A stretch of DNA of 64,000 nt from Neoroseomonas alkaliterrae (GTDB taxonomy: Bacteria > Pseudomonadota > Alphaproteobacteria > Acetobacterales > Acetobacteraceae): NCBI RefSeq assembly GCF_014199195.1, contig NZ_JACIJE010000005.1, positions 1 through 64,000 on the forward strand, written 5' to 3'. Under the pieces are notes generated by a model. It saw only the letters and a program-made list of their open reading frames with translations, had not been told where the DNA came from and made no database searches. This document shows positions 1 to 64,000 of the stretch, piece after piece. Each line of letters opens with the position of its first letter. Within the stretch, counting starts at the first letter, position 1. The translations under genes and the position numbers were made by a program.

Positions 1-83
1 GCGACGCCTGGAACTGGCTCGCCGATCAGCCCGAGCGCATCACCGCCATCGCCTCACGCGCCTACGCACAGGTCAAATTCTGA
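1..83 (+). CDS. C-terminal end of an unidentified protein (partial)
   Basis: An open frame enters from the left edge and stops at TGA 81-83. Its last residues include DAWNWLADQPERITAIASRA and end in QVKF. The Trp- and acidic-rich amphipathic composition looks like real coding sequence, but about 26 residues are too few to identify a family. It points towards the tRNA gene, which lies on the other strand. No function is proposed. Confidence 0.5.
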   Translation, partial: DAWNWLADQPERITAIASRAYAQVKF

Positions 84-140
84 TGCAGGACGTATGAGAC
101 GCTGCCGCCGAGGCAGAGAGCAGGTTTGCGGGGGAGAGAG

Positions 141-216
141 TGGCGTCCCGTACGGGATTCGAACCCGTGCTGCCAACGTGAAAGGCTGGTGTCCTAGGCC
201 TCTAGACGAACGGGAC
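141..216 (-). tRNA. tRNA-Glu (anticodon UUC), CCA encoded
   Basis: The reverse complement folds as a 76-nt tRNA. The acceptor arm GTCCCGT pairs with ACGGGAC, followed by discriminator G and an encoded CCA. The anticodon stem CCAGC/GTTGG carries loop CTTTCAC with anticodon TTC, and the T arm contains GGGTTCGAATCCC. The body closely matches bacterial tRNA-Glu, including the GTCTAGAGGCCTAGGAC D arm. It lies downstream of recJ on the same strand. Confidence 0.96.
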
Positions 217-224
217 AGACCGTG

Positions 225-248
225 TGCGCCCGGTTAAGGCCGGGCGCA
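225..248 (-). terminator. GC hairpin between recJ and tRNA-Glu
   Basis: A perfect 9-bp inverted repeat, TGCGCCCGG with CCGGGCGCA, is separated by a 6-nt loop. It sits 24 bp past the recJ stop codon and 9 bp before the tRNA. No T-tract follows, so it could be a weak terminator, an mRNA 3'-end stabiliser or a processing site. Confidence 0.5.
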
Positions 249-271
249 TCCGCGGTCAATAGCCTTCGCCC

Positions 272-2056
272 TCACGCATGCGCTGCGTCCACCACCTGGA
301 ACGATGCCCCGACCTGCCCGTTCCATTGTTCCGCGCGCAGATGGCCGCACAGGTGAAGCGGCGTCCGGTCCTGCGCCAGCAGCGCGTGCGCCAGCGGCCC
401 CTCCTTGGCGCGGAAGCAGATGGTCTTGAGCCGCCCACCATCCTCGCCCTCGACGATGGCGCGGACCGTCGCACCCTCCTTGCCAACGCGATCCGCCTTC
501 ACCACCCGCGCGCGCTGGATGGCGAAGACGGGCTCCTCGTTGCCCGGTCCGAAAGGGGCGAGGCGTGCCACGTCCTGCGCCAGTCCCGCCTGCGCGGCCA
601 CGACATTCAGCGCGCCCTCGACCAGCAGATCGGCCGCCGCCGGCAACAGGGCCGCATGGCGCAGCCGTTCCTCGAGGAAGGCGTGGACCTCCGCCTCGCG
701 CCCGGCGCGAAAGGAGAACCCCGCCGCCATGGAATGCCCCCCGCCCGTCTCCAGCAGCCCCATCTGGCGCGCCGCGATGACCGCCGCCCCGAGGTCCACG
801 CCAGGCACCGAACGCCCGGAGCCCTTCGCCAAGCCATCGGCCAGCCCCGCAACACAGGCCGGGCGGTTGAACCGCTCCTTCATCCGCCCGGCGACGATGC
901 CGACGACGCCGGGGTGCCAGCCCTCGCCCACCAGCAGCAGCACGGCGCGCCCCTGCTCCACCTGCGCCTCGGCCATGGCGTAGGCGGCGGCGAGCACCTC
1001 GCCCTCGACCTCCTGGCGCCTCCGGTTCACCGCGTCGAGCTTCTCGGCGATGGCCCGAGCTTCCACCGGATCCTCGCAGAGCAGCAGGCGCAGGCCGAGA
1101 TCCGGCTCCCCGATGCGGCCCGAGGCGTTGATGCGCGGACCGAGAACGAAGCCCAGCGTGTGCGCGCTCGGCGCGTCGCGCGCCCCGGCCACTTCGAGCA
1201 GCGCGGCGATGCCCGCACGCCCACGGCGCCCCATCACCTTCAGCCCCTGCGCGACTAGCGCCCGGTTGAAGCCGGTCAGTGGCATGACGTCGCAGACCGT
1301 GGCGAGCGCCACCAGATCGAGCAGCCCGAGAAGGTCCGGCTCCGTGCGCCGCGCGAACCAGCCCGCCCTGCGCAGCGCCCGGACGGTCGCCGCGCCGGCC
1401 AGGAAGGCGACCGCCGCCGCGCAGGCATGGCTCAGCCCGGACCTGCAGTCGAGCCGGTTCGGATTGACCGCCGCCAGCACACGCGGCGGCGGACCTTCCG
1501 CCTTGTGGTGGTCGAGGATCACCACATCGGCGCGGCCATCAGCCGCCGCGAGCGCCTCGGCGGCGGCGATGCCGCAATCCACGCAGACGATCAGCGTCGC
1601 GCCGCGGTCGCACAGCCCCGCGATGGCCGGCGCGTTCGGCCCGTAGCCCTCGCGGATGCGGTCCGGGACATAAGGCGTCACCTCGCAGCCGAGGTCACGC
1701 AGCAGTCGCGCGACCAGCGCGCCGGCGCAGGCGCCGTCCACGTCGTAATCGCCGAACACGGCCACATGCTCGCCGCTGCGCACCGCCGCGGCCAGGCGGT
1801 CGGCCGCGGCGTCCATGTCCGTCAGCGCCGATGGGTCGGGCATCATCGCGCGCAGCGTCGGCTCGAGGTAATCGCCCGCCATCTCGGGCCCGATGCCGCG
1901 CGCCGCAAGCAGCCGGCCGACCACCTCCGGCACGCCCAGGCGCTGCGCGATACCGAGGCCGAGGCGTGCATCGGCAGGCCGCCACTGCCAGCGGCGGCCG
2001 GTGATGCTCCGCTCGACGCCGAGGACCGGGCCGCCGTTGGCGGTGCCGTCCATCAT
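272..2056 (-). CDS. recJ: single-stranded-DNA-specific exonuclease RecJ
   Basis: A 594-residue cytoplasmic 5'-to-3' ssDNA exonuclease of recombination and mismatch repair. The DHH core is visible: DYDVDG near residue 103, VDCG near 160, the signature DHH in ILDHHKAEG near 182, and NASGRIGEP near 313. The DHHA1 motif GGGHSMAAGF lies near 445 and an OB-type C-terminal region follows. Length is normal for the family. The start is ATGATG 6 bp after the glpX stop, so the gene is last in the minus-strand alaC-hom-glpX-recJ block. A GC hairpin and tRNA-Glu follow it. Confidence 0.96.
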   Translation of the reverse strand: MMDGTANGGPVLGVERSITGRRWQWRPADARLGLGIAQRLGVPEVVGRLLAARGIGPEMAGDYLEPTLRAMMPDPSALTDMDAAADRLAAAVRSGEHVAVFGDYDVDGACAGALVARLLRDLGCEVTPYVPDRIREGYGPNAPAIAGLCDRGATLIVCVDCGIAAAEALAAADGRADVVILDHHKAEGPPPRVLAAVNPNRLDCRSGLSHACAAAVAFLAGAATVRALRRAGWFARRTEPDLLGLLDLVALATVCDVMPLTGFNRALVAQGLKVMGRRGRAGIAALLEVAGARDAPSAHTLGFVLGPRINASGRIGEPDLGLRLLLCEDPVEARAIAEKLDAVNRRRQEVEGEVLAAAYAMAEAQVEQGRAVLLLVGEGWHPGVVGIVAGRMKERFNRPACVAGLADGLAKGSGRSVPGVDLGAAVIAARQMGLLETGGGHSMAAGFSFRAGREAEVHAFLEERLRHAALLPAAADLLVEGALNVVAAQAGLAQDVARLAPFGPGNEEPVFAIQRARVVKADRVGKEGATVRAIVEGEDGGRLKTICFRAKEGPLAHALLAQDRTPLHLCGHLRAEQWNGQVGASFQVVDAAHA

Positions 2057-2062
2057 CGCCGG

Positions 2063-3070
2063 TCAGGCCACGAAGGCGGAGGGCTTGCGCGCGAAGTTGT
2101 GATGCCCCTCGACATAGCGCACCGTGCCGGACTTGGAGCGCATCACGATGGAATGGGTGTAGGCGCCGCCCGGAAAGCGGCGCACGCCGCGCAGCATCGC
2201 GCCCGAGGTCACGCCGGTCGCGGCGAACATCACGTCGCCCTTGGCCATCTCCTCGATGGTGTAGATGCGGGTGGGGTCGGTGATGCCCATGGTGGCGGCG
2301 CGGGCGATCTGCTCCTCGTTCTCGAACAGCAGGCGGCCCTGCATCTGGCCGCCGATGCAGCGCAGCGCCGCGGCCGCCAGCACGCCCTCCGGCGCGCCGC
2401 CCGAGCCCATGTAGATGTCGATCCCGGCATCGCGCTGGCTGACGTTGATGACGCCCGCGACATCGCCGTCGCCTATCAGCGTGATGCGCGCGCCGGCCGC
2501 ACGGCACGCCTTGATCAGTTCCTTGTGCCGGTCGCGGTCGAGGGTGCAGACCATCAGGTCGCCGATGTCGCACTTCTTGGCGCGCGCGAGCTCGCGCAGG
2601 TTCTCCTCCGGGCTCGCGTCCAGATGCACGACATTGTCGGGCAGGCCGGGACCGACCGCGATCTTGTCCATGTAGATGTCGGGCGCGTGCAGGAAGCCGC
2701 CCTTCTCGGCGAGCGCCACGGTGGCGATGGCGTTCGGCCCGCCCTTGGCGGTGATCGAGGTGCCCTCGAGCGGGTCCACCGCGATGTCCACCTCCGGCCC
2801 GCCCCCGGTCTTGGCATAGAGGCCGACCTTCTCGCCGATGTAGAGCATCGGCGCCTCGTCCATCTCGCCCTCGCCGATCACCACGGTGCCGGTGATGGCC
2901 ACGGTGTCGAAGGCCTTGCGCATCGCCTCGACCGCTGCACCGTCGGCGGCGTTCTTGTCGCCGCGGCCGATCCAGCGCGAGGCCGCCAGCGCGGCCGCTT
3001 CCGTGACGCGCACGAGTTCCAGCGCCAGGTTGCGGTCCACGACCATTCCCGGCGGCGTTGCGTCAGACAT
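2063..3070 (-). CDS. glpX: class II fructose-1,6-bisphosphatase GlpX
   Basis: A 335-residue FBPase of the GlpX family that hydrolyses fructose-1,6-bisphosphate to fructose-6-phosphate in gluconeogenesis and possibly the Calvin cycle. Visible family motifs are VVIGEGEMDEAPML near 66, the metal-binding DPLEGT near 100, and an MGSGGAPEG loop. The start ATG follows a strong AGGAGGAA ribosome site. It lies between hom and recJ with short gaps, an order common in Alphaproteobacteria. No PpsR-type site is seen here, so it appears to be expressed as a housekeeping gene. Confidence 0.95.
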   Translation of the reverse strand: MSDATPPGMVVDRNLALELVRVTEAAALAASRWIGRGDKNAADGAAVEAMRKAFDTVAITGTVVIGEGEMDEAPMLYIGEKVGLYAKTGGGPEVDIAVDPLEGTSITAKGGPNAIATVALAEKGGFLHAPDIYMDKIAVGPGLPDNVVHLDASPEENLRELARAKKCDIGDLMVCTLDRDRHKELIKACRAAGARITLIGDGDVAGVINVSQRDAGIDIYMGSGGAPEGVLAAAALRCIGGQMQGRLLFENEEQIARAATMGITDPTRIYTIEEMAKGDVMFAATGVTSGAMLRGVRRFPGGAYTHSIVMRSKSGTVRYVEGHHNFARKPSAFVA

Positions 3071-3111
3071 CGGTTCCTCCTGCGAATCCGGCGCAGTCTA
3101 TACCAGCAGGC

Positions 3112-4404
3112 TCAGAGCGCCTCGATGCGGATCAGCGCCGGCTTCTCCACCACGGCGTCGAGCGCGGCGATGCGGGCGAGCGCGGCGCGGACCGACGCCT
3201 CGCTGGTCTCGTGCGTGGTCAGCACCACCGGCACCGCCTCGCCCGGCGCGCGGCCGCGCTGCAGCATGGATTCCAGGCTGATCGCGTGGTCGCGCAGCAC
3301 GCCGGTGACGTCGGCGATCACGCCGGGCCGGTCCACCACCATCAGGCGCAGGTAATAGGCGCCGACATGCCGGTCCATCGCCACCGAGGGCTCGGGCTTC
3401 AGCGCAGCGGCAGCCGCGCCCCAGACCGGCGTGAAGCGGCCGCGCGCGATGTCCACGAGGTCCGCCACCACCGCGCTCGCAGTCGGGCCCGCGCCGGCAC
3501 CGCGGCCTTCCATCATCACGCGGCCGACGAAGTCGCCCTCGGCCACCACCGCGTTGAACACGCCGTCCACCCGCGCGATCGGCGCCGAGACCGGCACCAT
3601 GCAGGGATGCACGCGCGTCGAGATGCCCCCCTCCTCCCGCCGCGCGATGCCGAGCAGCTTGATGCGGTAGCCGAGTTCCTCCGCCAGCGCGATGTCGAGC
3701 GCGCTGACCTCGCGGATGCCCTCGACATGCACCGCGCCGAAATCCACCGGCCGGCCGAAGGCCAGCGCCGCCAGGATCGCGAGCTTGTGGGCGGCGTCGA
3801 TGCCGTCGATGTCGAAGGAGGGGTCGGCCTCGGCATAGCCGAGCTTCTGCGCCTCGCTCAGCACCTCGGCAAACTCGCGCCGCTCGTTGCGCATGGTGGT
3901 CAGGATGTAGTTGCAGGTGCCGTTCAGGATGCCGGCCACGCGCTGGATGCGGTTCGCCGCGAGCCCCTCGCGCACCGCCTTGATGGCGGGGATGCCGCCG
4001 GCGACCGAGGCCTCGAAGGCCAGTGCCACGCCCTTCGCCTCGGCCATGGCGGCAAGGGAGGCGCCATGCACCGCGAGCAGCGCCTTGTTGGCGGTGACCA
4101 CATGCTTGCCGGCGGCGAGCGCCGCTTCCACCAGCGCCTTGGCAGGCCCGTCCGAGCCGCCGATGCATTCGACCACCACCTCGACCTGCGGGTCGGCGGC
4201 GAGCGCCACGGCGTCGTCGTACCAGCGCAGGCCAGCGACCGGCACGCCGCGGTCGCGCGAGCGGTCGCGCGCCGAGACGGCAGTGACGGTGATCGGCCGG
4301 CCCGCGCGCGCGGTGATGATCTCGGCGTTGGTGCGCAGCACGTTGACGACACCGGCGCCGACCGTGCCCAGGCCGGCGACCGCGATGGCGAGCGGACGGT
4401 TCAT
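3112..4404 (-). CDS. hom: homoserine dehydrogenase
   Basis: A 430-residue NAD(P)-dependent enzyme reducing aspartate semialdehyde to homoserine for Thr and Met synthesis. The N-terminal Rossmann motif GLGTVGAG is at residues 11-18. The catalytic domain includes VTANKALLA near 102 and the NGTCNYILT signature near 173. A C-terminal ACT regulatory domain starts near 350 (LRLMVVDRPGVIADV). The start was chosen at 4404 because the ATG overlaps the alaC stop as ATGA. An open frame continues upstream without similarity and is rejected. Feedback control by threonine through the ACT domain is typical of the family. Confidence 0.95.
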   Translation of the reverse strand: MNRPLAIAVAGLGTVGAGVVNVLRTNAEIITARAGRPITVTAVSARDRSRDRGVPVAGLRWYDDAVALAADPQVEVVVECIGGSDGPAKALVEAALAAGKHVVTANKALLAVHGASLAAMAEAKGVALAFEASVAGGIPAIKAVREGLAANRIQRVAGILNGTCNYILTTMRNERREFAEVLSEAQKLGYAEADPSFDIDGIDAAHKLAILAALAFGRPVDFGAVHVEGIREVSALDIALAEELGYRIKLLGIARREEGGISTRVHPCMVPVSAPIARVDGVFNAVVAEGDFVGRVMMEGRGAGAGPTASAVVADLVDIARGRFTPVWGAAAAALKPEPSVAMDRHVGAYYLRLMVVDRPGVIADVTGVLRDHAISLESMLQRGRAPGEAVPVVLTTHETSEASVRAALARIAALDAVVEKPALIRIEAL

Positions 4405-5621
4405 GCGCTGAGTGCTTCCTGCTTCTCGTCCACCGGCGCGGCGTTGTCGCCCGCGAGGAACGACTTGATGCCCCGCAGCGCCTGGCGGATGCGGTGGTTG
4501 TTCTCGACGAGCGCGATGCGGACATGCTCGTCGCCATGCTCGCCGAAGCCCAGGCCCGGGGCGACGGCGACCTTCGCCTTCTCGAGGAGCAGCTTCGAGA
4601 AGCCGACCGAGCCGAGGTGGCGGAAGCGTTCGGGAATGGGCGCCCAGAGGAACATCGAGGCCTCCGGCGCCGGCACGTCCCAGCCGGCGGCGCGCAGGCC
4701 CTTCACCAGCACCTCGCGGCGGTCCTTGTAGAGGACCCGCATCTCCTCGATGCAGTCCTGCGGGCCGTTCAGCGCGGCGGTGGCGGCCACCTGGATCGGC
4801 GTGAAGGCGCCGTAGTCGAGGTAGGACTTCACCCGCGCCAGCGCCGCGATCAGCCGCGGGTTGCCCGCCGCGAAGCCCATGCGCCAGCCCGGCATGTTGT
4901 AGGTCTTGGACATCGAGGTGAACTCCACCGTGATGTCCTTCGCCCCCGGCACCTCGAGCACCGAGGGCGGGGGCGTGTCGCCGAAATACAGCTCGGCATA
5001 GGCGAGGTCGGAGAGGATGAAGAGCTCGTGCCGCCGGCACAGCGCGACCAGCTCGCGGTAGAACTCGATGGGCGCCACCAGCGCGGTCGGGTTGGAGGGG
5101 AAGTTCACGATCACCGCCGTCGGCTTGGGCACCGAATGGCGCACCGCGCGGTCGATCGCCGCCAGCATGGCGTCGTTCGGCGTGTAGGGGATGGAGCGCA
5201 CCGAGGCGCCGGCGATGATGAAGCCGAACTGGTGGATCGGGTAGGACGGGTTCGGCACCAGGATGGTGTCACCGGGGCTGCTGATGGCCTGGGCGAGATT
5301 CGCCAGCCCCTCCTTCGAGCCGAGTGTGGCGACCACCTCCGTCTCGGGGTCGAGCTTCACGCCGAAGCGGCGCGCGTAGTAGCCGGCCAGCGCGCGGCGC
5401 AGCCCCGGGATGCCCTTGGACTGCGAATAGCGATGCGTGCGCGGGTCCTGCACCGCCTCGATCAGCTTGGCGACGATGTGCGGTGGCGTCGGGCTGTCCG
5501 GATTGCCCATGCCGAGGTCCACGATGTCCTCCGCTGCCGCGCGCGCCTTCGCCTTCGCCGCGTTCACCTCGGCGAAGACATAGGGCGGCAGGCGGCGGAT
5601 GCGGTGGAAGTCCTCGGTCAT
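4401..5621 (-). CDS. alaC: alanine/LL-diaminopimelate-type aminotransferase (AlaC-like)
   Basis: A 406-residue class I PLP aminotransferase. NPSYPIH near 124 and NFPSNPTA near 173 form the cofactor pocket, SDLAYAE near 204 holds the pyridine-binding Asp, and Lys239 in SMSKTYNMPGWRMGF is the Schiff-base lysine. Proteins of this type adjacent to hom are usually annotated as glutamate-pyruvate transaminase (AlaC) or LL-diaminopimelate aminotransferase. Sequence alone does not separate the two. It is the first gene of the hom-glpX-recJ block and its stop overlaps the hom start by 4 bp. Confidence 0.85.
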   Translation of the reverse strand: MTEDFHRIRRLPPYVFAEVNAAKAKARAAAEDIVDLGMGNPDSPTPPHIVAKLIEAVQDPRTHRYSQSKGIPGLRRALAGYYARRFGVKLDPETEVVATLGSKEGLANLAQAISSPGDTILVPNPSYPIHQFGFIIAGASVRSIPYTPNDAMLAAIDRAVRHSVPKPTAVIVNFPSNPTALVAPIEFYRELVALCRRHELFILSDLAYAELYFGDTPPPSVLEVPGAKDITVEFTSMSKTYNMPGWRMGFAAGNPRLIAALARVKSYLDYGAFTPIQVAATAALNGPQDCIEEMRVLYKDRREVLVKGLRAAGWDVPAPEASMFLWAPIPERFRHLGSVGFSKLLLEKAKVAVAPGLGFGEHGDEHVRIALVENNHRIRQALRGIKSFLAGDNAAPVDEKQEALSA

Positions 5622-5688
5622 CGGTGCGGTCCGTGGTTGGCGGGCCGCGACCTATAGAACAAGGCCCGCCCTGCGGGTAGCGCACGAA

Positions 5689-6333
5689 TCAGCGCCGCGC
5701 GGGGGCGAGCAGATCGGCCGGCGGCGGGGGCGGCGGTCCGGCGCCGGGGGAGAGGAGCTCGGCGGGCGGCGGGGGCGGCGGAGCCTCGCTCAACGGCTCG
5801 CGCGCGGGGGGCGGCGCGGCCGGCGGGGCGGGGGCGGCGGCCGGGGCGGCGGCCGTCGGGGCTGTCACGGCGGGCGATGCCGCCGCGGCAGGCGCGACGG
5901 GCATCGGATCGTCCAGGGGGATCCGCGGCGCCGCGCCAAGCCGCGGCGGGCCGGGCGGGGCCATCGGCATGCTGCGGTCCCCGCCGGTTCCGGCCGGGCG
6001 GACCGGCTCGGGCCGCATCTCGGGGTCGAGGGGGTTGCGGCTGCGCTGCCGCTGCTCGGCCAGCGCGGCGGTCAGCGCGTCGCGCACCGCGGGGTCAGGC
6101 ACCGCGGGCCGGGGCGGGACGGTGCCGAGATTGGGGAATGGCGCATCCGCCCCCGGCGGCGGCTCGCGCCCCTCATAGGCCGGGCCGACGATGCGCGAGA
6201 AGATCGGCCCGATGTCCTCGGGGCCCGAGCCGGCGCTGCAGGATGCGGCGAGCAGCGCGAGCGGCAGGAGGAGCCGTGCTTGATCGGCCCGTCCGCCCCT
6301 CCTACCGTGCCGAAGCCCTGTCCGTCGCACCAT
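5689..6333 (-). CDS. proline/alanine-rich putative lipoprotein
   Basis: A frame of about 214 residues with a hydrophobic stretch LLLPLALLAASC near 21-32 that ends in a lipobox-type Cys. After processing, the body has low complexity and is dominated by Pro and Ala, with PPPPP runs and repeated PAELL/PADLL-type segments at the C-terminus. Such proteins are usually anchored in the outer membrane and extend through the periplasm. The start is uncertain: ATGGTG at 6333 lacks a good ribosome site, whereas an AGGAGGGG sequence lies inside the frame just before the signal peptide with no standard start after it. Function is unknown. It is divergent from phaC. Confidence 0.6.
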   Translation of the reverse strand: MVRRTGLRHGRRGGRADQARLLLPLALLAASCSAGSGPEDIGPIFSRIVGPAYEGREPPPGADAPFPNLGTVPPRPAVPDPAVRDALTAALAEQRQRSRNPLDPEMRPEPVRPAGTGGDRSMPMAPPGPPRLGAAPRIPLDDPMPVAPAAAASPAVTAPTAAAPAAAPAPPAAPPPAREPLSEAPPPPPPAELLSPGAGPPPPPPADLLAPARR

Positions 6334-6434
6334 CCGACCGGTCTCTCCGCCCCTGTCCCGTCCGGACGCAGCGGTAGCCCGAATCGGGCGGGACGCGAAG
6401 GGCGGGCCGCCGTCGCACCGACCGAAAGCGCCCG

Positions 6435-8237
6435 ATGCCCGAGAACGACAACCCGAAGGCGACGACCTTCCGACTGCCGGACCCGGCGCTGGTCAGCCGG
6501 ACCATGGCCGATGTCGCCGAGCGCGGGCAGCGCATCGTCACGGACTTCCTCAAGCGCCAGTCCGCCACGCCGGCCGATCCCGACCCGCTCAAGATCGGCA
6601 ACGCCTTCCTCGAGATGACGACGCGGCTGATGGCCAATCCGGCGCGGCTCGTGCAGGCGCAGCTCGGCTTCTGGCACGACTACCTGACGCTCTGGCAGAA
6701 CACCGCGCGGCGGATGCTGGGGGACGACCCCAGGCCGGTGGTCGAGGACGACCCGAAGGACCGCCGCTTCAAGGACGACGCCTGGCGCGAGCACGAGGTG
6801 TTCGACTTCATCCGCCAGTCCTACCTGCTTTCCGCCCGCTATTTCCGCCATGTGGTCGAGGGCACCGAGGGGCTCGACCCCAAGACGGCGCAGAAGGTGG
6901 ATTTCTACACGCGGCAGTTCGTGGACGCGATGAGCCCCACGAACTTCCTCCTCACCAATCCCGAGGTGCTGCGCCGCACCGCCGAGACCGGCGGCGAGAA
7001 CCTGCTGCGCGGCCTTTCCAACCTGCTTGCGGATCTCGAGCGCGGCCGCGGACAGCTCAGGATCCGGATGACGGACGACACCAAGTTCAAGGTGGGCGAG
7101 AACATCGCCGTCACGCCGGGCAAGGTCGTGTTCCAGAACGACCTGATGCAGCTCATCCAGTACAGCCCGACGACGGAGACGGTGCTCAAGCGGCCGTTGC
7201 TGATCATCCCGCCCTGGATCAACAAGTTCTATATCCTCGACCTGCGGCCGAAGAACTCCTTCATCCGCTGGGCGGTGGACCAGGGCCACACGGTCTTCGT
7301 GATCTCCTGGGTCAACCCGGATGCGAAGCTCGCGGAGAAGGGCTTCGATGACTACATGCTCGAAGGCCCCTACGCCGCGCTGGATGCGATCGAGAAGGCG
7401 ACCGGGGAGCGCCACGCGAACGTCATCGGCTACTGCCTCGGCGGCACGCTGCTCGCCTGCACGCTGGCGCACATGGCGGCCAAGCGCGACACGCGCGTGA
7501 AGTCGGCGACCTTCTTCACGACCATGGTGGATTTCGAGGAGGCCGGCGAGCTCGGCGTCTTCATCGACGAGGAGCAGCTCGCCGCCCTCGAGCAGAAGAT
7601 GCAGAAGCTCGGCTATCTCGAAGGGCGCGAGATGGCCACCACCTTCAACATGCTGCGCGCGAACGACCTGATCTGGTCCTTCGTCGTCAACAACTACCTG
7701 ATGGGCCAGGAGCCCTTCCCCTTCGACCTGCTCTACTGGAACGACGATTCCACGCGCATGCCGGCACGGATGCACAGCTTCTACCTGCGCCGGATGTACC
7801 AGCAGAACGACCTCGTGAAGCCGGGCGGGATCGAGCTCGCGGGCGTGAAGCTCGACCTCAGGAAGATCAAGCTGCCGACCTACATCCTGAGCACGCGGGA
7901 GGACCATATCGCGCCCTGGACCTCCACCTACCGCGCGACGCAGATCTACAAGGGGCCGGTGCGCTTCGTGCTGGCCGCATCAGGCCACATCGCGGGCGTC
8001 GTGAACCCGCCGGATGCCGGCAAGTACAGCCACTGGATCAACGAGGAGCTGCCGCCCGAGCCCGAGGCGTGGTTCAAGGGGGCGACCGAGCTCGCCGGTT
8101 CCTGGTGGCCGGACTGGCATCGCTGGGTGAGTGCGCTCGACCGCACGATGGTGCCCGCGCGCATCCCCGGCGAGGGCGGGCTTCCGGCGATCGAGGACGC
8201 GCCGGGTTCCTACGTCAAGGTGATGGCGACCGACTGA
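6435..8237 (+). CDS. phaC: class I poly(3-hydroxyalkanoate) synthase PhaC
   Basis: A 600-residue cytoplasmic, granule-associated enzyme that polymerises (R)-3-hydroxyacyl-CoA into PHA storage polymer. The lipase-like box GYCLGG carries the nucleophile Cys334. The N-terminal PhaC domain spans roughly 80-250. PPWINKFYILDL is near 259, and the C-terminal ASGHIAGVVNPP holds the catalytic His. Length matches class I enzymes. No phaA, phaB or phasin gene is adjacent, so the monomer supply is encoded elsewhere. The stop codon abuts the convergent lipoprotein gene. Confidence 0.95.
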   Translation: MPENDNPKATTFRLPDPALVSRTMADVAERGQRIVTDFLKRQSATPADPDPLKIGNAFLEMTTRLMANPARLVQAQLGFWHDYLTLWQNTARRMLGDDPRPVVEDDPKDRRFKDDAWREHEVFDFIRQSYLLSARYFRHVVEGTEGLDPKTAQKVDFYTRQFVDAMSPTNFLLTNPEVLRRTAETGGENLLRGLSNLLADLERGRGQLRIRMTDDTKFKVGENIAVTPGKVVFQNDLMQLIQYSPTTETVLKRPLLIIPPWINKFYILDLRPKNSFIRWAVDQGHTVFVISWVNPDAKLAEKGFDDYMLEGPYAALDAIEKATGERHANVIGYCLGGTLLACTLAHMAAKRDTRVKSATFFTTMVDFEEAGELGVFIDEEQLAALEQKMQKLGYLEGREMATTFNMLRANDLIWSFVVNNYLMGQEPFPFDLLYWNDDSTRMPARMHSFYLRRMYQQNDLVKPGGIELAGVKLDLRKIKLPTYILSTREDHIAPWTSTYRATQIYKGPVRFVLAASGHIAGVVNPPDAGKYSHWINEELPPEPEAWFKGATELAGSWWPDWHRWVSALDRTMVPARIPGEGGLPAIEDAPGSYVKVMATD

Positions 8238-8864
8238 TCAGAAACCGGCGCCGAGCCCGTCGGTGATCGCGCCCGGCGTGCCCGCCTGCCACCAATTCCC
8301 CGCACCCGCCCAGCCCCGGTCGAGATCGAGCCGCCGCACCTCCCGCGCCAGCGCGGCGGAGGCCTGCTCGGCCGCCGGCAGCGGCCCGATCCCGGCAAGG
8401 CGATCGAGCGTCACTTCCCCGCCCGGATCGAACAGCGGCGGGGCGAGGGCCGCGAGGGCCCCTGCCCGGTCATTGGCCCGCAGCCGCGCCGCGACCGTCG
8501 CGAAGGCGGCGACCATCCGCGCGCCATCGGCCTGCTGCGCGCCGCCGACCGCGGCACGGTTCTCGTCGCGCGCGACGCGCATGGCTATGGCGAGGGTTGG
8601 CGAAAGGCCGGGCCAGGCGCGCGCCTCCGCGACCTCCAGCGTCAGCGCCTCGAAGCGCGCGAGCGCGAGGGCCGCCTCGGCCGGCCTTCCGGCGAGTCCG
8701 GCGCCGCCATTCGCGAAGGCCGCGGCGGTCGCCTCCACGGCCGCGCGCAGCGGCGGCCCTGCCGTCGCCGCCCCTGTCAGCACGGCAGCGGGCGGGTTTG
8801 CGGGCGTGCGCAACTCCTCGCAGCCGAGCAGCGGCAGCGCCAGCAGGGCGCGTCTGGGTATCAA
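8238..8864 (-). CDS. putative lipoprotein, paralogue B of a tandem pair
   Basis: A 208-residue protein starting at a TTG that overlaps the TGA of the upstream gene (TTGA). The leader IPRRALLALPLLGC ends in a lipobox Cys near residue 15. The rest is Ala-rich and helical. Segments such as APPLFDPGGEVTLDRLAGIGPLP match RPPLVTPGGQESLARLAALP in the neighbour upstream, so the two are diverged tandem copies. It ends with GNWWQAGTPGAITDGLGAGF. No known family was recognised and function is unknown. It is convergent with phaC. Confidence 0.72.
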   Translation of the reverse strand: MIPRRALLALPLLGCEELRTPANPPAAVLTGAATAGPPLRAAVEATAAAFANGGAGLAGRPAEAALALARFEALTLEVAEARAWPGLSPTLAIAMRVARDENRAAVGGAQQADGARMVAAFATVAARLRANDRAGALAALAPPLFDPGGEVTLDRLAGIGPLPAAEQASAALAREVRRLDLDRGWAGAGNWWQAGTPGAITDGLGAGF

Positions 8865-9451
8865 TCCCGGCTCCAGGGCGTGCCGCGGCGGTTCATGCGC
8901 CAGAGTTCCATCTCGGCCATGCGGGCCGCCTGCGCAGATAGCGGCAGGGGCGGCAGCGCGGCAAGCCGGGCCAGGCTCTCCTGCCCGCCGGGTGTCACCA
9001 GCGGCGGGCGCAGGGCATCCGCCGCGGCGGCGGCATTGCGGCTGCCATAGGCGCTGCGGACCATGGTCATGGCGTCGATCACGTCCTGCGGCGCCGCCGC
9101 GCCGTTGATGCCGAGGGCGCCGCGCCATTCGGGCCTCGCCTGCTCGAAGGCCTGTGAGACGAGGGGGGAGAACTCCGCCCAGCGCGTGTTCCAGCGCAGG
9201 TCCACCGCGAGGAACTCGAGTTCGGAAATGATCTGCGCCGCCTCCCAGGGCCGCCCCGCGAGGCTGCGCGGCGAGCCGAGAAAGGAGGAGGTGCGCAGGA
9301 TCGCCTGCCGCGCCGGATCGAGCGTGACCAGGCTGCCCTGCACCTCGGGCAGGACCGCGGTCGGCGGCGGCGGCTGGCTGGAGCAGGCGGTGGCGAGGCC
9401 GAGCACGGCGAGAAGGGCGGCGCGGCGACGCAGGCAAGGGTCGAGTGTCAT
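8861..9451 (-). CDS. putative lipoprotein, paralogue A of a tandem pair
   Basis: A 196-residue protein. The start at 9451 was chosen because GGGAGGTCAGGACC precedes the ATG and the signal peptide RRRAALLAVLGLATAC follows directly. The lipobox Cys is near residue 22, followed by SSQPPPPT. The mature part is helical, with SELEFLAVDLRWNTRWAEF and RPPLVTPGGQESLARL segments shared in pattern with the downstream paralogue. An upstream in-frame ATG would add residues resembling neither a signal peptide nor a family. The pair is translationally coupled. Function is unknown. Confidence 0.75.
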   Translation of the reverse strand: MTLDPCLRRRAALLAVLGLATACSSQPPPPTAVLPEVQGSLVTLDPARQAILRTSSFLGSPRSLAGRPWEAAQIISELEFLAVDLRWNTRWAEFSPLVSQAFEQARPEWRGALGINGAAAPQDVIDAMTMVRSAYGSRNAAAAADALRPPLVTPGGQESLARLAALPPLPLSAQAARMAEMELWRMNRRGTPWSRD

Positions 9452-9519
9452 GGTCCTGACCTCCCGCCCCCGAAATCGTCGCTGTCTTAGGGCGCCGCAA
9501 GCGGGGCATGCAACGGATT

Positions 9520-10500
9520 TCACGGCCAGCAGCCGGCCGCCTTCGCCCGTGCGCGGACCAGCGCGAGGACCGTCCGGCAGGTCGGCGCCGGCTCCCCGAC
9601 CAGGTCGGCGAGTTCCACCACGGCGCCGAGCAGCGCCTCGATCTCCATCGGTCGCCCGCGTTCGAGGTCCTGCAGCATGGAGGTCTTGTGCGCCCCGACC
9701 TCCGCCGCCCCGGCGATGCGCTTGTCCACATCTATCGCGAAGCGGACGCCGAGCGCCTCGGCCACGCGCTGGCCTTCGAGCATCATCGCGCGCGCCACGC
9801 CGCGCTGGCCGTCATCGGCGATCAGCACGTCGAGCGTCGCTGTGGTGAGCGCCGAGATCGGGTTGAAGGCGAGGTTGCCCCAGAGCTTCACCCACAGCTC
9901 GTCGCGGATGCGCGGCCGCACCGGCGCCTTGAATCCGGCGGCGATCAGCGCCTCGCTCAGCCGCTGCGCGCGCGGGCTGCGGCTGCCGTCCGGCTCGCCG
10001 AGTGAGAAGCGGTCCCCGTAGGTGTGCTCGATGACGCCGGGCGCGATGACCTCGGCGGCCGGATAGACGATGCAGCCGATCGCGCGCGCGGGCGGCAGCA
10101 GGGCCGAGACGACGCCGCCCGGGTCCACGCTTTCGACCACGCGCCCCTCATGCGGGCCGCCGAGACCGTGGAAATACCACCAGGGCACGCCGTTCACCGC
10201 GCTGACCACCGCGGTCTCGGGCCCGAGAAGCGGCTGCATCTGCGCCGCCGCGCCGGGCAGGGAATGGGCCTTGAGCGTGACCACGACATAGTCCTGCACG
10301 CCGGCCTCGGCGGCGGAGGCGACGCAGCGCGGGCGCACCACCGTCTCGCTCCCCTCGCTCAGGAGCTTCAGGCCGTGGGCCTGCATCGCCGCGAGGTGCG
10401 GGCCGCGCGCGATGACCGTGACCTCCACATCGCCCTTCGCCGCGAGCCGCGCAGCCATCAGCCCGCCGATCGCCCCGGCGCCGAAAATGCAGAGCCTCAT
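9520..10500 (-). CDS. 2-dehydropantoate 2-reductase family protein (PanE/ApbA-like)
   Basis: A 326-residue NADPH-dependent reductase of the ketopantoate reductase family. The N-terminal Rossmann motif FGAGAIGG is at 5-12. KLWGNLAFNPISALT near 207 is the family's substrate-site helix, and the C-terminal domain carries HKTSMLQDLERGRPMEIE. True PanE proteins share these motifs, but many bacteria have paralogues acting on other 2-keto acids. The ATG overlaps the stop of the acyl-CoA synthetase gene (ATGA), which suggests joint catabolism of an organic acid rather than pantothenate synthesis. Confidence 0.85.
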   Translation of the reverse strand: MRLCIFGAGAIGGLMAARLAAKGDVEVTVIARGPHLAAMQAHGLKLLSEGSETVVRPRCVASAAEAGVQDYVVVTLKAHSLPGAAAQMQPLLGPETAVVSAVNGVPWWYFHGLGGPHEGRVVESVDPGGVVSALLPPARAIGCIVYPAAEVIAPGVIEHTYGDRFSLGEPDGSRSPRAQRLSEALIAAGFKAPVRPRIRDELWVKLWGNLAFNPISALTTATLDVLIADDGQRGVARAMMLEGQRVAEALGVRFAIDVDKRIAGAAEVGAHKTSMLQDLERGRPMEIEALLGAVVELADLVGEPAPTCRTVLALVRARAKAAGCWP

Positions 10501-12008
10501 GCCGTAAGCCCCAGCTTCTCCGCGAGACCGATGCGCATCAGCTTGCCCGTCGCGCCCTTCGGGATCTCGTCGAGGAACACGACACGGCGCGGCACCTTGA
10601 AGTCGGCGAGGTGTTCCGCGGCGTAAGCGCGCAGTTCCCGCTCGGTGCAGGTCATCCCTTCGCGCAGCACGACGGCCGCGCCGACCTCCTCGCCGAGCCT
10701 GGCGTGCGGGATGGCGAAGGTCAGCGCCTGCGCCACCGCCGGGTGGCCGGAGAGCACGCCATCCACCTCGAGCGGGCTGACCTTCTCGCCGCCGCGGTTG
10801 ATCAGTTCCTTGAGGCGGCCGGTCAGGGTCAGGTAGCCCTCGGCGTCGAAGGCGCCCTGGTCCCCGGTGCGGAACCAGCCCTTGGTGAAGGCCTTCGCGT
10901 TCGCCTCGGGGTTGGATTCGTACCCGGCGGTCACGTTGGGGCCGCGGATCACCACCTCGCCCACCGCGCCCTGCGGCAGCAGGGTGCCGTCCTCGTCCAT
11001 GATGGCGACCTCAGGCCCCGCGGGCAGGCCCACCGATCCCGGCTTGCGCGGCCCGGCCAGCGGGTTCGAGCACATCTGGTGCGCGGCCTCGGTCATGCCA
11101 TAGCTCTCGACCAGCGGGGCGGCGAAGACCTGCTCCATCTGCTGCATCACCGGCCCCGGCAGCGAGGCCGAGGAGGAGCGCAGGAAGCGCAGCCGCGCGC
11201 GCTTGATGATGTCCGCGTTCCGCTCCGCGCGCGCGAGGATCGCCTGGTGCATGGTGGGCACGGCGGTGAACCAGGAGGGGCGTTCCTCGTCCAGCCAGCG
11301 GAAGAAGCGCAGCGCGTCGAAGCCCGGGGTGCAGACCACCGCCCCGCCCGCGGCCACCGAGGCCAGCACGGCGGCCATCAGCCCGTGGATGTGGAACAGC
11401 GGCATGATGTTGAGGCAGGCATCGTCCGGGGCGAGTTCCAGCGTGCGCCCGATGTTGCGCGCCGAGGCGCAGATGTTGGCCTGGCTCAACGGCACGATCT
11501 TCGGCCGCGCCGTGGTGCCGGAGGTGTGCAGCACCAGCGCCTCGTCCTCGGGCCAGGCCATGCCGGGCTTCTCGGCATTGCCGGGCTCGCCGCCCTCCAG
11601 CGTGAAGGCGCCGGCCGCCTCGCCGGGCACGAGGTCGAGCACGGGGATGGAGAGCCGCCCCGCGACCTCCCGCGCATCCGAGGCCATGCCGTGCAGGATG
11701 ACCAGCGCCTTGGCCCGCAGGTCGGTGAGGTAGAAGGCGAACTCCTCGGCGCGGTAGGCCGGGTTCAGCGGCGCGGTGCTGGCGCCGCAGCCGATGGCGA
11801 GGAAGGCCGCGGCCATCTCGGGCCCGTTGGGCAGCACGATCGCAACGCGATCCCCCCGGCCGATGCCGAGGCGGTTGAGATGCGCCACGATGCGCGCGCA
11901 TTGCTCGCGCAGCGCGCCGAAGGTCAGGCTGGGGCGCTCATTGGTGCCCCGGATCGCCGCGGCGGCCGCGGCGCCGCCCGCCAGCAGGCGGGAGATGGTC
12001 TCGGTCAT
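10497..12008 (-). CDS. AMP-dependent acyl-CoA synthetase (oxalyl-CoA-synthetase-like)
   Basis: A 503-residue adenylate-forming enzyme that activates a carboxylic acid to its CoA thioester. The P-loop LHTSGTTARPK is near 158, MPLFHIHGLMA near 203, ESYGMTEAAHQM near 302, the TGDQG motif near 390 and KELINRGGEKVSP near 412. The C-terminal catalytic Lys lies in PKGATGKLMR. The pattern PLFHIHGLMA with VPLSQANI resembles the oxalate-CoA ligase/AAE3 group, but substrate is not proven by sequence. It is coupled to the downstream PanE-like gene. Confidence 0.88.
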   Translation of the reverse strand: MTETISRLLAGGAAAAAAIRGTNERPSLTFGALREQCARIVAHLNRLGIGRGDRVAIVLPNGPEMAAAFLAIGCGASTAPLNPAYRAEEFAFYLTDLRAKALVILHGMASDAREVAGRLSIPVLDLVPGEAAGAFTLEGGEPGNAEKPGMAWPEDEALVLHTSGTTARPKIVPLSQANICASARNIGRTLELAPDDACLNIMPLFHIHGLMAAVLASVAAGGAVVCTPGFDALRFFRWLDEERPSWFTAVPTMHQAILARAERNADIIKRARLRFLRSSSASLPGPVMQQMEQVFAAPLVESYGMTEAAHQMCSNPLAGPRKPGSVGLPAGPEVAIMDEDGTLLPQGAVGEVVIRGPNVTAGYESNPEANAKAFTKGWFRTGDQGAFDAEGYLTLTGRLKELINRGGEKVSPLEVDGVLSGHPAVAQALTFAIPHARLGEEVGAAVVLREGMTCTERELRAYAAEHLADFKVPRRVVFLDEIPKGATGKLMRIGLAEKLGLTA

Positions 12009-12059
12009 GCACGCTCCTCTCCCCGGTCAGGGCGACTATGGGAGAGGCGCGGCCCCGCG

Positions 12060-12611
12060 TCAGCCCCCGCCGAGCGAGCGGCGATGCCGCCCGGCCAGTT
12101 CCACGTAATGCGGCGCGGTACGATCGAAGCCGGCGCGCTGCTCGGCGGTCAGCACCCGCACCAGCTTCGCGGGGTTGCCCATCCAGAGCTCCATGGCCCC
12201 GATCACCTTGCCCGGCGGCAGGACGGAGCCAGCAGCGAGCACGCCGCCTTCCTCGATGATCGCGTCATCGAGCACCGTCGCGCCCATGCCGACGAAGGCG
12301 CGGTCCTTGAGCGTGCAGGCATGGATGATGGCGGCATGGCCCACGGTCACGTCGTCGCCGATGGTGGTGCATTGCCGCCCGGCATTGACGTGGATGATCG
12401 TGCCGTCCTGGATATTCGTGCGCGCGCCGATGGTGATGGTGTTGGTGTCGCCGCGCAGGACGCAGTGGTACCAGATGTTGGACCCCTCCCCCACCGTCAC
12501 CTGGCCGATCACCGCGGCGGTCGGCGCCACGAAGGCGCCCGGGTGGATGACCGGGCGATGGCCCTCGAACACGTAGAGCGGCGGCAGGGTCAGCGGCTGG
12601 TTGGTATCCAT
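12060..12611 (-). CDS. gamma-carbonic anhydrase family protein
   Basis: A 183-residue left-handed beta-helix protein with hexapeptide repeats such as PTAAVIGQVTVGEGSNI and IGARTNIQDG. Putative zinc ligands are His in DGTIIHV and the two His of VGHAAIIH, matching the gamma-carbonic anhydrase pattern. Members may hydrate CO2 or act as ferripyochelin-binding/PaaY-like proteins. The C-terminal LWMGNPAKLVR is typical. It is a single gene between argC and the acyl-CoA synthetase on the same strand. Confidence 0.9.
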   Translation of the reverse strand: MDTNQPLTLPPLYVFEGHRPVIHPGAFVAPTAAVIGQVTVGEGSNIWYHCVLRGDTNTITIGARTNIQDGTIIHVNAGRQCTTIGDDVTVGHAAIIHACTLKDRAFVGMGATVLDDAIIEEGGVLAAGSVLPPGKVIGAMELWMGNPAKLVRVLTAEQRAGFDRTAPHYVELAGRHRRSLGGG

Positions 12612-12656
12612 GGTCTCCTCCCGGGTGTCTCGGGCTCAGCATATGCGCCCGCCGGC

Positions 12657-12677
12657 GGGGCGGCGGAAGGCCGCCCC
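12657..12677 (-). terminator. GC hairpin downstream of argC
   Basis: GGGGCGGC and GCCGCCCC form an 8-bp stem with a 5-nt loop, 11 bp after the argC stop codon. No T-run follows, so it may be a weak or Rho-assisted terminator between argC and the carbonic anhydrase gene. Confidence 0.45.
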
Positions 12678-12687
12678 GGCCGGATGG

Positions 12688-13653
12688 TCATTCGGCGGCG
12701 CGCGGGGCGGCCATGGGCAGGTCGGCATTGACCGGAATGCCGAGCATCAGCCCGAGATTCTGCACCGCCGCCCCCGAGGCGCCCTTGCCGAGATTGTCGT
12801 AGCGCGCGACCAGCACCGCCTGGCCGCGCTTCTCGTTGCCATGGACACGGATCTCGAGCGCGTTGGTGCCGTTCAGCGCCTGCGGCTCGATCTTGCCGCC
12901 CGGCTCGGCCGGCACCACGCGGACATGGCGGCTGCCGGCATAGCGGGCGGCCAGCAGCGCCTCGATCTCGGCGGGGCTGACCGGCCTTGCGAGCGTGTCG
13001 AGATGCAGCGGGATGGCATCGAGCATGCCCTGCGCGAAGTCGGCCACGGCGGGGACGAAGATCGGCCGGCGCGTGAGCAGGGAATAGGCCTGCATCTCGG
13101 GCAGGTGCTTGTGCTCGAGGCCGAGGCCGTACATCTCGAAATCCGGGGCCGTGCGCGCCTCGTAGGCGGCCACCATCGCCTTGCCCCCGCCCGTGTAGCC
13201 CGAGACGGCGTTGACCGTGACCGGATGGTCGGGCGCCATGATCCCGGCCTCGATCAGCGGGCGCAGCATCAGGATCACGCCGGTGGGGTAGCAGCCGGGG
13301 TTGGAGACGCGCGGCGCCGCGGCGATCGCCGCGGGCTGGTCCGGCGTCAGTTCGGGCAGGCCATAGACCCAGTCGGGGTCCACCCGGTGCGCCGTGGAGG
13401 CATCGAGCAGTTTCGGCGCGCTCGCCCCGAGGGAGGCCGCGAGCGCCGCGCTCTCCTTCGCCGCGTCGTCGGGCAGGCAGAGGATGACGAGGTCCACCTC
13501 CTCCATCATCTCGCGCCGCGCGCCGGGGTCCTTGCGTCGCTCGGCGGCGATGGAGCGCAGGGCGACATGCGGGTTGGCCGCCAGCCGCTCGCGGATCTGC
13601 AGGCCGGTGGTGCCGGCCTCGCCGTCGATGAACACCGTGGGGGTCTTGGCCAT
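12688..13653 (-). CDS. argC: N-acetyl-gamma-glutamyl-phosphate reductase, short (type 2) form
   Basis: A 321-residue NADPH-dependent enzyme of arginine synthesis that reduces N-acetylglutamyl-phosphate to the semialdehyde. The N-terminal [13 protein letters not shown] is the type-2 nucleotide-binding motif, SNPGCYPTG carries the active Cys121, and HKHLPEMQ lies in the C-terminal half. The shorter length and N-terminus match the AGPR type 2 subfamily. The start ATG follows GGAGGTCCTCC. It lies downstream of rpsI but behind a strong hairpin. Confidence 0.95.
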
Positions 13654-13700
13654 GGAGGACCTCCGTTGCGCCGCGGCATTTGCGGCGATGTGGACCCTGG

Positions 13701-13737
13701 AAAGCAAGGGGGGCGGGCCCCTGCGGACCCGCCCCCC
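13701..13737 (-). terminator. terminator of the rplM-rpsI operon
   Basis: A perfect 10-bp stem (GGGGGGCGGG with CCCGCCCCCC, loop 10 nt) lies 46 bp past the rpsI stop. On the minus strand it is followed by TTGCTTT, giving a plausible Rho-independent terminator between the ribosomal operon and argC. Confidence 0.7.
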
Positions 13738-13783
13738 GATCGGACCAGCCATGCGGCCGGGCGTGGCGCCCGTCCGCCGGGCG

Positions 13784-14269
13784 TCAGCGCTTGGAGAACT
13801 GGAAGGAACGTCGCGCCTTGACCTTGCCGTACTTCTTGCGCTCGACCACGCGCGGGTCGCGGGTCAGGAAGCCGGCCTTCTTCAGGATGGCGCGCAGCTC
13901 CGGCTCGTAGTTGCAGAGCGCGCGGGAGATGCCGTGGCGCACCGCGCCGGCCTGGCCGGAGAGGCCGCCGCCGGTCACCGAGCACATCACGTCGAATTGC
14001 TGGTAGCGGTCGGCCACCAGGAAGGGCTGGGTGATCAGCATGCGCAGCACGGGGCGGGCGAAGTACTTCGCCGCCGGCTTGTCGTTGATCACGATCTGGC
14101 CCTTGCCGGGCTTCACCCAGACGCGCGCCACCGCGTCCTTGCGGCGGCCGGTGGCGTAGGAACGCCCCTGGGCGTCGCGCTTCGGCTCGCGCTTCGGCGC
14201 GGCCTCGGGGGCCGCCGGGGTGCCGGCGACCAGATCCTTCAGGTCCGCAAGCGTACGGGTCTCGCTCAT
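13784..14269 (-). CDS. rpsI: 30S ribosomal protein S9 (bS9/uS9)
   Basis: A 161-residue protein of the small-subunit head. The conserved core starts at [14 protein letters not shown] near 39, with [21 protein letters not shown] near 98. The C-terminal tail [16 protein letters not shown] reaches the P-site tRNA. An Ala/Pro/Lys-rich N-terminal extension of about 35 residues precedes the core, as in many Alphaproteobacteria. It follows rplM by 4 bp and shares its promoter and the hairpin terminator downstream. Confidence 0.98.
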
Positions 14270-14273
14270 CGGA

Positions 14274-14759
14274 TCAGGCCACCTTCTTCACGAGCGCGGA
14301 GTTCTTGCGGTTCAGCGCCGCGACGTCGAGCGCGACCGGCTGCTGGCCGGCATGCGGGTGCTCGGGCCCGGCATAGACGTGCAGGTTGCGCATCTGCTGG
14401 CGGCCGAGCGGGCCGCGGGTGATCATGCGCTCCACCGCCTTCTCGATCACGCGCTCGGGGTACTTGCCCTCGAGGCGCTCGCGCACGGTGCGCTGCTTGA
14501 TGCCGCCCGGGTAGCCGGTGTGCCAGTAGAACACCTTCTGCTCGGCCTTGGCGCCGGTGACGCGCACCTTGCGGGCATTGATGATGACGACGTGGTCGCC
14601 GCAATCCACGTGCGGCGTGAACTGGGGCTTGTGCTTGCCGCGGAGGCGGTTGGCCACGAGGCTGGCGAGGCGGCCGAGCACGAGCCCGTCCGCGTCGATC
14701 AGCACCCAGGCCTTCTTCACATCCGCCGGCTTCAGCGAGGTGGTCTGTCGCGAGAGCAT
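14274..14759 (-). CDS. rplM: 50S ribosomal protein L13 (uL13)
   Basis: A 161-residue large-subunit protein. Motifs seen are [16 protein letters not shown] near 18, [16 protein letters not shown] near 54, YWHTGYPGG near 78, and MLPRGPLG-type region [12 protein letters not shown] near 116. It begins the two-gene rplM-rpsI operon. Similar operons in other bacteria are autoregulated by L13 binding the mRNA leader. No leader fold could be checked here. Confidence 0.98.
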
Positions 14760-14795
14760 CGGTGTTCCAGGGTGTCAGGCGTTGCAGTGGCGCGC

Positions 14796-14824
14796 TGTAT
14801 CCACGCCGTGGGCCGGAAAGTCAA
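14796..14824 (-). promoter_or_regulatory. putative sigma70 promoter for rplM-rpsI
   Basis: On the minus strand, TTGACT (14824-14819) is followed after 17 bp by GATACA (14801-14796). Transcription would start near 14789 and give a leader of about 30 nt before the rplM ATG. The -35 match is 5 of 6 and the -10 match is moderate. Confidence 0.5.
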
Positions 14825-14982
14825 GCCGGACAAGCGTTTTCCGCATGCGGTATCCGGATACCACTCAGTCGCCCCGCCTTTCCCCTTGTCTTCGCTCGCC
14901 CGGCGCTGCCACCCTCGGCGGCATCCAGCACAAGAACGCCCCGGCCGCGCAAGGCGCGGGGCGAAAGGGAGGACGTCACGCC

Positions 14983-15954
14983 ATGATCCGACTGCCCCGC
15001 CGCGCCCTGCTCTCGGGCGCCGCCCTGCTCGCCGCGCCGACCGTCAGGGCGCAGGGCGCCTGGCCAGGCAGCCAGCCGGTCTCGGTCGTCATCCCCTATG
15101 CCGCCGGCGGGGCGACCGACGTGGTGGCGCGCCTGCTGCTCGACGGCCTCGCCGCCAGGACCGGCGGGACCTTCATCATGGACCACAAGCCCGGCGCCTC
15201 GACCACCATCGCCGCGCGCCATGTCGCCCGCGCCCGGCCGGACGGGATGACGCTGCTGCTCGGCACCAACGTCACCTTCACCACCGCGCCCCACGCGCTG
15301 CGCACGATCGGCTTCGATCCCCTGGAGGACTTCGCCCATGTGACGCTGCTCGCCGAGCCGCTCTTCCTGCTCGTGGCCCATCCGCGCTGGGGCAGCCTTG
15401 CCGCGCTGCTCGCCGCGGCGAAGGAACGGCCCGGCGCGCTGTCCTACGCGACCTGGGGGGTGGGCAGCACCTCGCATCTCGGCATGGTGGACCTGTGCGC
15501 CCGCGCGGGGGTGGAGATGCTGCATGTCCCCTTCAACGGCGCGCCGCCCGCGCTGACCGAGACCATCGCCGGGCGGACCGACGCCATGATGTCCACCTTC
15601 GCCCCGGCGCGGCCGCAGGTTGAGGGCGGGCGGGTCGCCGCGCTCGGCATCCCGTCGCCGCGGCGCGCGGCGAGCCTGCCCTCGGTGCCGACCATCGCCG
15701 AACAGGGCTTCCCCGACTTCACCGTCAGCGGCTGGTTCAGCCTCTCCGCGCCGAAGGGCACGCCCGAGCCCATCCTCGAGCGCCTGGGCGCAGCCGCGGC
15801 CGAGGCCTTCGCGAGCCCCCAGGCCGCCGCGACATACGACCGGCTGGGCTTCGTGCAGGCGACACCGGGGCGGGAGGTGATGATCGCGCGGCTGCGCCGG
15901 GAGTTCGAACAGAACCGCGAACTGATGCAGCGCGCCGGCATCCGGCCCGAATAG
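14983..15954 (+). CDS. TctC/Bug family tripartite tricarboxylate transporter substrate-binding protein
   Basis: A 323-residue periplasmic solute receptor. An N-terminal leader with RR (LPRRALLSGAALLAAPTVRAQ) could be a Tat or Sec signal, with cleavage near residue 24. The Bug-family motif PVSVVIPYAAGGATDVVARLL follows directly, with DHKPGAS near 63 and PFNGAPPALT near 184. No tctA or tctB membrane genes are adjacent, which is common for orphan Bug receptors in Roseomonas-like and burkholderial genomes. The ligand is unknown, probably a carboxylate. Confidence 0.9.
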   Translation: MIRLPRRALLSGAALLAAPTVRAQGAWPGSQPVSVVIPYAAGGATDVVARLLLDGLAARTGGTFIMDHKPGASTTIAARHVARARPDGMTLLLGTNVTFTTAPHALRTIGFDPLEDFAHVTLLAEPLFLLVAHPRWGSLAALLAAAKERPGALSYATWGVGSTSHLGMVDLCARAGVEMLHVPFNGAPPALTETIAGRTDAMMSTFAPARPQVEGGRVAALGIPSPRRAASLPSVPTIAEQGFPDFTVSGWFSLSAPKGTPEPILERLGAAAAEAFASPQAAATYDRLGFVQATPGREVMIARLRREFEQNRELMQRAGIRPE

Positions 15955-16054
15955 GCGCCGCGGGCGGACCGCACAGCGAGGCGCGGGCGAGACGGCATCC
16001 CGCCGCCGCGGGGCCGGCCGGACGCGGCGCCCGAACCCAGCGGAGGAGGAACCG

Positions 16055-16447
16055 ATGTTCAGCCATGTGACGCTCGGCACGAATGACGCGCCCCGCGCCA
16101 TCGCCTTCTACGACCGGGTGCTGGCCGTGCTCGGGATCGCGCGGCAGGAATCGGATCCCGGCAAGGGCTATGCGGGCTATGCGACCGCCCCTGAGGTCAC
16201 GCCGCAGTTCTGGATCACCACGCCGTTCGACCGGAAGGCGGCGAGCGTCGGCAACGGCGCCACCATCGCCTTCGACGCGCCCGACAGGGCGAGCGTGGAC
16301 CGCTTCCACGCCGCCGCGCTGGCCCATGGCGGCACCGATGAGGGCGCGCCGGGTCTGCGCCCGCACTACCACCCCGACTATTACGGTGCTTATCTGCGCG
16401 ACCCTGACGGAAACAAGCTCTGCTGCGTCTGCCACCGCCCCGAATAG
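16055..16447 (+). CDS. VOC (glyoxalase/bleomycin-resistance fold) family protein
   Basis: A 130-residue protein with paired beta-alpha-beta-beta-beta modules. MFSHVTLGTNDAPRAIAFYD begins the first module and a second begins near TIAFDAPDRASVDRFHAAA. YGAYLRDPDGNKLCCVCH is the typical C-terminal metal-site strand with Asp and Asn. Members include lyases, dioxygenases and resistance proteins. Nothing here fixes the substrate. It precedes the dehydratase gene by 31 bp and may be co-transcribed with it. Confidence 0.85.
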   Translation: MFSHVTLGTNDAPRAIAFYDRVLAVLGIARQESDPGKGYAGYATAPEVTPQFWITTPFDRKAASVGNGATIAFDAPDRASVDRFHAAALAHGGTDEGAPGLRPHYHPDYYGAYLRDPDGNKLCCVCHRPE

Positions 16448-16478
16448 CGGCGGCCGCGCGGCGGCGCGGAGGAGACGC

Positions 16479-18176
16479 ATGAGCGACAAACCCCATGGCC
16501 TCGGCCGCAACGCCTCCAACTACGGCGACCCGGCCTTCGCGCTGTATCTCCGGCGCTCCTTCGCGAAGTCCATGGGCTACAGCCAGGCGATGCTCGACAA
16601 GCCCGTCGTCGGCATCGCCGACACCGCCTCGGACTACAACAACTGCCACCGGACGGTGCCGGAACTGATCGAGGCGGTGAAGCGCGGCGTGCTCGCCGCC
16701 GGCGGGCTGCCGCTGGCCTTCCCCACCGTCAGCCTCTGCGAGCCCTCGCTCAGCCCTTGCTCGATGCACTACCGCAACCTGATGGCGCTCGACACCGAGG
16801 CGATGCTTGCGAACCAGCCGATGGACGCGGCCGTTCTCGTGGGCGGCTGCGACAAGACGGTGCCGGCGCAGCTCATGGCCGCGATCAGCGCCAACGTCCC
16901 GTCGGTCATGCTGGTGGTCGGGCCGATGCTCGCCCAGGCCTTCGAGGGTGAGCGCCTGTCCGCCTGCACCGATTGCCGGCGCTACTGGGCGCGCTACCGG
17001 GCGGGCGAAGTCTCGGAGGAGAAGATCGGCCAGGTCGAGGGCAAGCTCGCGACCACCGCCGGCACCTGCGGGGTGATGGGCACGGCCTCGACCATGGCCT
17101 GCATCGCCGCGACGCTCGGCTTCATGCCGCTGGAGGCGGCCTCCGCCCCGGCGGTGCATGCCGACCGGCTGCGCATCGCCGAGGAGGCGGGCGCGCAGGC
17201 GGTGCGGCTGATCCGCAACCCCCTGCCGCCGCTGTCGCTGATGACGCAGGGCAATCTCGACAATGCGGTGCGCGTGCTGCTCGCGCTCGGCGGCTCGACC
17301 AATGCCGTCGTGCATCTCGCGGCCATCGCGGGCCGCGCGGGGCTGGCGCTCGACCTGAAGCGGCTGGACGCGCTGTCGGAGGAGACGCCGGTGCTCGTGG
17401 ACCTCAAGCCCACCGGCGAGGGCTACATGGAGGATTTCCACGCCGCCGGCGGGATGCGCGCGCTACTGTGGGAACTGCGCGACCTGCTCGACCTGAGCGC
17501 GAAGGATCTCGACGGCCGCAGCCTTGCCGAGCGCATCGGCGACGGGTCGCACTACGTGGACCGGCGCATCATCCGCGCGCGCGGCGAACCCGTCTCGCCG
17601 GTGGGCGGCCTGGTCGCGCTGTTCGGCTCGCTCGCGCCCGAGGGGGCGATCCTCAAGCGTTCCGCCGCCACGCCTGCGCTCTTCGAGACCGAGGCGCGCT
17701 GCATCGTCTTCGACGGCCTCGCGGACCTCTCGGCGCGGATCGACGACCCCGATCTCGACGTGACGCCGCAGGACATCCTGGTGCTGAAGGGTGCGGGGCC
17801 GCGCAGCCCGGCCGGCATGCCGGAAGCCGGATACCTGCCCATCCCGAAGAAGCTCGCGCGCCAGGGCGTGAAGGACATGGTGCGCATGAGCGACTGCCGC
17901 ATGTCCGGCACCGCCTTCGGCACCATCGTGCTGCACATCGCCCCCGAGGCCGCGGTCGGTGGCCCGCTCGCACTGGTCGAGACGGGCGACCGCATCCGGC
18001 TCTCGGTGAAGGAGCGAAGGCTCGACCTGCTGGTGGAGGAGGCGACGCTCGCCGCCCGCCGCGCCGCATGGAAGCCCGCCCCGGCGCCGAAGCGCGGCTG
18101 GGACAGGCTGGTGCATGAGCAGGTGACGCAGGCGCCGCTCGGCGCCGATCTCGCCTTCCTGCGCGCCGCTCCTTGA
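16479..18176 (+). CDS. IlvD/Edd family dehydratase (sugar-acid dehydratase type)
   Basis: A 565-residue Fe-S dehydratase. Cluster and active-site cysteines are visible as DYNNCHRTVPEL (Cys56), VGGCDKTVPAQLMA (Cys124) and TAGTCGVMGTASTMA (Cys197). The variant DYNNCHRTVPELIEAVKRGV with EFPT-like FPTVSL is more like arabinonate/xylonate-type dehydratases than biosynthetic dihydroxy-acid dehydratase. The C-terminal DCRMSGTAFGT is the conserved substrate loop. The start follows GGAGGAGACGC. It overlaps the next gene by TTGA. The probable role is sugar-acid catabolism, substrate not established. Confidence 0.85.
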   Translation: MSDKPHGLGRNASNYGDPAFALYLRRSFAKSMGYSQAMLDKPVVGIADTASDYNNCHRTVPELIEAVKRGVLAAGGLPLAFPTVSLCEPSLSPCSMHYRNLMALDTEAMLANQPMDAAVLVGGCDKTVPAQLMAAISANVPSVMLVVGPMLAQAFEGERLSACTDCRRYWARYRAGEVSEEKIGQVEGKLATTAGTCGVMGTASTMACIAATLGFMPLEAASAPAVHADRLRIAEEAGAQAVRLIRNPLPPLSLMTQGNLDNAVRVLLALGGSTNAVVHLAAIAGRAGLALDLKRLDALSEETPVLVDLKPTGEGYMEDFHAAGGMRALLWELRDLLDLSAKDLDGRSLAERIGDGSHYVDRRIIRARGEPVSPVGGLVALFGSLAPEGAILKRSAATPALFETEARCIVFDGLADLSARIDDPDLDVTPQDILVLKGAGPRSPAGMPEAGYLPIPKKLARQGVKDMVRMSDCRMSGTAFGTIVLHIAPEAAVGGPLALVETGDRIRLSVKERRLDLLVEEATLAARRAAWKPAPAPKRGWDRLVHEQVTQAPLGADLAFLRAAP

Positions 18177-19030
18177 TCGCGCTGATCGGCGCGACAGGCC
18201 GTTCGGGGGCGGCGCTCGCGCGCGACTTGGCGACCAGCGGCATCGCCTTCATCCCTGTGGTCCGCGACGCCGAGAGATGGCGCGCCCTCGGCCTGCCCGG
18301 GCAGGCGCGCATCGCCGATCTGCGCGATGCGCAGGCGCTGCGGGCGGCGCTCGCGGGCGCGGCGCGCATCGTCAGCACCGCCCATGCGCGGCACGCGCCG
18401 GCCATCCTCGCCGCCGCGCCGGCCGATGCGAGCTTCGTCTTCATGGGCTCGACCCGCCGCTTCTCGCGCTGGCCGGATGCGCATGGGCAGGGGGTGCGCG
18501 CCGGCGAGGCCGCCTTCCTCGCCTCCGGCCGGCGCGGCGTGATGCTGCACCCGACGATGATCTACGGCGCGCAGGGGGAGGACAATGTGCAGCGCCTCGC
18601 GGCCCTGCTCGCGCGGCTGCCCGTGGCGCCGCTGCCCGGCGGGGGGCGGGCGCTGGTGCAGCCCATCCACCAGTCCGACGTCACGCGCTGCCTGCTCGCC
18701 GCGCTGCGCCGCGACTGGGCGGGGACAGGCACCATCGTCATCGCCGGCCCGGCGCCGCTGGCCTATCGCGACTTCCTCGCCGCCGTGGCGCGCGCGGCCG
18801 GGCTGAGGGTGCCGCCCATCCTGCCCGTGCCGGCGCTGCTCCTGCGGCTGCTCGCGCCGCTCGCGCGGCTGATCCCCGGCCTGCCGCGCATCGGCGCCGA
18901 CGAGATCCGCCGCCTGACCGAGGACAAGGCCTTCGACATCGCCCCGATGCGCGCCGAACTCGGCGTCGAGCCGATCCCGCTCGACCAGGGCCTTGCCCTC
19001 ACCTTCGCCCCGCCCCAAACCTCCGCCTGA
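18173..19030 (+). CDS. NAD(P)-binding atypical short-chain reductase (NmrA-like)
   Basis: A 285-residue Rossmann protein. The start is a TTG overlapping the dehydratase stop, and the chain begins IALIGATGRSGAALARDLA. YGAQGEDNVQRLAALL near 123 and PIHQSDVTRCLLAAL near 163 are typical of the NmrA/NDUFA9-like atypical SDR group. The downstream half is hydrophobic with Pro-rich segments. No classical catalytic YxxxK is evident, so it may bind a nucleotide as a sensor or reduce an unknown substrate. Coupling suggests joint work with the dehydratase. Confidence 0.75.
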   Translation: MIALIGATGRSGAALARDLATSGIAFIPVVRDAERWRALGLPGQARIADLRDAQALRAALAGAARIVSTAHARHAPAILAAAPADASFVFMGSTRRFSRWPDAHGQGVRAGEAAFLASGRRGVMLHPTMIYGAQGEDNVQRLAALLARLPVAPLPGGGRALVQPIHQSDVTRCLLAALRRDWAGTGTIVIAGPAPLAYRDFLAAVARAAGLRVPPILPVPALLLRLLAPLARLIPGLPRIGADEIRRLTEDKAFDIAPMRAELGVEPIPLDQGLALTFAPPQTSA

Positions 19031-19048
19031 TCCGACCGGAGAGAGCCC

Positions 19049-20230
19049 ATGCCCGTGCACAACCGCATCGCCGAATTCCATGCCGAAATGACCGCCTGGC
19101 GGCGGGACTTCCACGAGCATCCCGAACTCGCCTTCGAGGAGGTGCGCACCGCCGGCATCGTGGCGCAGAAGCTGCGCGAATTCGGCTGCGACGAGGTGCA
19201 TACCGGCATCGCGAAGACCGGCGTGGTCGGCGTGATCCGCGGCAGCGGCGCCGCCTCCGGCCGCGCCATCGGACTGCGCGCGGACATGGACGCGCTGCCG
19301 ATCCTGGAAGACACCGGCCTGCCCTATGCGTCCAAGACCCCGGGCAAGATGCATGCCTGCGGCCATGACGGGCACACCACCATGCTGCTCGGCGCGGCGA
19401 AGTACCTCGCGGAAACCCGCAACTTCGACGGCACCGTCTACGTCATCTTCCAGCCGGCCGAGGAGAATTTCGGCGGCGGCGAGGTGATGGTGAAGGAAGG
19501 CCTGTTCGAGCGCTTCCCCGTGGAGCGCGTCTTCGGCCTGCACAACTGGCCCGGCCTGCCCGCAGGCACCTTCGCCTGGCGCGAGGGGCCGGTGATGGCC
19601 GCGGTGGCCAATCTCGAAGTGACCATCACCGGCAAGGGCGCGCATGGCGCCATGCCCCACAACGGCAACGACCCGATCGTGATCGCCGCCGCCATCGTGC
19701 AGGCGCTGCAATCCATCGTCGCGCGCAATGTCGAGCCGGTGGATGCGGGCGTCATCACCATCGCCCACATCAACGGCGGCCACACCTACAACGTGATCCC
19801 GCAGGAGGTGCGGATGCTCGGCACCGCGCGCTGGTTCGCGAAGGAGGTGGGGGACCTGCTCGAACGCCGCTTCCTCGAGACGGTGCGCGGCATCGCCGCG
19901 GCCTTCGGCGCGACGGCGGAGGCGAAGTTCATCCGCCTCTACCCCGCCACGGTGAACGAGCCGACCAGCACGCACCTCGCCGCCGATGCCGCCCGCGCCG
20001 TGCAGGGGGAGGCGCGCGTGATCCACATGCCCAAGCCGACCATGGGGGGCGAGGACTTCTCCTTCATGCTGGAGGTCAAGAACGGTGCCTATCTGATGCT
20101 CGGCGGCGGGCGCGGCCCGGACGACGCCAACGTCCACCACCCGAGATACGACTTCAACGACGAGATCCTGCCCATCGGCGCCTCCTGGTGGGCATCGCTC
20201 GCGGAGAGGCTACTGCCCCGCCAGGGCTGA
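19049..20230 (+). CDS. M20 family amidohydrolase (hippurate-hydrolase-like)
   Basis: A 393-residue metal-dependent amidohydrolase. RDFHEHPELAFEE is near 18, RADMDALPI near 75, and HACGHDGHT near 100 holds zinc ligands. QPAEENFGGG near 136 carries the catalytic Glu, the dimerisation-domain loop KGAHGAMPHNGNDP is near 193, and MGGEDFS near 332 is the C-terminal ligand motif. The family cleaves N-acyl amino acids such as hippurate. The substrate is not fixed by sequence. It follows the preceding gene by 18 bp with a GGAGAG ribosome site. Confidence 0.9.
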   Translation: MPVHNRIAEFHAEMTAWRRDFHEHPELAFEEVRTAGIVAQKLREFGCDEVHTGIAKTGVVGVIRGSGAASGRAIGLRADMDALPILEDTGLPYASKTPGKMHACGHDGHTTMLLGAAKYLAETRNFDGTVYVIFQPAEENFGGGEVMVKEGLFERFPVERVFGLHNWPGLPAGTFAWREGPVMAAVANLEVTITGKGAHGAMPHNGNDPIVIAAAIVQALQSIVARNVEPVDAGVITIAHINGGHTYNVIPQEVRMLGTARWFAKEVGDLLERRFLETVRGIAAAFGATAEAKFIRLYPATVNEPTSTHLAADAARAVQGEARVIHMPKPTMGGEDFSFMLEVKNGAYLMLGGGRGPDDANVHHPRYDFNDEILPIGASWWASLAERLLPRQG

Positions 20231-20307
20231 CCGCCCGTTAGCGCGCGGTAAACCATGGCGGGTCGAGGATCGGCGGTGGAGTCACCGCCCCGACCGGAGA
20301 GCCCCCC

Positions 20308-20793
20308 ATGGCCCAGCCGCGCCGCAGCCTCGACACATGGCCCCTGCTGCCGCGGGGCCAGGATGCCGGGCCCCGCCCGGTGGACGAGCCTGCCCGCGCC
20401 GCGGTGGCGGCCATGATCGGCCTTGCCGGGCTGTTCCTCGCCCTGCGCTGGGGCCTTCCCGGCAGCGGCCTTGCCGAGGAGGTGGCGCGGCTGGTGGCCC
20501 TTGGGGGCTGCCTCGGGGGGCTGGCGCTGGTGATGGTGGTCGGCGCGCTGCTGATCGGCGCAGCGGTGGTCACGCCCGTCCTGCCGATCGTGGGCCCGGT
20601 GCGGGAGGCCGCGATCGCCGTGCTCGACCACGCGCTGCATCTGGCCTTCGTGCTGACCGCCTGCGGGGTCCTCGGCATCCTGGTGCTGCACGGGAAGATC
20701 CCGGGGCCGGCCATGTGGTTCGCGACCCAGGCGCTCGCACTCTGGGCCGGCCTGCGGATGTGCCACCGGCTGGGGGGGCGCAGCGCGGCCTGA
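20308..20793 (+). CDS. small integral membrane protein, unknown function
   Basis: A 161-residue protein with a polar N-terminus of about 30 residues and then three to four hydrophobic segments: roughly 32-48, 63-92, 105-127 and 134-148. It is Ala/Gly/Leu-rich with no conserved motif that I recognise. An AGAGCCCCCC stretch precedes the ATG, so the ribosome site is weak. It stands alone between the amidohydrolase and a noncoding stretch. Confidence 0.6.
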   Translation: MAQPRRSLDTWPLLPRGQDAGPRPVDEPARAAVAAMIGLAGLFLALRWGLPGSGLAEEVARLVALGGCLGGLALVMVVGALLIGAAVVTPVLPIVGPVREAAIAVLDHALHLAFVLTACGVLGILVLHGKIPGPAMWFATQALALWAGLRMCHRLGGRSAA

Positions 20794-21102
20794 CATCCGG
20801 CGCGCACAGGCCCCGCGCGCCTGCGACGGGACCGCGCAACGGGATCGTCGAAGCCTGACGACGACACGAACGCCGTCCGCGCTGGGTCGGGATGCCGCGC
20901 GCGGGACGTGCGCCACCGCTCCGGCGCGAACGGCGCACATCTGCGGGCCGGGCGCTCGGGAAGCGACGCGGACGGCGCGCCGGGTGCCGGTGGCATCGAG
21001 GGCCGGTGGCCGGTCGGGGGCCGTCCGGCCGCTTCTCTCCATTGCACGGGGGAGCATCCGGCAGGACACTTCCCGGTGCCCACCGGGAGGAGCCCTCGCG
21101 CC
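20794..21102 (+). other. 309-bp stretch without a supported gene
   Basis: A GC-rich stretch between the membrane protein and the ABC receptor. It ends in GGGAGGAG nine bases before the receptor ATG, which is that gene's ribosome site. No tRNA, PpsR-type palindrome, strong promoter or T-tailed hairpin was found. Open frames through it lack coding character. Confidence 0.5.
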
Positions 21103-22614
21103 ATGCGCCGCATCACCCTGTTGCCCATCCTCGCGCTGCTCGCACTGCCCGTCCTGCCCGCCGAGGCGCAGCACCTGCGCATCGGCCTGACCTCGGACCC
21201 CGATGTGCTCGACCCCACGCTGTCGCGCACCGTCACGGGGCGGCAGGTTTTCGCCGCCATGTGCGACAAGCTGGTGGACATTGACGAGGAGCTGCGGATC
21301 GTGCCGCAGCTTGCCACCGCCTGGCGCTGGGAGGATGGCGGCCGCGCGCTGGTCCTGACGTTGCGCGAGGGCGTGCGCTTCCATGACGGCGAGGCGCTAA
21401 CCGGCGAGGCCGCGGCCGCCGGCCTCAGGCGGCATGTGGAGACGCAGGGCTCGACCCGCCGGGCCGAGATGGGCCCGGTGACGGAGGTGGTGGTGACCGG
21501 CCCGCTCGAGGTCACGATCCGCCTCTCCGAGCCCTTCGCGCCCCTGCTCGCCGCGCTGGCCGACCGCGCCGGGATGCTCGTCTCGCCCCGCCAGGCGCAG
21601 GTGACCGGCGCGGATTTCCAGCGCGAACCCGCCTGCGCCGGCCCCTTCCGCCTGACGCGGCGCGTCGCCCAGGACCGGATCGAGCTGGAACGCTTCGAGG
21701 GCTACTGGAACCGCGGCGCGATCCATGTCGAGCGCATCACCTATCGCCCGATTCCCGACGCCACGGTCAGGCTCGCCAACCTGCGCGCCGGGGCCATGGA
21801 CGTGATCGAGCGGGTGAGCCCCTCCGACGTCGCGGAACTGCGGCGGGACCAGCGCGTGCGCGTGGTGCAGGCGCCCTCCCTCGCCTCCTTCTACATCGCG
21901 ATCAATGTCGCGCACGGGCCGCGCTCCGAAACCCCGCTCGGTCGCGATCCGCGCGTGCGGGAGGCGTTCGAGCGCAGCATCGACCGGCAGGCGCTGGTGA
22001 ACGTCGCCTTCGAGGGACTGTGGACGCCGGGCAACCAATCCGTGCCGCCGGGCCATCCGTTCTATGCCAACAGCGTTCCGATCCCGCCGCGCGACGTGGC
22101 GCGCGCCCGCGCCTTGCTGCGCGAAGCCGGGCACCAGCGCCTGCGTATCCGCCTCGCCGTGCCGAACACCACCGACTACCTGCAGGCCTCCGAGGTGATC
22201 CAGGCGATGGCGGCCGAGGCCGGCTTCGACGTGGAGCTCCAGGTGACGGAGACGGCGACGCTGCTGCGCCAGTGGACCGCCGGGGATTTCGAGGCGCTGA
22301 TCATCCAGTGGTCCGGGCGCGTGGACCTCGACGCCAACATCTACGCCTTCAAGGCCTGCGGCGTGCCGCTCAACGGCGGGCGCTACTGCAACCCGGAGGT
22401 GGATGCGGCGCTGAACGAGGCGCGGCGCAGCGTCGAGCCCGCGGCGCGGGCCGCCGCCTATGACCGCGCGGCGCGGCTCTACCTGGCCGATCGCCCCTAC
22501 ATCTACCTCTGGCATCCCTTGACGCTGCACGGCACCGGCGCGGCGATCGAGGGCTTGCGCCCGGTGCCCGATGGCATCATTCGCGTCCAGGGCCTGAGGG
22601 GCGCGAGGGGGTGA
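21103..22614 (+). CDS. ABC transporter peptide/nickel-type substrate-binding protein (SBP_bac_5)
   Basis: A 503-residue periplasmic receptor with signal peptide MRRITLLPILALLALPVLPAEA cleaved near 22. The mature chain begins QHLRIGLTSDPDVLDPT. Typical family segments are ATAWRWEDGGRALVLTLREGVRFHDGE near 70 and ERFEGYWNRGAIHVERITY near 197. Later, DPRVREAFERSIDRQALV is near 282 and PYIYLWHPLTLHG is near the end. Cognate permease and ATPase genes are not adjacent. It overlaps the next gene by GTGA. The D-aminoacylase two genes on hints at a peptide-like or N-acyl amino acid ligand, which is inference. Confidence 0.88.
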   Translation: MRRITLLPILALLALPVLPAEAQHLRIGLTSDPDVLDPTLSRTVTGRQVFAAMCDKLVDIDEELRIVPQLATAWRWEDGGRALVLTLREGVRFHDGEALTGEAAAAGLRRHVETQGSTRRAEMGPVTEVVVTGPLEVTIRLSEPFAPLLAALADRAGMLVSPRQAQVTGADFQREPACAGPFRLTRRVAQDRIELERFEGYWNRGAIHVERITYRPIPDATVRLANLRAGAMDVIERVSPSDVAELRRDQRVRVVQAPSLASFYIAINVAHGPRSETPLGRDPRVREAFERSIDRQALVNVAFEGLWTPGNQSVPPGHPFYANSVPIPPRDVARARALLREAGHQRLRIRLAVPNTTDYLQASEVIQAMAAEAGFDVELQVTETATLLRQWTAGDFEALIIQWSGRVDLDANIYAFKACGVPLNGGRYCNPEVDAALNEARRSVEPAARAAAYDRAARLYLADRPYIYLWHPLTLHGTGAAIEGLRPVPDGIIRVQGLRGARG

Positions 22615-23603
22615 ACGGCATGAGCGGGACGATGCGTGCGGCGGTGGTGACGGCGGATGGCGTGCAGCTGCGCGAGGTGCCGCGCCCCGTCCCGGGCCCG
22701 GAGGAGGTTCTCGTGCGCGTGCGCGCCGCGACGCTCAACCGTGCGGATCTCGGCGTCGCCGCCGGCGGCGCGCATGGCGCGATGGGCGGGCCAGGCACCA
22801 TCCTCGGCCTCGATTTCGCGGGCGAGGTCGTGGCCGTCGGCCCCGGCGTGACCGGCGTGAAGCCCGGCGACCGCGTGACCGCCTCCGGCGCCGGCGGCTA
22901 TGCCGAATACGCGGTGGCCGATATCGGGCGGGTGCAGCAGGTCCCCGACCGCAACCTCTCTTGGGAGGAGGCGGCGACGCTGCCCGTGGCGCTCGCCACC
23001 ATGCACGACGCGATCGTGGTGAACGGGCGGCTCGCCAGGGGCGAGAGCGTGATGATCCTCGGCGCCTCCTCCGGCGTCGGGATCATGGGCATGCAGATCG
23101 CAAAGTTCATGGGTGCCGGGCTGGTCGTCGGCACCTCGACGGATGCGACCCGGCGCGCGAGGCTGAAGGAGTTCGGCGCCGACATCACGGTGGACACGCG
23201 CGACGCGGACTGGGCCGCGCAGGTGCTGGCGGCGACCGACGGCAAGGGCGTGGACCTCGTGGTGGACCAGGTCAGCGGGCCGACCATCAACGCGGCCATG
23301 CGCTGCACGGCGATCCTCGGGCGCATCGTCAATGTCGGCCGGCTCGGCGGCGCCAAGGGCGAGTTCGACTTCGACCTGCACGCGACGCGGCGCATCACCT
23401 ATATCGGGGTGACGCACCGCACGCGCTCGCGCGCGGAGATCCGGGCCGAATACGAAGCGATGCGCCGCGACCTCTGGGCGGCGGTCGAGGAAGGGCGCTT
23501 CGCCATCCCCATCGACCGCGTCTTCCCGCTCGAGGAGGTCGCGCAGGCCCTGGCGCACATGAAGGCCAACCGGCACTTCGGCAAGATCGTGCTGTCGGTC
23601 TGA
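22611..23603 (+). CDS. MDR-family quinone oxidoreductase/alcohol dehydrogenase-like protein
   Basis: A 330-residue NADPH-dependent medium-chain reductase without the structural or catalytic zinc Cys sets. MRAAVVTADGVQLREVPRP begins the GroES-like domain. GAGGYAEYAV is near 90 and the cofactor motif GASSGVGIMGMQIAK near 147. The start is a GTG overlapping the upstream stop (GTGA). Internal ATGs nine and eighteen bases on are alternatives. It is probably co-transcribed with the receptor and D-aminoacylase. The substrate is unknown. Confidence 0.85.
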   Translation: MNGMSGTMRAAVVTADGVQLREVPRPVPGPEEVLVRVRAATLNRADLGVAAGGAHGAMGGPGTILGLDFAGEVVAVGPGVTGVKPGDRVTASGAGGYAEYAVADIGRVQQVPDRNLSWEEAATLPVALATMHDAIVVNGRLARGESVMILGASSGVGIMGMQIAKFMGAGLVVGTSTDATRRARLKEFGADITVDTRDADWAAQVLAATDGKGVDLVVDQVSGPTINAAMRCTAILGRIVNVGRLGGAKGEFDFDLHATRRITYIGVTHRTRSRAEIRAEYEAMRRDLWAAVEEGRFAIPIDRVFPLEEVAQALAHMKANRHFGKIVLSV

Positions 23604-23617
23604 CGGGAGGAACGACC

Positions 23618-25327
23618 ATGCATGACCTCGTGATCCGCGGCGGGACCGTGGTGGACGGCACCGGCGCCCCGCCCTTCGAGGCCGACATCGCCATCGAGGG
23701 CGCGCGCATCGTGGCCGTGGGCCCGGTTCCCGGCCGGGGGCGGGAGGAGATCGCCGCCAAGGGCCTGCTCGTCACGCCGGGCTTCGTGGACATCCACACC
23801 CATTACGACGCGCAGGCATCCTGGTCCGAGAGGCTCATCTCCTCCTCCATCAACGGCGTCACCACGGCGCTGATCGGCAACTGCGGCGTCGGCTTCGCGC
23901 CCTGCCGCCCCGAGCGGCGCGACATGCTGGTGAAGCTGATGGAGGGCGTGGAGGATCTGCCCGAGGTGGTGCTGACCGAGGGGCTGACCTGGACCTGGGA
24001 AACCTTCCCCGACTACCTGAACTTCCTTGCCGCCCGCCGCTACGACACCGACATCGCCGCGATGGTGACGCACGCACCCCTGCGCGTGCATGTCATGGGC
24101 GAGCGCGCCGAGGCCCATGCCGAGGCGACGGAGGAGGAATGCGCCGAGATGGCGCGCCTCGCCGCGGAGGGGCTGGCGGCGGGCGCGGTCGGCATCTCCA
24201 CCTCCCGCGCGCTGGCGCATCGCACGCTGGATGGCCGGCACATCCCGACCCTCGGCGCACCGGAGGCGGAGCTGGAAGGCCTCGCCCGCGTGCTGCGCGC
24301 GCATGGCTCGGGCTGGCTGCAGGTGATTTCCGACTTCGACGACCCGGCCGAGGAGGAGTTCGCCCGGCTGCGCCGCGTCGCCGCGGTGGCCGGGCGTCCC
24401 CTCACCTTCTCCCTGCTGCAGCGGGAATCGAAGCCGACCTTCTGGCGCTGGCTGCTCGACCGCGTGGAGGAGGCCAATGCCGAGGGCGTGCGGATGCTGG
24501 GCCAGGTCATGGGAAGGCCGGTCGGGCTGATGTTCGGCTTCGAGCTCTCGCAGCATCCCTTCCTGACGCGGCCCTCCTACCGCGAGGTCGCGCATCTCCC
24601 GCTGCCCGAGCGCGTCGCGGCGCTGCGCGACCCGGCGCGGCGCGCGCGCATCCTGGCCGAGCCGACCGACGACGCCGCGCTGAAGGCGCGGCTGAACAAC
24701 TGGGACAAGATCTTCCCGCTCGGCGATCCGCCGGACTACGAGCCGCCGCCCGAGCGCTCCGTCGCCGCCATGGCCGCCGCGCGCGGCATGACGCCCGAGG
24801 CGCTGTGCTACGATCTGATGCTGGAACGCGACGGCCGCGCCATCCTCAACCGCCCGCTGCTGAACTACGCCGATGGGGACCTCGAGGCGATCCGCGAGAT
24901 GATGACCCATCCGCACACGCTGATGGGCCTCGGCGACGGCGGCGCGCATGTCGGCTACATCTGCGACGCCTCCTGCATGACGCACATGCTGGTGCATTGG
25001 GCGCGCGACCGTCAGCGCGGGCCGCGCCTGCCGGTGGAGGTCGCGGTCAGGCGCATCTCGCGCGACAATGCCGAGGCGATGGGCCTCGCGGATCGCGGCG
25101 TTCTCGCCCCGGGGCGCAAGGCGGACATCAATGTGATCGACTTCGGCCGGCTGAGGATGCGCGCGCCGGATATGCGCTACGACCTGCCCGCCGGCGGCAA
25201 GCGGCTGGTGCAGGAGGCCGAGGGTTATGTGGCGACGATCCTCTCGGGCGTCGTCACCTACCGCGAGGGCGAGGCGACCGGCGCGCTGCCCGGCCGCCTC
25301 GTGCGCGGGCCGCAGCGCGCCGCCTGA
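23618..25327 (+). CDS. N-acyl-D-amino-acid deacylase (D-aminoacylase family amidohydrolase)
   Basis: A 569-residue amidohydrolase. The N-terminal beta domain starts [17 protein letters not shown], zinc ligands lie in [12 protein letters not shown] near 54, and [10 protein letters not shown] near 87 is a D-aminoacylase signature. [17 protein letters not shown] near 433 holds the catalytic Asp region, and [18 protein letters not shown] near 497 closes the domain. The family removes acyl groups from N-acyl-D-amino acids. The start follows GGGAGGAACGACC. Its neighbours, a peptide-type receptor and an oxidoreductase, suggest a scavenging operon. Confidence 0.88.
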
Positions 25328-26164
25328 TCAGGCGCCGACCTCGGCGAAGAAGGCCTCGACCTTCGCATTGAAGGCCGCGGCGCGCTCGAAATGGCCGGAA
25401 TGGCCCGCCCGCGGCAGGGGCGAGACGCGCGCGCCAGGGATCAGCGGCGCCATGGCCTGCGGCGCGAAGGGCGGGATCACCACGTCCTCCTCGCTGGGCA
25501 CGAAGAGCACCGGCGTCCCGGCCGCGGCGAAGGAAGCGGGCGGGCGCGTGCGCGCCGCATGCAGGCGCGCGCGCACCACCTCCCGGTCGAAGCCCTGCGT
25601 CAGGCCGTTGATGTGGGTGTAGAGCTGGAACAGCGCCGGCTGCTCCTCCGCCATGCGCGCGCCCGTCGCGGGCAGGATGTTGCGCGCGAGCAGCGCCGCG
25701 CGTGCCTCGGCGCTTTCCTTGCTCCAGGGCGCGAGGCGGGAGCGTTCGGGTTCGGGCATCTGGCGCGGGTCGAGCGAGCCGGTGGTCGCGGCCAGCACCA
25801 GCGCCTTCACGCGCCCCGGGCGCAGCAGCGCGTATTCCACGCCCGACCAGCCGCCCATGGACTGGCAGACCATGCGGATCTCCCCGAGGCCGAGCTCATC
25901 CACCAGCGCGGCCACATCCGCAGCATACTCCGCCGGGTCCGGCCCGCCTGCCGGCGCGGTCGAGGGGAAGAAGCCGCGATGGGAGAAGGTGACGCAGGTG
26001 TAGCGCGGCGCGAAATGCGCCACCTGCTGCCACCATGAGAACAGGCAGCCGCCCAGGCCATGGGCGAAGACGATGGCCGGCCCCTCGCCCGTGATCTCGT
26101 AGCGGATGCGGGCATCGGGCCGCTCGATCCAGCCGGCGCGGCGGTTCGGCGCGGCGCGGCTCAT
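25328..26164 (-). CDS. alpha/beta hydrolase
   Basis: A 278-residue hydrolase of the 3-oxoadipate enol-lactonase/esterase type. The oxyanion segment is FAHGLGGCLFSWW, the nucleophile elbow is VCQSMGGW with Ser, and the catalytic His lies in RAGHSGHFE near 255. The start at 26164 was chosen because its ATG overlaps the stop of a 21-codon leader as ATGA and GGAG lies 8 bp upstream. A longer frame reading further upstream lacks protein character. It is convergent with the D-aminoacylase gene. Substrate unknown. Confidence 0.85.
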   Translation of the reverse strand: MSRAAPNRRAGWIERPDARIRYEITGEGPAIVFAHGLGGCLFSWWQQVAHFAPRYTCVTFSHRGFFPSTAPAGGPDPAEYAADVAALVDELGLGEIRMVCQSMGGWSGVEYALLRPGRVKALVLAATTGSLDPRQMPEPERSRLAPWSKESAEARAALLARNILPATGARMAEEQPALFQLYTHINGLTQGFDREVVRARLHAARTRPPASFAAAGTPVLFVPSEEDVVIPPFAPQAMAPLIPGARVSPLPRAGHSGHFERAAAFNAKVEAFFAEVGA

Positions 26165-26226
26165 CGCCGCATCTCCGGAACGGGCTTCGGGCTGGCGGGG
26201 CGATCCTGCCGGGGTGTCGTCGCCAT
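26161..26226 (-). CDS. possible 21-residue leader peptide coupled to the hydrolase
   Basis: An ATG at 26226 preceded by an excellent AGGAGGAAA site opens a 21-codon frame (MATTPRQDRPASPKPVPEMR then R). It stops at TGA 26163-26161, overlapping the hydrolase ATG by 4 bp. The peptide is Pro/Arg-rich and resembles no known leader. The ribosome site is stronger than that of the hydrolase, so it may deliver ribosomes by coupling. Alternatively the site could be fortuitous. Confidence 0.4.
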   Translation of the reverse strand: MATTPRQDRPASPKPVPEMRR

Positions 26227-26348
26227 GGGCTTTCCTCCTGCCGCGCGGTGCTGGGAGCATGGCGCAGGATGGCGCGGCTGTCGCCGTCTGGCGGGCGCCT
26301 CGCGCTGCGCCTAGGCTTGGGGCCTTCGCCAAGGAGAGCCCAAGCGAC

Positions 26349-27986
26349 ATGCCCACCACGCCTGACACCTTCGACTACGTGATCGTCGGCGCCGGCGCCG
26401 CGGGGTCCATCCTCGCCGCACGGCTGACCGAGGATCCGGGTGTCACGGTCTGCGTGCTCGAGGCCGGACCGCCCGACCGCAACCCCTGGATCCACATTCC
26501 CGCGGGCTTCATCAAGACGCTGGTGGACCCCTCCGTGACCTGGCAGTTCCGCACCGCGCCCACCGAGCGCACCGGCGGGCGCGGCATCGCGACGATCCAG
26601 GGGCGCACGCTGGGCGGCTCCTCCTCCGTCAACGGCATGATCTACAACCGCGGCCAGCCGAACGACCTCAATGCCTGGGCGCAGCGCGGCAACCGCGGCT
26701 GGGGATACGAGGACTGCCTTCCCTACTACATGCGGACCGAACGCCGCATCGGCTTCGGCCGCGACGACCGGCGCGGCAAGGCCGGCGCGCTGCCGGTGAC
26801 CGACATGGACTGGATCCACCCGCTCTCGGAGGCCTTCATCGAGGGCTGCGTCGCCGCCGGGCTGCCGCGCAACCCCGACTACAACAGCGGCGACCAGGCC
26901 GGCGTCGGCTATTTCCAGCGCGGCATCCAGAATGGCTGGCGCGTCTCGGCCGCGCGCGCCTTCCTCAAGCCCGCCATGGCGCGCAAGGAACTCGAGGTGC
27001 GGACGAATGCGCGCGCCTGCGGCATCGTCTTCGAAGGCCGTCGCGCGGTCGGCATCCGCTACCTGACCGAGCGCGGCGGCACGCCCATCGAGGTGCGCGC
27101 GCGGCGGGAGGTGATCATCTCCGCCGGCACGGTGAACACGGCACGGCTGATGCAGGTGAGCGGCATCGGCCCGGCCTCGACGCTGGCGCGGATCGGCGTG
27201 CCGGTGTTCCACGAACTCCCGGTCGGGGAGAACTTCCGCGACCACTACGCCTCGCGGCTGGTGATGCGCGCCAAGCCGGGCGTCGAGACGCTGAACGAAC
27301 TCGCCCGCGGCTTCGGCCTCGTGAAGCAGATCGCGCGCTGGGCGTCGGGCAAGCCTTCCATCCTCGCCACCGCGCCCTCGCATGTGCACATCTTCTGGAA
27401 GTCCTTCGAGGGGCTGGACGAGCCCGATCTGCAGGGCGTCTTCACCCCCGGCTCCTATGCCGAGGGCAAGGTCTATGTCCTCGACGACTATCCTGGCTGC
27501 ACCGCCGGCGCCTGGCAGCACAGGCCGGAAAGCATCGGCTGGGTGCGTGCGCGCAGCACTGACGTGTTCGAGGACCCGGAGATCCAGCCGAACTATCTCG
27601 CCGACGAGAATGACCGCCGCGTGCATCTCGGCGGCATCCGCCTCATCCGCCGCCTGCTGCACACGCCGCAGATGATGCGCTTCCTCGAGCGCGAGACGCT
27701 GCCCGGCGTGAATGTCGAGCGCGACGACGAGCTGCTGGACTTCGCCTATCGCAACGGCAGCACGACCTATCACCTGATCGGCACCTGCCGCATGGGCCCG
27801 GCCGAGGATCCGACGAGCGTGGTCAATGACCGCCTCCAGGTCCACGGGCTGGAGGCGCTGCGCGTGGTGGACGCCTCCATCATGCCGGCGATGCCCTCGG
27901 CCAATACCTACGGGACCACGATGATGATCGCGGAGAAGGCCGCCGACTTCATCCGCGGCCGCCCGCCGCTGACCGCCGCGGCATGA
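26349..27986 (+). CDS. GMC family FAD-dependent oxidoreductase (choline-dehydrogenase-like)
   Basis: A 545-residue flavoprotein. FAD-binding VIVGAGAAGSILAARL is near 11, the GMC signature GRTLGGSSSVNGMIYNRG near 84, a second ISAGTVNTARLMQVSGIGP near 255, and GTCRMGP plus VVDASIMPAMPSANTYGTTMMIAEKAADFI at the C-terminus. The family oxidises alcohols to aldehydes. Its stop overlaps the crtC ATG (ATGA), so it is translationally joined to a carotenoid gene. That makes a carotenoid or terpenoid alcohol a candidate substrate, by inference only. Confidence 0.88.
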   Translation: MPTTPDTFDYVIVGAGAAGSILAARLTEDPGVTVCVLEAGPPDRNPWIHIPAGFIKTLVDPSVTWQFRTAPTERTGGRGIATIQGRTLGGSSSVNGMIYNRGQPNDLNAWAQRGNRGWGYEDCLPYYMRTERRIGFGRDDRRGKAGALPVTDMDWIHPLSEAFIEGCVAAGLPRNPDYNSGDQAGVGYFQRGIQNGWRVSAARAFLKPAMARKELEVRTNARACGIVFEGRRAVGIRYLTERGGTPIEVRARREVIISAGTVNTARLMQVSGIGPASTLARIGVPVFHELPVGENFRDHYASRLVMRAKPGVETLNELARGFGLVKQIARWASGKPSILATAPSHVHIFWKSFEGLDEPDLQGVFTPGSYAEGKVYVLDDYPGCTAGAWQHRPESIGWVRARSTDVFEDPEIQPNYLADENDRRVHLGGIRLIRRLLHTPQMMRFLERETLPGVNVERDDELLDFAYRNGSTTYHLIGTCRMGPAEDPTSVVNDRLQVHGLEALRVVDASIMPAMPSANTYGTTMMIAEKAADFIRGRPPLTAAA

Positions 27987-28918
27987 CGGGGCGCCCCTGG
28001 GCCTTCGACCGCCCGGTGCCGTCCCGCGGCTATCGCTGGTGGTATCTCGACGCGCTGTCCGCGGATGGCGCGCACGGCATCACCATCATCGCCTTCATCG
28101 GGACCGTGTTCTCGCCCTGGTATGCCTGGGCGCACCGGCGCGGCGCGGTGGACCCGGCGGAGCATTGCTGCCTCAACGTCGCGCTCTATGGCCGCCCGCG
28201 GCGCTGGGCGATGACCGACCGCCGCGCCTCGGCGCTGCACCGAGACCCGGCGAACCTCGCCATCGGACCCTCCCGGCTGAACTGGGACGGCGAGGCCCTG
28301 ACGGTGACGATCGAGGAGGTCACCGCCCCGCTGCCCCGGCGCGTCTCCGGCACGGTGCGTCTGCTGCCGGAGGCGCTCTCGGATCGCGCCTTCACACTCG
28401 ATGCCGCGGGGCGGCACCGCTGGCAGCCCATCGCCGCGCGCGCGCGCGTCGAGGTCGCGCTGACGCATCCCGCGCTGCGCTGGTCGGGCCCGGCCTATTT
28501 CGACACGAATGACGGCATAGCCCCGCTCGAGGAGGATTTCGCGACCTGGGACTGGTGCCGCGCGCCGATGCCCGAGGCGACGGCCGTGCTCTACAACGCG
28601 CGCCGCGCCGATGGCAGCGCGCAGTCGCTCGCGCTGCGCGTTCGCGGCGATGGCCGCATCGAGGAGTTCGAGCCGCCGCCGCCGGCCGAGATGGCGCCAA
28701 CGCTGTGGCGCCTGCCGCGCCCGACGCGCGCCGAGGGCGGCACGGCGCGCGCGGTGCGGACCCTGGTGGACGCGCCCTTCTATTCGCGTTCGGAGATCCG
28801 CACGCGGCTGCTCGGGCAGGAGGCGACGGCGGTCCACGAGTATCTCGACCTGCGGCGTTTCCGCTCGCCGGCGCTCTACGCCATGCTGCCCTTCAGGGTG
28901 CCGCGGACGCTGCGCTGA
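27983..28918 (+). CDS. crtC: carotenoid 1,2-hydratase (hydroxyneurosporene synthase) CrtC
   Basis: A 311-residue enzyme that adds water across the C1-C2 double bond of neurosporene or lycopene-type ends in spheroidene/spirilloxanthin synthesis. Family features are GYRWWYLDALSADGAHGITI near 16, FIGTVFSPWYAWAHRRG near 38, RDPANLAIGPSRLNWDG near 88, and a C-terminal EYLDLRRFRSPALYAMLPFRVPR. Its ATG overlaps the GMC oxidoreductase stop. The 3' end overlaps the convergent ATP-grasp gene by 26 bp. Membrane association is expected from the substrate. Confidence 0.93.
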   Translation: MTGRPWAFDRPVPSRGYRWWYLDALSADGAHGITIIAFIGTVFSPWYAWAHRRGAVDPAEHCCLNVALYGRPRRWAMTDRRASALHRDPANLAIGPSRLNWDGEALTVTIEEVTAPLPRRVSGTVRLLPEALSDRAFTLDAAGRHRWQPIAARARVEVALTHPALRWSGPAYFDTNDGIAPLEEDFATWDWCRAPMPEATAVLYNARRADGSAQSLALRVRGDGRIEEFEPPPPAEMAPTLWRLPRPTRAEGGTARAVRTLVDAPFYSRSEIRTRLLGQEATAVHEYLDLRRFRSPALYAMLPFRVPRTLR

Positions 28919-30077
28919 GTGCCGCCTCGCGCTGCGTAGTTGGGGCGAGGTCGCCGGGCCAGGCGAAGTCGAGCATCGCCACCTGGCCGAAGGTCGCGCG
29001 GCGCGCGATGGCCTCGCGGATGATGGGCCAGGAGGTCGCCGTCATGGTCAGGAACGGCTTCGGATCCTGCCTCGACCAGGTGACGTCGCGGGTGCGCAGC
29101 AGGGTCCGCAGGTTCCGTGCGAAGCCACCGCCGCGGACCAGGGAGAGCTGCGTCTCGGTCAGGCAGGAATAGAATTGCTGCAGTCGGCGTTCGGGGCGGA
29201 ATCGCAGCGGATGCGCGGGGTCGGAGACGGCGGGGGCGAGATCCCCGGCGGCGAAGAAATGCAGGCCGCTCGTCGTGCGCGGATTGCATTCGATGGCCCA
29301 GGGCCTGCCCTTCTCGTCGAGCATGAAGTCGAAGGCGAGGAATCCGGTCCAGTGTGTCGCGGCGGCATAGTCGCGCACGAAGGCCTCGATCAGCGGATCC
29401 TCCACGCGCTCGAAGGCGATGCTGACGGAGCCTGACTGCACGAGCGGCTGGTAGACCACCGTGCCGCTGACCACGCCCTCATGGACCAGGGAGCATGTGC
29501 TGCGCTCAGGCCCGGCGATCATCGCCTGCACGATCGCCGGCACCGCCGGATCGGGCGCGGGCAGGGCCGATCCCCGCGCCAGCCGGCGCATGCCGCTGCC
29601 CGAGCAGGCATGCAGGGGCTTCACCACGACATCCTGGCGCATGGCAAGGTCCGCCGCCTCCTCGCTGCCGAGCGGGTGGGTGCGCGGCACGGCGAGGCCC
29701 CAGGCTTGCGCCTGCGCGGCGAAGGCACCCTTGTCATGCGCCGCCAGCACGACCCCGGGCGGCATGGCGAAGAGCCGCGTGCGCGACGGCAGCCGGCCAT
29801 GCAGCGCCGCGACGTGCAGCACCTCCTCGGAGACGGGCACCACGAGATCGGCCTGCTCCTCCGCCACGACCCGCAGCAGGTCCTGCAGATAGGCCTCGCG
29901 GTCGGTGGCCGGGGCGGTGACGACATGGCTGCGCGCGACCGCCTTCGACGCGCCGGCGAGGTGCCGGCGGAAGGGCTCGGCCACCACCACGCGCCAGCCC
30001 GCGGCGTGGAAGGCGCGCGCGAGATCGAGCGCCTTCGGCAGCCGGCCCAGCGTCAGCAGGACCGTTCCCGCGCTCAT
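28893..30077 (-). CDS. ATP-grasp family ligase, unknown substrate
   Basis: A 394-residue ATP-dependent carboxylate ligase. An N-terminal pre-ATP-grasp Rossmann-like part begins VLLTLGRLPKALDLARAF. The ATP-binding VVKPLHACSGSG is at 151-162, and the Mg-binding GFLAFDFMLDEKGRPWAIEC followed by NPRTTSG is at 245-271. The family makes an acyl-phosphate and joins it to an amine, thiol or other nucleophile. The ATG overlaps the P450 stop (ATGA), so the two are coupled and lie between crtC and crtD. Carotenoid or terpenoid acid modification is possible but not shown. It is convergent with crtC, overlapping by 26 bp. Confidence 0.82.
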   Translation of the reverse strand: MSAGTVLLTLGRLPKALDLARAFHAAGWRVVVAEPFRRHLAGASKAVARSHVVTAPATDREAYLQDLLRVVAEEQADLVVPVSEEVLHVAALHGRLPSRTRLFAMPPGVVLAAHDKGAFAAQAQAWGLAVPRTHPLGSEEAADLAMRQDVVVKPLHACSGSGMRRLARGSALPAPDPAVPAIVQAMIAGPERSTCSLVHEGVVSGTVVYQPLVQSGSVSIAFERVEDPLIEAFVRDYAAATHWTGFLAFDFMLDEKGRPWAIECNPRTTSGLHFFAAGDLAPAVSDPAHPLRFRPERRLQQFYSCLTETQLSLVRGGGFARNLRTLLRTRDVTWSRQDPKPFLTMTATSWPIIREAIARRATFGQVAMLDFAWPGDLAPTTQREAALSAASAAP

Positions 30078-31471
30078 CCCGCGCTCGTGACGGTGACCAT
30101 GATCTGCTCCGCCGGCCGTGTCGTCAGCCGCGCGGCGGGGCGGACGCGGGCGGGATCGGCGACGTGGAAGTCGAAGCGGCGGAACAGGCGCGCGACAAGC
30201 AGCACCGCCTCCACCTGCGCGAAGGCGGCGCCCGCGCAGACCCTGGGGCCGATCCCGAAGGGGATGTAGGCCCCCGCCGTCGTCTCGTGCTCGCGCGCCG
30301 CCTCGAAGCGGTCGGGGTCGAAGAGATGCGGCGCCCGCCAGTAGTCGCGATGGCGATGCAGCACCCAGGGCGCGACCATGACGAGCGCGCCCCGCCGGAC
30401 GCGATAGCCATCGAGCGCGGTCTCCCTCAGCGCCACGCGCGGCAGGAAGGTGATCGGCGGGTAGAGGCGCAACGTCTCGCGGAACACGTTGCGGATGAAG
30501 GGGAGCCGCTTCGTGTGCTCGAAGGTCACGGGGCCGTCGCCGCAGATCTGCTCGACCTCGGCGCGCAGGCGCGCGACCAGCGCGGGCCGGGTCGCCAGGA
30601 TGTAGAAGACCCAGGTCAGGGCGCTCGCGCTCGTCTCGTGACCGGCGAGGAACAGCACGCCGAGCTGGTCGATCAGCTCCTCCCGGGTGAAGCCGCGGCC
30701 TTCGAGGTCGCGCGCCTCGATCACCGCGGCGCAAATGTCGTCGAAGCGGGCGCCCTCGGCGAGATGGGTGTCGAGCAGCGTGCCGAGATGCCGGCGTATC
30801 AGCGCGCAGGCATCGAGCACATGGCGCTTCTGCGGGATGCGCGTCCAGGCGCGGTCCATGATCAGGCGACGTATCTCGACCTGCGCGACCGAGCGCTCGA
30901 ACAGCGTGAAGGCGTCGAACACCTCGTGCGCCACGCGCGTCTGCAGGCTCGTGGAGAACACCGTCCGGCAGATGATGTCCGCCGTCAGGTGGCTCATCAG
31001 CAGGTCGAGGGAGAGCGCCCTGCCCGATCGCGCGGCCTCGGCCAGCGTCGCTTCGGCCTCCGCCGCGCCGGCCTCCATGGCCGGGAAGGCACGGTTGACG
31101 CGCATCATGGTCAGCGCCGGGTCGATCATCGCGCGCTGGCGTCGCCAGGTTTCGCCCGAGGAGACAAAGATGGAATCGCCGATCAGCGGATCGAGCGCAT
31201 TCACCATCAGGTCGCTCTTGGGGAAGATGCCGTCGGGGTCCGACAGCACATGGCGGACGAGGTCCGGGCGGTTGACGATGATCGTCGAGCGCCGCGACCA
31301 GCCGAGTGGGCCGATGGGAACCGTGTAGGCCTCGGCGGGCAGCAGGCCGAGCAGGTTGCCATCGCCCTCGAGCAGCGCGCGCAGCAGCGCGATCACCGCC
31401 GGCAGGGACCGCGGGTGCGGCGGCTCGAAGGGAGCGAGGGACAGGCCGGGGGAAGCGAGCGTCGCGCTCAT
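30074..31471 (-). CDS. cytochrome P450 in the carotenoid gene block
   Basis: A 465-residue soluble-type P450. The C-helix is WRRQR at 109-113, the I-helix oxygen-activation motif is AGHET at 276-280, the K-helix ExxR is ETLR at 332-335, and the heme ligand is Cys412 in FGIGPRVCAG. The layout without an N-terminal anchor resembles CYP102/CYP175-like bacterial enzymes, and some P450s in carotenoid clusters hydroxylate ionone rings or chain ends. No ferredoxin gene is adjacent. It is coupled to the ATP-grasp gene. The promoter region has an everted TTGACA palindrome. Confidence 0.92.
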   Translation of the reverse strand: MSATLASPGLSLAPFEPPHPRSLPAVIALLRALLEGDGNLLGLLPAEAYTVPIGPLGWSRRSTIIVNRPDLVRHVLSDPDGIFPKSDLMVNALDPLIGDSIFVSSGETWRRQRAMIDPALTMMRVNRAFPAMEAGAAEAEATLAEAARSGRALSLDLLMSHLTADIICRTVFSTSLQTRVAHEVFDAFTLFERSVAQVEIRRLIMDRAWTRIPQKRHVLDACALIRRHLGTLLDTHLAEGARFDDICAAVIEARDLEGRGFTREELIDQLGVLFLAGHETSASALTWVFYILATRPALVARLRAEVEQICGDGPVTFEHTKRLPFIRNVFRETLRLYPPITFLPRVALRETALDGYRVRRGALVMVAPWVLHRHRDYWRAPHLFDPDRFEAAREHETTAGAYIPFGIGPRVCAGAAFAQVEAVLLVARLFRRFDFHVADPARVRPAARLTTRPAEQIMVTVTSAG

Positions 31472-31512
31472 CGGAGCCTCGCGGAACGCAGCCGAAGGAT
31501 GCCATTCGTCTA

Positions 31513-31534
31513 CTTGACATAATGCGCTGTCAAG
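31513..31534. promoter_or_regulatory. everted TTGACA-N8-TGTCAA operator in a divergent promoter region
   Basis: CTTGACA (31513-31519) and TGTCAAG (31528-31534) form a perfect 7-bp inverted repeat with an 8-bp spacer. The halves are the PpsR half-site (TGTCA/TGACA) but facing outward, with the same 8-bp spacing as the canonical boxes elsewhere in the window. Each half is also a consensus -35 (TTGACA) reading outward, towards the P450 on the minus strand and the membrane protein-crtD pair on the plus strand. The -10 candidates are weak. Confidence 0.6.
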
Positions 31535-31568
31535 TCGGATTGTCGCATGGACGCGGGAGGTGCCGAGA

Positions 31569-32306
31569 GTGGAACTCCACCTGTTCCATGCCCTCATCGC
31601 CCTGCACATCGTGACGGGGGCCACGGGCGCCATCGCCTTCTGGGTTCCCGTGCTCGGCCGCAAGGGCGGGCCGGCGCACCGGCGCTGGGGGCGGCTGTTC
31701 AACCGCTGCATGGTCGCGACCGGGTGCCTCGCCATGGCGATGGCGATGCTGACCCTCATCGCACCGATGGCGACGCATCCGCATCTCGAGGGCCGCTTCG
31801 ATCCCGACTTCATCCGCGGCATCTTCGGCTGGATGATGCTGACAACCGCGCTGCTGACGGTGAACCTCGCCTGGTATGGATGGCTCGCCGTGCTGAACAA
31901 GCGCGCCGGGCATGCGCGCAACCGCACCCCGCTCAACATGGCGCTGCAGCATGTCCTGCTGGTCGCCTCAGTCAATTGCGCGGCGCAGGGCTGGCTGATC
32001 GGCCAGCCGCTGATGCATGGCGTCGCCGGCATCGGCATCGCGACCGCGGTGACGAACCTGCGCTTCCTCCGCAGCGAGGCGCCCGGCCCCACCTATTGGC
32101 TGAAGGAACATGTCAAGGCGCTCGTCGGCGCGGGCATCTCCGTCTACACGGCCTTCATGGCCTTCGGCTCGGTGCGTATCCTGCCGGAACTCGCGCTGCA
32201 CCCCGTCATGTGGGCCCTGCCCTGCGCGACCGGCATCGCCGTCATCCTCTGGCACTGGCGGGCGGTGGACCGGCAATACGCGGCACGCAGGCCCGCACCC
32301 GCCTGA
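31569..32306 (+). CDS. multi-spanning membrane protein upstream of crtD
   Basis: A protein of about 245 residues with six to seven hydrophobic segments, among them IALHIVTGATGAIAFWVPVL, GCLAMAMAMLTLIAPM, IFGWMMLTTALLTVNLAWYG and LVGAGISVYTAFMAFGSV. Conserved-looking polar residues (His, Arg) lie at the membrane edges, as in DUF2306-type proteins. The start is set at GTG 31569, nine bases after GGGAGG. A GTG at 31560 directly abuts that site. crtD follows after 6 bp, so the pair is probably an operon. Function is unknown. Confidence 0.75.
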   Translation: MELHLFHALIALHIVTGATGAIAFWVPVLGRKGGPAHRRWGRLFNRCMVATGCLAMAMAMLTLIAPMATHPHLEGRFDPDFIRGIFGWMMLTTALLTVNLAWYGWLAVLNKRAGHARNRTPLNMALQHVLLVASVNCAAQGWLIGQPLMHGVAGIGIATAVTNLRFLRSEAPGPTYWLKEHVKALVGAGISVYTAFMAFGSVRILPELALHPVMWALPCATGIAVILWHWRAVDRQYAARRPAPA

Positions 32307-32312
32307 ACCTGC

Positions 32313-33842
32313 ATGGCTGATCCGCGCATCGTCGTCATCGGCGCCGGCATGGGGGGGCTCGCGGCGGCGGCCGACCTCGCGCGCCGCGGCGCCGAGGTCA
32401 CGGTGGTCGAACGCGCCTCCGCGCCGGGCGGCAAGATGCGGCAGGTGGCGGTCTCGGGCGTGGCGATGGACGCGGGACCGACCGTGTTCACGATGAAATG
32501 GGTCTTCGACGCGCTGTTCGGCGAAGCGGGCCGCCGCTTCGAGGATCATGTCACGCTGCATCGCGCCACGATCCTCGCGCGCCATGCGTGGCGGCGCGGC
32601 GGGCGGCTCGACCTGTTCGCCGACCGCGAGCGCTCGGCCGACGCGATCGGCGCCTTCGCCGGCGCGCGCGAAGCCGCAGGCTACCGCGCCCTGTGCCGGC
32701 GCAGCGCGGACATTCATCGCACGCTGCTCGGCACCTTCATCGCCGCGGAACGGCCTTCGCAGTTCGATCTGGTCCGCCGCGTCGGCGTCGGCCGGCTCGA
32801 TGCGCTGTTGCGCACCACGCCCTTCTCCACCTTGTGGCAGGCGCTGGGCGAGCATTTTTCCGACATCCGCCTGCGCCAGCTCTTCGCCCGCTATGCAACC
32901 TATGTGGGATGCTCGCCCTTCGCGGCGCCCGCAACCCTGATGCTCATCGCCCATGTCGAGCAGGAGGGCGTCTGGCTCGTCGAGGGCGGCATGCGCCGCG
33001 TCGCCGAAGCCATCCAGGGCCTTGCCGAAGCCCAGGGCGCGACCTTCCGCTTCGGCACGGCGGCGAGCCGCATCATCGTCGAGAGGGGCCGTGTCGCCGG
33101 CGTCCTGCTGGCCGACGGCGAAAGGCTTCCGGCCGATGCGGTGGTCTTCAACGGCGCGCCGGAGGCCCTGGCGACCGGCCTGTTGGGCGATGCCGTGCGC
33201 GCGGCCGTATCACCCGTGCCTCGGCAGGATCGCACCCTCTCCGCCGTCACCTGGTGCGCGCATGCGCCAGGCAGCGGCTTCCCGCTGGAGCATCACAACG
33301 TCTTCTTCGCCGAGGACTACGCGGCGGAGTTCGACGCGGTGTTCCGCCGCCGCGCGATCGTCGCCGCGCCCACGGTCTATCTCTGCGCACAGGACCGCGG
33401 GGGCACCACGCACCCTGCGGAAGGCAGCCCCGAGCGCATGCTCCTTCTCGTCAATGCGCCGCCGGATGGCGACCGCAGCACGATGGATGCGGAACAGAGG
33501 GAGGCGCTGACCGGTCGTGTTCTTGGCCTGCTGCGCGAATGCGGCCTGACGCTCGACCTCTCGGACAGCAACACGCGGATGACCACGCCCGCGGAGTTCG
33601 AGGCCCTGTTCCCGGCCAGTGGCGGTGCGCTCTACGGCCGGCTGGGGCATGGCTTCAACGGCAGCTTCTCACGGCCGGGGGCGCGCAGCGCCGTGCCCGG
33701 CCTCTATCTCGCCGGCGGCGGCGTGCATCCGGGGCCGGGCGTGCCGATGGCAACCCTCTCGGGGCGCCTCGCCGCCGCTCGGCTGCTCGAGGATCGCGCC
33801 GGCCGCCGCAGCAGCGTCATCGCCCTCCCGGTGCCGGGTTGA
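32313..33842 (+). CDS. crtD: 1-hydroxycarotenoid 3,4-desaturase (methoxyneurosporene dehydrogenase) CrtD
   Basis: A 509-residue FAD-dependent desaturase of the CrtI/CrtD family. IVVIGAGMGGLAAAADLARRG is at 5-25, MDAGPTVFTMKWVFDALF near 52 is typical of CrtD, and ATYVGCSPFAAPATL is near 194. The C-terminal GLYLAGGGVHPGPGVPMATLSGRLAA is the second FAD/substrate segment. With CrtC and CrtF it forms the methoxylated ends of spheroidene or spirilloxanthin. Its 3' end overlaps the convergent crtI by 26 bp. It is probably co-transcribed with the membrane protein upstream. Confidence 0.92.
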   Translation: MADPRIVVIGAGMGGLAAAADLARRGAEVTVVERASAPGGKMRQVAVSGVAMDAGPTVFTMKWVFDALFGEAGRRFEDHVTLHRATILARHAWRRGGRLDLFADRERSADAIGAFAGAREAAGYRALCRRSADIHRTLLGTFIAAERPSQFDLVRRVGVGRLDALLRTTPFSTLWQALGEHFSDIRLRQLFARYATYVGCSPFAAPATLMLIAHVEQEGVWLVEGGMRRVAEAIQGLAEAQGATFRFGTAASRIIVERGRVAGVLLADGERLPADAVVFNGAPEALATGLLGDAVRAAVSPVPRQDRTLSAVTWCAHAPGSGFPLEHHNVFFAEDYAAEFDAVFRRRAIVAAPTVYLCAQDRGGTTHPAEGSPERMLLLVNAPPDGDRSTMDAEQREALTGRVLGLLRECGLTLDLSDSNTRMTTPAEFEALFPASGGALYGRLGHGFNGSFSRPGARSAVPGLYLAGGGVHPGPGVPMATLSGRLAAARLLEDRAGRRSSVIALPVPG

Positions 33843-35361
33843 GGACGCGCCAGGCCTGCGCATCCGGCACGAGCTGATCGAGGATCTTCGCCGAGGAGAT
33901 GACGCCAGGCACGCCCGCGCCGGGATGAGTGCCGGCGCCGACGAGGAACAAGTTGATGACCTCCTCGCTCCGGTTGTGAGGCCGGAACCAGGCGCTCTGG
34001 AAGAGCTGCGGTTCGAGCGAGAAGGCCGCACCGTTCACCGAGAGCAGGCGGTCGCGGAAATCGAGCGGCGTCATCGTCCGGGAGGTCACGATCGCCTCGC
34101 CCAGTCCCGGCAGCACGGTCTCCTCAAGGCGTCGCTGGATGGCGGCACGATAGGGCTCGGCCTGCGTCGTCCAATCCACGCCGCTGCCGAGATGCGGCAC
34201 CGGCGCGAGCGCGTAGAAGGCGTCGCAGCCCGCGGGCGCAAGGGACGGGTCGCTCGCCGTCGGGCGGTGAAGGTAGAGGCTGAAATCCTCGGCGAGGCGC
34301 TTGCGCGTGAAGATGTCGGTCAGCAGCGCCTCGTAGCGCGGACCGAGCACCATGGTGTGGTGATAGACATCCTCGTAGCGGCGGCGCGTGCCGAAATACC
34401 AGACGAAGAGGCTCATGGAGTAGCGCGCGCGCGCGATCCTGCGGTCGGTCCAGCGCCGGCGCGGGTGATGGCCGAGCAGTTTCGAGTAGGTCCAGGCGAC
34501 ATCGGCGTTCGAGACGACGATATCGGCCGATATCCGCTCGCCCGATGCGAGAACGACGCCGATTGCCCGGCCCTCGGCGACCTCGATCCGAACGACATCG
34601 GCATTGCAGCGGATCGTGCCGCAAAGATGCCCGATGAGGCCGGCCATGCCGCGGATCAGCGCGCCCATGCCCCCCATCGCGTAGTGGACGCGGTGCTTCC
34701 GTTCGAGATGCGCGATGAGGCAGTAGTAGGCCGTGGTCGTCAGCGGATTGCCGCCGATCAGCAGGGGGTGGAAGGAGAAGGCGGTGCGGAGTTTGGGGCT
34801 GGTGAAGTAATCGCCCACCTTCGCATGGACCGTCCGGTATCCCTGGAGCCGGATCATGTCCGGCGCGGCGCGCAACAATGTCGTGAAGCGGTGGAACGGA
34901 CGGTCCACCAGCTCCTCGAAGGCGACGCGGTAGATGCGTTCGCTGTCGCGCAGGAAACGGTCGAAGCCCGGCAGATCCTGCGGCGCGATGCGCCGGATCT
35001 CCTCGCGCGTGGCATCCGCATCTGCGCCGCAGCGCATCGTCGTGCCGTCGTCGAAGCGGATGAAGTAGAACGGGTCCAGCTCGCGGATCGTCACATCGTC
35101 GGCGAGGCGGCGGCCTGCGCAGGCCCAGAGTTCCTCGATCAGATAGGGCGCGGTGATGATCGTCGGCCCGGCGTCGAAGGTGAAGCCGTCCTGACGGAAG
35201 ACGCCTGCGCGCCCACCCGGCGCATCGAGGCGCTCGAGCACCGTCACGCGCCAGCCGCGTGCGCCGAGACGGATCGCCGCCGCCAGACCGCCGAAGCCCG
35301 ACCCGATGACGACCGCATGCGGCCTTTCGTCCCGCGGACCCTCGGTGCCGTCGCGCGCCAT
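33817..35361 (-). CDS. crtI: phytoene desaturase CrtI
   Basis: A 514-residue FAD enzyme introducing three or four double bonds into phytoene. HAVVIGSGFGGLAAAIRLGARG near 14 is the dinucleotide fold and DAGPTIITAPYLIEEL is near 63. HYAMGGMGALIRGMAGL lies mid-protein and NLFLVGAGTHPGAGVPGVISSAK is the C-terminal carotenoid-desaturase signature. The start ATG at 35361 has only a weak GCGAGGG site. It lies 18 bp beyond the terminator-like hairpin after pufC on the same strand, so expression depends on read-through or an internal promoter. Confidence 0.94.
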   Translation of the reverse strand: MARDGTEGPRDERPHAVVIGSGFGGLAAAIRLGARGWRVTVLERLDAPGGRAGVFRQDGFTFDAGPTIITAPYLIEELWACAGRRLADDVTIRELDPFYFIRFDDGTTMRCGADADATREEIRRIAPQDLPGFDRFLRDSERIYRVAFEELVDRPFHRFTTLLRAAPDMIRLQGYRTVHAKVGDYFTSPKLRTAFSFHPLLIGGNPLTTTAYYCLIAHLERKHRVHYAMGGMGALIRGMAGLIGHLCGTIRCNADVVRIEVAEGRAIGVVLASGERISADIVVSNADVAWTYSKLLGHHPRRRWTDRRIARARYSMSLFVWYFGTRRRYEDVYHHTMVLGPRYEALLTDIFTRKRLAEDFSLYLHRPTASDPSLAPAGCDAFYALAPVPHLGSGVDWTTQAEPYRAAIQRRLEETVLPGLGEAIVTSRTMTPLDFRDRLLSVNGAAFSLEPQLFQSAWFRPHNRSEEVINLFLVGAGTHPGAGVPGVISSAKILDQLVPDAQAWRVLNPAPGGR

Positions 35362-35380
35362 GGCTGGCCCTCGCTGCAAG

Positions 35381-35411
35381 AAAAAAGGGGGGAGCGGCGG
35401 ACCGCTCCCCC
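35381..35411 (-). terminator. Rho-independent terminator after pufC, directly upstream of crtI
   Basis: On the minus strand GGGGGAGCGG and CCGCTCCCCC form a 10-bp stem with a 4-nt loop, followed by CTTTTTT. This is the strongest intrinsic terminator in the window. It lies 44 bp past the pufC stop and its T-run ends about 20 bp before the crtI ATG. Confidence 0.88.
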
Positions 35412-35416
35412 AACTA

Positions 35417-35434
35417 TCCCCGGCGGCGGCCGGG
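35417..35434 (-). repeat. secondary GC-rich imperfect palindrome after pufC
   Basis: CCCCGGCGGCGGCCGGGG lies between the pufC stop and the terminator. It can form a short imperfect hairpin that may protect the 3' end of the puf mRNA or compete with the terminator fold. Confidence 0.4.
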
Positions 35435-35454
35435 GAGTGTCGCCGCCGCCGTCG

Positions 35455-36546
35455 TCACTGCGGCACGAGCGCCGCAGAACGGGCAGGGCCGTCGCGGATC
35501 ACCCGCAGCTCGGGATAGTCACGGAGCATCGGGACTCCATTCAGTGGCCGGTTGACGCCCCGATGGCATGTCGAGCAGTTCACCTTGAGCGCATCACCCA
35601 TCGGACCGAGCCGCGCGAGCGGCGCGCCGGCTTCCGGCGGGCCGTTGGGATGCGCACGCCACAGCGGCGTCAGCGGCTCGATGTAGGACATGTTCACTTC
35701 GCGGACCATGCGGATGCCATGCCAGGCGGTCACGCGCTGCGGCGGGCTCTGCGCCCATTCCGCGAAGGATCGGCTGTTATGGCAGAAGGTACAATTGACC
35801 CCGAGGCTCGAGGACATGTGCATCATCAGCGCATAGGTCCCCTCGGTCGCCTGGATGCTGGTGGTGTTGTAGCGCGGCAGCGATGTCCCGCTGATCACGC
35901 GGATGTTCTCGTCCCGCAGCAGATAGGGCGAGAAGGGATCCACCAGCATCGAGGAGTAGCCGGCCGGGCGCGACACGCGGTTCTGGCCGGTCTGCGCCTG
36001 CAGCCCGTGCTGCGGGAGTTGCGGCGCCGCCCAGACCTCCGCCGGTACCGCGCGGCCACGATGGCAGGTGTAGCAGGTGACGCCGGTTTCCCCGACATGG
36101 GGATGGTTGTTGATCGTGCGCACCATCTGGAGCATCCGGCGCGAGACGACCTTGGTATAGACCTCGTCCGAGGCGAGGTTGTCGAGGTTGTGGCAGTAGG
36201 CGCAGCCATTGCCCGCGTCGCGCACGTCCTGCGGCACCACCCATTCCGTCATCGCCTGCATCAGGCGCAGGAACTGCGCGTTGGAGAGATCACCCAGGAG
36301 CTGGACGTTCTCGTACAGCGCGCTTGCCCTGTCGCCGTCATTGTCGGCGGCCTCCGGGGCCTCCGGCACCTGGTTGCGCGCGACGACCTGGGCGCGCAGC
36401 CTCGGGTTCTCCACCGAACCCATCGAGGTTCCGCGGAAGCCGCCCTGTTCGGTGCGCACGGTCGGGCGCTCGAAGGTCGGCACCAGGATGGCGGCCAGCA
36501 CGAGCGCGGTGACCGCGGCGCCGACCTTGAGGTTGAAGCTGCTCAT
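35455..36546 (-). CDS. pufC: reaction-centre tetraheme cytochrome c subunit PufC
   Basis: A 363-residue periplasmic electron donor to the photo-oxidised special pair. Four c-type heme sites are visible: CAYCH 115-119, CYTCH 158-162, CTFCH 252-256 and CSTCH 324-328. The N-terminal segment [16 protein letters not shown] at 8-23 lacks a lipobox Cys, so the protein is probably held by an uncleaved transmembrane helix rather than a diacylglycerol anchor. Methionines spaced before the hemes (for example in [12 protein letters not shown]) fit as axial ligands. The start overlaps the pufM stop (ATGA). A strong terminator follows. Confidence 0.96.
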
Positions 36547-37523
36547 CGCGGCGCTCCCTGCGTCAGGGCCGGGTCGGCGACCGGTGCCCAGAGTTGCGGA
36601 TAGGCAGGCGCGAAATGCCGGTCCACGGCCCAGAGGTACCAGTTGTCCACGACCGTACCGGTCAGGAGGATCCCGATGCCGCCCGTAATCGGGCAGAGCA
36701 CCGCGAACCACCAGGCCCAGCGATGAATGCTCTCGAAGGTGGCGTTGAAGCCCATGGTCCAGCGCCAGAATAGCCCGCCGCGCTCGGCCGCGGTGCCACG
36801 GTCGAGCGTGAGTTCGATCTCGCGCTCACCGCCATAGCGCCCGAGCGCGAGGATGGTCGCGCCGTGCATCGCGAACAGCAGCGTCGCGCCGTAGAGGAAG
36901 ACGATCGAGAGCGCGTGGAACGGGTTGTAGAAGAGATTGCCGTAGCGGATGGAGAAGGCCGCGGTCCAGTCGAGATGCGGGAAGATGCCGAAGGGCACCG
37001 CCTCGCTCCATGAGCCCATCGCGATCGGCCGAATGAAGCCGAGAACGAGGTAGAGCCAGATCGCCGCCGCGAAGGCCCAGGCCACATGCGTGCCCATGCC
37101 GAGCTGCCGTGCGCGGCGATAGGTACGCACCCACCAGAGCAGGATGGAAAGCGTCAGGAAGAAGCCCGCGACCAGCCACCACCCGCCCTCTCGCATCGGC
37201 GGGAAGCGCAGGCCGTATTGCGGCGGAGGCGGCTCGAGAGCGAGCCAGAAGAGCTGGCGGATGAACTGCACCGGGTTCCAGTTCACCGAGGCGAGCATGT
37301 TCAGCCCGATGATCTCGATGGCGATGAAGCCGCAGAGCAACGACAGGATCCCGGTGTAGCCGAGGTAGATCGGCCCGACCTGCGCATCGCCGAGCCGCCC
37401 GAAGAGGTGGACGAAGCGCGGCTTGCCGTCGCGTGCATCGTTGTCCGGCGGCAGCGGCACGCCCGGATAGGGCACCGGCGGGCGGACCTGGATGCGAGTG
37501 AAGATGTTCTGGTATTCGGCCAT
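36543..37523 (-). CDS. pufM: photosynthetic reaction centre subunit M
   Basis: A 326-residue five-helix membrane subunit binding bacteriochlorophylls, bacteriopheophytin, quinone and the non-heme iron. [16 protein letters not shown] is a typical N-terminus. [30 protein letters not shown] carries the special-pair His. [16 protein letters not shown] and the [15 protein letters not shown] region carry iron and quinone ligands. It follows pufL by 19 bp and overlaps pufC by 4 bp. It is expressed from the puf mRNA downstream of a stabilising hairpin. Confidence 0.98.
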
Positions 37524-37542
37524 GGCTGCTGTCCTCCTCGCC

Positions 37543-38370
37543 TCAGCCGCGCCACACGGGCAGGTTGAGCCACCAGCTCCACCATTCGGGCCAGCCGCGC
37601 GTCCAGAAGGGCCCGCTGATCACGATGCAGACCGCGCTCCAGAACCCGGCCGAAAGCGCAAGGAACAGCCCGAGCCGGTGGATACCGAGCGTGCCGATCG
37701 AGTAGCCGATGAAGTCGCGGAAGAAGGTGTTCTCGTGCTCGGCGGTCTTGACCGGCTCGCCGGGCGGCGGGTTGAGCGCGGAGAGCACCAGCGCCCCGTG
37801 CAGCGAGAGCGCGAGGACCGTGGTGAAGAAGAACGACACCGCGATCATGTGCGCCGGATTGTAGTGGAAGTGCAGGTACTGGTAGCCCACGTTCGAGACC
37901 CAATCGAGGTGGCTCCAGATCCCGTAGGGGAAGGCGTGGCCCCAGGCGCCCATCAGCACGGGCCGGATCACCACGAGCGTGATGTAGGCGAAGACCGCCA
38001 CGCCGTAGGCGATGGGGATGTGGTAGCCCATGCCGAGCTTGCGCGAGATCTCGGCCTGGCGGAGCGCCCACGACACGAAGGCGCCGATCGCGCAGATCGT
38101 GATCGCCTGCCAGAGACCGCCTTCGCGCATCGGCGCGAGGCGGAGCCCGTAGGACAGGTCGGGCGGCGCGATGTTGATCAGCCAGGGGTTCCACGTCCCC
38201 TGCCATGCCGCCCCCATGCCGATCAGCACGACACCGACAAGCGTGAAGAAGGCACAGGTGACGCCGAAGAACCCGATCCAGAAGGGCCCGATCCAGAAGT
38301 CGAACAGGTCACCCCCGATGAGGGTGCCGCCCCGGACGCGGTATTTCCGCTCGAAACTGAGCATCGCCAT
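37543..38370 (-). CDS. pufL: photosynthetic reaction centre subunit L
   Basis: A 275-residue five-helix partner of PufM. The start is the ATG giving [20 protein letters not shown], behind AGGGAGGAG. The special-pair His region is [21 protein letters not shown], and the [22 protein letters not shown] segment carries the QB and iron ligands. The C-terminus [13 protein letters not shown] is full length. It is separated from pufA by 122 bp containing a 13-bp perfect hairpin that should make LH1 mRNA more abundant than LM mRNA. Confidence 0.98.
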
Positions 38371-38431
38371 CGCTGCTGCTCCTCCCTCCGGCACGGTCCT
38401 GCCGATCGCCGGTCACGGCACTGGGATATGC

Positions 38432-38460
38432 GGGCGAGGCCTCGGGTCGAGGCCTCGCCC
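38432..38460 (-). repeat. pufA-pufL intercistronic stem-loop
   Basis: GGGCGAGGCCTCG (38432-38444) and CGAGGCCTCGCCC (38448-38460) form a perfect 13-bp stem with a GGT/ACC loop. No T-run follows. In other purple bacteria hairpins here block 3'-to-5' decay of the pufBA message and attenuate pufLM. A smaller hairpin GCCGC-AAT-GCGGC (38466-38478) lies just before it. Confidence 0.85.
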
Positions 38461-38492
38461 CGTCCGCCGCAATGCGGCGCGGGTGATGCCCC

Positions 38493-38672
38493 TCAGCCCC
38501 CGACGCGCTGGCCGGGAACGAAGGTCGGGGTCGTCGCGCACCAGCCCCAGTGGTCGCAGTAGCGGGGCGAGCTCATGACGACGAAGTGCAGGATCACGGC
38601 GACGGCCATCACGCCGGCCGCCGCGAGGAACCCCACACGCCGCGCATCCACGACCATCCAGATCTTATGCAT
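38493..38672 (-). CDS. pufA: light-harvesting 1 alpha polypeptide PufA
   Basis: A 59-residue single-helix antenna protein. MHKIWMVVDARRVGFLAAAG begins in the standard way (KIWxxxDxRR), and His29 in LHFVVMSS is the bacteriochlorophyll ligand. The C-terminal tail RYCDHWGWCATTPTFVPGQR is unusual: it has two Cys (39 and 45) and two Trp around a His. It follows pufB by 26 bp, and GGAAAGGACC lies before the ATG. It is transcribed with pufB above the intercistronic hairpin. Confidence 0.96.
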   Translation of the reverse strand: MHKIWMVVDARRVGFLAAAGVMAVAVILHFVVMSSPRYCDHWGWCATTPTFVPGQRVGG

Positions 38673-38698
38673 GGGCTACGGTCCTTTCCCGTTCCGCT

Positions 38699-38875
38699 TC
38701 AGAAGAAGCGCCAGTCGGGGGGAACGACCTGGCCCGTGTAGACCAATGGTCTCCACAGCCAGACCAGGATGTGAGCGCCCATGGAGGCGAAGACCGCGAA
38801 GACCCATCCCTGGACAACCAGGCGATGGACCTCCCGGGCCTGCTCCTCCGTCAGGCGCGTACGTGCTTCGGCCAT
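38699..38875 (-). CDS. pufB: light-harvesting 1 beta polypeptide PufB
   Basis: A 58-residue antenna protein. [20 protein letters not shown] is the conserved LH1-beta N-terminal region, with His17 at the membrane edge and His35 in MGAHILVWLWRPL as bacteriochlorophyll ligand. The C-terminus is extended to VVPPDWRFF. GGAGGTCTCTGA precedes the ATG. It is the first puf structural gene. No pufQ or pufX homologue is seen around it. Confidence 0.96.
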   Translation of the reverse strand: MAEARTRLTEEQAREVHRLVVQGWVFAVFASMGAHILVWLWRPLVYTGQVVPPDWRFF

Positions 38876-39015
38876 TCAGAGACCTCCACAGACGCCTTTC
38901 GGCGGTTACCGCGCTCCTCCCGCGCGGCTGGGACCGTCCGGCACGGGCGAGGCCGCACCGGCTGGCTTTCGGCGCTGCCCGCAAAGGGGCAACGCGATGG
39001 ATCGCGGCGCGTCAT
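38851..39015 (-). CDS. possible 54-residue ORF bridging bchZ and pufB
   Basis: An ATG at 39015 overlaps the bchZ stop codon as ATGA and opens a 54-codon frame. It ends inside the first codons of pufB, 22 bp past the pufB ATG. The product is Arg/Pro/Ser-rich with two Cys and no hydrophobic helix, so it is not PufQ-like. It could act as a coupling or attenuating ORF, or be a chance overlap. No homologue is known to me. Confidence 0.3.
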
Positions 39016-40451
39016 GACGCGCCCTCGACTTCGAGACTGCGTGCAACGCGCTCGGCGGTGACGATTTCCTCCAGCGCCTCGCGAGCGTCGCGCTCGACGC
39101 GTTCGCGCAGGCGCTTCGCGGCCGATATGCGCAGCAGGAAGGGTTCGCTCTCCACCATCCGGTCCAGCAAGGCAGTGGCTTCGGGAGACCACCGTTCGGC
39201 AGGCCGGGCCGGCGTCGGCTCCACCTTGTCCATCTCGGTCGCGAGCGGGAGGATGTGGAACAGCGCGTCGAACAGCGCGTTGCAGTATTCCTGCACGACG
39301 TAGGTCGCGCCGGCATAGCCCATGAAGGGCGTGCCAGTGGCACGGCGGATGATCGCGCCGGGGAAGGAGGCCGGGATGTAGGCCGCGCGGCAGCCGGCCT
39401 CCTGCGCGTACATCCGTTCGTTGAAGGAACCGAAGATCACCAGCGGCGGCTTCGCCTTGATCGCGTCGCGCACCGCCTGGTTGTCGGGCTTCTCGCCCGG
39501 CTTGCGCGCGAAGGCGAAGGCGCAGGGCACGCCCATCTCGTCCGACAGGAAGCGCGTCAGGCCGCGGGTGTAGGTCTCCGTCGCGCTGACACCGAAGGCC
39601 GCGGTGGCGAAGAAATCCTGCGTGACGGAGCGCCAGAGATCCCAGATCGGCTTGATGGTGGTGTGCTTCTCGCGTTCGATGAACGGCTCGGGATCGAGGC
39701 CGGTCAGCTCGCCGAGCTTGCGCAGGAAGTTCGTGGTGGCGAAGACGCCGAAGGGCGCCATCAAGTAGGGACGTTCCAGCTCTTCGCAGAGACGCCGCCC
39801 GAACTCGCGGTAGAGGCAGATGTTCACATCCGCATCCGGCAACCGCGCGATGTCCTCGACATGGCTGCCGAGGGGGAAGACGAGGTTGATCTCGCAGCCG
39901 ATGCCCTCGACCAGACGGCGGATCTCCGCGAGGTCCGAGGGCATGTTGAAGGTGCCGTAGATCGGCCCGATGATGTTGACGCGCGGGCGCTCGCCCTCCT
40001 TGCGCGCGCGCGGCCTCACCTTCCCGCGCTTGGCGCCGAATTCGGACCAAAGCCAGTTGATCGCGCGGTCGGCCGCCTGCCACTGGTCCTCGTCGATGGT
40101 CCGCGGGATGAAGCGCTGCAGGTTCGAGCCCTGCGGCGTGACGCCGCCGCCGATCATCTCGGCGATCGAGCCGGTCACCACGACCGCCGGCAGGTCGGGA
40201 TCCTGCGTCGCGGCGGCCCGCTTCATCTGGCCTTCGGTGCCGGTCTGGGACAGCGCCTCCTCGTCGAGGCCCGTCACCACGATCGGCAGTTCGTGGGGCG
40301 GCAGCGCGTCCGTGTAGTGCAGCACCGCGGTCACCGGCAGGTTCTCGCAGCCGACCGGCCCGTCGATCACGACGCGCAGCCCCCGCACGGCGGAGAAGGC
40401 ATAGACCGCGCCCCAGTATCCCCCTGCCCGGTCATGGTCGAGAACGAGCAT
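39012..40451 (-). CDS. bchZ: chlorophyllide a reductase subunit Z
   Basis: A 479-residue nitrogenase-like MoFe-protein homologue. With BchX and BchY it reduces the C7-C8 bond of chlorophyllide a. [19 protein letters not shown] is a typical start, and GPVGCENLP near 35 holds a cluster-ligand Cys. [13 protein letters not shown] is near 92 and [14 protein letters not shown] near 334. The C-terminal segment [20 protein letters not shown] is standard. It follows bchY by 2 bp. The puf promoter in related bacteria lies within or after bchZ. Confidence 0.96.
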
Positions 40452-40453
40452 GC

Positions 40454-41962
40454 TCAGCTCCCCACCGCTTCCTCGGCCTTCGCGCGCGCCGCGCGGAGCT
40501 TGCGCTGGCGCTCGCGGAAGCCCGGCGGATCCACCGGCTTGTCCCGGAAGCCGTAGCCCGCGCCATCCGGCGTGCCGACGCCCTGGAAGAAGCCGACCAT
40601 CCGCCTCATGCGCTCGGCCTGGCCAGTCTGCGCGGCGACGATGCCCGCGAGCGAGGCCGCCCCGGCCGGACCGAAGAGCGGACGCGCGCTCACCATATTG
40701 GTGAAGTAGAGCGCCGGAATGCCGAGTTCCTTCGCCTTCTGCACCAGCGGCGTGGTGCCGAGCGCGAGATCGGGCTGCGCCTCGCGCATCGCCGCGATGT
40801 CCTGCTCGAGCGAGGCGCGATACTGCACATGGACGCCGCGCGCCTCGAGCCAGTCGCGATCGGCCTTGCTCCACTCGGTCCGCGGGCAGGCGGTTCCGAC
40901 ATAGGGAACCTCGGCCCCGGCCTCGACGAGCAGGCGTGCGACCAGAAGTTCCGATCCTTCGTAGCCCGAGACCGTGACGCGCGCCCTGACCGGATGGGCC
41001 GCCAGGGCCCCGGCGATGGCCGGCAGGAAGCGCTGCTTCGCGGCCTCCGCCTTGGCGGCCGGAAGACCCGCCGCGGCGCCGATCGCTTCCAGCCAAGCTG
41101 CCGTGCCCTCGACACCCACCGGTCCCGAACCGACGACGGGCCGTCCGGCCGCACCGAACTCGCGCAGGCTCGCGGTGTAGAAGGGATGCACGGCAGCGGC
41201 GACGCGACAGTCCAGCGCGGCATAGAGATCGCGCCACTCGCGGCATGGCGTGGAGGGCGCGAGCGAGAGTCCCATCGGCGCGAGCAGCGCACCGATGCCG
41301 GGCGGGTCGGCCGGGAACATCTCCCCGACCAGCGCGACAGTCGGCTCGCCCTCGACCAAGGTCCGCGGACGCGCCACGGGGCCAGCCTCGGCCTCGCCCC
41401 GGGCGTAGCGCAGCATGGCTCCGGCCAGCACATCCTTCGCCTCTGCATGGGTCGGAACGCCGAAGCCGGGAACATCAATGCCGATGATCCGCACGCCGTT
41501 GATCTGCTTCGGCAGCAGGTCGAGCGGCACGCCGGAAGCCGTGGGAACGCAGAGATTGATGATGACGACCGCGTCGTAGTCCTCCGGCCTCGCCGTCTCG
41601 TGCACCGCGTCGCGGATGTCCTCGAACAGCTTGCCCGTCACCAGCGTCTCGGAGTTGAAGGGCACGTAGCCGACGCTCCGCTTCGCGCCGTAGAAGTGGC
41701 TCGTGAAGGTCAGGCCATAGACGCAGCACGCGCTGCCCGAGAGGATCGTCGCCACGCGCCGCATCCGCAGCCCGACGCGCAGGGATCCGAAGGCCGGGCA
41801 CATGCTCTGCGGCTGGTCGTGCGGGCCCTTGGGATAGTCGGCCTCCAGGCGATCCAGCGCCGGGGACTTGCCGGCCGCCCGCGCTGCCTCGCGCATCGTC
41901 TCCCGGCCGCCGTGGCAGCCTGCATCCGGGGCGACGGGGCCGTTCGGGGGCAGCGCGTCCAT
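40454..41962 (-). CDS. bchY: chlorophyllide a reductase subunit Y
   Basis: A 502-residue nitrogenase-like partner of BchZ that together hold the [4Fe-4S] cluster and the substrate. [20 protein letters not shown] near 54 and [19 protein letters not shown] near 74 carry the conserved Cys residues. [17 protein letters not shown] is near 133 and [18 protein letters not shown] near 280. The N-terminal 45 residues are variable. Gaps to bchX and bchZ are 3 and 2 bp, so the three subunits are made in register. Confidence 0.96.
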
Positions 41963-41965
41963 CGC

Positions 41966-42985
41966 TCAGGCGCCCTCGTAGACCACTTCGAGGGAGGGCT
42001 TCGCCAGCACCTCGGCGGCGCACATGTCCTCCATGCGTGCCGGCGTCAGGACCACATCGCGCCCGACCGTCTCGCCCTTGAAGAGGCCGAGCAGTTCCTC
42101 CTGCGTCAGCGGCTTCGGCCGCAGCGGCGGTGCCTCCGCCACCTGGATGCCGAGCGCGGCGAAGAGCGGCCCCCATTCGCCATCCGGCTTGCCGATGATC
42201 TCGTAGTTCGCGCTCTTGCGGCGGATGTCGTCGTGCGCGGGGATCGAGGCGAGGACCGGGATCCCCGCCGCCGCAGCGAAGGCCTGCGCCTCGCCCGTGC
42301 CGTCGTCCTTGTTCACCACCATGCCGGCGACGCCGACATTGCCGCCGAGCTTGCGGAAGTACTCCACCGCCGAGCAGACATTGTTCGCGACGTAGAGCGA
42401 CTGGAGGTCGTTCGAGCCGACGACGATCACCTTCTGGCACATGTCGCGCGCGATCGGCAGGCCGAAGCCGCCGCAGACCACGTCGCCGAGGAAGTCGAGC
42501 AGCACGTAGTCGAAGTCCCACTGATGGAAGCCGAGCTTCTCCAGCAGTTCGAAGCCGTGGATGATGCCGCGCCCGCCGCAGCCGCGCCCGACCTCGGGAC
42601 CGCCGAGCTCCATCGCGAAGACGCCGTCGCGCTTGAAGCAGACATCGCCGATCTGCACCGGCTCACCGGCGGCCTTCTTGCGCGAGGAGGTCTCGATGAT
42701 GGTCGGACAGGACCTTCCGCCGAAGAGCAGCGATGTCGTGTCCGATTTCGGGTCGCAGCCGATGAGCAGCACGCGCTTGCCCTGCTGCGCCATCATGTAG
42801 GACAGGTTCGCCAGCGTGAACGACTTGCCGATCCCGCCCTTGCCGTAGATGGCGATGACCTGCGCCTGCCGGCGCGCCTCGCCGGTGTGGACGGGATCGG
42901 GCGGGATCGCGGCTTCCTCGCGCAGTGACCGCGCCTGGCTCGCCGCCACGCCTCCAGGCGGCGTGAATCCCGTCGGCGCGTTCAT
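41966..42985 (-). CDS. bchX: chlorophyllide a reductase iron protein BchX
   Basis: A 339-residue NifH-like ATP-dependent electron donor to BchYZ. The P-loop [20 protein letters not shown] is near 45, CDPKSDTTSLLFGG near 77, and cluster-ligand Cys lie in GRGCGGRGI near 136 and DVVCGGFGLP near 170. The ATG overlaps the bchC stop as ATGA, which fixes the start; an in-frame ATG two codons upstream would lie inside bchC. The N-terminal tail of about 35 residues is variable. Confidence 0.96.
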   Translation of the reverse strand: MNAPTGFTPPGGVAASQARSLREEAAIPPDPVHTGEARRQAQVIAIYGKGGIGKSFTLANLSYMMAQQGKRVLLIGCDPKSDTTSLLFGGRSCPTIIETSSRKKAAGEPVQIGDVCFKRDGVFAMELGGPEVGRGCGGRGIIHGFELLEKLGFHQWDFDYVLLDFLGDVVCGGFGLPIARDMCQKVIVVGSNDLQSLYVANNVCSAVEYFRKLGGNVGVAGMVVNKDDGTGEAQAFAAAAGIPVLASIPAHDDIRRKSANYEIIGKPDGEWGPLFAALGIQVAEAPPLRPKPLTQEELLGLFKGETVGRDVVLTPARMEDMCAAEVLAKPSLEVVYEGA

Positions 42986-43920
42986 GAGCATTCCCTCCAG
43001 TCGAGGACCATCTTCAGGCAGGCCGGATCGGTGAAGGCGCGCGCATAGGCCTCCGGCGCGCGCGTGGCGGATTCGCGATGGGTCACGAGCCCGGCGAGGC
43101 TCAGCCTTCCGTCGAGGATCAGCGCGCGGACCGCCGCGAGATCCGGCTCCTGCCACTCGGCAGCGATGCGGATCCGCGCCTCCCGCATGAAGGCGGGCGC
43201 GAAGGCGAAGCCGATGCGGTCGGCGTAGAAGCCCGCGAGAACGATCTCCCCGCCGGGAGCGAGGCGCTGCACCAGCGCATCGAGGATGCCGGCATCGCCG
43301 CTGACGTCGTAGATGCTCCGGTAGTCTCGGCGCTCGTCGCGGTCGGGGTCGAGGACGACATAGCCCTCGGCCCCGGCGTGGCGGGTCACGTCGCGTTCCC
43401 AGACCACGGGCGTCGCGCCTGCCAGCAGGGCGATCCGCGCGAGCAGCCGCCCGAGCGCGCCGTGACCCACGATGAGATCCGGCGGCGCGGCGTTCGGCGC
43501 ATGCATCGCGTGCCACGCCGTCGCGGCGAGGGCGAGCAGCACGCCCTCCGCGCCGATTGCCTCGCCGATCGGCGTGGTGCGCCGGCCAGGCACGACGAGG
43601 CGCGCCGCGGCACCGCCGAACAGGCCCCGCACATCGCCGAAGCAGCGCGCGCCGGGAACGAAGACCCGCTCGCCCGGCGCGCGCCCGGCGGAAGGCCCTG
43701 CGGCGATGACGCGCCCGACCGACTCGTAGCCCGGCACCAGCGGATAGCCCATGCCCGGGAAATGCGGCATGCGGCCCGACCACAGCAGGCGCTCCGTGCC
43801 GGTGCTGATCCCGCTCCACTCCACCGCGACGACGATGTCCTCGTCCCCGGGCGGTGTGAGCGACAGGCGGCTGAGGACGAGACCCTCGGGCGCCTTGAGG
43901 ATGACGGCGATGGTGTCCAC
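42982..43920 (-). CDS. bchC: bacteriochlorophyllide a (3-hydroxyethyl) dehydrogenase BchC
   Basis: A 312-residue medium-chain dehydrogenase oxidising the C3 hydroxyethyl group to acetyl. The start is set at GTG 43920 with GGGGGG upstream, giving MDTIAVILKAPEGLVLSRLS. A TTG at 43938 is possible but less likely. VEWSGISTGTERLLWSGRMP near 33 and GMGYPLVPGYESVGRV near 57 are BchC signatures. It begins the bchCXYZ-puf stretch and has its own promoter with two PpsR-type boxes. Confidence 0.94.
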   Translation of the reverse strand: MDTIAVILKAPEGLVLSRLSLTPPGDEDIVVAVEWSGISTGTERLLWSGRMPHFPGMGYPLVPGYESVGRVIAAGPSAGRAPGERVFVPGARCFGDVRGLFGGAAARLVVPGRRTTPIGEAIGAEGVLLALAATAWHAMHAPNAAPPDLIVGHGALGRLLARIALLAGATPVVWERDVTRHAGAEGYVVLDPDRDERRDYRSIYDVSGDAGILDALVQRLAPGGEIVLAGFYADRIGFAFAPAFMREARIRIAAEWQEPDLAAVRALILDGRLSLAGLVTHRESATRAPEAYARAFTDPACLKMVLDWRECS

Positions 43921-43946
43921 GAGGGACCCCCCGGTCAAAGGATGAA

Positions 43947-43964
43947 TGTCAGCGTAATGTGACG
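43947..43964 (-). promoter_or_regulatory. PpsR/CrtJ-type box 1 of the bchC promoter
   Basis: TGTCA-GCGTAATG-TGACG fits TGT-N12-ACA with one mismatch in the last half-site. It covers the candidate -10 (TACGCT on the minus strand, 43956-43951). PpsR binding here would block transcription of bchCXYZ under oxygen. Confidence 0.75.
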
Positions 43965-43978
43965 TCCAAAACTGTCAA
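43951..43978 (-). promoter_or_regulatory. sigma70-type promoter of bchC
   Basis: On the minus strand a consensus TTGACA (43978-43973) is followed by 16 bp and TACGCT (43956-43951). Transcription would begin near 43944, giving a leader of about 24 nt. The -35 lies in box 2 and the -10 in box 1, so paired repressor binding would mask the whole promoter. Confidence 0.7.
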
Positions 43979-43990
43979 GGAAAACTGACG
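43973..43990 (-). promoter_or_regulatory. PpsR/CrtJ-type box 2 of the bchC promoter
   Basis: TGTCA-AGGAAAAC-TGACG is a second box 26 bp from box 1 centre to centre. It overlaps the TTGACA -35 element. Tandem boxes are typical of cooperative PpsR/CrtJ control at bchC. Confidence 0.78.
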
Positions 43991-43998
43991 TCCATGCG

Positions 43999-45153
43999 TC
44001 AGCCCTGCCCCGCATCGGCGATGACGAGCTGCGTCAGGAGCGGCGTCGCGGTGCGCAGCCGTCGCGGCCGGACGAAGCCCGCGGCCACGAGCATCCGCAT
44101 GATCTCCTCCGCGCGCCGGGGGCGGCCGCGGCCCATCGCGAGCAGGTAGAAGCCGAAATACGCCTCTCCCATCGGCTCGGCGCCGGGCGTGCCGGCCATC
44201 GGCTCGGCCACCAGGATGCGCCCGCCCGACGGCAAGGCCTCGCGGATGCGCCGCAGCAGGCCCTGCGCGATCGCGTCGTCATGATCGTGCAGGATGCGCA
44301 CCAGCGTCACGAGATCCGCGCCCTGCGGCAGCGCATCGCGCGTGAAGTCGCCGCCATGGATCGTGCTGCGCGCGCCGAGCCCCGCCGCCGCGAGCCGCTC
44401 GCGCGCCACCTCCGCCACCGCCGGCAGGTCGAAGAGCATCAGCGCGCTGCGCGGCGCCGCCCGCGCCACCGCGGCAAGGAAGGCGCCGCTGCCGCCGCCC
44501 ACATCGAGGATGCAGCGATGGCGGTCGAAGCGATAGGCGGCGAGCACCTCCTCCGCGACCATCGGCTGGCTCGCCGCCATGAGCGCGGTGTAGTCGCGCA
44601 CGCGCGCGGCCTCGACGGCGCCCGGCGCCTCGGCCCCGGCATAGGCCCAGTAGTCCGCCAGCGCCGTCCCGCCGCGCGGACGTCGCAGCAGCGCCACCGG
44701 ATCGGCGAGGTCGGCGTAGAGCATGGCATGGTGCTCGACCATCGCCGCGATGCCGTCATTGCCCACCATCGCCGCGCCGAGCGGGCCGAGCATCCAGGCG
44801 CCGTCCCGGCGCCGTGCGACGAGGCGCAGCGAGGCGGCAGCCCCCATCAGCCGCTCCGTCGCCTCGGCGCTCAGGCCGAGTCGCGGGGCCAGCGCCATCG
44901 TGGCGAGCGGCGCCTCCGCGAGGATCGCGAAGACGCGCAGGCGCACGCAGGCGAGCAGCACCTGCGTATAGACGAAGCCCGCACAGAGATCGAACAGGGC
45001 GCGCGCGTGGCGCCGCGCCAGCGGGCGCGTCAGCGGAAACCGCGCCGCCCAGCGGCGGAAGCCGGGCCGCGCGGCAAGCGCCTCGCGCAGGCCGCGCAGG
45101 CGGTCGAGCCAGGACGGCGCCGGCACCGTGCCCAAGGCATCCGCGCCCGACAT
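43999..45153 (-). CDS. crtF: demethylspheroidene O-methyltransferase CrtF
   Basis: A 384-residue SAM-dependent methyltransferase that methylates the 1-hydroxyl of demethylspheroidene or rhodopin-type carotenoids. The N-terminal dimerisation half includes CAGFVYTQVLLACVRLRVF near 58. The SAM site is CILDVGGGSGAFLAAVARA near 216, with LFDLPAVAE near 242. VRILHDHDDAIAQGLL near 288 is the catalytic His region. It follows crtE by 7 bp. Together with CrtC and CrtD it gives methoxy end groups. Confidence 0.95.
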   Translation of the reverse strand: MSGADALGTVPAPSWLDRLRGLREALAARPGFRRWAARFPLTRPLARRHARALFDLCAGFVYTQVLLACVRLRVFAILAEAPLATMALAPRLGLSAEATERLMGAAASLRLVARRRDGAWMLGPLGAAMVGNDGIAAMVEHHAMLYADLADPVALLRRPRGGTALADYWAYAGAEAPGAVEAARVRDYTALMAASQPMVAEEVLAAYRFDRHRCILDVGGGSGAFLAAVARAAPRSALMLFDLPAVAEVARERLAAAGLGARSTIHGGDFTRDALPQGADLVTLVRILHDHDDAIAQGLLRRIREALPSGGRILVAEPMAGTPGAEPMGEAYFGFYLLAMGRGRPRRAEEIMRMLVAAGFVRPRRLRTATPLLTQLVIADAGQG

Positions 45154-45160
45154 GCCGGCC

Positions 45161-46027
45161 TCAGGCCGTGGCCAGTTTCGCCGGCAGCAGGCGCCGCGTT
45201 TCCTCGAGGATCAGCGCGCGAAGCCTCCCCTGCCCCGGACAGGCCGGGATCGCGGCCACGGCCGCCTCGGCCAGGGTGGCCAGGCGCCGCACCGCGCCAT
45301 CGAGGCCGAACTCGGCCACCGCGCTCGGCCGCCCGAGCGCCTTGTCGCGACCGACCGGCTTGCCGATGGTCGCCTCGTCCTCGACCGCATCTCGCAGGTC
45401 GTCCGCCACCTGGTAGGCCTCGCCGAGGCGGTCACCCAGCATGCGCCAGGCCTCCGGGTCAGGCGCACCGGCCGCCGCCGCGCCGGCCACGGTCGCCGCG
45501 GCGAACAGGGCGCCGGTCTTCTGGCGCTGGTAGTCGGAGAGGTTGACCTCCGGCTCGCACTCCCAGGCCTGGCCCGCGACGATGCCGAAGGGCACCCCGA
45601 CCCCGTCGCCGATCGCCCCGATCACGGGCCCGAGCCGCTCGGGCGCGCAGGGCGCGGCGCGCGCGACGGTCTGGAAGGCCAGCACGATCAGCGCATCGCC
45701 GGCGAGCACGGCGAGCGGCTCGCCGAAGGCCCGATGCACGGAGGCGCGGCCGCGGCGGGTGTCGGCGTCGTCGAAGCAGGGCATGTCGTCATGCACGAGC
45801 GAGGCGCAGTGCAGCAGCTCGATGGACGCCGCCGCGGCGCTGGACAGCCGCGGCCGGTCGTCCCCGCAGGCCATGGCGACCGCGATGCTCAACCGTGGCC
45901 TGATCCGCGCGCCCTTCGGGAACACGGCGTGCCGCATGGCGGCGGCGAGGCGCGGCGGGGCGCCGGAGGCCTCGGCGAGCAGGACGGCGTCGGCCAGCGT
46001 GCTCTCGATGCGGGTCGCGGCATCCAT
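45161..46027 (-). CDS. crtE: geranylgeranyl diphosphate synthase CrtE
   Basis: A 288-residue isoprenyl diphosphate synthase supplying GGPP for carotenoids and the bacteriochlorophyll tail. The first Asp-rich motif is LVHDDMPCFDDADTRRGRAS near 77-96 and the second is YQVADDLRDAVEDE near 214. QKTGALFAAATVAGA lies between them. The ATG follows AGGAGAG. It begins crtEF and has its own PpsR box 63 bp upstream at the bchJ stop codon. Confidence 0.94.
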   Translation of the reverse strand: MDAATRIESTLADAVLLAEASGAPPRLAAAMRHAVFPKGARIRPRLSIAVAMACGDDRPRLSSAAAASIELLHCASLVHDDMPCFDDADTRRGRASVHRAFGEPLAVLAGDALIVLAFQTVARAAPCAPERLGPVIGAIGDGVGVPFGIVAGQAWECEPEVNLSDYQRQKTGALFAAATVAGAAAAGAPDPEAWRMLGDRLGEAYQVADDLRDAVEDEATIGKPVGRDKALGRPSAVAEFGLDGAVRRLATLAEAAVAAIPACPGQGRLRALILEETRRLLPAKLATA

Positions 46028-46089
46028 GGGAGGCTCTCCTTCCGGCGCCTGCGCCGGCGTGGACTGTCACGCCAACGAGCGACCAAAAC

Positions 46090-46107
46090 TGTCAGTCATT
46101 CTTGACA
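46090..46107 (-). promoter_or_regulatory. PpsR/CrtJ-type operator of crtE, spanning the bchJ stop codon
   Basis: TGTCAGTCATTCTTGACA is a full TGTCA-N8-TGACA match. On the minus strand the TGA of its TGACA half is the bchJ stop codon. CTGACA also serves as a candidate -35. A lone TGTCA half-site at 46065-46069 lies 25 bp further towards crtE. The box begins 63 bp from the crtE start position, as at bchE. Confidence 0.85.
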
Positions 46108-46718
46108 GTCGAGTCAAACGCTTTCGGGGAGGTCCAGAAAAGGTCGAACAGGAGGACGGGGCCGTCCGCCGAGACCGAAGCGCGCGCTCCCACCCGGGCC
46201 GATGCGCCTGTCAGGGCCTGGAAGAGTCCCTCGAAGGTGGCGGCAAGATAGGCGCGCGCGGCATCGGCGGACCCGCCGCGCAGGAGCGCCCCGCCACGCA
46301 GCGCGAAGCGCGGCGCGGCCCCGCCCAGAACCTCGAAGCGGCCACTGCCGGCGAAGGTCCAGGCGTGCCGCGCCATGGCGGCGAGCAGGATCCGCGTGGC
46401 GATCCGGCGCGGCAGCACGGGCAGCGCCACGCGCATGATGCACGGAATGCGATGCGCCAGGAGGTAGCCGGCGGTGCGCCGCCCGGCATCGGCGGCAATC
46501 CGCCGCGCCTCGTCCGCCGGAAGCAGGCATCGCATGGCGCCATGCAGCGCGGCGACCGTCTCTTCCGGCACCATCCGCTCGGGCGGGTGCTCCAGCAGGT
46601 CCGCGAGGCCGGCCCTGGCGAAGACATCCCGCGCACGGACCGGGCCGCGCCGCGCCTCCAGCGCCTCGGCGAGGCGCGTGACCGCGTTCGGGCCGATCCG
46701 CGCGGCCTCGCCGGCCAT
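46092..46718 (-). CDS. bchJ: bacteriochlorophyll biosynthesis protein BchJ (V4R domain)
   Basis: A 208-residue protein once named 4-vinyl reductase and now thought to assist substrate handling early in the pathway. GPNAVTRLAEALEARRGPVR is the N-terminal part, and the 4-vinyl-reductase (V4R) domain covers roughly 70-185. The start at 46718 overlaps the bchE stop as TGATG. The last codons (STVKND stop) encode the PpsR palindrome of the crtE promoter. Confidence 0.88.
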   Translation of the reverse strand: MAGEAARIGPNAVTRLAEALEARRGPVRARDVFARAGLADLLEHPPERMVPEETVAALHGAMRCLLPADEARRIAADAGRRTAGYLLAHRIPCIMRVALPVLPRRIATRILLAAMARHAWTFAGSGRFEVLGGAAPRFALRGGALLRGGSADAARAYLAATFEGLFQALTGASARVGARASVSADGPVLLFDLFWTSPKAFDSTVKND

Positions 46719-48391
46719 CAGGGGCGAGGGGCGGGAGCCGCGGCGCTCGCGGCCCGCGGGGCGGCGGGGGCGACGAGGGCATCCATCTCGGCATCGCCGA
46801 GCTGATCCTGCCCGCCGCCGCAGGCGCGGATCTCGGCATTCGCCGCAGGCAGCTTCACCTTGGGGCGATGCATGGTCTTCCACATCGCGTTGTGCGGCGC
46901 GCGCGCGGCCTCGGCCGTGAGGGTGCGCGATTCGTCGAAGTGGAAACCCACCTTCCTCTTCGACTGCGGCCCCCAGTAGCCGACCTTGCCGAGATCGTAG
47001 AAGGTCCGCTGGAAGCCCGACTTCGCGAAGGCCCAGAGGCAGCCCAGCATGTAGTTCCGCTTCACCTTGTCGCGGATCCAGAGGTAGCCCAGGAAGGTCT
47101 TGCGCAGGTAGAAGCGCCGGTAATTGTGCATGGTGCGGTCGAGCAGCGTGGCCCGGTCCATCGCATCCGGCTTCATGATCGGCGTCACGAAATTGTACTT
47201 CGAGAAGTCAAAGACCTCGACCTTGTCGCCCAGTTCCTTGAACAGGTCGTTGAAGGGCCAGGGCGTGTACATGGCCCAGTTCGCCATGTCCGGGTCCCAG
47301 TCGAGGGCCATGCGGTAGGTTTCCTCGAGCGTCTCGACCGTCTCGTTCTCCAGGCCGACGATGAACTGCGCCTCGGCCACGATGCCGTTGGCGCGCAGCA
47401 GCTGGATCGCCTTCTTGTTCTGCGCGACCGTGGTCTCCTTGTTGAAGCGATCGAGCTTGAGCTGCGCCGCCGCCTCGGTGCCCAGCGAGACGTGGATCAG
47501 CCCGGCCTTGCGGTAGAGCGGCAGCAGCGCCTCGTCGCGCAGGATGTCGGTGACGCGCGTGTTGATGCCCCAGAGCACCGGCAGGTTGCGCTCGATCAGC
47601 GCCTCGCAGAACTCGACGAACTTCTTCTTGTGGATGGTCGGTTCCTCATCCGCCAGGATGAAGAAGCCCACGCCGTGGTTGCGCACCAGGTCCTCGATCT
47701 CGTCCACCACCTTGCGCGGGTCGCGCACCCTGTAGTCGCGCCAGAACTTCCACTGGGAGCAGAAGGAACAGGTGAAGGGGCAGCCGCGCGCGAGGTTCGG
47801 GATCGCGACCTTCGTGTTCATCGGGATGTAGGTGTAGTTCGACCGGTCGAGGATCGCCCAGTCCGCGACGATCCGGTCCACATCCTTGATCGGCGGGCAG
47901 GCGGGCGTGGCCACCACCTTGCCGTCCTCGAGGAAGGCGATGCCCTTGACCGAGGCGCGCTCGGCCGGCCAGCGGCCCTCGGCCACGCAGCGGAGGAGGT
48001 CGGTGAAGACCTGCTCCCCCTCCCCTCGCACCACGCAGTCGATCCAGGGCGCCTCGGCCAGCACCTGGGGATACATGAAGGTGCCGTGGATCCCGCCGAG
48101 CACCGTCACCGCATCGGGGCAGGTCTCCCGTGCGATCCGCAGCACCGCTTCGGCCTCGTAGATCGCGGGGGTGATGGCGGTGCAGCCGATCACGTCGGGC
48201 GCAAGCGCCGCGAAGCGGTCGCGGAGCTGCTCGGGCGTGAGGTGCCCGGTCATCGCGTCGATGAAGGTGATGTCCGTGAAGCCTTCGGCCTTCAGCCAGC
48301 CGGACAGATAGGCGACCCAGGCCGGCGGCCAGTTGCCGGCGATCTCGGCGCCGCCGGAATGGTAGTTCGGGTGGACGAGGACGATGCGCAT
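46718..48391 (-). CDS. bchE: anaerobic Mg-protoporphyrin IX monomethyl ester cyclase BchE
   Basis: A 557-residue B12-binding radical SAM enzyme forming ring E without O2. [20 protein letters not shown] starts the cobalamin-binding domain. The radical SAM cluster is CPFTCSFC with Cys204, Cys208 and Cys211. [20 protein letters not shown] and [18 protein letters not shown] are typical SAM-barrel segments. The C-terminal region ends in a Pro/Ala-rich tail. It coexists with acsF, so ring E can be closed with or without oxygen. It has its own PpsR-box promoter region. Confidence 0.96.
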
Positions 48392-48453
48392 GGAACCCCT
48401 CCCGCCGCAGCCTGAGCAGGCTGACTCGCGCGAGGGTTGTCCGCTTTGCGCTC

Positions 48454-48471
48454 TGTCAATTTACATTGACA
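48454..48471 (-). promoter_or_regulatory. PpsR/CrtJ-type operator of bchE, spanning the crtB stop codon
   Basis: TGTCAATTTACATTGACA is a perfect TGTCA-N8-TGACA palindrome. On the minus strand its second half contains the crtB stop TGA, and TTGACA is a consensus -35. It begins 63 bp from the bchE start position, identical to the crtE box geometry. No convincing -10 was found. Confidence 0.87.
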
Positions 48472-49523
48472 GTCACGAAGCGCCCGGGATCGGCGGACCG
48501 GCCGGCCGAGGCATGCTCCCTGTCCAGCCGGTCCATGAGTTCCAGCGCCCAGACCAGGCGCTGCCCCCAGCCGCGGGGGATCGGGCCCTCGGGCGGCGGC
48601 GCCGCGGCGACGGCCGCGACCAGATAGGCAGCGGCCTCGCAGGGCGGCGCGCCGGCAGCGCCCCGGATCCCCGCCAGCGCCCCGGCGGCGCGGGCGAGCA
48701 GCACCGCCTTGCGCCAGCCCGGCACCACGGCGCGGCGGCTCACGGAATCGAGGCCGTTGCGCTCGAGTTCGCGCCCGATCTCGGCATAGATGACCCGCGC
48801 GGCCCGGATGCCGGGGCGGCAGTCCCGCGGCAGCAGGGCGATGCCCGCATCCGCGCGCGCATAGTGGTGATCCGCCGCGGCGAGCAGGCGCGCCACCAGC
48901 CCCGCGACGGCGGGCGAGAAGACCGGCGCGGACAGGAAGGCCGCGGGCTCGATCCCCGCCTCGCGCATCCACTCGAGCGGCAGGTAGATGCGGCCGGCGC
49001 GCGCATCCTCGCCCAGGTCGCGGGCGATGTTGGTCAACTGCATCGCGATGCCGAGGTCGCAGGCGCGCGCGATGGCGTTCCTGTCCCGCACGCCCATCAG
49101 CAGCGTCATCATCGCCCCGACCGTGCCGGCGACCCGCGTCGCATAGGCCTCGAGGCCCGCGAGATCGTCATAGCGCCGGCCGGCCGCATCCCAGGCCAGG
49201 CCCTCGAGCAGCGCGGCGGGCAGGGCGCGCGGGATGCCGAACTGCGCGACGACCGCCGCGAAGGCCCGGTCCACCGGGTCGTCCGCCGGATCGCCGGCAT
49301 AGGCCCTGTCGAGGCGCAGCGTCAGCCCGTCGAGCGCCTCGCGCCGGCCGCCGCCGAGGTCGATCTCGTCGTCGGCCACACGGCAGAAGGCGTAAAGCGC
49401 CGTCGCGGGTGCCGCGATACGCCGCGGCAGCAGCAGGGAGGCGGCGTGGAAGGAGCGCGAGCCGCCGGCCAGCAGCCTGCGGCAATGCTCGAGGTCGCCG
49501 TCGGCGATGATGAACCCGCTCAT
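48456..49523 (-). CDS. crtB: phytoene synthase CrtB
   Basis: A 355-residue enzyme condensing two GGPP to phytoene. The first Asp-rich motif is [12 protein letters not shown] near 44. [13 protein letters not shown] is near 133, and the second motif lies in [20 protein letters not shown] near 168. The C-terminal 55 residues extend past the usual end and finish in the PpsR palindrome (VTVNVN stop). The ATG overlaps the DUF3422 gene stop (ATGA). Confidence 0.95.
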
Positions 49524-50821
49524 GGCTCCTCGCGCTCCATGCGCCGGCGCACGCGGCGCGTTGCCAGGAAGACCAGGATCGCGACCAGCGGCACGGCGAG
49601 CCCGGTGATGGCCTCGGCCCCCAGCGGGAATTGCGGCCCGACGAACGCCTTGGCCGCGTAACCGATCAGGCCGACCACGTAGTAGGTGATCGCCGCGACC
49701 GAGAGCCCCTCCACCGTCTGCTGCAGACGCAGCTGCAGCCTCGCGCGGCGATCCATCGAGGCGAGCAGCGCCTGGTTCTGCCTCTCGCGCGTCAGGTCCA
49801 CGCGCGTCGAGAGCAGTTGCGTCGCGCGCGCGACGCGCTGGGAGAGCATCTCCTGCCGCCGCGCGACATCGCGCACCGTGTTCATCGCCGGCGCGAGTCG
49901 GCGTTCGGTGAACTCGCGGATCGTCTGCAGCCCCTCGATCCGCCCTTCGCGCAGGTCCTCGATGCGGCGCTGCACGATCTCGTAATAGGCGGCGGCCGCG
50001 CTGAAGCGGTAGCGGTTGCGCGCCTCGCCCGTCTCGATCTCGGCGGCCAGCCGCGTCAGCCGGTCGAGCAGCACGGGCTCGTCGTTCTCGCCGCAGGTGA
50101 TCAGCGCATCGGTGACCGCGGCGAGCTCGCGCTCGTGGCGGCCGAGCACCGGCGAGAGGTCGCGCGCCACGGGCAGCGCCAGCAGCGCCATGATGCGGTA
50201 GGTGTCGATCTCGAGCAGGCGCTGGACGATCCGCCCGGCCTGCCGCTGGCCGGTGCCGCGGTCGAGCAGCAGGAAGCGGCTGAACCCGTCCCCGTGGATG
50301 CGGAAATCCGTGATCGCGGTCGCGCGCCCGCCGCTGACCTCGGCGCCGATCAGATGGTTCCCGCCGAAGCATCGCGCCGCGATCGCCGCGAGGTCGAGGG
50401 CCTTCCCCTCATCCGGGACCAGCGCCGCATGGGCGGCGACGATCACGGTGCCGGGCAGCGCGGCCACCCAGTCCGCCGGCACCGCGTCGATCGCGGTGGT
50501 GGCGAAGGGATCGGCGCCGACGCCGGGCACGATCACCATGAAGCGGCTGAACTCGGTATGCCGTTCCCATTTCAGCCGGAAGGCACCGAGGTCGGTGCTG
50601 TAGTGGCTGCTGCCGGGCGCGGGCTCCGGCCCGCCGACGCGGCGCACGAGGTCGCGTAGGGAATCGAGCGTCTGCTCGCGCGGCGCGCCCTCGGGCGGCA
50701 CCAGGGCGAGGTAGGAGATCGAGGCCGGCGGGCTCAACGCCTCGGGCGGGCGGGCGTGCACCTCGTCGTTCAGCTCGACGCGCTGCGGATGCCAGGCCGG
50801 CAGGTGGAAGCGCGCGCTCAT
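49520..50821 (-). CDS. DUF3422 family membrane-anchored protein in the photosynthesis operon
   Basis: A 433-residue protein. HPQRVELNDEVHARPPEALS is the family's N-terminal signature. RHTEFSRFMVIVPG is near 92 and the helical, probably coiled, middle includes RRIEDLREGRIEGLQTIREF near 288. Two hydrophobic segments at the C-terminus (LSVAAITYYVVGLIGYA and ITGLAVPLVAILVFL) anchor it with most of the chain soluble. Function is unknown. It overlaps both bchO and crtB by 4 bp and so is made together with pigment enzymes. Confidence 0.85.
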   Translation of the reverse strand: MSARFHLPAWHPQRVELNDEVHARPPEALSPPASISYLALVPPEGAPREQTLDSLRDLVRRVGGPEPAPGSSHYSTDLGAFRLKWERHTEFSRFMVIVPGVGADPFATTAIDAVPADWVAALPGTVIVAAHAALVPDEGKALDLAAIAARCFGGNHLIGAEVSGGRATAITDFRIHGDGFSRFLLLDRGTGQRQAGRIVQRLLEIDTYRIMALLALPVARDLSPVLGRHERELAAVTDALITCGENDEPVLLDRLTRLAAEIETGEARNRYRFSAAAAYYEIVQRRIEDLREGRIEGLQTIREFTERRLAPAMNTVRDVARRQEMLSQRVARATQLLSTRVDLTRERQNQALLASMDRRARLQLRLQQTVEGLSVAAITYYVVGLIGYAAKAFVGPQFPLGAEAITGLAVPLVAILVFLATRRVRRRMEREEP

Positions 50822-51702
50822 GCCGCGGCCACCTCCGGGTGCAGCGCGCGCCGCAGCAGGTCCAGCACCAGGTCGGGCCGCTCCTCATGCATGAGATGGC
50901 CGAGGCGCGGCAGCGTCTCGACGCGCGCCCGCGGCGCGATCCGCGCGATGCGCCGCGCCTGAGCGGGCGCGATGGTGCGATCCCCCTCCCCCACGGCGAG
51001 GACGAGATCCGTCGCGAGGCGCGGCAGATCCTGCATAAGCGGCCGCAGATCCCAGTCGGCCATCATGCGCAGCGCGCCCGCCAGGTGACCCGACCGGCGG
51101 AACAGCCGCGCATAGAGGTCCACGCCGCGGGCGTCGATCCGCGAGCCGGTGTCGCGCAGGAGCCGCTCGGCGACCGCGCGGTCCGCCGCCCTCCAGGCGA
51201 AGAGTCGGGGCACGAAGGGCAGGCCGACCAGCAACCGTGCGGCGCGGGTGAAGAAGGCCGCATGTTCCTCCCCGAGTGGCGTCAGCGCCCCATTCAGGCT
51301 GACGATGACGCGCGGCGCAACCAGCCCATCCAGCGCCAAGCGGATCGCGATCGCCGCCCCCGCCGAATGGCCGACCAGCATCACGGGATGGGCGTCCAGC
51401 TGCGCGACCAGCGCGCCGACCAGCCGCGCCATGCCCGGCAAGGTGAGGCCGCCCTCGCGCGGCATCGCGGTGAAGCCGTGACCCGGCAGGTCCGGCGCGA
51501 TGACCCGCGCGTCCCGCGCCAGGGCGGGCAGGATGTCGCGCCATGAATGCGTCGCCGCGGCGGTCCCGTGCAGCAGCAACACCGCCGGCCCATGGCCCGC
51601 CACCTGGACATGCCAGTCGAGCCCGCCCGCCCGCAGGAAGCGGCTGTGCTCGCGGTTCGGCCAGTCGCGGCCATCCGTCCGCCAGTCGGGCCGGTCGGTC
51701 AT
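50818..51702 (-). CDS. bchO: alpha/beta hydrolase BchO (Mg-chelatase-associated)
   Basis: A 294-residue alpha/beta-fold protein. LLLHGTAAATHSWRDILPAL is the oxyanion region, the nucleophile elbow is LVGHSAGAAIAIRLAL near 119, and LGHLMHEERPDLV holds the C-terminal His. BchO follows bchI and bchD in most phototrophic Proteobacteria and is thought to aid Mg-chelation, though its reaction is not settled. It lies 1 bp after bchD and overlaps the DUF3422 gene. Confidence 0.93.
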   Translation of the reverse strand: MTDRPDWRTDGRDWPNREHSRFLRAGGLDWHVQVAGHGPAVLLLHGTAAATHSWRDILPALARDARVIAPDLPGHGFTAMPREGGLTLPGMARLVGALVAQLDAHPVMLVGHSAGAAIAIRLALDGLVAPRVIVSLNGALTPLGEEHAAFFTRAARLLVGLPFVPRLFAWRAADRAVAERLLRDTGSRIDARGVDLYARLFRRSGHLAGALRMMADWDLRPLMQDLPRLATDLVLAVGEGDRTIAPAQARRIARIAPRARVETLPRLGHLMHEERPDLVLDLLRRALHPEVAAA

Positions 51703-51703
51703 G

Positions 51704-53458
51704 TCAGCCCGCCGCATCGCGCACGGCCCCGGACAGCCGAGCCGCATCCGCGAAGGGCAAGGGCAGGTAGCGGGCGCCCATGGCCGCGGCGAGGTCCCGC
51801 CCGAAGGGTTGCGGCCTGGGCGCGGTGTCCACCAGCAGGCTCGGCACCGCCGAGGCGCGCAGCGGCCGGGCGGCGGCGAGCGCATCCGCCTCCGCCCGCG
51901 CGCGGCCGCCGCTACCGTCGCGGGCCACATTGGCGCGCCCGTCTGTCAGCAGCACGATGAGCGGCGTGCGACCTGCCCGGCGGCAGGCGTGGGCGAGCGC
52001 CTGCGCGGCGTCGAGCCCCGCCGCGAGCGGCGTGCCCCCGCCACCCGGCAGGCCCGCGAGGCACCGCTTCGCGCGCACCAGCGAGGCGGTGGGCGGCAGC
52101 AACACCTCGGCACCCCGGCCACGGAAGCCGATCAGCGCGACCCGATCCCGCCGCACATAGCAATCGGCGAGCAGCATCTCGACCGCGCCCTTCGCCTCGG
52201 CGAGACGGTGCAGCGCCGCCGAGCCCGAGGCATCCACGACGAAGATGGCGACGGTCTGCTGCGGCGCCTCGAAGCGGCGCAGCCGGATATCGGAGGGCTG
52301 GATGCGCAGTCGGGGCCCGTGCGGGCGCGCCTCGCGGCGCAGCCTTTGCCAAGGCGCGGCCGCGCGCAGCGTCTCGACGAGCGCGATCCGCGCGCCGCTT
52401 CGCAAGGGCCCCGGGCGCGTCCCGGCCGGGCGGCCGCGCAGCGGCGCGGCCTTGCGCAGGCCCGCGCGGCCATCCGGCGCGCCGCTGCGCGCAGCCGCGC
52501 GCATCCCGGCGCTGAGACCGGCGAGCAGCCGCGCCGGCAGAGCGGCGGCGGCGGCCGCGATCACGCGATCCGCCAGCGTGTCGTCCGCGGCCGCCGATGG
52601 ACGCGATTCCGGGTCCGACTCCGGCATGTCCTCGGGTGGCTGCGGGGCCTCGCTTGGCGGCTCCGATGCGGGCAGCATCGTCGCGCGCGGAGCCAGCACG
52701 AGGCGCGCCGCCAGCGTCGCGTCCTCGGGCATCACCGCCGCCCGCCCCGCCAGCGCAGCCGCGGCGACGGCCGCCCGGAGCGCGAGGATCGGCGCGCGCA
52801 GCGAGGCGATGCCGAGCGCAAGCGCCGCCGCGCAGAGCGCATGCGCGGCCTCGGGCGGAACCTCGATGCCGGCGAGGCGCGCGCGCGCCTCGGCGATGCG
52901 CGCGCAAGGCCCGGCAGGCAGCAGAACCGGCGAGAGGTGGAAGGCGAGACGCTCCGCGAGCGCCGGCGCGATCGCCTCCTCCTCCTCTCCTTCATCGAGC
53001 GCGACCAGCGTGAAACGGGCGGGAGAACACCGCGCGAGGCCGTCGCGCTCGAGGTGGACCATTCGCGCATCCATTACGGCGGCCAGGCGCGAGGCCAAGG
53101 CGGGCGCGGCGCGTTCGGCGGAGGAAAGCAGCAGGATGCCGCCATCGGCCTCCGCGAGAAGCCCACGATCCGCCACGGGCCTGCCGGCGGCGAGTGTCGC
53201 AGCGAGGTCGAGGCCACCCAGCAGGCGATCATCGGTGACCTGGTGCGGCATCCGCCGCCAGGGCGTGCCTTCGGGCAGCAGGTTGCGAAAGGCGGCAAGC
53301 CAGGACTCGCGCTCCGGGCCCGGACCGCCGCGCAGGACCGCGCCGCCAAGACCCAGCGGGTCCACGGCGAGAAGCATGGCCGCCGCGCGCTGGTCCGCCA
53401 CCACGCCCTGTTCCGGCGCGGTGCGCGGCGATGCGCGCCCGTCGCCGGCCGCGATCAT
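51704..53458 (-). CDS. bchD: magnesium chelatase subunit D
   Basis: A 584-residue AAA-like platform subunit. A degenerate N-terminal AAA part lacks an intact Walker A. An acidic/Pro-rich linker follows near 290-320 (PPSEAPQPPEDMPESDPESR). The C-terminal VWA integrin I domain carries the MIDAS motif DASGS at 409-413 and LLTDGRANV near 503. It forms the ID complex with BchI that drives Mg insertion by BchH. The start ATG overlaps the bchI stop by 4 bp. Confidence 0.95.
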   Translation of the reverse strand: MIAAGDGRASPRTAPEQGVVADQRAAAMLLAVDPLGLGGAVLRGGPGPERESWLAAFRNLLPEGTPWRRMPHQVTDDRLLGGLDLAATLAAGRPVADRGLLAEADGGILLLSSAERAAPALASRLAAVMDARMVHLERDGLARCSPARFTLVALDEGEEEEAIAPALAERLAFHLSPVLLPAGPCARIAEARARLAGIEVPPEAAHALCAAALALGIASLRAPILALRAAVAAAALAGRAAVMPEDATLAARLVLAPRATMLPASEPPSEAPQPPEDMPESDPESRPSAAADDTLADRVIAAAAAALPARLLAGLSAGMRAAARSGAPDGRAGLRKAAPLRGRPAGTRPGPLRSGARIALVETLRAAAPWQRLRREARPHGPRLRIQPSDIRLRRFEAPQQTVAIFVVDASGSAALHRLAEAKGAVEMLLADCYVRRDRVALIGFRGRGAEVLLPPTASLVRAKRCLAGLPGGGGTPLAAGLDAAQALAHACRRAGRTPLIVLLTDGRANVARDGSGGRARAEADALAAARPLRASAVPSLLVDTAPRPQPFGRDLAAAMGARYLPLPFADAARLSGAVRDAAG

Positions 53459-54573
53459 GGCCCGAACAATTCGGCCAGCGCGCGCTCGACGCGCGTGGTG
53501 GAGGAGGTCTCGTCGAGCACGTTGCGCCGCAAGCGGTGCCGCAGGGCGGCGGTGGCGACGGCGCGGATCTCCGCATCGCCGACGCTGCGCCGCCCCTCCA
53601 GGGCCGCATGGGCGCGGGCGGCGCGGATCAGGGTGAGTTCGCCGCGCAGGCCATCGGTGCCCAAGGCGATGCAGAGCGAGGCCGCGCGTTCGAGCGCCGC
53701 ATCGGGCACGGCGACATCCGGCAGGCGCCTGCGTGCGGCGATGATCCGGCGACGAAGCCGCGCCTGCGCATCCTCCCACGCCGCGCAGAAGCCGGCCGGA
53801 TCGCGGTCATAGGCATCGCGGCGCCGGATGACCTCGACGCGCGCGCCGATGTCGCCGGGCGTGCGGATCTCGACGCAGAGGCCGAACCGGTCGAGAAGCT
53901 GCGGGCGAAGCTCGCCCTCTTCGGGATTGCCGCTGCCCACCAGCACGAAGCGCGCGGGATGGCGGATGGAGATCCCCTCGCGCTCGACCAGGTTCTCGCC
54001 CGACGCCGCGACGTCGAGCAGGAGATCCACGAGATGATCCTCGAGCAGGTTCACCTCGTCGATATAGAGGAAGCCGCGATGCGCACGCGCGAGCAGGCCC
54101 GGCTCGAAGGCCTTCACCCCCTCGGCGAGCGCGCGCTCGATGTCGAGTGCGCCGGCGACGCGATCCTCGGTCGCGCCGAGCGGCAGGTCCACCACCGGCA
54201 CCGGCACCTCGACCGCCTGCAGCCGCGACCGGCCGCGGCACTCCGCACAGAGCGCTGCCGCGTCGGCGGGATCGCAGCCGAAGCGACAATCCTTCACCGC
54301 CTTCATCGCCGGCAACAGCGCGGCCAGGGCGCGCACCGCCGTGGACTTGCCGGTGCCGCGGTCCCCGAGCACCAGGACACCCCCGACCGTCCCATCCACC
54401 GCAGCGATGAGCAGGGCGCGCAGCATCTCCTCCTGGCAGACGATGGCCGAGAAGGGATAGGGCGGCCGCGACACCGGAGGCGGCGGCGCGTGCGTGGCTG
54501 CCCTGCGGCGCGCAGGAGGCACGGCGGGTGCCTCACCCTCCTCCGGCTGCTGCAGGGGCGCCATGTGGTCCAT
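53455..54573 (-). CDS. bchI: magnesium chelatase ATPase subunit I
   Basis: A 372-residue AAA+ ATPase. Walker A is LGDRGTGKSTAVRAL near 69, the Cys-containing insert CRFGCDPADAAALCAEC follows near 97, and Walker B FLYIDEVNLLEDHL is near 164. LVGSGNPEEGELRPQLLDRF is sensor 1 and GLRGELTLIRAARA is in the lid. The ATG at 54573 overlaps the hemA stop as TGATG. A second ATG three codons on is possible. An N-terminal Pro/Ala tail of about 40 residues precedes the core. Confidence 0.96.
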   Translation of the reverse strand: MDHMAPLQQPEEGEAPAVPPARRRAATHAPPPPVSRPPYPFSAIVCQEEMLRALLIAAVDGTVGGVLVLGDRGTGKSTAVRALAALLPAMKAVKDCRFGCDPADAAALCAECRGRSRLQAVEVPVPVVDLPLGATEDRVAGALDIERALAEGVKAFEPGLLARAHRGFLYIDEVNLLEDHLVDLLLDVAASGENLVEREGISIRHPARFVLVGSGNPEEGELRPQLLDRFGLCVEIRTPGDIGARVEVIRRRDAYDRDPAGFCAAWEDAQARLRRRIIAARRRLPDVAVPDAALERAASLCIALGTDGLRGELTLIRAARAHAALEGRRSVGDAEIRAVATAALRHRLRRNVLDETSSTTRVERALAELFGP

Positions 54574-55784
54574 CAGGCGGCACGCCGGAGGCTGAAGCGC
54601 GACCACACGGCTTCCAGCGCGGCGACGAGATGATCCATGTCGGCGTCGCTGTGGACCGGGGACGGCGTGATGCGCAGCCGTTCCGTGCCGCGGGGCACCG
54701 TGGGGTAGTTGATCGGCTGGACATAGACGCCGTGCTCGTCGAGCAGAAGGTCGCTGATCGTCTTGCACAGCACCGGGTCGTAGACCATCACCGGCACGAT
54801 GTGGCTGGTGTTGTCCAGGTGCGGGACGCCGATGGCATCGAGGCGGCGGCGCAGGGTCGCGGCGCGTTCATGCAGGCGTTCGCGCTCCACATTCGACTGC
54901 CGCAGGTGCTGGATCGCCGCCCGCGCTCCGGCCGCGACGGCGGGCGGCAGGGCGGTCGAGAAGATGAAGCCGGAGGCGAAGGAGCGCACGAAGTCGCACA
55001 TCGCGGCGGAGCCGGCGATGTAGCCGCCGATCACGCCGAAGGCCTTGGCGAGCGTGCCCTCGATGACGGTCAGGCGATGCGACACGCCGTCGCGCTCGGT
55101 CACGCCGCCGCCGGTCGGGCCGTAGAGGCCCACGCCATGAACCTCGTCGCAGTAGGTCATGGCGCCGAATTCCTCCGCGACATCGCAGATGTCCGCGATG
55201 GGCGCGATGTCGCCGTCCATCGAATAGACGCTTTCGAAGGCGACCAGCTTCGGTGCCCGCGGATCGAGTTCGGAGAGCACGCGGCGAAGATCGGCGACGT
55301 CATTGTGGCGGAACAGCCGCCGCTCGGCGCGCGAATGGCGCATGCCCTCGATCATGGAGGCATGGTTCATCTCGTCCGAGACGATGACGCAGCCGGGGAT
55401 TCGCGAGGCGAGCGTGGACAGCGACGCCCAGTTCGACATGTAGCCGGAGTTGAACAGCAGCGCCGCCTCGGTGCCATGCAGCGAGGCGAGCTCGCGCTCG
55501 AGCAGCACGTGCTCGTGGCTCGTGCCCGAGATGTTCCGCGTGCCGCCAGCGCCAGCGCCGTAGCGGTCCAGCGCCTCGTGCATCGCTGCGAGCACCTTGG
55601 GATGCTGCCCCATGCCGAGATAGTCGTTCGAGCACCAGACGGTGACCTCGCGCGTGCCGCCGCCGTCGTGGCGGATGGCGCGCGGATAGGCGCCCGCCTG
55701 GCGCTCGAGGTCGGCGAAGACCCGGTAGCGACCCTCCCGGCGGAGCCCGTCGAGGGCGGAACGGAAGAAGGCTTCGTAGTTCAT
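54573..55784 (-). CDS. hemA: 5-aminolevulinate synthase
   Basis: A 403-residue PLP enzyme joining glycine and succinyl-CoA, the first step of tetrapyrrole synthesis by the Shemin route. [13 protein letters not shown] is near 50, [15 protein letters not shown] near 76, and the PLP Lys247 lies in [28 protein letters not shown] is near 211 and the C-terminal [18 protein letters not shown] is typical. Its place inside the photosynthesis operon ties ALA supply to bacteriochlorophyll demand. Confidence 0.96.
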
Positions 55785-55897
55785 GTCGGTTCTCCCCGGG
55801 TCACGGGCTGCGCCATGAGAGGACGGCGATCGCGCAGGCGCGGCGCGACGTCGTGGTTCTGGGCCGTGCGGCGCCCTGAGTCATTGACGCAGGTCAT
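55781..55897 (-). CDS. 38-residue ORF coupled to both puhE and hemA
   Basis: An ATG at 55897 overlaps the puhE stop (ATGA), and the ORF's own TGA overlaps the hemA ATG (ATGA). The 38-residue product is basic and polar, starting [10 protein letters not shown] and ending TRGEPT, with no membrane segment or known motif. Overlap at both ends suggests it is translated and passes ribosomes to hemA, whose GGGGAGAACC site lies inside its last codons. It may have no function as a peptide. Confidence 0.45.
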
Positions 55898-56964
55898 GCC
55901 GGCACCGGCGCGAGACAGGCATCGAGGGCGGCCCGGAGCCGGACCACATCCAGCCTTGGGCCGACGGCGACGACATGCGGCGCGAGCCCGCGCTCGGGCG
56001 CGAGACGCTCGACCGACGACCGCCCCTCGGCGATCTGGAAACGCAACCACCCCGTCGTGGCCGGCAGCGTGCCATGCAGTCTCTCGACCCGCCCATAGGC
56101 CCCGTCGGCCACCTCGTCCAGTAGCCGGCCGAGGCGCTCGGCATCGCAGGGCGCGGCCCGGCCCGGCTCCCACGCGGCGCTGCGCCCAGCCGGGATGCGA
56201 TGCGCGGCGCGGCGCTCCATCGCCCAGCGCCACAAGGCCTCGATCCGCAGAGGCAGCATCAGGAACCAGTGCTCGAGTACAGCCAGCGCGGCAAGCGTGC
56301 CGAGAAGGCCGGCGGCAACCACATCGAAGGACGTCGCCCCGGGCGCGAGGGCGCGATGGAACAGCCAGGCGCAGAACAGGGTGCCGGCGGTCACGGAAAA
56401 CGGGAACAGCATGTTCATCGGCCGCGACCGGAAATAGGTGCCGATGTAGCGCAGGTGCTCCGGCAGGAAGGCCCGGCCCGTATTGCGCGCGCCGAGGAAG
56501 ATGTTGAGCTTGGCGCTCTGCCGCATGACCCACAGGATCATGAAGGTCCAGGCGCCGACCTGGTTCGGCTGGCCCCAGCTCAGCGCCAGCACCAGCGCCG
56601 CGCCGAGCAGGATGGCGACCTCGTGCCACAGGATGGCCGCGAGCGCAGCGCCGACCCGGCGGACGCCCCTCGCGCCAGCGGGACAGCCCTCCCGCCGCGG
56701 CCCGGTGATGATGCCGGTCAGGAAGGACAGCTCGATCCATCCCCACACCGCGAGACCGCAGAAGAAGCCGGCATAGGCCGCGGCCGGCGTCGTCTCGCCG
56801 GCCACGAGCCAGAGCCCGGACAGGGCCGCCGCCAGCACCACGGTCGCCCAGGCCATGCTGCGGCGAAAGGTTTCGGGGCGGAGCCGGTCAAGCAGCAGGA
56901 TGACGCCCGTGCTGAACCACCACGCGAAGACCGTCACCAGCACGGGCAGGGCGATGTCGATCAT
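55894..56964 (-). CDS. puhE: photosynthetic complex assembly protein PuhE with CobW-C-like tail
   Basis: A 356-residue protein. Residues 1-245 form a PuhE-type membrane domain with six to seven helices, including WFSTGVILLLDRLRPETFRR, LWHEVAILLGAALVLAL and MRQSAKLNIFLGARNTG. Residues of about 275-352 form an extra soluble domain: GAYGRVERLHGTLPATTGWL, RFQIAEGRSSVERLAP and VVAVGPRLDVVRLRAALDAC. Its strand pattern and end resemble the CobW C-terminal domain. That resemblance is my reading and untested. PuhE influences reaction-centre and bacteriochlorophyll levels. It follows acsF by 25 bp. Confidence 0.9.
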   Translation of the reverse strand: MIDIALPVLVTVFAWWFSTGVILLLDRLRPETFRRSMAWATVVLAAALSGLWLVAGETTPAAAYAGFFCGLAVWGWIELSFLTGIITGPRREGCPAGARGVRRVGAALAAILWHEVAILLGAALVLALSWGQPNQVGAWTFMILWVMRQSAKLNIFLGARNTGRAFLPEHLRYIGTYFRSRPMNMLFPFSVTAGTLFCAWLFHRALAPGATSFDVVAAGLLGTLAALAVLEHWFLMLPLRIEALWRWAMERRAAHRIPAGRSAAWEPGRAAPCDAERLGRLLDEVADGAYGRVERLHGTLPATTGWLRFQIAEGRSSVERLAPERGLAPHVVAVGPRLDVVRLRAALDACLAPVPA

Positions 56965-56989
56965 CGGCGCGGCCCCCGGCCCTTCCCCC

Positions 56990-58105
56990 CTACCAGGCCG
57001 GCGAGAGACGGGCGTCGGCCGGCAGGTCGTGCCGCCGCGGCCGGCGCACCAGCGCGCGCAGGAAGGTCGCAGCCGCCGCGGCCGAGAGCCCGACGCGCCG
57101 CAGGCCGCCGAGAACACCCCCCTTGGCCTTGGCCGCGCCGATCGCCTCGGCGATGCGGTTCAGCCGCTCCATGTCCCTCAGGAAGCCCGGATGATCCACA
57201 TCGAGCGTGGCCGGGAAGACCTGGCGGCAGATCTCCTCGGTGATGCGGAACACGCGCATGTCGTACTCCGTGGCCGTCATGCCGAGCGCCTTGTGGAACT
57301 CCGGGCGCGCGTGGTCGCGCACGAACATCGTGGCGAAGACCGCGAGCTGGAAGAAGCGGCACCACCACAGATTGATCCCCCGCAGGAGCTGCGGATTGGC
57401 GCGCATCAGCAGGGCGAAGGCCTCGCCGTGGCGGAACTCGTCGTTGCACCACTTCTCGAACCACTGGAAGATCGGGTGGAAACGCAGCTCCGGATGCCGC
57501 TCGAACTGGCGGTAGATCGTGATGTAGCGCGCATAGCCGATCTTCTCGCTCAGGTAGGTGGCGTAGAAGATGAACTTCGGCTGGAAGTAGTGGTATTTCT
57601 TCGCCCTGGTCAGGAATCCCAGATCCACGCCGACGCCGATGTCCTTCAGGCTGTCGTTGATGAAGCCCGCATGGCGGCTCTCGTCACGCGCCATGACGGA
57701 GAAGAGCTCCTTCATGTCGGGATTCTTCACGCGCTTCTTGATCTCGGCGTAGAGCACGCATCCCGAGAACTCGGCCGTGACGCTGCTGACGAGGAACTCG
57801 ACCAGTTCCTTCCTCAACCCCTCGGGCAGGGAAGAGAGGTCGAAGCGGTCGAACTCCTCGTTGCGGACGAAGTGCCCCTTGTTGGGATCGGCACGGAACT
57901 CGTCCATCAGCCGGTCCCACTGGGCGCGCAGCGGCTCGACCTGCACGCGGTCCATCGCCGCGAAATCGGTCGTGTAGAAGCGCGGGCTGAGCACCGTCTC
58001 GGTCATGGCCATGCGGGTCGCCTCGGCGCTCGCATGAGATTTCGGGCCCTGATGGACCGAGGCGACGAGGCCCTCGCGGGGGCCGCCGAGGATGCTGGTC
58101 TCCAT
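56990..58105 (-). CDS. acsF: aerobic Mg-protoporphyrin IX monomethyl ester oxidative cyclase AcsF
   Basis: A 371-residue di-iron oxygenase that forms ring E using O2. [19 protein letters not shown] is near 49 and [20 protein letters not shown] near 104. [15 protein letters not shown] near 138 and [20 protein letters not shown] near 217 supply Glu/His metal ligands. The N-terminal 40 residues are variable. It overlaps the small orf105 upstream as TGATG. Its coexistence with bchE allows pigment synthesis across oxygen levels. Confidence 0.96.
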
Positions 58106-58422
58106 CACGCGGCCTCCTTCGGCTCGAAGCCGCAGTGATAGAGTTCCGTGAGCTCGAAGATCGCGACCCATTGCGTCCAGAGCCGCGTCAGCGGTCCGGC
58201 GCGATAGACGGTGGCCGAGGTCTGGAAGCTCAGCTTGTCCCCGAAGGCGACGTGATCGGGGGCACCATGCACCACGACGCGGTCACCCGGACGCAGCTCG
58301 ACCCCTTCGGGCACCGCATAGGCGTGGAAACTGTCGAAGCTGCGCTCGATCTCCACCGTGCAGGGAACCTCGAGCGTCGCCGTTCCGCCCAGCCAGGCCG
58401 GCCAGGTCCTTTCCTTGGTCAT
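58105..58422 (-). CDS. conserved small protein between puhC and acsF, unknown function
   Basis: A 105-residue soluble, beta-rich protein with no signal or helix anchor. [20 protein letters not shown] and [19 protein letters not shown] suggest a small barrel, and the C-terminal [20 protein letters not shown] ends in a Cys next to His. It overlaps puhC (ATGA) and acsF (TGATG). The position directly before the cyclase makes an accessory role for AcsF or RC assembly possible, by inference only. Confidence 0.75.
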
Positions 58423-58874
58423 TTGTCATTCTCCCCGCGTTGCAGGAGGCGCAGGAACGCCTCCGCGTTTGTCTGGCCGAAGGCCAGAAGGTCGAGCCGC
58501 CGGCCGGTCGCCGGGTCGTCGAGCGTGAGCCGTCCGTCGCTCCAGGCGGTCAGAAGGAAGGGCGCCTCGGGACCGATGCCGCGGAGGCGACGATCGCGCG
58601 CAAGGCCGCGCAGCGTGCCGCGCATGAAGCCATCCTCGCCCGGCGGCATCACGAAGACGGCGCGGCCATCGCGCCCATCGCGGATCAGCACCGAGCCATC
58701 CCCGGCATCCTGGGCGGTGAAGCTGCGAACCGCCTGCGCCTGAGCGCCGGACTGCTCGGGCGAGCGCAACCCTCCGACCGGGGCGACGGTAAGCGCGACC
58801 AGACCCAGCATGGCGACGCCCACCCAGAGGACCGGACCACGGGGAAAGACGTCGTTGCGGATGGCGCGCGACAT
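58419..58874 (-). CDS. puhC: photosynthetic complex assembly protein PuhC
   Basis: A 151-residue protein with one N-terminal membrane anchor (VLWVGVAMLGLVALTVAP at 15-32) and a periplasmic domain with RSFTAQDAGDGSVLIRDGRD near 50 and LLAFGQTNAEAFLRLLQRG at the end. PuhC homologues help organise LH1 around the reaction centre. It lies 12 bp after puhB and overlaps orf105 by ATGA. Confidence 0.88.
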   Translation of the reverse strand: MSRAIRNDVFPRGPVLWVGVAMLGLVALTVAPVGGLRSPEQSGAQAQAVRSFTAQDAGDGSVLIRDGRDGRAVFVMPPGEDGFMRGTLRGLARDRRLRGIGPEAPFLLTAWSDGRLTLDDPATGRRLDLLAFGQTNAEAFLRLLQRGENDK

Positions 58875-58886
58875 GACAGCGTCTCC

Positions 58887-59561
58887 TCAGGCCATGGCCT
58901 CGGCACCCGCCTTGGCGGGGCGGCGGGCCGCCTCGGGCAGCGCAGGCACGGGCAAGGCGCTCGCCGCGGCCAGCGCGCGGCCCAGGATCTGCGCCACCGC
59001 CTCGGCATCGGCGAGGCCGCGCAGCATCGGCTCAGGCCTCGCGAAGCGCCACGGGCGCAGATGCGGCCAGAGCATGATCCAGGATACCCGCTGCCCAGGC
59101 GCCATGCGAAGCGCGATGTCTCCGCTGCCGTCCGGCTGCCGCGCGAGCGACGCCGCCTCGATCAGCGCGAAGGGCAGGTTGATCGTCACCGGCAACGCCA
59201 CGCCGACACGCATCACCACGCGGCGCGTGGTGATGGAATAGACCGTGACGCGCGCGGCGATCCAGGCATAGAAGGCCAGGAAGCCGATCGGCACGGCGCC
59301 GAGCGCGATGAGCAGCGCGGCGCCGGCCGCAATGTCGGCGGCGCTGCCGCCGTCTGCCGCGATCGTCGCGCCGCGCCACACCGCCAGCAGGAGGAAATAG
59401 GCCGCGATCCCGCGCAGATGCAGCGCGCGGCGCGCGAGCAGCCGCCACGCCGGGCGACCCTGCCACAGCAGCGTCTCGCCTTCGGGCAGGCGGCCGGGCA
59501 GGCCCGGAACGGGCTCGAGCCCGTGCTCGGTCACGATGGGGCGGGGCGCGGCGTCCGTCAC
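58887..59561 (-). CDS. puhB: photosynthetic complex assembly protein PuhB
   Basis: A 224-residue membrane protein with a bacterial PH-like domain. GLPGRLPEGETLLWQGRPAW is near 20, two close helices follow (GIAAYFLLLAVW and ALLIALGAVPIGFLAFYAWI), then VYSITTRRVVMRVGVALPVT near 107. The start is a GTG overlapping the puhA stop (GTGA). PuhB acts in reaction-centre assembly in other purple bacteria. Confidence 0.9.
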   Translation of the reverse strand: MTDAAPRPIVTEHGLEPVPGLPGRLPEGETLLWQGRPAWRLLARRALHLRGIAAYFLLLAVWRGATIAADGGSAADIAAGAALLIALGAVPIGFLAFYAWIAARVTVYSITTRRVVMRVGVALPVTINLPFALIEAASLARQPDGSGDIALRMAPGQRVSWIMLWPHLRPWRFARPEPMLRGLADAEAVAQILGRALAAASALPVPALPEAARRPAKAGAEAMA

Positions 59562-60340
59562 AGCAAGGGCTCGCTGCGCTCGGGCGTGGCATGCAGGTGG
59601 CCGCCGCCGAAGTAGCCCGAAATTCGGTCCTCCTCCCGCAGCGTCACCTCGTCGGGCTTCGCGATGCCGGGCGCGGCGGCGAGTTGCGCGGCCGTGACCG
59701 AGACCACGCGCACGTCGCCATCGTCGTTCACGGTGGCGAGGAACATGGGCACCAGCACGCGCCGCCCGGACGGGGTCTCGACCTCGATGTAGCGCAGGAT
59801 CGCTTCGGAACGATCCACCCAGAGGTCCACGACGCGGCCCGCCGTCTCGCCATCGAGCGTGACGACTGCCCGCCCGCGCGGATCCGGGTCCTCGGCCGCG
59901 ATCGTCCAGCCGCCCGACGCGCGGAGCGGCACGATCTTCGGCAGGTTGTCGTCGAAGGCGAGGTCCGGCTCCTCCGCCCGAAGCGAATAGGAGGCGGCGC
60001 CGATCCCGTCCTGCATCGGATCGCCCGTGGGCGTGATGGGCGTGCCGTTGTAGGGATCCTCCACCGCAAGCCCCGTCAGGTCGCGCTCCGGCTGCTGGCC
60101 CTGCACGATCGTCTTGCCGTGCGGATGATGCAGCAGGAAGGTCTTGGGGGGCGGCGTCTCCGGGAAGCCGTGGATGGTTCCGAAGTTCGGCCGGTCGGAA
60201 CGGTCGGAGACGAGCGGATAGCCTTCCCGCTTGTTCTCGCGGTGCAGGTAGAAGATCAGCCCCGCGAAGAAGGCGAAGAACAGGTAGAGCGACAGCGCCG
60301 CGAGATCCAGGAAGACCGGGGTGGGTGGTGGCGTGGGCAT
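59558..60340 (-). CDS. puhA: photosynthetic reaction centre subunit H
   Basis: A 260-residue subunit with a single helix (FLDLAALSLYLFFAFFAGLI at 10-29) followed by YLHRENKREGYPL and a cytoplasmic PRC-barrel domain. FLLHHPHGKTIVQGQQ is near 68, and DPYNGTPITPTGDPMQDGIG near 95 and GTVVDLWVDRSE-like GRVVDLWVDRSEAILRYIEV near 168 are standard. It caps the L and M subunits and guides proton delivery to QB. It lies 21 bp after lhaA. Confidence 0.97.
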   Translation of the reverse strand: MPTPPPTPVFLDLAALSLYLFFAFFAGLIFYLHRENKREGYPLVSDRSDRPNFGTIHGFPETPPPKTFLLHHPHGKTIVQGQQPERDLTGLAVEDPYNGTPITPTGDPMQDGIGAASYSLRAEEPDLAFDDNLPKIVPLRASGGWTIAAEDPDPRGRAVVTLDGETAGRVVDLWVDRSEAILRYIEVETPSGRRVLVPMFLATVNDDGDVRVVSVTAAQLAAAPGIAKPDEVTLREEDRISGYFGGGHLHATPERSEPLL

Positions 60341-60361
60341 GATGGCCTCCGCGTCCAGGGG

Positions 60362-61792
60362 TCAGACCGATGCCGGGCCGGCGACGCCGGTCCGGGTAGT
60401 CGCAGTCGGCCGCACTCGGGCGATCAAGGGACCCACGGCGGCAATGGCGGCGAAGAGAAGCGCGATCTCGAAGGCATAGACGACGACGTAGCCCGTGGCC
60501 GGCCCGTCGAGGCCAGCGCCGAGGAGGCCGGCCGAGGTGGCCAGGGTGACGCCATCGCGGAACGCACCGCCAAGAGCCATCGCCGCTCCGCCGCAGGTCG
60601 CCTGCACGGCGCCCCAAAGGCCGAGCGCCAGCCCGATCTTGTCCGGCGGCGCGGCGCGCATGCAGGCAGTCAGCGTCGCATGCCCGAACAGCCCCGCCCC
60701 CAGCCCGATGATCGCGGTCCCCAGCGCGAACAGCGGCGCCGACGAAACCGGCGCAGCGAAGATGATCAGCGCGAAGCCCAGGATGCCGGTGAGCGGGCCG
60801 TATCCCATGATGCGATAGGTGTCCGCGCCGCGCGACAGCGCGCGCGCCGCCACGACGAAGCCCGCGATGCCGCCCCCGGCCATGAGCGCCGTCAGCCCGG
60901 TCGTGGCACCGACGCCGAGGCCGAGCACTTGGCCGCCATAGGGCTCGAGCAGCACGTCCTGCATCGCGAAACCCGCCGTGCCGAGGCCCGTCGCCACCAG
61001 CCGCCGCGTCCATGGCCCCTGCCTGCGCATGATGCGGAAGCTCTCGAGGAAGCGCGGGTCGCCCTCCTTCAACCCCGTGGTGCGGCTCGGGTCGAGCGCC
61101 TCCTGCTTCCAGACGGCGATGAAGTTCAGCACCAGCGTCGCCGCTGCCACGCCCTGGATGAGCTGGATCAGGCGGAGCTGGCTGAAATCGGCCAGCAGCA
61201 GCCCGAAAACCATGGCCGAGGCCACCATGCCGACCAGCAGCATGGTCGAGAGAAGCGCGACCACATTGGGCTGCGCCCGCTCCGGCACGAGATCCGTGGC
61301 GAGCGCGAGGCCGACCGTCTGCGTCGTGTGAAGCCCGGCACCGACCATCAGGAAAGCGATCGCCGCGCAGAGCTGCGCCACCCAGTCCGGCGCCCAGGTG
61401 TCCCCGGACAGGATGATGAGCGCGAAGGGCATCATGGCGAGGCCGCCGAACTGGATAACGGTCCCGAGCCAGAAATACGGCACGCGCCGCCAACCCAGAA
61501 CCGAGCGGTAGGTGTCCGAGCGGAAGCCGATCAGGGCGCGCAAAGGCGCGAAGACCAGCGGCAACGCGACCATCACGGCCACCAGCGTGGCCGAGACCCC
61601 AAGTTCCACGATCATCACGCGGTTCAGCGTGCCGATCAGAAGCACCGCCGACATGCCGCAGGAAATCTGGAACAGCGACAGCCGCATCAGTCGCGACATA
61701 GGCAGCTCGCCCGTCACGGCATCGGCGAAGGGCAGGAGGTCGTTGCCGACCTTCGTCCATACACGGGCGATGCGGGCGTTGATGCCGGTCAT
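60362..61792 (-). CDS. lhaA: LH1 assembly factor LhaA (BCD/PucC-family MFS protein)
   Basis: A 476-residue protein with about twelve membrane helices. RLMRLSLFQISCGMSAVLLI is near 33, NRVMIVELGV near 57, and PLRALIGFRSDTYRSVLGWR near 84 is the family loop. AMQDVLLEPYGGQVLGLGVG is near 279. Members are needed for LH1 assembly and may deliver bacteriochlorophyll. The start overlaps the bchM stop (ATGA). It stands directly upstream of puhA as in many purple bacteria. Confidence 0.95.
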   Translation of the reverse strand: MTGINARIARVWTKVGNDLLPFADAVTGELPMSRLMRLSLFQISCGMSAVLLIGTLNRVMIVELGVSATLVAVMVALPLVFAPLRALIGFRSDTYRSVLGWRRVPYFWLGTVIQFGGLAMMPFALIILSGDTWAPDWVAQLCAAIAFLMVGAGLHTTQTVGLALATDLVPERAQPNVVALLSTMLLVGMVASAMVFGLLLADFSQLRLIQLIQGVAAATLVLNFIAVWKQEALDPSRTTGLKEGDPRFLESFRIMRRQGPWTRRLVATGLGTAGFAMQDVLLEPYGGQVLGLGVGATTGLTALMAGGGIAGFVVAARALSRGADTYRIMGYGPLTGILGFALIIFAAPVSSAPLFALGTAIIGLGAGLFGHATLTACMRAAPPDKIGLALGLWGAVQATCGGAAMALGGAFRDGVTLATSAGLLGAGLDGPATGYVVVYAFEIALLFAAIAAVGPLIARVRPTATTRTGVAGPASV

Positions 61793-62484
61793 GGCCGCAG
61801 CAACTCCAGTCCCTGCGAGGTGTAGAAGCCCTTCGCAACCCTGCGGCTGCGCCCCGGTTCGAAGGCCGCCAGACCCGGCTCGCACGCAATCAGCCGGCGC
61901 AGCGCGGCCTCGCCGACCGGCTCTATCGCCGGCGCCCGATCCCCCCGAGGAAACGCACGCCCGAGAAAATGCATCCCGGCAAGCAGGGGCGTGCGGGGTG
62001 CAAAGGTGAAGAGGATCGAACGCCGCACACGCGGGGCAAGGCCGGCCAGAGCCTTCACGGCGTCCGTGGCGCGGTAGTGGATCAGGCTGTCCATCGCCAC
62101 GACGTGGTCGAAGCTCCCAAGGCCCGGGTCGAGCATGTCACCGACCTCGAAGCGCAAGCCGCGCACGCCGTCTCCAACGCGCTCGCGCGCCACCTCCACC
62201 AGCGAGCGCGAGACATCGATCGCCAGCACCTCGGCGCCGCGCCGCGCGGCCTCCAGCGCCAGCGCCCCGGTGCCGCATCCGGCATCGAGCAGCCGGAGGC
62301 CGCGCATGTCCTGCGGCAACCAGCCGAGAAGCGTGGTGCGCATCGCCTCGCGCCCCGCGCGCACCGTCGCCCGGATGGCGGAAACGGGTGCATCCGAGGT
62401 CAGCCGCGCCCAGGCCTCCGCCGCCGTGCGGTCGAAATAGGTCTCGATCTCGCCGCGGCGCGCGGCCCAACTGCCCGAGTTCAT
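61789..62484 (-). CDS. bchM: magnesium protoporphyrin IX methyltransferase BchM
   Basis: A 231-residue SAM-dependent enzyme methylating the C13 propionate. RRGEIETYFDRTAAEAWARL is the N-terminal signature and LRLLDAGCGTGALALEAARR near 63 is the SAM site. MDSLIHYRATDAVKAL is near 128, and RVAKGFYTSQGLELLRP at the end matches BchM. The start at 62484 lies 1 bp after the bchL stop. A longer frame inside bchL is rejected. Confidence 0.95.
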   Translation of the reverse strand: MNSGSWAARRGEIETYFDRTAAEAWARLTSDAPVSAIRATVRAGREAMRTTLLGWLPQDMRGLRLLDAGCGTGALALEAARRGAEVLAIDVSRSLVEVARERVGDGVRGLRFEVGDMLDPGLGSFDHVVAMDSLIHYRATDAVKALAGLAPRVRRSILFTFAPRTPLLAGMHFLGRAFPRGDRAPAIEPVGEAALRRLIACEPGLAAFEPGRSRRVAKGFYTSQGLELLRP

Positions 62485-62485
62485 C

Positions 62486-64000
<1,515 letters not shown>

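Follow-up and report, generated by a model that had tools for sequence, protein, structure and literature searches.

Three genes, encoding a cytochrome P450, an ATP-grasp enzyme (ATPG) and a membrane protein (M248), are intact and travel together inside clusters of crt and bch genes, one of which lies in the window (the whole stretch of 64,000 nucleotides that was analysed; Table 1). We put at about 0.5 the probability of a tailoring module for photosynthetic carotenoids in which an acyclic C40 carotenoid is oxidised by the P450, together with M248, and the product is then conjugated by the ATP-grasp enzyme. There is good support for a role in carotenoid tailoring, we infer its exact chemistry, and the module probably adds a previously undescribed decoration to the photosynthetic pigment. 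No description of it was found in the literature searched. With its three genes conserved across photosynthesis clusters in many phototrophs, the module makes testable one of the cases in which an oxidised acyclic carotenoid has no assigned enzyme.

The pair is set in a Roseomonas-type photosynthesis gene cluster. The coordinates and the DNA bore out the original prediction of a complete P450 and a complete ATP-grasp gene overlapping by ATGA between crtC and crtD: in the sequence GGGATGAGCG, the start codon ATG of ATPG and the stop codon TGA of the P450 gene lie within the same four bases. The crtC gene (NCBIfam CrtC, 1.2e-93; 313.5 bits, below the cut-off of 400) is located 3' of ATPG, with a tail-to-tail overlap of 26 bp with the ATPG 3' end, and it overlaps the GMC oxidoreductase gene by 4 bp; on the other side, crtD lies beyond the P450 gene, with M248 (predicted start codon GTG) between them. 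Because the -4 spacing is seen again at 30 of the 46 related loci (among which a genome may have more than one record) and the gene set persists across families, the arrangement of the P450 and ATP-grasp genes is more than chance.

Table 1. Positions in the window of the module genes, their junctions and the neighbouring genes.
Feature	Position	Strand	Basis or remark
GMC oxidoreductase, putative start	26349..27986	+	Pfam GMC_oxred N and C
crtC, carotenoid 1,2-hydratase (context)	27983..28918	+	NCBIfam CrtC
ATP-grasp ligase (ATPG), 394 aa	28893..30077	-	Pfam ATP-grasp_3
ATGA start/stop overlap, ATPG/P450	30074..30077	-	sequence; -4 spacing in 30/46 loci (some records repeat a genome)
Cytochrome P450, 465 aa	30074..31471	-	Pfam p450
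Palindrome TTGACA-N8-TGTCAA	31514..31533		M248/P450 divergent region
M248, 248-aa seven-helix membrane protein	31560..32306	+	divergent from P450; remotely DUF2306-like
crtD, 1-hydroxycarotenoid 3,4-desaturase (context)	32313..33842	+	NCBIfam CrtD, 671 bits, cut-off 580
crtI family phytoene desaturase (context)	33817..35379	-	TIGR02734, 612 bits, cut-off 238

The survey for P450, ATPG, M248 and pufM was performed with the same 299 Acetobacteraceae genomes, in which a close P450 was defined by at least 69% identity and a close ATP-grasp enzyme by at least 50% identity. The two were found in exactly the same 26 genomes; pufM was present in 25 of these, compared with 96 of the 299 overall (Fisher p = 8e-13, for related genomes that are not independent). 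A crt gene was present at all 20 of the widely fetched loci of pair genomes; the remaining six were the window, two short loci with crtC (G267 and G160) and three short loci without crt genes (G148, G257 and G284). Of the 299 genomes, 31 carried M248, each of which was among the 32 with a P450; M248 thus accompanied the P450 more often than ATPG did (31 versus 26 of 32). From the identical 26-genome sets, the restriction of M248 to P450 genomes and the crt genes at the loci, we conclude that the linkage of P450 and ATPG is not accidental. The original prediction made no mention of M248.

The placing of the pair in carotenoid and photosynthesis clusters held when only the ATP-grasp sequence was used for the search (26 loci, at least 44% identity): the P450 was present at 24 loci and a crt gene at 23, and the four exceptions were loci that start inside the P450 gene or ATPG at a contig end. 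In a second alphaproteobacterial family, 10 of 60 genomes had the P450, and each of these also carried ATPG, M248 and crt genes within the DNA fetched, including one locus (L185) in which the gene order was scrambled and all module genes were retained. Three contigs of metagenome-assembled genomes (MAGs) labelled gammaproteobacterial (L046, L048 and L050) held the whole module accompanied by crt and bch genes. Location among crt genes is thus conserved across lineages, as for a carotenoid cluster gene. It is improbable that the module acts on another photosynthetic lipid (the esterifying alcohol of bacteriochlorophyll, or a quinone), with the crt adjacency reflecting retention of the whole cluster: bch and puf genes are also close, but most of the directly adjacent genes belong to the crt set (crtC, crtD, crtB and crtI), the P450 gene is flanked by crtC and crtD in 18 of the 24 loci that hold all three, and in L063 and L064 it comes after crtD-crtC in the same orientation. 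The GMC oxidoreductase, which had been proposed as part of the route, is lineage-specific and not core: it is no more than 500 bp from crtC in 7 of the 28 loci that have crtC, and these seven are all of Roseomonas/Neoroseomonas type.

Among the loci, the places covered by L001-L029 recur in wider fetches made later, the DNA is identical or nearly so within each of the pairs L036/L086, L051/L074 and L031/L088, and the pairs L044/L022, L045/L021 and L057/L028 have stretches in common; repeat loci are still included in the counts for the palindrome (44), the motifs and spacing (49 and 46) and the crtC neighbourhood (28 and 24). Neighbourhoods were scored without L174 (one of the 7 distant loci) and L061 (a 65-aa fragment, one of 32 loci) under the E-value limit, alignment A2 was made without L051, and one further set of 28 loci was picked by hand.

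Catalytic motifs are conserved. The P450 (Pfam p450, E = 3.3e-72) carries the heme-thiolate cysteine motif, the AGxET I-helix and ExxR of the superfamily. AG.ET was found in all 49 P450 rows, the heme motif in 47 (the other two, one contig represented twice, have F replaced by Y and retain the cysteine), and E[ST][LM]R in 43, with E[GA][LM]R in the other six. The best PDB sequence match was CYP97A3/LUT5 (E = 7.7e-54), followed by other P450s (1e-45 to 1e-33); carotene epsilon-monooxygenase gave 3.9e-33. These belong to the same superfamily, in which membership of one family usually means more than 40% identity, and CYP97 acts on C40 carotenoids, as is proposed for the window P450; however, CYP97 enzymes are plant plastid ring hydroxylases and a distant match only, whereas the window P450 is bacterial, belongs to an acyclic pathway and is accompanied by an ATP-grasp gene.

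A fold comparison of the AlphaFold2 model of M248 (pLDDT 85) with the PDB gave no match at E < 0.1. The window protein gave no DUF2306 match at E = 10, and the Pfam gathering score was not reached; 11 of the 16 aligned M248 members matched DUF2306 with E values no higher than 1 (2.3e-4 for the strongest).

Six diverged P450s (55-57% identity) have crt neighbours in genomes without an ATPG match; five of these genomes hold M248 (adjacent in two), and a branch with 100/100 support separates the six from the rest. In these lineages, the end point would be the oxidised carotenoid. They would also fit a reading in which the P450 (with M248) alone makes a carotenoid aldehyde, ketone or epoxide, as an aerobic counterpart of CrtA ketolation or rhodopinal-type oxidation, and ATPG is an accessory enzyme with another substrate; the enzymes for rhodopinal and the C-19 aldehyde of gemmatoxanthin lack assignment in the available portions of two papers (PMC10604819, PMC8342508). 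We regard this as unlikely: in the main clade, the P450 and ATPG genome sets are identical, and the 4-bp overlap is present at 30 of 46 loci.

ATPG matched Pfam ATP-grasp_3 (E = 3.6e-6; 27.6 bits, cut-off 23.2), and its model has the fold and the ATP/Mg residues of the ATP-grasp superfamily. The top two Foldseek matches were the L-amino acid ligase BL00235 and PylC, and the fold was equally close to carboxylases. BL00235 and PylC are carboxylate-amine ligases in which the acid activated is an amino acid; they have the ATP-grasp fold in common with ATPG but only 18% identity to it, and their substrates are amino acids. The PRK06849 family (NF005315) is of the same ATP-grasp lineage (24-37% identity), and the window ATPG scored 240.8 bits against its curated equivalog cut-off of 406. 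Operons of the PRK06849 type consist of KASIII, NAD(P)-oxidoreductase, MBL and F390-synthetase-like genes, with a Rieske oxygenase adjoining in several loci, and are probably lipid operons. The pair was not found to be widespread without carotenoid genes: near 11 distant ATP-grasp relatives (below 40% identity; the DNA at the loci was scored), there were no crt genes, M248 or window-type P450. The position of distant relatives beside chain-building KASIII genes hints at a lipophilic acid substrate. This hint argues against a reading that we consider rather doubtful, in which the P450 hydroxylates the carotenoid and ATPG activates a separate small carboxylic or amino acid and places it on the hydroxyl or an amine (ester or depsi-type), with no carotenoid acid formed. 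The same gene linkage fits that reading, as do the amino acids activated by the top Foldseek matches and the fact that single hydroxylation is the commonest P450 reaction; the present evidence does not cleanly separate it from the best explanation.

In the tailoring route that we propose, the P450 probably catalyses an O2-dependent oxidation whose substrate is an acyclic C40 carotenoid from the spirilloxanthin-type (CrtI/CrtC/CrtD) series, and M248 is its probable membrane partner (a candidate for substrate handling or for an electron or heme role). Oxidation of a methyl carbon might proceed as far as a carboxyl, of the kind that gemmatoxanthin carries as its 16-oic acid; ATPG might then activate the carotenoid carboxylate as an acyl phosphate and join it to an amine or amino acid, conversion of the carboxylate to an amide being the simplest form of conjugation, and the product might be a polar carotenoid conjugate located in the membrane or in LH1. 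An amide-linked conjugate (with an amino acid or amine) of a C40 carotenoid acid, made by the P450 with M248 and then ATPG, is thus put forward tentatively. If correct, the conjugate would represent a photosynthetic pigment of a new class, and its enzymes would offer a candidate type for the step behind the unexplained gemmatoxanthin acid; to our knowledge, they would be the first known ATP-grasp ligase and the first known P450 of purple-bacterial carotenoid biosynthesis. ATP-grasp ligation would then join the repertoire of carotenoid tailoring, and the label of spirilloxanthin producer, given from crtC, crtD and crtF alone, may be incomplete for module-bearing strains.

Like the proposed P450, the spheroidene monooxygenase CrtA tailors acyclic carotenoids of purple bacteria with O2, and we know of no ATP-grasp partner of CrtA. 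The available part of a 2023 review of purple-bacterial carotenoid genes (PMC10604819) names no P450 step, consistent with the earlier placing of the P450 outside the standard spheroidene/spirilloxanthin pathway; it makes general remarks on P450s, gives the enzyme for rhodopinal as unknown, and describes CrtA as a five-coordinate heme enzyme and not a P450, whereas the window enzyme is a P450. Gemmatoxanthin, from the bacteriochlorophyll-bearing Gemmatimonas phototrophica, is a linear C40 carotenoid carboxylic acid, like the acid that the P450 might form in the proposed route; the accessible part of that report states that the enzymes for its acid and aldehyde were not identified and suggests CruH-like genes for the acid (PMC8342508).

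Roseococcus has a C30 carotene dioate and its diglucosyl ester, according to the part of the source available (PMC12654162), and since Roseococcus contigs carry crtI-M248-P450-ATPG, the dioate looked like evidence of P450-made acids. We rejected it as such: in three of the four Roseococcus-contig genomes (G691-G693), crtC and crtD lie elsewhere, and there is also a tandem pair of CrtI-family genes (33-36% identity) that we infer to fit a separate C30 pathway. In the fourth (G694, a 2.2-Mb MAG), crtI and a crtD-like gene were seen, and neither crtC nor the tandem pair.

In the divergent region between M248 and the P450 gene, at least one of the two palindrome hexamers was found in 37 of the 44 intergenic regions, each taken with 30 bases of both flanking genes, TTGACA being also a common -35 box, and the TTGACA/TGTCAA layout was repeated in L032, L033, L034 and L049.

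The original prediction, that overlapping genes for a P450 and an ATP-grasp ligase (ATPG) between crtC and crtD form a carotenoid tailoring route together with a GMC oxidoreductase, was re-examined. The coordinates and overlap of the pair were confirmed by sequence (see the table); the GMC oxidoreductase was found beside crtC in 7 of 28 crtC-bearing loci and is not a core member, and a third gene (M248) had been overlooked. In the window genome (G000; 4.24 Mb, 50 contigs), the 3' ends of ATPG and crtC overlap by 26 bp, tail to tail, and the minus strand past crtD carries crtI, pufC, pufM, pufL, bchZ, bchY, bchX and further photosynthesis genes (crtC, crtD and crtI were named by family search; puf/bch and other neighbours by inspection). 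Judging from the named loci closest to its own, this genome belongs to a relative of Roseomonas/Neoroseomonas. The palindrome in the divergent region has an identical layout in four relatives, and may represent either a regulator site or -35 boxes that overlap.

Features of the P450 locus in the window
Feature	Position	Strand	Remark
crtC	27983-28918	+	assigned by family search
ATP-grasp protein (ATPG), 394 aa	28893-30077	-	downstream of P450; overlap ATGA
P450, 465 aa	30074-31471	-	
Perfect palindrome TTGACA-N8-TGTCAA	31514-31533		M248/P450 divergent region
M248, 248-aa membrane protein	31560-32306	+	upstream of P450, divergent from it
crtD	32313-33842	+	beyond M248; assigned by family search

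One set of 299 Acetobacteraceae genomes was queried with pufM (E 1e-60; 96 genomes matched), ATPG (E 1e-10; 27 genomes, of which G181 matched at 33% and the other 26 at no less than 50% identity), P450 (E 1e-100; 32 genomes, split into 26 with matches of 69-100% and six with matches of 56-57%) and M248 (E 1e-10; 31 genomes). The 26 genomes with the close P450 and the 26 with the close ATPG were the same, genome for genome, and no crt genes were found within the stretch examined around the G181 match. M248 accompanied the P450 in 31 of 32 genomes, the exception being G207, of which the contig stops 174 bases past the P450. For 20 of the 26 pair loci a wide stretch was retrieved, and each of these contained P450, M248 and a crt gene. 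pufM was matched in 25 of the 26 pair-bearing genomes (Fisher p 8e-13, with the kinship of these related genomes ignored; the remaining one, G120, is 80% complete); the pair was absent from 71 pufM genomes, and thus is an optional feature of phototrophs. As a point against the mechanism proposed below, P450 and ATPG distances correlated (r 0.82) no more strongly than those of P450 and crtC (0.86).

Beyond the family, named genomes were searched with no query other than the ATP-grasp sequence, which gave 32 loci (31 scorable). At 44% identity or more (n = 26), P450 was present in 24, M248 in 21 and a crt gene in 23; five loci (L035, L039, L043, L054 and L057) are incomplete, and in each a contig end cuts into the P450 or the ATP-grasp gene. 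With the distant relatives (below 40% identity), P450, M248 and crt genes were found in 0/5 and 0/6 at the thresholds used. Some positive contigs are assigned by their MAG labels, taken as given, to Sphingomonadales, Steroidobacteraceae, Brevundimonas and Gammaproteobacteria, and several of these also bear crtE-crtF-bchCXY. An M248 profile search against 398 genomes of the phylum gave 10 matches, including the window's own; among them, G582 had the full module set. In the alphaproteobacterial family of G582, P450 was present in 10 of 60 genomes, all 10 with ATPG, M248 and crt genes inside the fetched stretch (in one locus, L185, the full set is in a different order). In G643, of an alphaproteobacterial family other than Acetobacteraceae, a 43% M248 copy directly follows pufC in a photosynthesis cluster, and P450 was not found in the stretch fetched around it (L111); the seven remaining matches were remote (26-38%), with no reference crt genes found nearby. 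The family of M248 (relatives in L030-L121) is an orphan one of seven-helix membrane proteins in which histidines are conserved; its remote relatives (26-38%) lie outside crt clusters.

In the unrooted tree, six P450s at 55-57% identity form one side of a fully supported branch. None of their six genomes had an ATPG match (E 1e-10), and crtC or crtD was on the fetched stretch of all six, with crtD-crtC-P450 in that order on a single strand in L063 and L064. M248 was present in five, adjoining the P450 in L064 and L065 and lying on a different contig in G103, G240 and G270, where P450 or M248 is near a contig end. pufM was matched in four and not in G207 or G294 (75% complete); the G207 contig has bchX and bchY despite this. 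Thus P450 and M248 seem to make up the basic module, and ATPG to mark one clade.

The carotenoid reading of the pair was strengthened by location, co-occurrence and gene order, because of which we consider that the P450 probably oxidises a carotenoid (probability roughly 0.8, judged from sequence). From crtI, crtC and crtD in the window (with crtF and crtE by inspection), acyclic, spirilloxanthin-type substrates are predicted. It is somewhat favoured that the ATP-grasp enzyme would act on the same molecule. The simplest role for it after a P450 would be coupling to an amine of a carboxylate that the P450 yields; this acid-plus-amide scheme as such is judged less likely than not. Gemmatoxanthin, an acyclic C40 carotenoid 16-oic acid, offers a precedent for such a carboxylated carotenoid in an aerobic phototroph; its enzymes are given there as not identified (PMC8342508).

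Distant ATPG relatives recur in an unnamed operon with KASIII, an NAD(P)-dependent oxidoreductase, an MBL-fold hydrolase and an F390/CoF-synthetase-like protein, with GNAT or a Rieske oxygenase in some loci; the surroundings differ in Deinococcus and at L169 and L174, both proteobacterial. These KASIII-type operons, some with the oxygenase, suggest, without proving, that the lineage may use lipophilic acids and tends to work beside an oxygenase. The operon loci (L055-L060, L170-L173, L175-L177) are from Bacillota, Rhizobium, Novosphingobium and others, and are partly plasmid-borne.

On the opposing side, the literature searched yielded no published pigment analysis for any strain in which the pair was demonstrated here. 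Sediminicoccus KRV36 has carotenoid bands at 483, 508 and 540 nm (PMC10949492), which look spirilloxanthin-like, and Elioraea tepida makes spirilloxanthin (PMC8781829); each of these strains could have the pair or lack it. Tailoring of carotenoids by P450s is already known; what looks new is the combination of a P450 with an ATP-grasp ligase and M248 inside a photosynthesis cluster, of which no description was found in the open-access literature searched, a prior description elsewhere being possible.

Two other arrangements of carotenoid genes were observed. Roseomonas/Roseococcus-type genomes (G691, G692, G693, G697, G216, G231 and G188) have, besides crtI and crtD, two CrtI-family genes in tandem (33-38% to crtI), which fit a putative separate C30 carotenoid pathway. 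A second crtD-like gene (40-50% identity) adjoins crtC in seven loci (L071, L072, L077, L078, L083, L084 and L087), which also hold a closer crtD (61-69%).
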